Of a stretch of DNA of 23,593 nucleotides, positions 1 to 23,593 are shown in pieces (position 1 is the stretch's first letter; every line of letters starts with the position of its first letter). The stretch is taken from the IMG/VR virus record IMGVR_UViG_3300024346_000523, positions 1 to 23,593 of that record. One strand, written 5' to 3'. The stretch comes from a virus. The notes under the pieces were generated by a model. It did not search any database. It saw nothing but the letters and a program-made list of their open reading frames with translations, and had not been told where the DNA came from. Both the position numbers and the translations under genes were made by a program.

Positions 1-2407
1 CCACGCCGGCAGTCGGCACAGCGCCAGCCGCTGTCCAAATCAAGCCAATGGCACCACTGACTGTGCCACTGTAAACTTGATCAATCCAATCGCCGTTTGC
101 GTCAGTGGCACGAATTGTGAAAACATAAGCGCCCGACGTGGTAGGCGTCCCAGAAATAACACCAGATACAGGGTTTAGCAACATGCCGACAGGCAGCGTG
201 CCTGATTGCACGGACCACGCGTATGGCGCCGTCCCGCCCGCGGCAGTAAAGGTTTCACTGGTCGGCGCGCCTTGCGTAAGCGTGATAGTAGCGGGAGAGA
301 TTGAGCCACCGGGAATGGGACCGGGACCGGCGCCAACAGTAGCATGAGCTATCCAACCAAAAGTACTACTATTATTTGCTTCTTTTACATACAACACTGT
401 TCCTGATGTGCCAGCCTGATCAGTGTATAAAGAACCAATATCTGCAAAAACTAATCCTTCTGGCGAGCCTGTACCACTCATCCATTTCGTCGCACCTGCT
501 CTAATAGAGATTTGATCATCTGCTGTAATACTTACTGGCTGTGCGTTGTTACCAACCATTGTATTATTTGTACCAGTTGTTATTGTATTACCAGATCGAT
601 AACCACTTGCTACGTTGTAGCTACCAGTTGTGTTACTGTTTAGTGCTTGATAACCACTTGCTACGTTGTAGCTACCAGTTGTGTTGCTGTAGAGTGATTG
701 AAAACCACTTGCTACGTTATCGACACCAGTTGTGTTGCTGTGTAGTGTGCTTCTACCAATTGCTACATTGTAGACACCAGTTGTGTTACTGTATAGTGAT
801 TCACGACCAAATGCTATGTTACTGTAACCAGTTGTGTTGAAGCGTAGTGAGTCATAACCAAATGCTACGTTATTAATACCAGTTGTGTTACTGAATAGTG
901 CTTGATAACCACTTGCTACGTTGTGGCCACCAGTTGTGTTAGCGTATAGTGCGTTTCTACCACTTGCTACGTTATAGTTACCTGTTGTGTTACTGTATAG
1001 TGCGTTAGTACCACTTGCTACGTTATAGTTACCTGTTGTGTTACTGTATAGTGCGTTAGTACCACTTGCTACGTTATTGTTACCAGTTGTGTTGCTGTAT
1101 AGTGCCTGAAAACCAGATGCTACGTTTTGACTGCCAGTAGTGTTGCTGTATAGTGATTGGCTACCAATTGCTGTATTTCTGGCACCAGTGGTGTTTGAAT
1201 TCAATGTCAACGCGCCGACAACAGTATTAGTCGTAACGTCACCTTCGCCACGACCAACGCGAACAATATCATGAACCCAAATATCATCAGGATATGACGT
1301 TGATCCAATTGAGTATGAGGACAATCTAACAACATTCAATCTTGCGCCCATGTCTAAATTGCCACCGGATAGTACCAGTTGATCCCCCGTAATAGTATAA
1401 GATACGATAGGCTCTTGGACAACACCATCTATATATACAAGTGCTTGATATTCATCATCCAAAGCATAAGGAAGAGTATACGTGCCTGTTGTATTATCTC
1501 CAATCCAATTGTCGTGACGTATATGACTAATTGGCACTAGGGTATCAATTTCAATTTCGTCGCCATTTGTTGTAACAGTAAGAGAATCGAATGGTCCAGA
1601 TGTTATTGTTCTAAACTCAGCCGGATTACCAGGAACAGGCGGCGCAACTAAAATTTCTTCGCCAGTTCCAATATTTGTTAAATCTAGATCAACTGTATAA
1701 GTATTTAACGCATCATTGTATACTGAGTTGATACCATAACTCATATTGAATAACTGATCTATTCTGTCGTCTACACGTTCATCGGTGAAATATAAGTTTG
1801 ATATGCCTTCATTCAAACCATCAGTCGTGATAGTAGTGAATGATCCAGTCACATCAAGGTCACCGTTTACAAAAGTATTAGCGGCATTTAGCTGCGTAAA
1901 TGTTGCCTGTGCAGGAGTTACGTCACCGATAACAGTATTATTAATATTGCCTGCGCGAGCGTCAATAGAGCCGTCACCCGTGGCTGAAAAGAATACAACT
2001 CCATTGTCCGATAAAACATCGCCAGTGTATCCGTTAACGGCAACTATGCTTCCAAAATAACCAGTGCCGTCAGTATGAAAATCATTTCCCCAAATCGTCC
2101 ATCGATCTAATATTTCATCCCAAGAAAACTGAGCATTTGTTTGACCATCACGCCACGCTTCGATTCCTTCAAAATCTGATTGAGGAGTAACACCAGTCGA
2201 ATCATAACCAATAAGAATATGGTCATCCTTGAATGTCACCGTTTCGGTGTCTACAGTCGTGGATGTACCTTCGACCCAAAGATTACCTTCAATTTTGACT
2301 GTGCCACTTGTACTTTTGATAATACCTTCGCCTGTATTACCAACATCTAAAACAATCTTATCGCCTTTTAGAAATAATCTGTCACCAAACTTAATTTGCT
2401 CTGCCAT
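1..2407 (-). CDS. Long tail-fibre/structural protein with YadA-head-like repeats and Ig-like domain (C-terminus cut by window edge)
   Basis: An open leftward frame of about 802 codons starts at ATG 2405-2407, behind an AAGGTG ribosome site, and runs off the left edge. The N-terminus (MAEQIKFGDRLFLKGDKIV) and the segment NLYFTDERVDDRI near residue 205 are typical of neck, whisker or tail-fibre proteins of marine T4-like phages. From about residue 400 to 614 there are about thirteen 16-residue repeats of the form SNTTGxxNVAxGxxAL. These resemble the left-handed beta-roll of trimeric autotransporter (YadA) heads, which is also found in phage fibres. Residues of about 690-780 match a putative Ig fold (He_PIG type: PYAWSVQSGTLPVG ... 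SGVISGTPTTSG). The role is inferred to be host attachment as a trimeric fibre. The gene lies behind the capsid terminator and has its own late-type promoter. The last 350 bases are clearly more GC-rich than the rest. The family is fairly sure; the exact fibre position is not. Confidence 0.8.
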   Translation of the reverse strand, partial: MAEQIKFGDRLFLKGDKIVLDVGNTGEGIIKSTSGTVKIEGNLWVEGTSTTVDTETVTFKDDHILIGYDSTGVTPQSDFEGIEAWRDGQTNAQFSWDEILDRWTIWGNDFHTDGTGYFGSIVAVNGYTGDVLSDNGVVFFSATGDGSIDARAGNINNTVIGDVTPAQATFTQLNAANTFVNGDLDVTGSFTTITTDGLNEGISNLYFTDERVDDRIDQLFNMSYGINSVYNDALNTYTVDLDLTNIGTGEEILVAPPVPGNPAEFRTITSGPFDSLTVTTNGDEIEIDTLVPISHIRHDNWIGDNTTGTYTLPYALDDEYQALVYIDGVVQEPIVSYTITGDQLVLSGGNLDMGARLNVVRLSSYSIGSTSYPDDIWVHDIVRVGRGEGDVTTNTVVGALTLNSNTTGARNTAIGSQSLYSNTTGSQNVASGFQALYSNTTGNNNVASGTNALYSNTTGNYNVASGTNALYSNTTGNYNVASGRNALYANTTGGHNVASGYQALFSNTTGINNVAFGYDSLRFNTTGYSNIAFGRESLYSNTTGVYNVAIGRSTLHSNTTGVDNVASGFQSLYSNTTGSYNVASGYQALNSNTTGSYNVASGYRSGNTITTGTNNTMVGNNAQPVSITADDQISIRAGATKWMSGTGSPEGLVFADIGSLYTDQAGTSGTVLYVKEANNSSTFGWIAHATVGAGPGPIPGGSISPATITLTQGAPTSETFTAAGGTAPYAWSVQSGTLPVGMLLNPVSGVISGTPTTSGAYVFTIRATDANGDWIDQVYSGTVSGAIGLIWTAAGAVPTAGV
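565..1205 (-). repeat. 48-bp coding repeats (about 13 copies) in the tail-fibre gene
   Basis: The unit is 48 bp (16 codons), encoding SNTTG-xxNVAxG-xxALY. Copies vary mainly at the two residues after NTTG and at the two to three residues before the aliphatic position. Two adjacent copies around 960-1065 are nearly identical in DNA, which suggests recent duplication. Confidence 0.85.
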
Positions 2408-2437
2408 TATTAAACACCTTGAATGCTATACTAATAC

Positions 2438-2445
2438 TATTTATC
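2438..2445 (-). promoter_or_regulatory. Late-type promoter box for the tail-fibre gene
   Basis: On the minus strand this reads GATAAATA, one base from the T4 late -10 element TATAAATA. It lies 31 bases upstream of the tail-fibre start codon and downstream of the capsid terminator. This explains how the fibre gene is transcribed separately. It is one of six such intergenic boxes in the window. Confidence 0.55.
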
Positions 2446-2462
2446 AATAATACTACATATAA

Positions 2463-2491
2463 AAAAATAGGCGCCGACGGCGCCTATTTTT
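2463..2491 (-). terminator. Strong intrinsic terminator after the capsid gene
   Basis: A perfect 13-bp stem (core AATAGGCGCC / GGCGCCTATT) with a GAC loop lies 23 bases beyond the capsid stop codon. A run of seven T follows on the minus strand. The A/T flanks pair too, so it could also work rightward. It insulates the capsid operon from the tail-fibre gene. Confidence 0.9.
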
Positions 2492-2513
2492 ATTAAACCT
2501 TTTAGATTGTCTA

Positions 2514-3677
2514 TTAAACGAATGATAGAGAACCTGTTGGGATTTCGATTTTAGAAACGTAATCCGCTGCGTTACCTAGAGTAGACGCTGTGTTTGTTAG
2601 AGCAACATAGCCGTAACGAGTCATGAAGGACACAACTGGTTCCATTGTATGTGGATCAATAACAACACCAGAAGACATTAGAGGTACGTATGGGCAATAG
2701 AACGCTGCTGCGTCGATTTCGCCTTGACCTTTGTAGCCCAGAATAACTGGAGCATCGTCTGCTGCGTATGTGTTAACATAAACACGCATTGTGCCATTTA
2801 GAGTACCAGCAAACTTAGTGTTTGTTGGTGCTTCGAATGTACCCTCGGTTGTACGAGCGAATGCAGATGTTGTAGCGGACTGTAGAACAGTTAGTGCCGA
2901 TGGGGAAACAACTGCCCAGTTAGCAGCGCCGCGACGTGTACGCTGTGCGACTAGGTTAGCTTGCTGGTTGAGTAGAGTTGCTAGAACTGCGTGACGATCA
3001 CCAACGAATGTAGCTGTACCTGTGAAAGGTGCAGTCATGTCGAATGTTGCGCCAGTTGTTGCTAGATTTTCTAGAGAACCTAGAACCTCTTGGTCGATTT
3101 CTGCTGTGATTTCCATAGCAAGTGCTGCCATGATTTCAGCTTCGATGTCTAGACCGTGCATTGAGTTTGCGTCCTGAGCCGCTTCAAATGTCCAGCGTGC
3201 GGATAGCTTACGAGTTTTTGCTTCAACTGTCTGCTTTAGCACCTGTACGGACATACGGTTACCTGGGTGACCTTCAAGAACTGCTGTAGGAGCGCCTTGA
3301 CCTGGTAGTTCACCAGAGTATGCCTTAGCAATATCAAACGGGGATAGTGCTTCGGAACCTGCTGTTGCACCATTAGATGTATCAGAATAACGAATACGTA
3401 GAGTATGAATCTGACCAACTGGTCCAGACATTGGCTGAACACCAATTAGTTCGTTAGCAATAACCGTTGGCATAACACGACGAATAACAGGTAGAATAAC
3501 CTTGTTAAGCGTAGCGATATTACCTGCCTGAGTTGCGCCCATTGTTGCATTCTCTGTAAGAGCAATGCGAGTATTTTCAAGAACTGCCGACATAACATCA
3601 CGCTTGTTGCCTTCTAGACCTTCTAGAAGTGCGCCAGATGTTGTCTCCCAATTCTTACCTTCAAAAAGATTTTCCAT
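2514..3677 (-). CDS. 23: Major capsid protein, T4 gp23 family
   Basis: A protein of 387 residues, matching gp23-type capsid proteins in the segments IGVQPMSGPVGQIHTLRIRY and FEAAQDANSMHGLDIEAEIM. T4 gp23 is about 520 residues, so this is a compact version that probably lacks an insertion domain. The N-terminal stretch of about 42 residues looks like a propeptide. It ends in L-T-E (residues 40-42), fitting the (I/L)xE cleavage rule of the T4 prohead protease, whose homologue is encoded three genes upstream. The protein forms the hexamers of the head shell. An AAGGAG site precedes ATG 3677, and the gene follows the scaffold gene by 10 bases. The strong terminator downstream fits high expression. 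No separate vertex protein (gp24) gene is seen here. Confidence 0.95.
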   Translation of the reverse strand: MENLFEGKNWETTSGALLEGLEGNKRDVMSAVLENTRIALTENATMGATQAGNIATLNKVILPVIRRVMPTVIANELIGVQPMSGPVGQIHTLRIRYSDTSNGATAGSEALSPFDIAKAYSGELPGQGAPTAVLEGHPGNRMSVQVLKQTVEAKTRKLSARWTFEAAQDANSMHGLDIEAEIMAALAMEITAEIDQEVLGSLENLATTGATFDMTAPFTGTATFVGDRHAVLATLLNQQANLVAQRTRRGAANWAVVSPSALTVLQSATTSAFARTTEGTFEAPTNTKFAGTLNGTMRVYVNTYAADDAPVILGYKGQGEIDAAAFYCPYVPLMSSGVVIDPHTMEPVVSFMTRYGYVALTNTASTLGNAADYVSKIEIPTGSLSFV

Positions 3678-3687
3678 CTTTATCTCC

Positions 3688-4806
3688 TTAGTTAAGACCT
3701 GCTAATTTCTTTAGCTGGATGATATCAGCATCATTACTTTGGGATTCAACTAAAACGCTTGCTTTCACATTGCGATCACCTGTATGTTCAGTAACTTTGC
3801 CTTCGGTTAAAATATTTGTGTCAGAGGTCTTCTCTTTCACATTTTCATTAAGAACTGCCGGTAGATATTTCTTAAAAGCAGTTTTCAATTTTGTTGTGTG
3901 TACTGATTCAAGTAAATCAGTCATCACTTCACGCTTAGATTTAGATAGTGGAGCTAATAGACCTTCTAGAACCTGATTACGGTTCATACGCTCTGTTAAC
4001 GCACGTTCTTTCTTATGCGATTCAGTAATAACATTTTCTTTTTCAGTAACAATGTTTTCTAGTCTGGAAATCACTTTAGCAGCTTCATTCAATTTAGAAT
4101 TCATTCTAGCAACTTGTGTACCCTCATTTAAGTGGGATGCCATGAATTCGCCGGTGAATGCCTCAAAGATACGACGACCGAAATCGTTTTGTTTCGCTTC
4201 TTGGATATCTTCCTTCAGTGCTGTAAGTTCACTTGTTAGGGCAGTGTTGATTGTAGATTCAACCAATCCTGCGGAACGCCGAATAAAGTCTTTACGAGTT
4301 TTATTCAATAGTTCTTTTCCTTCAGCAACCATACGCACTTTGGTTTCAACCAATTCACGCTTATCTTCATGGAATTCTGCCAATTCGCGTGAAAGTTGCT
4401 TAACTACGAAAGTCTTAGTTGTTTCTAGACTTTCATTCATTTTCGCACGATCATCACGAAGCTCTTTAATTTCCTTAACTAATTGTTGGTTAATGAAACC
4501 TTCGAGAAATTTCGCATGTTCTTTAATCGATTTGCGATATGCTACGCGTTCCGAGATTAATGCTTTTCTGTCTTCCATGAATTCTGCTAACTCACCACGG
4601 ATAGTGCCGTCAAGCATCTTATCCATAGTTTCTACGATAGCAGTCTTATCATGTTCGTACTTTTGAGCATACTCCTCACGAAGTTCAGACGTAATTTCTT
4701 CTCTAGCTTCAACCAGTTTTGCTTCCCAAGCTTCCGTTATTTGTGCACCAGCTTCTTCTGTTAGTACACCGGACTCAAGAAGACCAGCAAGGAATTCGTT
4801 TGCCAT
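3688..4806 (-). CDS. 22: Prohead core scaffolding protein, T4 gp22-like
   Basis: A 372-residue charged protein, mostly predicted helix and coiled coil (Glu/Lys/Arg-rich heptads at about residues 20-190 and 240-290). It sits exactly between the protease and the capsid gene, as gene 22 does in T4. It contains many (I/L)xE motifs (for example VLTE, QITE, VITE, ILTE) that could be cut by the gp21-type protease during head maturation. The assigned role is the internal core on which the capsid shell assembles and which is then degraded. Identification relies on position and coiled-coil character more than on a recognised signature. It is longer than T4 gp22 (about 270 residues). AGGAG lies upstream of ATG 4806. 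Confidence 0.8.
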   Translation of the reverse strand: MANEFLAGLLESGVLTEEAGAQITEAWEAKLVEAREEITSELREEYAQKYEHDKTAIVETMDKMLDGTIRGELAEFMEDRKALISERVAYRKSIKEHAKFLEGFINQQLVKEIKELRDDRAKMNESLETTKTFVVKQLSRELAEFHEDKRELVETKVRMVAEGKELLNKTRKDFIRRSAGLVESTINTALTSELTALKEDIQEAKQNDFGRRIFEAFTGEFMASHLNEGTQVARMNSKLNEAAKVISRLENIVTEKENVITESHKKERALTERMNRNQVLEGLLAPLSKSKREVMTDLLESVHTTKLKTAFKKYLPAVLNENVKEKTSDTNILTEGKVTEHTGDRNVKASVLVESQSNDADIIQLKKLAGLN

Positions 4807-4820
4807 ATTGGTTTCTCCTA

Positions 4821-5450
4821 TTACAGTTTAAGCTCTTTAATGAACTTAACTATTTCCTCTGATAGATACTTTTGAGCAGTCCTATCACTTTGTACATTTT
4901 GTGCCAACTGCCAAGTATTGTAGCCGCCACGCATGTTCATTAATCCTTCGTAAATCGCTTTCGGATAAGCTTCTGGTGCACTTGGTTGCGCAACAATGTC
5001 TACCGTAACAATTTCGAAGTTACTGACCTTTCCGTCTGCCCCAACTTCACCAGACCCTCTAGAGGAGACACCCAATTGGGCGCCTGACTCTATAAGTGTT
5101 CTAATGATGTTGCCCATAGGAGTAGGTACAATTTTTAGTTTGCCATGACCGTTAGGACCATCCATCCACATATTCTCAATTATATGTGATACACGATCTA
5201 CATTTACTGTTAGTTCCGGTGGATGATCACATTCACCAAGAACTGGAAAGCCTTCCGAAATCTTTTTCTGTACCGATTCAACAGCACTGGCGATCTCCTG
5301 GATAGGATAAACACGCTTGTTAGCATTCTCAACCCCACCCTGAACAAAGATACCTTCCATAAACATATCCTTATTGCCGTCATCACTCTCAACAATGCGA
5401 GACTTTACAGCGGCTTGATTATGGGATAATCTTTCAATAAGAACGGTCAT
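4821..5450 (-). CDS. 21: Prohead maturation protease, T4 gp21 (peptidase U9/S78-like)
   Basis: A 209-residue serine protease of the T4 prohead type. The segment VLGECDHPPEL carries the likely catalytic His (H76), and LGVSSRGSGEV carries the likely nucleophile Ser (S129 or S130). Both are arranged as in herpesvirus-like prohead proteases. It would cleave scaffold, core and capsid propeptides at (I/L)xE sites. The frame is open back to TTG 5462, but the GGAG ribosome site lies inside that extension, six bases before ATG 5450, so 5450 is chosen as the start. The gene lies between the acidic core protein and the scaffold, as in T4. Confidence 0.93.
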   Translation of the reverse strand: MTVLIERLSHNQAAVKSRIVESDDGNKDMFMEGIFVQGGVENANKRVYPIQEIASAVESVQKKISEGFPVLGECDHPPELTVNVDRVSHIIENMWMDGPNGHGKLKIVPTPMGNIIRTLIESGAQLGVSSRGSGEVGADGKVSNFEIVTVDIVAQPSAPEAYPKAIYEGLMNMRGGYNTWQLAQNVQSDRTAQKYLSEEIVKFIKELKL

Positions 5451-5471
5451 AAGCTTCTCCAATCAATAATA

Positions 5472-6287
5472 TTAAACTACAGATTTCTTGTTAGTAACTG
5501 ACTTTTTATTAACGCCATCATCGCCTTCTTTTGCGCTGTGGTTCTTAAAAGCAGGTGCTTTTTTATTGCCAGAAACATTTACATTTTTTGTAGCCATATC
5601 TTTTGGCGAATCGCCTTTGCCACCCTTGGTGTTGCTTGCTGTCATTTTGACAGGAGCAGCATTAGAGTCGTCGCCTGGACGCTTTGGGTTATGATTGTTA
5701 GGAGATGCTTTACCGTCGCCGTTATCGCCTTCTTTAGCCGATACAGTGTCAACGTATTCACGTAGAGATTCTTCAATCTCTTCTTCGTCATCTTCTTCGT
5801 CATCTGATTCTTCATCATCCATGTCCATGTCTTCATCATCCATGTCCATGTCTTCATCATCAGCATCACCTGCCATTATTTGTGCGAATTCTGCTTCTAG
5901 TTCTGCCATCGCAGATTCTAGATCATCAACACGCGCCTCAACTGGCTCGTCTTCAACGCCTAACTCGTCACCCATATCCATGTCGTCGCCCATGTCGTCC
6001 ATCTCTAGATCGTCCATAGCTTCTTCATCATCCATTGGGTCTTCATCATAGAATTCTTCAGTATCAATTTCTTCATCGTACTGATCAGCGTCATCTTCGC
6101 CAAATTCTTCATAAGATTCATCAATTTCTTCCAAATCCTCTTCTACAACTCCATCACTTTCCGCTAACATATCAGCAAGGATTTCACGCGCATTTTCCAC
6201 AATAAAATTGTGAAGTAGCTCTTCCGCTGCCTCATGTTCTTCGTTGATCTTGAGTTCTAGGACTTGTTCTAGCACTGTTCTAGACAT
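5472..6287 (-). CDS. Very acidic prohead core protein candidate (gp68/gp67 position)
   Basis: A 271-residue protein. Its middle (about residues 45-175) is almost entirely Asp, Glu and Met, including the repeated EDMDMDD. The C-terminal 90 residues are the reverse: Lys/Asn/Gly-rich, disordered and basic, ending in KKSVTNKKSVV. An N-terminal helix (EQVLELKINEEHEAAEELLHNFI) begins the protein. It lies between portal and protease, where T4 carries the small core proteins gp67 and gp68, so a role in the prohead core is inferred. An internal repeat in the DNA (about 5818-5860) encodes the DMDMDDE units. AAGGAG precedes ATG 6287. No enzymatic motif is seen. Confidence 0.6.
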   Translation of the reverse strand: MSRTVLEQVLELKINEEHEAAEELLHNFIVENAREILADMLAESDGVVEEDLEEIDESYEEFGEDDADQYDEEIDTEEFYDEDPMDDEEAMDDLEMDDMGDDMDMGDELGVEDEPVEARVDDLESAMAELEAEFAQIMAGDADDEDMDMDDEDMDMDDEESDDEEDDEEEIEESLREYVDTVSAKEGDNGDGKASPNNHNPKRPGDDSNAAPVKMTASNTKGGKGDSPKDMATKNVNVSGNKKAPAFKNHSAKEGDDGVNKKSVTNKKSVV

Positions 6288-6366
6288 TTATTATCTCCTT
6301 GTAACATCAATATAAACCACGTAAAGTGGCAAGTTTGTAGAAACCACTTTATCTGTTTCATAAATC

Positions 6367-6374
6367 TATTTAGC
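6367..6374 (-). promoter_or_regulatory. Weak variant late promoter box upstream of the acidic core gene
   Basis: The minus strand reads GCTAAATA, two bases from TATAAATA. It lies 80 bases upstream of the 6287 start and just downstream of the hairpin at 6401-6428, so it could restart transcription. It is a weak match. Confidence 0.25.
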
Positions 6375-6400
6375 TGGGAAATAATATTTACATAGAGAAA

Positions 6401-6428
6401 TGCGCCAAAACCTGTTGTTTTTGGCGCA
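6401..6428 (-). terminator. Hairpin, possible partial terminator in the head operon
   Basis: A perfect 10-bp stem (TGCGCCAAAA / TTTTGGCGCA) with an 8-base loop lies in the 196-base gap between the small basic gene and the acidic core gene. On the minus strand it is followed only by TTTCTCT, so termination may be incomplete. The rest of the gap (6288-6483) shows a smaller CCAC/GTGG hairpin near 6318 and no gene. Confidence 0.5.
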
Positions 6429-6483
6429 TAGTATATATTTAGAAAAAAAGTCGCACGCATAAGTGCTAACTTAAAATAAAATG

Positions 6484-6705
6484 TTACATCTCACCCATGC
6501 TGTCTCCACCGTCATCGCCGGTGTTATATATCTTCACAAGAACACCTTTCTTCATTTCTTGCTCATACTTTCTATATTCGCGAATTTTACGAAGCCGCGA
6601 AATATGCATCAGAGTCATACGGCTACGCCTGGTATCCGATAACTCTTGCTTACTGTGTTCATCCTTTTCAGGAGAATAATTTTCTTTTATATCTTGATAT
6701 CTCAT
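6484..6705 (-). CDS. Small basic protein after portal (T4 gp67 position)
   Basis: A 73-residue protein with a strongly basic helical centre (TRRSRMTLMHISRLRKIREY) and an acidic, Gly-rich tail. Small proteins with a similar basic Arg/Lys/Leu helix lie next to the portal gene in many T4-like phages, at the place of T4 gene 67. A head-core or portal-associated role is therefore likely by position. There is no clear ribosome site before ATG 6705. Instead, a late-promoter-like CATAAATA ends only five bases upstream, which would put the transcript start at or near the start codon. The coding call is supported by the position and by the biased, charged composition. Confidence 0.65.
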   Translation of the reverse strand: MRYQDIKENYSPEKDEHSKQELSDTRRSRMTLMHISRLRKIREYRKYEQEMKKGVLVKIYNTGDDGGDSMGEM

Positions 6706-6710
6706 ATATC

Positions 6711-6718
6711 TATTTATG
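6711..6718 (-). promoter_or_regulatory. Late-type promoter box between portal and the small basic gene
   Basis: The minus strand reads CATAAATA, in the 20-base gap after the portal stop codon. It is oriented towards the core/protease/scaffold/capsid genes. It is so close to ATG 6705 that the resulting message would be leaderless for that gene. Confidence 0.5.
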
Positions 6719-6725
6719 CTTCCGA

Positions 6726-8438
6726 CTATTCATCGGGTGCATTCTCTGCTCCGGAAATCGGAGATTCTGTTCCTTCTTCTCCTCCGTCCATGTCCACATC
6801 ATCAAAATTAAAATCTTCTTCTCCGCCAGGCATGCCACCCGGTGGTGGTGCTGCACCAACTGATTTCAATCCATCAAAATCATTATTATCAATATCATTA
6901 TCACCTCTCTCGGCAAGAAGCATTTTTTCATTTTCAAGAATTTCATCTTCAGTCATGCCAAGATACCGCTTCAACGCAAACCTAGTGCTAATATATGGTG
7001 CTTCCGTTATAGTCGTAAATACGTTCATCGCAGTAGCATCCATGTCAAGTTGACGATACTTGCCGAAGTTCTGTGGTTCGTTGAACCGCATCTTAAATAA
7101 CGATGCTTCTACCTCAACACCACGATGCTTACAAAATCTCTTAAACTCTCGATCAAGCTCGTCAACAATCAATGACTGTAATCTCTCAATAAACTTACCA
7201 AATCGAAACTCTTGAATCATTGCAGTACCTACACGACCATCATTAATTACCGCTGTTCCATCTTCAGGACCAGTAGGCAAATATGACGACGGAACACGCA
7301 AGCCACGCATTAGTTTGTTGTTAAAATATTTTAAGTCATCAATCTGGCCAAGATTTTCACCTCCTGGCAATGTCTCTACTTTTGATCCTCTACCTTCTGA
7401 TGTTTGAGCAAAGAAGAAATCCTCCATAATCGATAAAGGATTGTAGGTACTGTCCATTATTGTATTGCCATCAGTGTTGCGACTTGGCATTCTGCGTTGA
7501 TGAATCTGGTTCTTAATACGCTCAAGATGTTGGTTTGCTTTGTGAGTAGGCATATTGCCAGTATCAATGTAAAAGACCCTACGTTCTGGTGCTCTTTGAA
7601 CACGATAGATCAACAAAGCATCCTCAAGAAGTTCTTTTTGCTTAAATACTTTGAATATTGGCTCAAGAATACTGTTACCGAAAGGCCAGAAAGCGTCAAC
7701 CCCCTCATTTAATGAAAGATGAATAATATGCTTTGCCTCAATAGCAGTCGTGCTTTCATTCTTGGTGAATCTGCCTCCAGCAGATAGAGAACTCGATGAA
7801 ACACTCGCAGTTGAAGCAGCATGAGATGATCCGGCTGATCCTACTGGCGCAATACCAGCCCTCGTTAGTTTAGATTGATCCATTGTAATGGACATATTTT
7901 GAAGGTTCAAATCTATATCACGAATAAAATATGCCTCTTTTTTCTTGCCGCGACCTTCATTCACAACAATCTTTTCAATGTTACTAGGATTTACCCAATA
8001 CATCTTATATGTTTCTGGATCACGAACAAATACTTGATCACCATATTTTACAGCATTGCGAAATATACGAAATATCCTTTTAGACATATCATTCAATGAA
8101 ATCCATTGCGCAAGTGTATTGGTAAGAACTTCACTTTCACTATCAGTTGGCGATTCAGTGTATTCCAAAACAAATGGCAAACCATTTTCTTCATTCTTTA
8201 ATGTGCTAAACTCTGCGATAATATCAAGAGCAGCATTGATCTCACTATCAAGATCCATCATATCAAACTGATTATATCGTTGTACACGATTTGGCTGACC
8301 TTGATATACTTCCGGTAACCATTTGTTGACCGAAGCAGATGAACTAGCAGATGATCCCGAACTATTGTAGGATTCGCTTCCCTGCTGCGCAGCTTTAATC
8401 ATATCGTGCGTTTTAAAATATTTTTTCCAAGTCGCCAT
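6726..8438 (-). CDS. 20: Portal vertex protein, T4 gp20 family
   Basis: A 570-residue protein with gp20 signatures: INAALDIIAEFSTL near residue 88, the wing/stem segment YRVQRAPERRVFYIDTGNMP, and the following HLERIKNQIHQRRMP. T4 gp20 is 524 residues, and the extra length is mostly in an Asp/Gly/Pro-rich C-terminal tail (after about residue 520) and a Ser-rich stretch near residues 205-225. The dodecameric portal nucleates head assembly and is the channel for DNA packaging. ATG 8438 follows AAGGAAAG. A sigma70-like promoter lies just upstream, making this the first gene of the head operon. Confidence 0.96.
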   Translation of the reverse strand: MATWKKYFKTHDMIKAAQQGSESYNSSGSSASSSASVNKWLPEVYQGQPNRVQRYNQFDMMDLDSEINAALDIIAEFSTLKNEENGLPFVLEYTESPTDSESEVLTNTLAQWISLNDMSKRIFRIFRNAVKYGDQVFVRDPETYKMYWVNPSNIEKIVVNEGRGKKKEAYFIRDIDLNLQNMSITMDQSKLTRAGIAPVGSAGSSHAASTASVSSSSLSAGGRFTKNESTTAIEAKHIIHLSLNEGVDAFWPFGNSILEPIFKVFKQKELLEDALLIYRVQRAPERRVFYIDTGNMPTHKANQHLERIKNQIHQRRMPSRNTDGNTIMDSTYNPLSIMEDFFFAQTSEGRGSKVETLPGGENLGQIDDLKYFNNKLMRGLRVPSSYLPTGPEDGTAVINDGRVGTAMIQEFRFGKFIERLQSLIVDELDREFKRFCKHRGVEVEASLFKMRFNEPQNFGKYRQLDMDATAMNVFTTITEAPYISTRFALKRYLGMTEDEILENEKMLLAERGDNDIDNNDFDGLKSVGAAPPPGGMPGGEEDFNFDDVDMDGGEEGTESPISGAENAPDE

Positions 8439-8461
8439 TTGTTTTCTTTCCTTAATGTCGT

Positions 8462-8490
8462 ATTATACCATACTTATCGATATTTTACAA
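8462..8490 (-). promoter_or_regulatory. Sigma70-type promoter for the head operon
   Basis: On the minus strand, TTGTAA (8485-8490) and TATAAT (8462-8467) are 17 bases apart. A TGG before the -10 gives an extended -10. It is 24 bases upstream of the portal start codon. Confidence 0.65.
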
Positions 8491-8496
8491 GTGCTA

Positions 8497-10566
8497 TTAT
8501 TGTAGTTGTGAGAGTAAAGAAGCTAATCCCGCACTGTTACGATTGAGAGCGTTCAGTACTTCAGCCCATAATAATTCCGAATCATTGCCTTGATCATTAA
8601 CGCCGCCTCTGGCTTCTTCGAGTTCGACACGCATCGCGCGAACTATTTGCTCTTGAATAGAACTATCCGTGATAGACATAATAATTTCACTAAGTTCGTT
8701 GGCAGCCACAGTGCGATTTTCGGGTGTAGCAAGCGCGCCTCCTCCCATACCCTCGACCAAAAGTTCTGGTATGTTAGTGATGTCATTAGCGGGGGCGCCG
8801 AAGCCGAAAAGAGCTTCTGGCGCTGCGTCTCGGGGCTGGTCTTGCTGGGCGTGTCCACCGTCATCGTTGTCCGGGACGGTGGTAACGGTGGTGGCGGCTG
8901 CGGCGGCAATCAGTTCATGAAATTTGGTGTTTACACGCAAGGTGATGTCACCCAAGCCGCCCATAGCATTAGCCAATGTTTGCATCCATCCGTTTTCAGA
9001 AGTTGCTGTATTGACTAAATCAGCATAAACACCTTCCAACGCGGCGTAATTGCTTGCTATACTACCAGCGGCTTCCATACTATCGACTGCTGTTGATATA
9101 GCACCTTGAATCACTGTAGACAACACACGGTTACCTTCCAATGTTTCCATCACCTGGGTTTGTGTGGCATCAGTTGCTAAACCCCTGTTTGCATCTGATA
9201 TATTATCTGATATTGACAGTAGATTAGCATACAAAGCAGTGCCTATCTCACTTCCCATAGCTACCATCTGTGTAAATGCAGGATCATTATCCAAAGTGGC
9301 TCTCATCTCTGTGGCATAGTCACCTATTATATCTGCTGCGTTTTCTTCATTTCGGACACGCCTTGCAAAATCTTCTATCATTGGACGTATTGAAGAAAAT
9401 TCCGCAGACAGCATTTGCTGCACTTGCGGATCCAGCATCGCAGTATTTGGATCTATTGCCAGACGACCAATTATTCCTCCTAGATCACCCAGGGAATTCT
9501 GTAAGAAAGAAACATCATTTCTTAGTTCCTCGGGAGCACCTACTATTGCACTCATTACTCTGTTTCTGGGATTAGTCATTCCCTCGTGAAGTTGTTCAAT
9601 AGCATCAGGAAGACTTATTTTCAAAACATTAGATAATTCCAACGCAGTATCCATGAAGTCTCGCATACCTGACTGCATCTGGCCAGTTGACATACCACTT
9701 AACTGCCCCAGTTGCCTTTGTACATCCAAATATCTCCCAGAAGCGTCTACAATCTCACCAAACTCTAAATTATAATCCGTTATCAGTTCTGGACGCATAC
9801 TATCTACAAAATTTGCAGTGGCTACAACTCCGTGTACTCCGACTGCTTCTGAAAAGTCGCGAGCCATACCAACCATATCGTCAAGAGCGAAATTTACGTT
9901 ATTTATCGCAAGAGCCATACTTGAAAAGGTACCATCTTCTGCAGAACGAACCCCTATCTGTGTAAATTCCCTACCAACGGCGACACGTTCCTCAACGCTG
10001 TCTTTAGTATAGTTAACAGCAACAGATCCAATACTAGCCAAGGTTGAAATGACTTGTCCGACACCAGCCAAGCCGCGCGCCAACATACCGCCGCCCTCTT
10101 GTATCCTTTCCTCACGTTCGGCTGCGAATTCCGGATCGGTTAATGCTCTCGTTCTATCTCGTTGCCAATCAGCAAGCGAACTGAAATGCTTTCCGAATTT
10201 ATCAGGTAACACATTTCCCATAATATTACTGAGTCTTGCAAATCCAGTATGTAAAGTCTTGTTTGTTTTATCTCGACTAATATTTCCCTTTAATACTGTT
10301 GCTGCCATCTGCGCATCATCTCTATTATTAGAAATGTTGTCTTGATTACGTTTCGCAGTCTCTTTTACATTATTCCGTAGGTTTGTTTTTTTTAGTTCAT
10401 TTACCGCATTAACAACACCATTGTCACTGTTTGCTGTACGAAGCAATTGTACCAGAGTACCAATATTGCCGCCTTGGGCTCTTGCTTCGGTAAGTAATCC
10501 CTGCAATGTTGTTTCGGATGCCCAAGGCGGCAAATTAGAACCCGTGATATAAACTTCTTCAGTCAT
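8497..10566 (-). CDS. Putative tail tape-measure protein (T4 gp29 analogue)
   Basis: A 689-residue protein, mostly helical. An Asn/Lys/Arg-rich N-terminal half is followed by a hydrophobic Gly/Ala/Val stretch at about residues 158-187 (GGGMLARGLAGVGQVISTLA). Long amphipathic helices come next, then an Ala/Thr/Pro/Asp linker around residues 550-592. Length, helix content, one hydrophobic patch and proximity to portal and baseplate genes are the usual traits of tape-measure proteins, which set tail length and exit first with the DNA. No sequence signature was recognised, so a different tail or neck role is possible. The start is ATG 10566, six bases after AAGGAG; a TTG directly before it is not needed. 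The linker DNA (8790-8915) is strikingly GC-rich. Confidence 0.55.
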   Translation of the reverse strand: MTEEVYITGSNLPPWASETTLQGLLTEARAQGGNIGTLVQLLRTANSDNGVVNAVNELKKTNLRNNVKETAKRNQDNISNNRDDAQMAATVLKGNISRDKTNKTLHTGFARLSNIMGNVLPDKFGKHFSSLADWQRDRTRALTDPEFAAEREERIQEGGGMLARGLAGVGQVISTLASIGSVAVNYTKDSVEERVAVGREFTQIGVRSAEDGTFSSMALAINNVNFALDDMVGMARDFSEAVGVHGVVATANFVDSMRPELITDYNLEFGEIVDASGRYLDVQRQLGQLSGMSTGQMQSGMRDFMDTALELSNVLKISLPDAIEQLHEGMTNPRNRVMSAIVGAPEELRNDVSFLQNSLGDLGGIIGRLAIDPNTAMLDPQVQQMLSAEFSSIRPMIEDFARRVRNEENAADIIGDYATEMRATLDNDPAFTQMVAMGSEIGTALYANLLSISDNISDANRGLATDATQTQVMETLEGNRVLSTVIQGAISTAVDSMEAAGSIASNYAALEGVYADLVNTATSENGWMQTLANAMGGLGDITLRVNTKFHELIAAAAATTVTTVPDNDDGGHAQQDQPRDAAPEALFGFGAPANDITNIPELLVEGMGGGALATPENRTVAANELSEIIMSITDSSIQEQIVRAMRVELEEARGGVNDQGNDSELLWAEVLNALNRNSAGLASLLSQLQ

Positions 10567-10576
10567 CAAAAACTCC

Positions 10577-10605
10577 TTGACTTTCTACTACGAATCAGTT
10601 ATAAT
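10577..10605 (+). promoter_or_regulatory. Sigma70-type promoter for the gp26-gp51-RNA-nuclease unit
   Basis: TTGACT (10577-10582) and TATAAT (10600-10605) are separated by 17 bases and point rightward. The predicted start, near 10612, leaves a leader of about 75 bases before gp26. Confidence 0.75.
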
Positions 10606-10638
10606 AAACTATGAATTTACCAAGATAAGTAAAGTAAT

Positions 10639-10666
10639 CACTATACTGTTTATGTGCATTATAGTG
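10639..10666. promoter_or_regulatory. Inverted repeat in the divergent intergenic region
   Basis: CACTATA (10639-10645) and TATAGTG (10660-10666) form a 7-bp inverted repeat with a 14-base spacer. It lies in the leader of gp26 and next to the leftward late box. It could be an operator or a leader hairpin, and nothing further can be said. Confidence 0.3.
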
Positions 10667-10674
10667 TATTTATC
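10667..10674 (-). promoter_or_regulatory. Late-type promoter box for the tape-measure gene
   Basis: The minus strand reads GATAAATA, about 100 bases upstream of the 10566 start. It is oriented leftward although it sits next to the gp26 ribosome site. Confidence 0.5.
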
Positions 10675-10685
10675 AGGAGAGACAA

Positions 10686-11552
10686 ATGTCATCTAAAAAC
10701 CCATTATCAAAACATTTTAGAAAACCAAAAATATATATGACTGTGCCCACGAAGGGTATATTTAATCCAGAGATTGAAACAAGTTTAGCAGGTGATATCG
10801 GCATTCTTTCAATGACTGCCATGGATGAACTTATTTTAAAAAATCCAGACGCATTATTGAATGGCGAAGCAGTAATCACAGTTATAGAAAGTTGTGTGCC
10901 TGCTATCAAAAATCCAAAAGAACTGGCAAGCATTGATGTCGAAGCATTGATCATTGCTATCAAATACGCAACATATGGCAGTGAGTTAACACATCATCAT
11001 ACGTGTAGTGAATGTGGTGCAATAAGTGATTATACGATTGACTTGAATTATATAATTAATCGTTTTCCAGAATATGACCATGAACCTATAATAGAACACG
11101 ATGGGGCTAAATTGCATATTCGTCCTCCCACTGTTGAAATCACAACAAAACGCGCATTGGTTGATCTTGAACAAACCAGTGTCATTCGCAAATTAAAAGA
11201 TATGATTGAAAATAGTACTGCGGATGAAACAACTGATACAGACATAGAAGTTTCAAAACGCTTTTTCGACTCTTATAAGAAAATAGCATCATACAACATT
11301 GATATTATTGCTAATCTGATTCGCTATGTTGAAATGGTTGATGACCAAGGCGAAAAGCAAATAGTTGATAATGTTGAACATATCAGAGAATTTATTTCTA
11401 ATTCTCCAAAGAATGTTGTAGATAAAATAACTGATATTCTGTTAAAAGAATTTGAACCAAACGAAGATTTATATATGTTTGAGTTTACTTGCCCAGAATG
11501 TAATCATACATCAAAAGTAAAAATGGATATGAATCCTATAAATTTTTCATAA
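10686..11552 (+). CDS. 26: Baseplate hub assembly protein, T4 gp26-like
   Basis: A 288-residue protein of the T4-type gp26 baseplate family. It has a typical N-terminus (MTVPTKGIF near residue 18), and two CxxC pairs, HHHTCSECGA (C107, C110) and FTCPECNHTS (C269, C272), that probably form one zinc site. The family is needed for assembly of the central baseplate hub. CAGGAGAG lies before ATG 10686, and the gene has a good sigma70-type promoter. It is followed within 5 bases by the gp51-like gene, the same order as T4 26-51. Confidence 0.85.
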   Translation: MSSKNPLSKHFRKPKIYMTVPTKGIFNPEIETSLAGDIGILSMTAMDELILKNPDALLNGEAVITVIESCVPAIKNPKELASIDVEALIIAIKYATYGSELTHHHTCSECGAISDYTIDLNYIINRFPEYDHEPIIEHDGAKLHIRPPTVEITTKRALVDLEQTSVIRKLKDMIENSTADETTDTDIEVSKRFFDSYKKIASYNIDIIANLIRYVEMVDDQGEKQIVDNVEHIREFISNSPKNVVDKITDILLKEFEPNEDLYMFEFTCPECNHTSKVKMDMNPINFS

Positions 11553-11557
11553 GCTGG

Positions 11558-11779
11558 TTGGCGCAAGCGAATCAGCAAGAAATTGTAGAAAAACAAAAAA
11601 AATATGAAAAAGAACTTGACACGACACAGAAGAATATGATAGACTTACTATGGCATATGAGGGGGGGAATAACAATTTCAGAAATTTATGAACTCCCTGT
11701 TGATATGTTTAAACACATAAATGAGTTTATTGCAACTCGGTACGAATTAAGTAAAAAAGCAAAAACCCCAATACTCTAA
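11558..11779 (+). CDS. 51: Baseplate hub assembly catalyst, T4 gp51-like
   Basis: A 73-residue protein with the family core LLWHMRGGITISEIYELP and a C-terminal stretch ending in TPIL, very like the short gp51-type proteins of T4-like phages. It follows gp26 directly, as in T4. gp51 is thought to act catalytically in hub assembly and is not known as a virion part. The frame begins with TTG 11558 and there is no closer ATG before the conserved core, so a TTG start is likely. In T4 the hub gene 27 follows; here a non-coding structured region follows instead. Confidence 0.75.
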   Translation: MAQANQQEIVEKQKKYEKELDTTQKNMIDLLWHMRGGITISEIYELPVDMFKHINEFIATRYELSKKAKTPIL

Positions 11780-11789
11780 TACAACACAC

Positions 11790-11833
11790 AATACTAATAC
11801 AATACTAATACAATACTAATACAATACTAATAC
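11790..11833. repeat. Four exact 11-bp tandem repeats upstream of the structured RNA
   Basis: The unit AATACTAATAC is present four times without a change, after a degenerate copy that overlaps the end of the gp51-like gene. Each unit junction contains TACAAT, a near match to a -10 box. The array may separate or help transcribe the RNA that begins just after it. Confidence 0.85.
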
Positions 11834-12144
11834 AATACCGACATAGCAGAACTGTTGATGGTGTAGGCCATCCGGGATTGAGATTGCCAGGGATAAACTC
11901 CTGATGCCGTCAGATGATGCAGGTGGGTCCTGCGACACTTCTCGTTAACTGCAACCTTTGATCCGTAATCAAAGAATATCCGTGTGCCTAGTCTCGCACG
12001 GATACCAGTGACTGGAACCAATGTGTACCAGTACCTTTTTCTAAAGTAGACGCCCCCCATCGGTCAAGTTTTAACTTGTGTCGCGGTGGAATAGATTAGG
12101 CGGGAAACAGAAATACCGATGATAGATTATTATAGTCCTATCAG

Positions 12145-12278
12145 CTTATAGCACCCACGCTTCATAACAGGTGTTATAAGTGCCGTTTCGTTGCAAAGCA
12201 AGCAATTGGAAAGCGTAGAGTTAAGGGGGGATAGCGAAACCGACCCCGCCAACTGGTGGCTAACTCAATGTTATGAAG
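12145..12278 (+). other. Pseudoknotted core of the structured RNA
   Basis: An 11-bp stem (CTTATAGCACC / GGTGTTATAAG, one G-U pair) presents a 14-base loop. Its last ten bases, CTTCATAACA, are exactly complementary to TGTTATGAAG at 12269-12278. Between them lies a three-way junction closed by GAGTTA (12218-12223) and TAACTC (12261-12266). A second possible tertiary pairing joins GTTTCG (12185-12190) to CGAAAC (12235-12240). Confidence 0.7.
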
Positions 12279-12475
12279 ACAATTCTCCCATGCGAAAATT
12301 AGTCAGTTTAAGCAAACATTTACTCTATGTAAATGTTTCTTAATTTAATTGTCCCGGCAACAGGGCAATTATGACTACAACCCTGCGAATGGGTTATAAT
12401 AATATGATATTAATCACAAATCATAATATACATTATATTCCTATGGATTCCTATGAATATATTAAATAAAAGAAA

Positions 12476-12529
12476 TGTAGATAAGATTTATGAGTGAGCG
12501 TAAGCGACATGAATAAATCGAAATCTACA
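12476..12529 (+). other. Long terminal hairpin of the structured RNA
   Basis: TGTAGAT pairs with ATCTACA, then GATTTAT with ATAAATC, each 7 bp. The internal purine-rich loop and the GC-GTAA-GC tip carry a GNRA-type tetraloop. The next hairpin, with a GATA loop, starts at the very next base. Confidence 0.7.
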
Positions 12530-12542
12530 GGAGCACCGATAG

Positions 12543-12734
12543 GTGTCTCCTTCCAGTATTGATCTAAATGACAATAATTGGAGTTACAATATTGATCTAA
12601 ATGACAATAATTGGAGTTACAATATTGATCTAAATGACAATAATTGGAGTTACAATATTGATCTAAATGACAATAATTGGAGTTACAATATTGATCTAAA
12701 TGATAAGTATTATGCAAGAGAAATGAAAGAGTAA
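12543..12734 (+). CDS. Doubtful small repeat ORF (11-residue repeats)
   Basis: A 63-codon frame begins with GTG 12543, nine bases after AGGAG. It encodes four exact copies of an 11-residue unit IDLNDNNWSYN plus a partial one, then KYYAREMKE. The repeat length of 33 bp keeps the frame open. The DNA copies are identical even at silent sites, and both the ribosome site and the start codon lie in the terminal hairpin of the RNA (12530-12550). It may therefore be an accidental frame through a DNA or RNA repeat, or a translationally masked small protein. Confidence 0.2.
   Translation: MSPSSIDLNDNNWSYNIDLNDNNWSYNIDLNDNNWSYNIDLNDNNWSYNIDLNDKYYAREMKE
12558..12703. repeat. 33-bp direct repeats, four exact copies plus 14 bases of a fifth
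   Basis: Units start at 12558, 12591, 12624, 12657 and 12690 (partial) and have no base differences. Each contains the near-palindromes CAATAATTG and, at the junctions, CAATATTG. An (AT)n tract at 12740-12756 follows. There are no spacers, so this is not a CRISPR array. The structure resembles an iteron array next to an AT-rich stretch, but no replication protein is seen. Confidence 0.95.
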
Positions 12735-12780
12735 TTGTTGATATATATATATATATTGTGTTTAAAATGAAAGAGTAATT
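12721..12780. repeat. 16-base direct repeat flanking an (AT)n tract
   Basis: AAATGAAAGAGTAATT occurs at 12721-12736 and again at 12765-12780, enclosing the alternating AT tract. The remaining sequence to 12912 is AT-rich, with one small hairpin (AGTTG / CAACT near 12800-12817) and no recognised gene. Confidence 0.85.
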
Positions 12781-12912
12781 CTGTTATATAGTAAAATGTA
12801 GTTGGCATAGATCAACTGAAATACCACTAGAAAAATACAGATTGATTAAAAAAAGATGATCAGTAAATATAATGACGATGAATTCTATGCAGTAATGAAG
12901 AGGTAATAACAT

Positions 12913-13458
12913 ATGCCAAGTAAAAGCAAAATCAAAGGATCAGCCTTTGAGAGGGAGATGGCAAAATTTCTTAGTGAAAAATATGACGAGAGTTTTGTTC
13001 GTGTACCTAACTCAGGTGCTTACATTGGTGGTAAAAATCAAAAAAGAACTGATGTATTATCCGAGGGGCAAATTAGAGCATTTAAGGGCGACATTATTCC
13101 ACCAGATGATTGGATTTATTTTAACTCCGAAGCAAAGTCATACGCAGATTTTCAGTTTCATGCGTTGATGACGCCAGGCTACATTCCTATTTTAGAATCT
13201 TGGATTAATCAAACTATGGAAGTTGCAGAAGAAAAAGACTTAAACATTCTGTTCATGAAATTCAATCGCAAAGGCAAGTATATTGGCTTTGAGAAAAAGA
13301 TTCTTGATCAAGGATTAGAAATGACAAATCACAACATTTATCAGAGTGAAAATCATGGTAAATGGGTGTTTGTCGGAGAAGAAGAATTTTGGGAAAAAGC
13401 AACAGAAGTTGTCCAGATTATTTCCACAGAGGGATATTACAATCAAGGCTATTACTGA
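12913..13458 (+). CDS. PD-(D/E)XK endonuclease, Holliday-junction-resolvase-like
   Basis: A 181-residue protein with the layout of Hjc-type or phage recombination nucleases. It has KGSAFEREMAKFL with Glu13, then VPNSGA, then GDI (Asp60), then SEAKSY (Glu73-x-Lys75), which together give a metal-binding PD-(D/E)XK site. The likely substrate is branched or recombining DNA. A homing or host-DNA-cutting role is also possible. It is the last gene of the rightward unit, 360 bases after the structured RNA, and converges directly on the next leftward gene (stop codons at 13456-13458 and 13459-13461 abut). AGAGG upstream of ATG 12913 is a moderate ribosome site. Confidence 0.65.
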   Translation: MPSKSKIKGSAFEREMAKFLSEKYDESFVRVPNSGAYIGGKNQKRTDVLSEGQIRAFKGDIIPPDDWIYFNSEAKSYADFQFHALMTPGYIPILESWINQTMEVAEEKDLNILFMKFNRKGKYIGFEKKILDQGLEMTNHNIYQSENHGKWVFVGEEEFWEKATEVVQIISTEGYYNQGYY

Positions 13459-13818
13459 TTATACAATAACAGATTTCTGTTTTTCATAACCAAACAAACA
13501 TTTGCCACATCCACGAATAAGATTAGCAAGCATTTGTGGATCTGTCTCCATCAACTCATTCAATGATTCTTCATCTACTGTTGATGTGAATGCCCAGATT
13601 TCTGGGTTACGTTGTTCATTAAATCGAGCGCGAAGTATCATTTTATTTAGTGGAACATTTACTGAAGGATGCTTTGCTTTATCATCACCTTGTAGAATTT
13701 TCCAAGTATGATCATCGCACTCTTTATCATATTTCTCTTTTTCTTCTGAAACATTGATAAGGCACTCAAATCCCAAACAATCAAACATCGTAAGAAATTG
13801 CGTTGCTTCATCTTCCAT
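13459..13818 (-). CDS. Hypothetical acidic protein, 119 residues
   Basis: Not recognised. It has four cysteines in two pairs, C14/C19 and C104/C107 (RGCGKC), plus C34, so a metal site is possible. There is no signal peptide or membrane segment. AAAGGAG lies before ATG 13818. Its own sigma70-type promoter, the best in the window, overlaps the end of the preceding gene. Such strong promoters in front of small unknown genes are common for early phage proteins that act on the host, but nothing in the protein shows a target. Confidence 0.75.
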   Translation of the reverse strand: MEDEATQFLTMFDCLGFECLINVSEEKEKYDKECDDHTWKILQGDDKAKHPSVNVPLNKMILRARFNEQRNPEIWAFTSTVDEESLNELMETDPQMLANLIRGCGKCLFGYEKQKSVIV

Positions 13819-13842
13819 GAATTTCTCCTTTGCTACACTATT

Positions 13843-13870
13843 AGTATAGCATTGATTCGAAAGATGTCAA
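13843..13870 (-). promoter_or_regulatory. Strong sigma70-type promoter for the 119-residue gene
   Basis: The minus strand carries TTGACA (13865-13870), 16 bases, then TATACT (13843-13848), with a TGC extended -10. The start codon is 25 bases beyond the -10 box. Confidence 0.8.
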
Positions 13871-14151
13871 GTTCTTTCGTCGGAAATAAATTCTACGATT
13901 TTAATCTGTAGTATATTTTTTGGATTGCGAGGATCAACCGGAGACATAAATGTATCTCTTTTTCCTGGAACACTTTTGAATCTAATATTGCCAAATCCAT
14001 ACAATATTATACCGACAAATTGTCTCGGTAGTTCTTGGACTGATAGAATAACAGATTTCTTTGGAGCAGGCTTTGTTTGCTCCAAAGTATCTGGATTGAT
14101 GGAATTAACCAACAATTTCACTTTTACTCCTGTCTTCAATTTTGGTAACAT
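13867..14151 (-). CDS. Hypothetical small basic protein, 94 residues
   Basis: Not recognised. It has a beta-rich pattern (VKVKLLVNSI, KKSVILSVQELP, FVGIILYGFGNIRFKSV) and a net positive charge, so it is perhaps a small barrel or nucleic-acid-binding fold. There is no clear ribosome site before ATG 14151. A late-type box lies about 90 bases upstream. The stop codon overlaps the promoter of the next gene. Confidence 0.6.
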   Translation of the reverse strand: MLPKLKTGVKVKLLVNSINPDTLEQTKPAPKKSVILSVQELPRQFVGIILYGFGNIRFKSVPGKRDTFMSPVDPRNPKNILQIKIVEFISDERT

Positions 14152-14240
14152 ATTATATCAATGAATTTATTACAGACTTTTATCATCTGTTAAAATGTCA
14201 TTCTCTCCATTTTATAACCCACAATAATCGTGGTTTATAA

Positions 14241-14248
14241 TATTTATG
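14241..14248 (-). promoter_or_regulatory. Late-type promoter box downstream of gp46
   Basis: The minus strand reads CATAAATA, directly after the gp46 stop codon and ahead of the 94-residue gene. An imperfect hairpin (12-base region around 14216-14239 with CCAC/GTGG) lies just behind it. Confidence 0.45.
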
Positions 14249-16018
14249 TTAATCCCTCGTATCGTCCTCTTGAGTGAAGGTAGTAAATCCATTTTCCTTG
14301 GTAACATTCAAAATATTGCCTACCCGACCAGTGAGTTCTTCTTTGTGTGAAATCAAGAATATAGACCGATTCATTTCGCGGGTCATTTTTTTCAAAACAC
14401 TCAATGAAGATTCTACTCCGTTTGTGTCCATTCCTGAATCTATAAGTTCATCTACGAATAGAATATTGATAGACGAATACATAGATTCAAATATGTCTCT
14501 GAATGCCCAAGAAAGACCCAGTATCAATCTATTTCTCTCACCTCTCGACAGATTATCAAAATCTAAATCTCTACCCAAATCACTAATATCAACAGACAAG
14601 TCATTTTGAAATTTCACCGAATGTGGTAATCCCAATTCACTAATATAATGTTCTAATCTAGTATTCAAGAAGTTAAGATTTTGATCGATTATTTTTTTAC
14701 GAACAAAACTATCTTTGTTCGAAAGGAGCTTCATCAAGAATTCTTGATGATCTTTGAATAAAGTGAGTTCCTCCAAAACAGAATAACTTATTTCTTCAAG
14801 GGAATTTCTCTCCATATCGTGAATTTGACTTTCATATGGATCTTCTGCCTTCGAAATGGTTATTAGTTGATCACTAAGTGACTTTACTGAAGTTTGATGC
14901 TCATATGCGTCTTCTGCTGTAGGGTAAAATGGAGATAGTGTTTCTTCTAAATCTCCTATTTCTGCAATTATTGTATGGTGGTCTTGTTCTTGTGAAAGAT
15001 TGGACAGTATTTGCATATTTGCTTCAGTAAGCATATCTCTCTTATTTTTCAGAATTTCTTCCTGCTTTGTGTCATGGATATCTTGTCCACAAGCATGGCA
15101 CTTATGCCCTTCTAACAGTTCAATTTCACGATTGAGTTTTTCAATTAGTGACTCTTGTTTAGTATTATCACGATTGATACTTGAAATCCATTTATTTGCT
15201 TCGGTTATTTTTGATTGCTTTTCATTGTATATTACTAAATCTGAATGTATTTTTAGTTCGGATTCAATGTTGACATGTGATAAAGCGTCTAACGCATCTT
15301 TTAAACCCTGAAGATCGGACTTGTGTTTACTTTTCCAAACCCGTTGTCGCCGCCTTATATCATCAATACTTTTCAAAATCTTTTCGTTTGAAGTCTGTAA
15401 TGCTTTTATATTGTATTCCTCATCCTTTATTTTATCTTTGATGATTTTCATACTTGTTTTTAGTGTTTCTGCTTTGTTTGAAAGTTCTGTGATACCCAAG
15501 AGTTCTTCAATGACCTCTCGTTGGTCAGCAGCCCGCATAGATAGAAATGGTTCAGTGTATGTATTCAGCGCAACAATATGCTTAAACATCAAGTGAGAAA
15601 TACCTATGATATTAGTTACTTCTACTTGAGTGTGTCGCATTTCTCCGTGTGCTTCATTTTCAAGATCATTCAAATCGACCCCATCACGCAATAACCGAAA
15701 TATATTTGGTTTTCTGCCACGCTCAATTCTATATTCTTCGCCGTTATAATCAAAATCGACTGTTACTACCATTTGCTTGGCATTTGTTTTATTGATAAGA
15801 TTGTCTGCTTTAATTTTAGATAGAGCAGCACCGTATAACGCATAACTAATAGCATTGATTAATGTGGTTTTGCCTGTGCCATTACGTGAACCATCGCCGC
15901 CCAAATCTAAATTATTGCCTAGGACCAATGTGAGATTTTCATCGGCCAACTGCACTGCTTGTGTTACATTGCCGCAACTCATAAAGTTTTTGATCGTGAC
16001 GTTTTTAATTTTTAACAA
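14249..16018 (-). CDS. 46: Recombination endonuclease subunit, T4 gp46 (Rad50/SbcC family)
   Basis: A 589-residue SMC-like ATPase. Walker A is GSRNGTGKTT (about residues 43-52). A central coiled coil is interrupted by a zinc hook CHAC (C307, C310). The ABC signature LSRGERNR starts at residue 490, and Walker B ILFVDELIDSG lies near 515. With gp47 it forms the nuclease-ATPase that resects DNA ends for recombination-dependent replication. All catalytic motifs are present, and the length is close to T4 gp46 (560). The frame starts with TTG 16018 behind AAGGA. No ATG lies before the conserved first strand, so TTG is probably the true start. It lies 15 bases after gp47. Confidence 0.95.
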   Translation of the reverse strand: MLKIKNVTIKNFMSCGNVTQAVQLADENLTLVLGNNLDLGGDGSRNGTGKTTLINAISYALYGAALSKIKADNLINKTNAKQMVVTVDFDYNGEEYRIERGRKPNIFRLLRDGVDLNDLENEAHGEMRHTQVEVTNIIGISHLMFKHIVALNTYTEPFLSMRAADQREVIEELLGITELSNKAETLKTSMKIIKDKIKDEEYNIKALQTSNEKILKSIDDIRRRQRVWKSKHKSDLQGLKDALDALSHVNIESELKIHSDLVIYNEKQSKITEANKWISSINRDNTKQESLIEKLNREIELLEGHKCHACGQDIHDTKQEEILKNKRDMLTEANMQILSNLSQEQDHHTIIAEIGDLEETLSPFYPTAEDAYEHQTSVKSLSDQLITISKAEDPYESQIHDMERNSLEEISYSVLEELTLFKDHQEFLMKLLSNKDSFVRKKIIDQNLNFLNTRLEHYISELGLPHSVKFQNDLSVDISDLGRDLDFDNLSRGERNRLILGLSWAFRDIFESMYSSINILFVDELIDSGMDTNGVESSLSVLKKMTREMNRSIFLISHKEELTGRVGNILNVTKENGFTTFTQEDDTRD

Positions 16019-16033
16019 AATAAGTAATCCTTG

Positions 16034-17044
16034 TTACAAGCTATTGTAAATATCAACTAATAAATTATTATTGAATGATCCATCCAGTTGCGATAATTGT
16101 GATATGACTATTTCATCAACTGTTTCAAAATGTAATTCAATGCCGGAATCGTCCTTATGCTCAGTATTTCTCATTTGCTGCATGGATAAATCTCGTAATG
16201 CATATGTATCGATGAACGTGTCTTTTATAAAACTTGCTTCTTCATATGTGATGTTGATATCCAATGATACCCGAATATTAGATTTTGGAAGCAAATATTT
16301 TTCGGGATTATCAAGAAGATCAGATAGTTGAATTGTTTTATATGATGGTGCATTATCCCACGGAAAGAATTCTGGCTCCTTATCCCATTCTAAAAACATC
16401 CATCCGCGATCATCATCCCAAGCATCTGAAAAATTATGAGGAAATGGATTTCCGATATATATAACGTTGTCTCTAACTTGTCGTTTGTGGAAATGACCAG
16501 AGAAAACAAAATCAAAATGTTTAAACATACCGTGATTTAGTCCGCCGTGATCTGGCATTTCAACCATAGCATTCAACTTAAACTTCGGTAGTTCAAGATG
16601 ACCAAACAAATATTTTGCTTCCATCATAGGAACTGCTTTCCATTCATCATTTACTAGCCAACTTACTAACGCAACATCACCAATAACCTCGCTATCCCTT
16701 ATAAGATGAATATTTGGCAGGTCTTCAATAAATTCAATTGAGTTTAACGCACGACTTTCGCGATAATATAAATCATGGTTTCCTAATAAAAAATATACAT
16801 TATCAAACGCATCGTTCAACTTTCGTAATCCAGCTAATGAATACTTCATTGTTGAAATATTCAGGCTATTACGATTATGATGCCAATCGCCTAAAAATAT
16901 ACAAGTTTCGCAATTTTTTTCTTTTGCTTGTTCTATGAACCAATCAATAAATGAATCGCAGTCATCGTTGTGATACTTGGCATTATTTCGCATACCATAG
17001 TGAATATCACCAAAGCAAGCAGCACGTTTAAAAAGGTTTGTCAT
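16034..17044 (-). CDS. 47: Recombination endonuclease subunit, T4 gp47 (Mre11/SbcD family)
   Basis: A 336-residue metallophosphoesterase with all motifs in order: GDIHYG (D13, H15), GDWHHNR (D53), GNHD (N89, H90) and GHFHKRQ (H184, H186). These residues bind two metal ions of the nuclease. It is the partner of gp46. ATG 17044 overlaps the gp55 stop codon by four bases (ATGA), so the two genes are translationally coupled. The order 55-47-46 is that of T4. Confidence 0.95.
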   Translation of the reverse strand: MTNLFKRAACFGDIHYGMRNNAKYHNDDCDSFIDWFIEQAKEKNCETCIFLGDWHHNRNSLNISTMKYSLAGLRKLNDAFDNVYFLLGNHDLYYRESRALNSIEFIEDLPNIHLIRDSEVIGDVALVSWLVNDEWKAVPMMEAKYLFGHLELPKFKLNAMVEMPDHGGLNHGMFKHFDFVFSGHFHKRQVRDNVIYIGNPFPHNFSDAWDDDRGWMFLEWDKEPEFFPWDNAPSYKTIQLSDLLDNPEKYLLPKSNIRVSLDINITYEEASFIKDTFIDTYALRDLSMQQMRNTEHKDDSGIELHFETVDEIVISQLSQLDGSFNNNLLVDIYNSL

Positions 17045-17934
17045 TTGTCAGAATAAATCTCTTTTATTGTTTCAATGGGAACGTTACCTTCATTACTAAG
17101 ATCAGCATTCATAACCTTTTCCCAGCGTTCTTTTGATTTCATTTCGTGTTCAATTTGTCTTGTCCAACTCGGCGATTGACCAGCTTGCTGAAGGAGATCA
17201 TCACGTAAACGTTGATTTTTCTTTTCTGAATTTAATACCCGTGTAAATGAGTTGTTAACTGTAGCAGTATAATAAGCAAATGGATTATCACTCTTTGCTT
17301 CATTAAACTGTAATCCAACCTGAGCAAGTTGGAGAAGTGCTTGCCCCTTCATTTCATCGTTGTACGTATATCCTCTCCAGTTGCCTTTTTGTGAATATCT
17401 TTCGACTAGCTTGATGTACATATTGGCAAGAGTTGTTGTTACTTTTCCCGACATAAGATCAAACTCTTTATTTGTGTTATGATGACTAATACCAACACAT
17501 ACAGATCGACCATTACGTATAACATAATGCTTGAATGGCAAGAAGTTTAGTTTAGATTTTGTATCTGCTATAGTTTTAGGATTTTTTTTACGACCGATTT
17601 CATCTGGTATATGCTCAAAGGTAATAACTCTAAAAACAACATCCTCGTCTCTGATGGTATTCGCATCAACCGCAAAGTCTATTTGTCTAAGCTTTTTATC
17701 CTCATTAGCATCGTATGCCAACTTTTGTCTACGCAATGCTTGATTTTGTTTTGCCTGTTCGATATTCTCTGACTTTAAAATATCTTCGACATCTGTGATT
17801 TCATTAGCGTCCCCGAGAATCAAATCGTACTGATGATATTTGTCTCTATCTTCAAACCAGCAAAAATTGATCTTTGATTCATGTATTTGCTTTAACATAT
17901 CTTTGTTATTGAGATAGTTTACCCTTTTTGCCAT
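17041..17934 (-). CDS. 55: Late-transcription sigma factor, T4 gp55-like, enlarged
   Basis: A 297-residue protein. The core GYTYNDEMKGQALLQLAQVGL followed by NPFAYYTATVNNSFTRVLNSEKK matches the region-2-like part of gp55, which recognises late promoters. The N-terminus RVNYLNNKDMLKQI also matches T4 gp55. T4 gp55 has 185 residues, and here about 110 residues (roughly 25-165) are inserted between the two matching parts, containing FRVITFEHIPDEIGRKKNP and a basic stretch. The C-terminus would contact the clamp-linked coactivator. AGGAG precedes ATG 17934, with a sigma70-type promoter and a late box upstream. It is likely to recognise the ATAAATA boxes seen in this window. Confidence 0.88.
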   Translation of the reverse strand: MAKRVNYLNNKDMLKQIHESKINFCWFEDRDKYHQYDLILGDANEITDVEDILKSENIEQAKQNQALRRQKLAYDANEDKKLRQIDFAVDANTIRDEDVVFRVITFEHIPDEIGRKKNPKTIADTKSKLNFLPFKHYVIRNGRSVCVGISHHNTNKEFDLMSGKVTTTLANMYIKLVERYSQKGNWRGYTYNDEMKGQALLQLAQVGLQFNEAKSDNPFAYYTATVNNSFTRVLNSEKKNQRLRDDLLQQAGQSPSWTRQIEHEMKSKERWEKVMNADLSNEGNVPIETIKEIYSDK

Positions 17935-17961
17935 AACAATGTTTCTCCTAAATTAAATATA

Positions 17962-17990
17962 AGTATATCATTCTTGACTTGATAAGTCAA
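17962..17990 (-). promoter_or_regulatory. Sigma70-type promoter for gp55-gp47-gp46
   Basis: The minus strand carries TTGACT (17985-17990), 17 bases, then TATACT (17962-17967). The -35 box is one arm of the palindrome at 17973-17991. Confidence 0.75.
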
Positions 17991-17991
17991 G
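17973..17991. promoter_or_regulatory. Perfect palindrome holding both -35 boxes of divergent promoters
   Basis: CTTGACTT and AAGTCAAG are perfect 8-bp arms around GAT. Each arm supplies TTGACT as the -35 box of the promoter leading away from it. One dimeric regulator or one polymerase would occupy both promoters at a time. Confidence 0.8.
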
Positions 17992-18001
17992 CGTTTATAA
18001 T
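17974..18001 (+). promoter_or_regulatory. Sigma70-type promoter for the baseplate operon
   Basis: TTGACT (17974-17979), 16 bases, then TATAAT (17996-18001), rightward. It overlaps the gp55 promoter back to back. Confidence 0.7.
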
Positions 18002-18021
18002 AAGTACAAAGTTTATTGTGT

Positions 18022-18029
18022 GATAAATA
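18022..18029 (+). promoter_or_regulatory. Late-type promoter box for the baseplate operon
   Basis: GATAAATA on the plus strand, 31 bases before ATG 18061, the same spacing as the box in front of the tail-fibre gene. A plausible gp55-dependent promoter. Confidence 0.6.
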
Positions 18030-18039
18030 CTGATAACAC

Positions 18040-18047
18040 TATTTATG
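18040..18047 (-). promoter_or_regulatory. Late-type promoter box pointing towards gp55
   Basis: CATAAATA on the minus strand, facing the gp55 gene. It would let late transcription feed back on gp55. It overlaps the ribosome-site region of the rightward gene. Confidence 0.4.
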
Positions 18048-18060
18048 AGGAGTTAATAAT

Positions 18061-18873
18061 ATGCCGCTACAAGATTGGGGATTATTCGACCGTGTTATTA
18101 CAGAACCAGTAACAGAACCAGTTGTGCCGCGCCCGCGTGTCGAGGATGCTGTCCCAGCGGCAGCAGCGCCAGCAGCGACCGCCGGTGCTAGGATTGGTGC
18201 TTTCGGCAATTTTATGAACTTATTTGGCCAGATGTCAACCCAAAATGGTGGTGCTAGTGGAGAAACGCAAGCGGCTGAGCAAATCACTTCGGATCTTATA
18301 AAATCTGGTGGTATGAAGATTACACCTGTTTTCATATCTGAACCAAGAGGATTACTTGGATTATCAAAATGGTATTTTCCATTTAGTCCGATTATAAACA
18401 CTAATTTTTCAACCAACTATTCATCGTATAACATGACACATTCAAACTACCAACAGATGGCTTTCGATTCTTCAGAAAACGCACAGTTGTCGATAATAGG
18501 AAATGTCACAGCAAGAGATGAAGCAGAAGCAGAATTTATATTGGCAGGCTATTGTTTTTTTCGCGGAGCAATGAAAATGTTTTGGGAAAAAGACGGAGAT
18601 AATGCAGGCAATCCACCTCCGATACTTAGATTGAATGCTTATAATATATATCAAAACGTGCCAGTTCTAGTTAGTGGTTTCACTTGGAATCTGGAAGATA
18701 CGACAGATTACGTTACTTATGATTCAGAGATATTTGGACCTGGAGTTAGTATTCCGAAAGTAAGTTCGTTTGTTCTTCAACTGACTACTACGTATGGACC
18801 TAAAAACATAAGAAATAACTTTAGCGTCAAAGATTATGCCGCGGGCAAGCTTAATGGAATAGGATACTTATAA
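18061..18873 (+). CDS. Baseplate tail-tube cap protein, T4 gp48/gp54-like
   Basis: A 270-residue protein with the family pattern of T4-like tail-tube cap proteins: YSSYNMTHSNYQQMAFDSSE, then ARDEAEAEFILAGYCFFRGA, PPPILRLNAYNIYQNVPVLV, and the C-terminal KNIRNNFSVKDYAAGKL. These proteins sit on the hub and nucleate polymerisation of the tail tube. I favour gp48 over gp54. The N-terminal 60 residues form a Pro/Ala/Glu-rich, GC-rich extension (EPVTEPVVPRPR then polyAla) unlike the rest. GAGGAG lies before ATG 18061. It is the first gene of the baseplate operon, one base apart from the next gene. Confidence 0.7.
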   Translation: MPLQDWGLFDRVITEPVTEPVVPRPRVEDAVPAAAAPAATAGARIGAFGNFMNLFGQMSTQNGGASGETQAAEQITSDLIKSGGMKITPVFISEPRGLLGLSKWYFPFSPIINTNFSTNYSSYNMTHSNYQQMAFDSSENAQLSIIGNVTARDEAEAEFILAGYCFFRGAMKMFWEKDGDNAGNPPPILRLNAYNIYQNVPVLVSGFTWNLEDTTDYVTYDSEIFGPGVSIPKVSSFVLQLTTTYGPKNIRNNFSVKDYAAGKLNGIGYL

Positions 18874-19167
18874 ATGTCTGATAAACACTACAGTCCGTGG
18901 TCAAAAACCGGAATAATCAACAATACTATACTAGATATACAGCGTAAACGATTTTTAGTTCGTGATAATTTCGATATGGAATATACAATTGAAAATAAAT
19001 ATGATCTGCGGCCAGATTTGTATAGCTTCTATATGTATGGAACAGCAAAATATTGGTGGATTTTTGCAACCAGAAATCCAGACATACTATTTGATCCAAT
19101 ATACGATTTTACGACTGGCACAACAATACGTGTTCCACAAATGAAAAATATCAAAGGGATGAGATGA
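18874..19167 (+). CDS. 53: Baseplate wedge protein, T4 gp53-like (short)
   Basis: A 97-residue protein carrying the gp53 core: DLYSFYMYGTAKYWWIFATR followed by NPDILFDPIYDF and TTGTTIRVP. This is the typical 'YW-F---NP-I-DP--D---G--I-VP' pattern of gp53 and related LysM-like wedge components. T4 gp53 has 196 residues, so only the core domain is kept. The start ATG 18874 directly follows the stop codon of the preceding gene, suggesting coupled translation. Its position beside hub and tube-cap genes supports the call. Confidence 0.75.
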   Translation: MSDKHYSPWSKTGIINNTILDIQRKRFLVRDNFDMEYTIENKYDLRPDLYSFYMYGTAKYWWIFATRNPDILFDPIYDFTTGTTIRVPQMKNIKGMR

Positions 19168-19171
19168 AATA

Positions 19172-22100
19172 ATGAGAGATGGCACAAGCGACAGATTACT
19201 CGGAGACGTACAGCCCGTACCGACCGACATCGATCACACGGCGGAATATCTAGCGGCAGCATTCGACCAATCCCAGTTCAGAACCAACGGAACCAATACA
19301 TATACAAATGATTTTGCGACGACAGGCGCCGACAGAACAGGCGGAGGCGTCGGTGGCAGAACAGGCGGCGGTGGCGCCGACAGAACAGGCGGAGGCGGCG
19401 GTGTCACCACGAGTTCTACTGCAGCAACACAATCGTTAGAAGAAATGGATGCAACGCACTCTTGGATAGAAAATCCGTTGAATGAGTTTGAAATATACAC
19501 ATACAATCTTGAACTATTCGTAGTTTCACAAGAAGACACTATTACATATCTAAATGGCGCTGAAATCGGTAATAGTGGCGAAGAACCAGGAACAAACAAA
19601 CTAGTAATAGCACATACTGCAGAAACGACAGAATTTATAATCAGTGACTTGAGTTTCATAACGCTCGGAACTTCATACTCATCTAATATAGGATTGGCTG
19701 GAGCAGCGACAACATTTGAATTTGTAATTACACAAATCGGCGATACAAATTTAGCAGAAACATTCGATAACGTCGCTGTTTCAATGGGATGGCCAGGAAT
19801 TTCAAGAGCAACAATGTTTCTTAAAATTGAATTCAAGGGATTCGATGGTGAAAATAATAATGTCGAAGTTAATGAAACAAAAATATTACCTATACGAATT
19901 AGCAGCATTGCCGATATAAGTACAAGAACTGATGCACGTGGAACACAAACATCATTGTCTGCTGTTACTGTTAGACAGTCAGGATTTATTGCAGGAGATA
20001 TGATCGATAAAGATATTATTATACAGAGAGAAGGAGAATCTGTATTAGATTATCCATTGGAGAATTTGCTTCCAGCGATAATCGATACTATAAATGCGGA
20101 TCTTAATTCAGAAACTTTGCGGCTAGGAGGAGACCCAAACTCCCCTTATTATAGTAGTTATGAAATTGAACTTAGCGATAATTTCAAATCTACGTTTGGA
20201 CAAGGTCGCATAAGCATCGACATTCCTACTGATGCCAGCAATACATCTATTAGCGCAGGAGCAGTTGAACAATATAGATTGCGTAACACTGATGGTATCA
20301 TTACACTTCCTGCATCATCAAGTATATATAGTACTTTAACGAGTTTGATAGAAAATAGCGATATTATAATGGCTGAAATGAGTGGAGAACATGAAGGGCT
20401 TACAACAGATTTCGCAATACGAGTAGATGCAGTGCCACTGGAAAATGGGTTTAATGTTATTACCGGCAATTATTCTCACGCAATCAAGTATTATGTAGGA
20501 ACAAGAGAAGTATATACATCACAAAGTACCGCCGAGGACTTAAATAAAGCCGCGCATGGCGAACTTATGTTAAACAATATTCTTAATAATAACTTCTTAA
20601 ATAAGATATATCACTATCAATATACGGGAAAAAATGATCAAATTTTGGGGTTTGACATTTCCTTTAATCAAGATTTTGTTAGAGGACATTTGAATAGTTC
20701 AAGTTTAACAAACCGCGTGACACATTTCGCGAATCCTACAGAATACATAGCCTTTAGAGATTTGTTAGAGGAAACCAGACATTCAAATATATTACAATCC
20801 CACGAAATAGCAGAAGCAAGAGTTGATGCAGCCCAAGCGACATTGGAAAATATCAGATCGTCACCGGATCGCGAATATCTGCAGGAGGCCTATGGCGCTG
20901 AAACAGCGGCAGTAGCCGCCGAAGACGACGCACAAGCAGCCGTTACTAGAGCTAGAGATGACAGAAGGCGAGTAATAGGCACTGACATTAGTGAGAATAT
21001 AATGTCGATGTCCAATAATTTTACTACATCTAATCCAGGAGCAAATTTGGCAGAAGATATGGACAAGGACTTGATTTCGGCTTCAGGGTCACAAGAAATG
21101 ATTGCGTTCCTTCGAACTATTATAGATAATCCAGTCGAATATGTACCATTGCTTGAAGTAGAACTAGGACCAAAAGGATATTCAGGTCTTAGTTTTGATT
21201 ATAACAATCACCATCGCATGTTATCAAGAGTAAAGCACCGAGAAGGTCACGGAATGGGATTCTCCATGGCAGAAGCAAAAATGGAAATACGAGGCGATCC
21301 ATATTGGATAAACAGTTATATTACAACTCCATCAGCAGATGCAGCCCATGCCGAAGTAACACGCCGCCAATATAATGAGGTGCCAGGTCAGAATTATATA
21401 ATGATTGTTTCTAATGGTGCGGATGATACAAATGAGGACGATTCGATACGGGTTGCTAACTTATTTAGAAGTATATATTGTATTAGGTCAGTTACCAACT
21501 CATTTAGTGCTGGATTATTCACTCAAACTCTTGACATGGTAAAAATAGTATTTTCAGAAGATGTTGGAACTACTCCAACGGCTGCTGTAACTGAAGATCC
21601 TGCTGGCAATGGTGCTAGTGATGATACACCTCCCACAGATGATGATATTAATGATGATACTAATGATGATACTAATGATGATACTAATGATAATGATAAC
21701 GATGACGATGACGATGACGATACAACTCCTCCTATTGATGCTGATGCTGAGTTACGAAATGAGTGGCGAGATAGGGTCGGTGTCGGAATAATTCAAGATG
21801 CTAATCATGCAAGAGATTTATTGTTAGAAGATCCATCAGATACAGATAGAATAAGAAATTATAACTTACAACGAGCAAGATTGCAGCAGTATATTGACGC
21901 AGAGGCAAATTATGATGGTGCTACCCCTGCTACCGATTTGGCATCTACGCTTGATTATTCATTGAGACAAGATTTCGGAGACAATGCCGCAGCCGCGACC
22001 ATATACCTTAACGAACTTCAGTCAATATACCCAGGTACTGTGACTCCGGATTTAGTGTATACGTTACAACACTTGTATGGAGAAGAATTAATAATAGACG

Positions 22101-23134
22101 GCATAGATCAAAGTGATGTTGATGCTATCGGAGGAGCAATAGAACAAGTTACTACTGCTACTATAAATCCTCACGCGTTACATGGATATGGACCAGAAAC
22201 TCAACTAATAATTGACGCCGCAAATGAGCAAATTTCTGGAGACTATGGAGTATACTATCAGGATAGAATAATTACTATCGCGCAACGAAATGAAATACGA
22301 CGACTAGAAGCACAAGCAGAAAATATGTCTGAAATCGAAAATTATTTGGCGACATTAGATGAAGACCTTGTAGTTCAAGCAGCAACAGTTCATAACAATA
22401 CACAAGAATACTATGCTAAATTGGCTGAGGCAGATGAAATAAGAAGTCGCATCGCTGCTGGCGAATATACAAATCGCGAAGATTTACAACGCGATGAAAG
22501 GGAATTGGCAGAGTTGGAAGAAACTATAGCACAGGATTATTTGGCATTGCCTCCTTCTACTCCTGAAATGGTATATACAATCGATGTTACTCCGTCAGGA
22601 GTGGAGATTGATCTTATACATAATCCCATAATGCCTCCTCCTGTGCAAACTCTTCCGGTATATATAAATAGTCCTGAACCGACATATGTTCCACCGGAGT
22701 TAGTTGACACCTTGAATTCAGCAAGAAACGATTATAGCGATATTATGTATGGCATGTCTCATGGTTCATACGTGACCGTGAATGTTACTGATCCCAGTGG
22801 AAATATTTGGGAGCAAAAAATATATGATATTGGTAGCATTATGTCGAGTCATAATATTGGAGTAAACCTATCAGCCCAATACGGATTATCAACCCCCGCA
22901 TTTGTTGATGGACAACACATAACTTCTGCTGCATTACAATCTTCCGGATATCCAATTTATTATAATGATTATGTAGAAATACAACAAAACGTAGCAGACA
23001 ACTATCCTGCTATCACTGTAGGTCGCCAGCTTCCTCCAACAGGCACAAATGCGCCAGATACTGATACCCCAGGACCGTTAAGACTTAATGTAGGCGGACA
23101 TGGTTTAACTATTGATGCTGCAGAGCTAATTTAA
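19172..23134 (+). CDS. Giant baseplate hub-like structural protein, 1320 residues
   Basis: An N-terminal Gly-rich segment (about residues 50-78) precedes a structural region starting WIENPLNEFEIYTYNLELFVV, similar to the opening of large baseplate proteins in marine T4-like phages. A coiled coil follows at about 545-605. A hub-like domain lies at about 650-795 (MEIRGDPYWINSYI, then IYCIRSVTNSFSAGLFTQTLDMVKI), a pattern seen in gp27/gpD-type hub proteins. A pure Asp/Asn/Thr linker (about 822-851) then leads into a helical C-terminal 450 residues of unknown nature with a second coiled coil near 1070-1125. Hub function is inferred from this domain, and because the next gene encodes a gp5-like spike. 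T4 gp27 is only 391 residues. ATG 19172 has a weak ribosome site. Confidence 0.65.
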   Translation: MRDGTSDRLLGDVQPVPTDIDHTAEYLAAAFDQSQFRTNGTNTYTNDFATTGADRTGGGVGGRTGGGGADRTGGGGGVTTSSTAATQSLEEMDATHSWIENPLNEFEIYTYNLELFVVSQEDTITYLNGAEIGNSGEEPGTNKLVIAHTAETTEFIISDLSFITLGTSYSSNIGLAGAATTFEFVITQIGDTNLAETFDNVAVSMGWPGISRATMFLKIEFKGFDGENNNVEVNETKILPIRISSIADISTRTDARGTQTSLSAVTVRQSGFIAGDMIDKDIIIQREGESVLDYPLENLLPAIIDTINADLNSETLRLGGDPNSPYYSSYEIELSDNFKSTFGQGRISIDIPTDASNTSISAGAVEQYRLRNTDGIITLPASSSIYSTLTSLIENSDIIMAEMSGEHEGLTTDFAIRVDAVPLENGFNVITGNYSHAIKYYVGTREVYTSQSTAEDLNKAAHGELMLNNILNNNFLNKIYHYQYTGKNDQILGFDISFNQDFVRGHLNSSSLTNRVTHFANPTEYIAFRDLLEETRHSNILQSHEIAEARVDAAQATLENIRSSPDREYLQEAYGAETAAVAAEDDAQAAVTRARDDRRRVIGTDISENIMSMSNNFTTSNPGANLAEDMDKDLISASGSQEMIAFLRTIIDNPVEYVPLLEVELGPKGYSGLSFDYNNHHRMLSRVKHREGHGMGFSMAEAKMEIRGDPYWINSYITTPSADAAHAEVTRRQYNEVPGQNYIMIVSNGADDTNEDDSIRVANLFRSIYCIRSVTNSFSAGLFTQTLDMVKIVFSEDVGTTPTAAVTEDPAGNGASDDTPPTDDDINDDTNDDTNDDTNDNDNDDDDDDDTTPPIDADAELRNEWRDRVGVGIIQDANHARDLLLEDPSDTDRIRNYNLQRARLQQYIDAEANYDGATPATDLASTLDYSLRQDFGDNAAAATIYLNELQSIYPGTVTPDLVYTLQHLYGEELIIDGIDQSDVDAIGGAIEQVTTATINPHALHGYGPETQLIIDAANEQISGDYGVYYQDRIITIAQRNEIRRLEAQAENMSEIENYLATLDEDLVVQAATVHNNTQEYYAKLAEADEIRSRIAAGEYTNREDLQRDERELAELEETIAQDYLALPPSTPEMVYTIDVTPSGVEIDLIHNPIMPPPVQTLPVYINSPEPTYVPPELVDTLNSARNDYSDIMYGMSHGSYVTVNVTDPSGNIWEQKIYDIGSIMSSHNIGVNLSAQYGLSTPAFVDGQHITSAALQSSGYPIYYNDYVEIQQNVADNYPAITVGRQLPPTGTNAPDTDTPGPLRLNVGGHGLTIDAAELI
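21640..21725 (+). repeat. Short tandem repeats encoding an Asp-rich linker
   Basis: Three copies of AATGATGATACT followed by GATGAC-type repeats encode NDDTNDDTNDDTNDNDNDDDDDDD in the hub-like protein. Replication slippage would change linker length without breaking the frame as long as whole 3-base units change. Confidence 0.8.
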
Positions 23135-23151
23135 AAAAAGGAAATACTGAT

Positions 23152-23593
23152 ATGAGACGCAAACCGTCAGGCATAGGAAAAAGCTTACGTGATAATAGAT
23201 TTGGTTCTGACAATCCATTACCAGTGCAACTTTCAGTAAATATTTATGAAGCAATCGTAAACGACAACGTAGACGCAAGAGGACAAGGAAGAGTACAAGC
23301 TTATATACCATCACTAAATCAACTACCAGAAGACTCCCAAGTGTATTTGTATGCTTCTCCGTTTGGGGGAACAACAAACATGACAGCATTCGGTATGTTC
23401 GGTGTTCCTGAAATAGGCACAAAAGTTTTAGTGTTTCATGCCAATGGATCAATGGAAAATACTGCTACTCGATATTGGTTTGCCACTTCACAGCCATTAC
23501 ATAATCCTGGTGGCGGCGGAGGCTCTACAGTAGGATCACCTGATCTGCGCAGTCGCAATGGCAGCGGCGGTGGAGGCGGCGGCGGTGGAGGCG
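23152..23593 (+). CDS. 5: Baseplate central spike protein, gp5 OB-fold domain (C-terminus cut by window edge)
   Basis: 147 codons to the right edge. Residues of about 25-110 match the gp5/VgrG OB-fold: VNIYEAIVNDNVDARGQGRV, then QAYIPSLNQLPED, then FGMFGVPEIGTKVLVFHANG. A poly-Gly stretch follows from about residue 127 and is cut by the edge, so it cannot be seen whether a lysozyme domain and beta-helix follow as in T4 gp5. The protein would be the membrane-piercing spike bound to the hub encoded by the preceding gene. AAAAGGAAA precedes ATG 23152, 17 bases after the hub stop codon. Confidence 0.8.
   Translation, partial: MRRKPSGIGKSLRDNRFGSDNPLPVQLSVNIYEAIVNDNVDARGQGRVQAYIPSLNQLPEDSQVYLYASPFGGTTNMTAFGMFGVPEIGTKVLVFHANGSMENTATRYWFATSQPLHNPGGGGGSTVGSPDLRSRNGSGGGGGGGGG

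Follow-up and report, generated by a model that had tools for sequence, protein, structure and literature searches.

A large folded noncoding RNA beside the baseplate hub gene of uncultured T4-like phages

Few giant phage RNAs are known. GOLLD is a large phage RNA with a conserved 3' part and a variable 5' part, and ROOL, of which a 659-nt example has been described, is ornate and phage borne and contains multiple pseudoknots (PMC12286853). An ~800-nt noncoding transcript of ICP1 and the lncRNAs of phage K are large and abundantly transcribed in virulent phages (PMC7567579, PMC9241854). We analyzed a 23.6-kb virus record from IMG/VR (the window), which derives from an uncultured T4-like phage, carries T4-like head, tail, and late genes, and contains an RNA gene of ~715 nt. 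The plan of GOLLD, conserved at the 3' end and variable at the 5' end, is also that of the window RNA set, and ROOL resembles the window RNA in size, ornateness, and phage origin; neither gave an Rfam match to it. ROOL often lies near tRNA islands, whereas the window RNA adjoins a hub gene and a nuclease gene, and no tRNA was found in the window. The ICP1 transcript and the phage K lncRNAs, likened here by description, share with it the property of being large phage noncoding RNAs and lie at other loci.

Comparison of the window to Rfam gave no meaningful match up to an E value of 10. A sequence-only reading of this DNA had proposed checking the GOLLD, ROOL, and group I and II intron models, and none of them matched the window: the GOLLD and ROOL Infernal models gave no match at E <= 10 in the window and the relative L024 or at E <= 1 in L044, and no group I or II intron was matched by Rfam at E <= 10 in the window and L024. 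These results bear on whether the RNA could be a ribozyme or mobile element, such as a group I or II intron or an IscB/TnpB guide RNA. A GIY-YIG endonuclease gene adjoins the RNA in part of the family, and a weak match to IS605-orfB-I was obtained (15.8 bits, gathering score 94.2, E 1.4), but the latter covers just the 3' part and is at chance level. The flanking genes are intact, with no split gene at the RNA locus, no IscB or TnpB was found among the neighbor genes identified, and the locus is fixed, not scattered. Together with the missing intron matches, this leaves such an origin hardly credible.

Genomic locus and gene order among relatives

The RNA and its neighbors in the window are as follows.

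10686..11552, plus strand: gp26-like T4 baseplate hub gene (PF12322), by profile match; directly upstream of the gp51-like frame and the RNA
11558..11779, plus strand: gp51-like frame of 73 aa, after gp26; conserved in relatives
11788..11840, plus strand: leader of CTAAYA repeats, with an 11-bp unit, ACAATACTAAT, repeated 4.6 times (TRF)
11841..12555, plus strand: whole RNA gene, ~715 nt, by covariation, fold, and alignment of relatives
12913..13458, plus strand: PDDEXK_15 endonuclease (PHROG: RusA-like resolvase), by profile match; the nuclease adjoining the RNA

The boundaries first proposed from the sequence, 11838-12550, were correct to within a few bases at each end, as was the placement of the RNA beside gp26, the hub gene, and the gp51-like frame. 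The latter had no profile match of its own and no PHROG match; we take it to be gp51 from its position and general knowledge. The view that the RNA lies inside a baseplate transcription unit held in part: it follows gp26 and gp51 on the same strand; however, a nuclease gene comes next, and in other clades the hub gene is on the opposite strand. Upstream of the RNA, CTAAYA occurs 5 times in 120 nt in the window, compared to 0.31 expected, with 3 to 7 copies in 17 further members and only 1 in L003. No late promoter TATAAATA was found near the RNA in the window.

Three other features of the window were recorded. A slippery heptamer, A AAT TTT, lies at the gp26 end (11540-11552) with the gp51-like frame in -1, and the AAATTTT string is present there in 19 of 19 members examined, which suggests a programmed frameshift that would fuse hub and gp51. 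A perfect tandem repeat (33 bp, 4.5 copies) at 12557-12703 encodes an in-frame 11-aa unit, YNIDLNDNNWS, resembling the N terminus, MSDWTYNNEIVNELP, of relatives' GIY-YIG proteins, and may perhaps be a relic of one. Tandem repeats of 51 bp at 571-1159 lie inside a minus-strand frame for an 802-aa virion protein.

Homologues were sought with a degenerate pattern of the core of the window and of L003, a syntenic locus with local identity to the window RNA in the core, scanned over IMG/VR. Most matches in a first pattern scan were due to chance. The core pattern found 35 contigs, of which 34 were real and 1 (L121) was a chance match, so that the window clade comprises 34 other IMG/VR contigs and 24 distinct sequences including the window. 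The RNA is 507 to 565 nt long in most relatives and 683 nt in L003, and it is present once in contigs of 246 and 342 kb. In prokaryote genome contigs, the pattern gave 76 matches, all without the GTGCCGTT context and all judged to be chance. When the window RNA and wider-family representatives (described below) were compared by blastn to annotated phages, no homologue was found, the few matches being short or AT rich.

The gene order in 23 mapped relatives is hub gp26, gp51, RNA, nuclease, gp46, gp47, and sigma55, as far as the contigs reach (L019 and L106 have no upstream flank and L096 has no downstream flank). A nuclease gene follows the RNA in 22 of the 23, the contig of the remaining one (L096) ending there; it encodes PDDEXK_15 in 10 of the 22 and a SegE-type GIY-YIG protein (PF19835) in 12. 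Because the nuclease is so regular a neighbor, we considered whether the RNA binds or guides the adjoining endonuclease as a cofactor, scaffold, or inhibitor. Most loci with a long enough flank show the nuclease next to the RNA, nucleases of two unrelated folds interchange while the RNA remains, and the pairing outlasts rearrangement, the nuclease lying on the 3' side of the RNA in the window clade and on its 5' side in others. No PDDEXK_15 was found elsewhere in seven GIY-YIG contigs, which are fragments, so that this absence is uninformative. However, SegE-type GIY-YIG genes in the isolates inspected lie at other loci without the RNA (Melnitz, S-SRM01, phiM12, ACP17, S-RSM4, S-ShM2, and others; V45v66 in this survey is unannotated), in Atu_ph07 a PDDEXK-type gene comes immediately after gp51 and the RNA is absent, and in L003 two ORFs of 219 and 171 aa (L003:3840-5011), neither with a match in Pfam, separate the RNA from the nuclease. 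In addition, free-standing homing endonucleases frequently occupy late-gene gaps. Since isolates hold related nucleases without the RNA, we regard such a partnership as unlikely, and slightly less likely still is that the RNA and an exchangeable endonuclease form one functional unit, for example an RNA-scaffolded or RNA-directed PDDEXK or GIY-YIG nuclease employed by T4-like phages.

Structure and covariation of the RNA

The RNA comprises the following elements, all on the plus strand.

11841..11955, plus strand: 5' domain, by covariation; model R2, 101.1 bits (built with the window sequence included)
11846-11849/11949-11952, plus strand: H4, closing helix of the 5' domain, by covariation
11857-11862/11867-11872, plus strand: H1 hairpin of the 5' domain, by covariation
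about 11888-11903, plus strand: H2 of the 5' domain, by covariation
11919-11923/11929-11933, plus strand: H3 of the 5' domain, by covariation
11958..12004, plus strand: two window-private hairpins behind the 5' domain, by fold; a gap in aligned relatives
12121..12142, plus strand: H6 hairpin, GATAG...CTATC; outer stem 100% paired with no double change, two inner pairs switching GC/AT jointly
12144-12155/12170-12181, plus strand: H7 hairpin, whose loop contains the 5' strand of Plr; permutation p 2e-4
12160-12169/12269-12278, plus strand: Plr, long-range helix closing the core and enclosing 12160..12278, by covariation
12160..12278, plus strand: core; model R1, 68.2 bits (built with the window sequence included)
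12180-12187, plus strand: GTGCCGTT motif of the core
12218-12223/12261-12266, plus strand: H9, three-way junction, by core covariation
12225-12228/12244-12247, plus strand: H10, three-way junction, by core covariation
12248-12251/12257-12260, plus strand: H11, three-way junction, by core covariation
12347..12371, plus strand: H12 hairpin with a GCAA tetraloop; 98% of cells paired, 3 of 11 pairs double-changed
12478..12528, plus strand: H13 3' stem with a GNRA tip (GTAA, 12500-12503), by fold; relatives have a GAGCGNAAGC tip at the same position
12530..12555, plus strand: terminator-like hairpin, GGAG...CTCC, then TTCC; 94.4% of cells paired

Pairs were counted on two alignments with named helices, using shuffled and slid controls; shuffling ignores relatedness, sliding preserves it, and the two agreed. 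In the core, 98.7% of cells were paired, 11 of 24 pairs showed double changes, and the covariation score was 0.420, compared to 0.155 after shuffling and 0.04 to 0.07 after sliding. In the 5' domain, 96.4% of cells were paired and 11 of 21 pairs were double-changed, with a score of 0.354 versus 0.174 for the shuffled control. H5 was 92% paired. Relatives carry GUGG/CCAC at H4, where the window has GCAG/CUGC; H11 occurs as GUAG/CUAC, GCUG/CAGC, and GCCA/UGGC; and Plr occurs as CUGUUU/AAACAG, AUGUAU/AUACAU, and CUUCAUAACA/UGUUAUGAAG. AACCGACC is invariant in the core. The count for H13 (41% paired) came from misaligned columns and carries no information. The terminator hairpin is followed by a weak T run in the window and by AGGTCTTTAGACCTTT in relatives. 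The proposed search for homologues with compensatory changes thus yielded shared helices with heavy covariation.

Both helices of the H7/Plr pseudoknot were present in 13 of 13 members tested, and the pseudoknot is real. The ornate architecture proposed from the sequence was borne out by the covariation, the GNRA tips, and this pseudoknot, but several hairpins, among them those at 11958-12004 and 12314-12338, are private to the window. H9 contains a U-G pair in 16 of 19 members, and G-U pairs also occur in H12. Because the minus strand would have mismatches in place of the G-U pairs and the GNRA tips are on the plus strand, the RNA is assigned to the plus strand. The same evidence speaks against a DNA element, for example a replication origin whose repeats and hairpins act as DNA. 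AT-rich CTAAYA repeats upstream and a single locus per genome, where tested, would suit such an element, but only a plus-strand RNA explains why G-U is kept as a standard pair, and neither the GNRA loops nor the terminator in relatives fits a DNA element; we consider this reading very unlikely.

The region had been described as ~710 bases without a credible protein frame, and this was confirmed: the longest open frame over the RNA is 74 codons in the window and 59 to 91 in homologues, and no ORF is conserved. Plus-strand ORFs of the region had no match in relatives, and a 77-aa minus-strand ORF was matched in 12 of 18, and there just by short segments from the conserved 5' domain. The minimum free energy of the window RNA was -207.5, compared to -179.0 +/- 6.7 for 20 dinucleotide shuffles (z -4.3, 0 of 20 as good), so that it folds better than shuffled sequence. 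With a z of -3.7, the minus strand folds nearly as well, and fold energy therefore cannot assign the strand. A 560-nt cut of the RNA reached a z of just -2.4 and one coding control reached -3.0, so minimum free energy alone is weak support; fold energy was rejected as a discriminator between RNA and coding sequence, since 560-nt pieces separate the two poorly. Covariation is decisive, and it demonstrates that 11841-12555 is a real, strongly conserved folded RNA.

Related RNAs at the gp46-hub locus

We surveyed 80 loci with a PDDEXK-type gene and compared 44 distinct ORF-less sequences. Outside the window clade, stretches of mostly ~390 to 950 nt (one of 1.4 kb) without a 100-aa ORF lie directly behind the PDDEXK-type gene, and many contain the motif UACNGNNNRACCG within a helix as well as an outer long-range helix. 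This pattern was found in at least 120 IMG/VR contigs, some tens of chance matches being expected for an exact pattern of its length. Among the matches listed, the motif was outside ORFs in 69 of 80 loci checked, and 55 of the 69 had a helix of at least 6 bp at the Plr position. Most of those with enough flank lie between gp46 and the hub, adjoining a GIY-YIG or PDDEXK gene. Matched Plr strands paired better than strands exchanged between contigs (p 2e-4; 59 sequences, 51 of them helix-selected), and 53 unselected sequences gave a mean of 6.32, versus 6.29 for the best of 5,000 permutations. In 24 wider-family sequences, H10 was 93.3% paired, with a covariation score of 0.486 versus 0.224. A second core type, TTACAGRGCAACCGGTRGCG-like and with other helix strands, was seen downstream of the PDDEXK-type gene in L051, L055, L057, L059, L069, L072, L073, L074, L088, and L091.

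The 5' domain of L003 is similar to those of L048, L081, L085, and L070 (67 to 73% over 140 to 171 nt, E 3e-15 to 9e-18), and its core is of the window-clade type (74 to 85%, E 9e-15 to 3e-20); by sequence, L003 is chimeric and links the window clade to the wider set. In L052, R1 and R2 both matched weakly, in the right order and on one strand (E 0.0019 and 0.065, these E values being rough). The window RNA also lies between gp46/47 and the hub, adjoins a nuclease, and has the core layout of a long-range helix around H9, H10, and H11 with AACCG. R3, a wider-core model from which the window clade had been left out, found no match in the window. Because of the L003 chimera, L052, the synteny, and the layout, the window RNA very probably belongs to the wider RNA family at this locus.

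Polynucleobacter-1 (RF01718), an orphan Rfam family listed in 2010 (PMC2864571), occupies the same locus as the wider-family RNA and is there its 5' module. Rfam found it in 16 of 38 distinct wider-family loci or contigs scanned, at 46.9 to 114.6 bits: 1 of 14 (L044), 13 of 20 further loci, and 2 of 4 new contigs (L273 and L280), a convenience sample. The motif is only 141 nt, the 5' domain of the window differs from it, and neither the window nor L003 had a match (gathering score, 37 bits). It was not found in five jumbo isolates and one methylophage searched, and our literature search found no paper using the phrase "Polynucleobacter-1 RNA." What was previously catalogued is therefore just a small 5' piece of some relatives. 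The window RNA had been taken for an orphan of no family; instead, it is one member of a widespread RNA set, in sister clades of which Polynucleobacter-1 is the 5' module.

The wider family also bears on a cis-acting role, either as a leader of the nuclease mRNA or as a 3' untranslated region of gp26-gp51. In the window clade, gp51 and the nuclease flank the RNA and share its strand, and Polynucleobacter-1 is marked "y" in the second column of a table, which we read as possibly cis-regulatory (PMC2864571). In other clades, however, the RNA comes after the nuclease and points toward the hub gene, which is on the opposite strand, so that neither role holds throughout; moreover, a terminator hairpin closes the RNA in relatives, and the RNA is larger and more complex than usual leaders. 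We judge a cis-acting role improbable.

ORF-less stretches that fold better than shuffled sequence were also observed at the equivalent place in the jumbo phages PA5oct (L012:4480-5990, z -2.9) and Phosso (L013:4990-6000, z -5.2). They had no core motif, no convincing model match, and no sequence relation to the RNA, and are perhaps other large RNAs; a literature search found no PA5oct transcriptome paper.

A trans-acting RNA as the favored reading

Our analysis favors, with some confidence, a modular ornate large RNA that acts in trans, of the GOLLD/ROOL kind but unrelated to both in sequence. This reading draws on the retention of the locus in 23 mapped relatives though the nuclease is swapped, on the covariation, pseudoknot, plus-strand evidence, and lack of a conserved ORF, and on the single copy in the 246- and 342-kb contigs and the T run of the relatives' terminator. 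It is weakened by the weak T run and missing TATAAATA in the window and by the constant nuclease adjacency, which is also compatible with a nuclease partner or a cis element. The single-copy noncoding RNA of these uncultured phages would be transcribed on the plus strand behind gp26-gp51 and end at the hairpin terminator. Its fold, which covariation demonstrates for the 5' domain, the core, and H12, consists of a 5' domain that varies, a pseudoknotted core with the long-range helix around a three-way junction, and GNRA-tipped 3' hairpins. By analogy to GOLLD and ROOL, it would most likely act late in infection as a structural RNA, alone or as the scaffold of an RNP. Because L003 is a chimera and others carry Polynucleobacter-1, the 5' end appears modular; this module, exchangeable between phage lineages, would be the specific part, and common assembly would fall to the core and 3' part.

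The RNA set is more widespread and less of an orphan than it first appeared. It adds to the few known giant phage RNAs a widespread class that is unrelated to them in sequence by the tests made, and it shows the orphan Polynucleobacter-1 motif to be one part of a larger modular RNA. Its fixed genomic address and regular nuclease neighbor provide a handle for testing what giant phage RNAs do.
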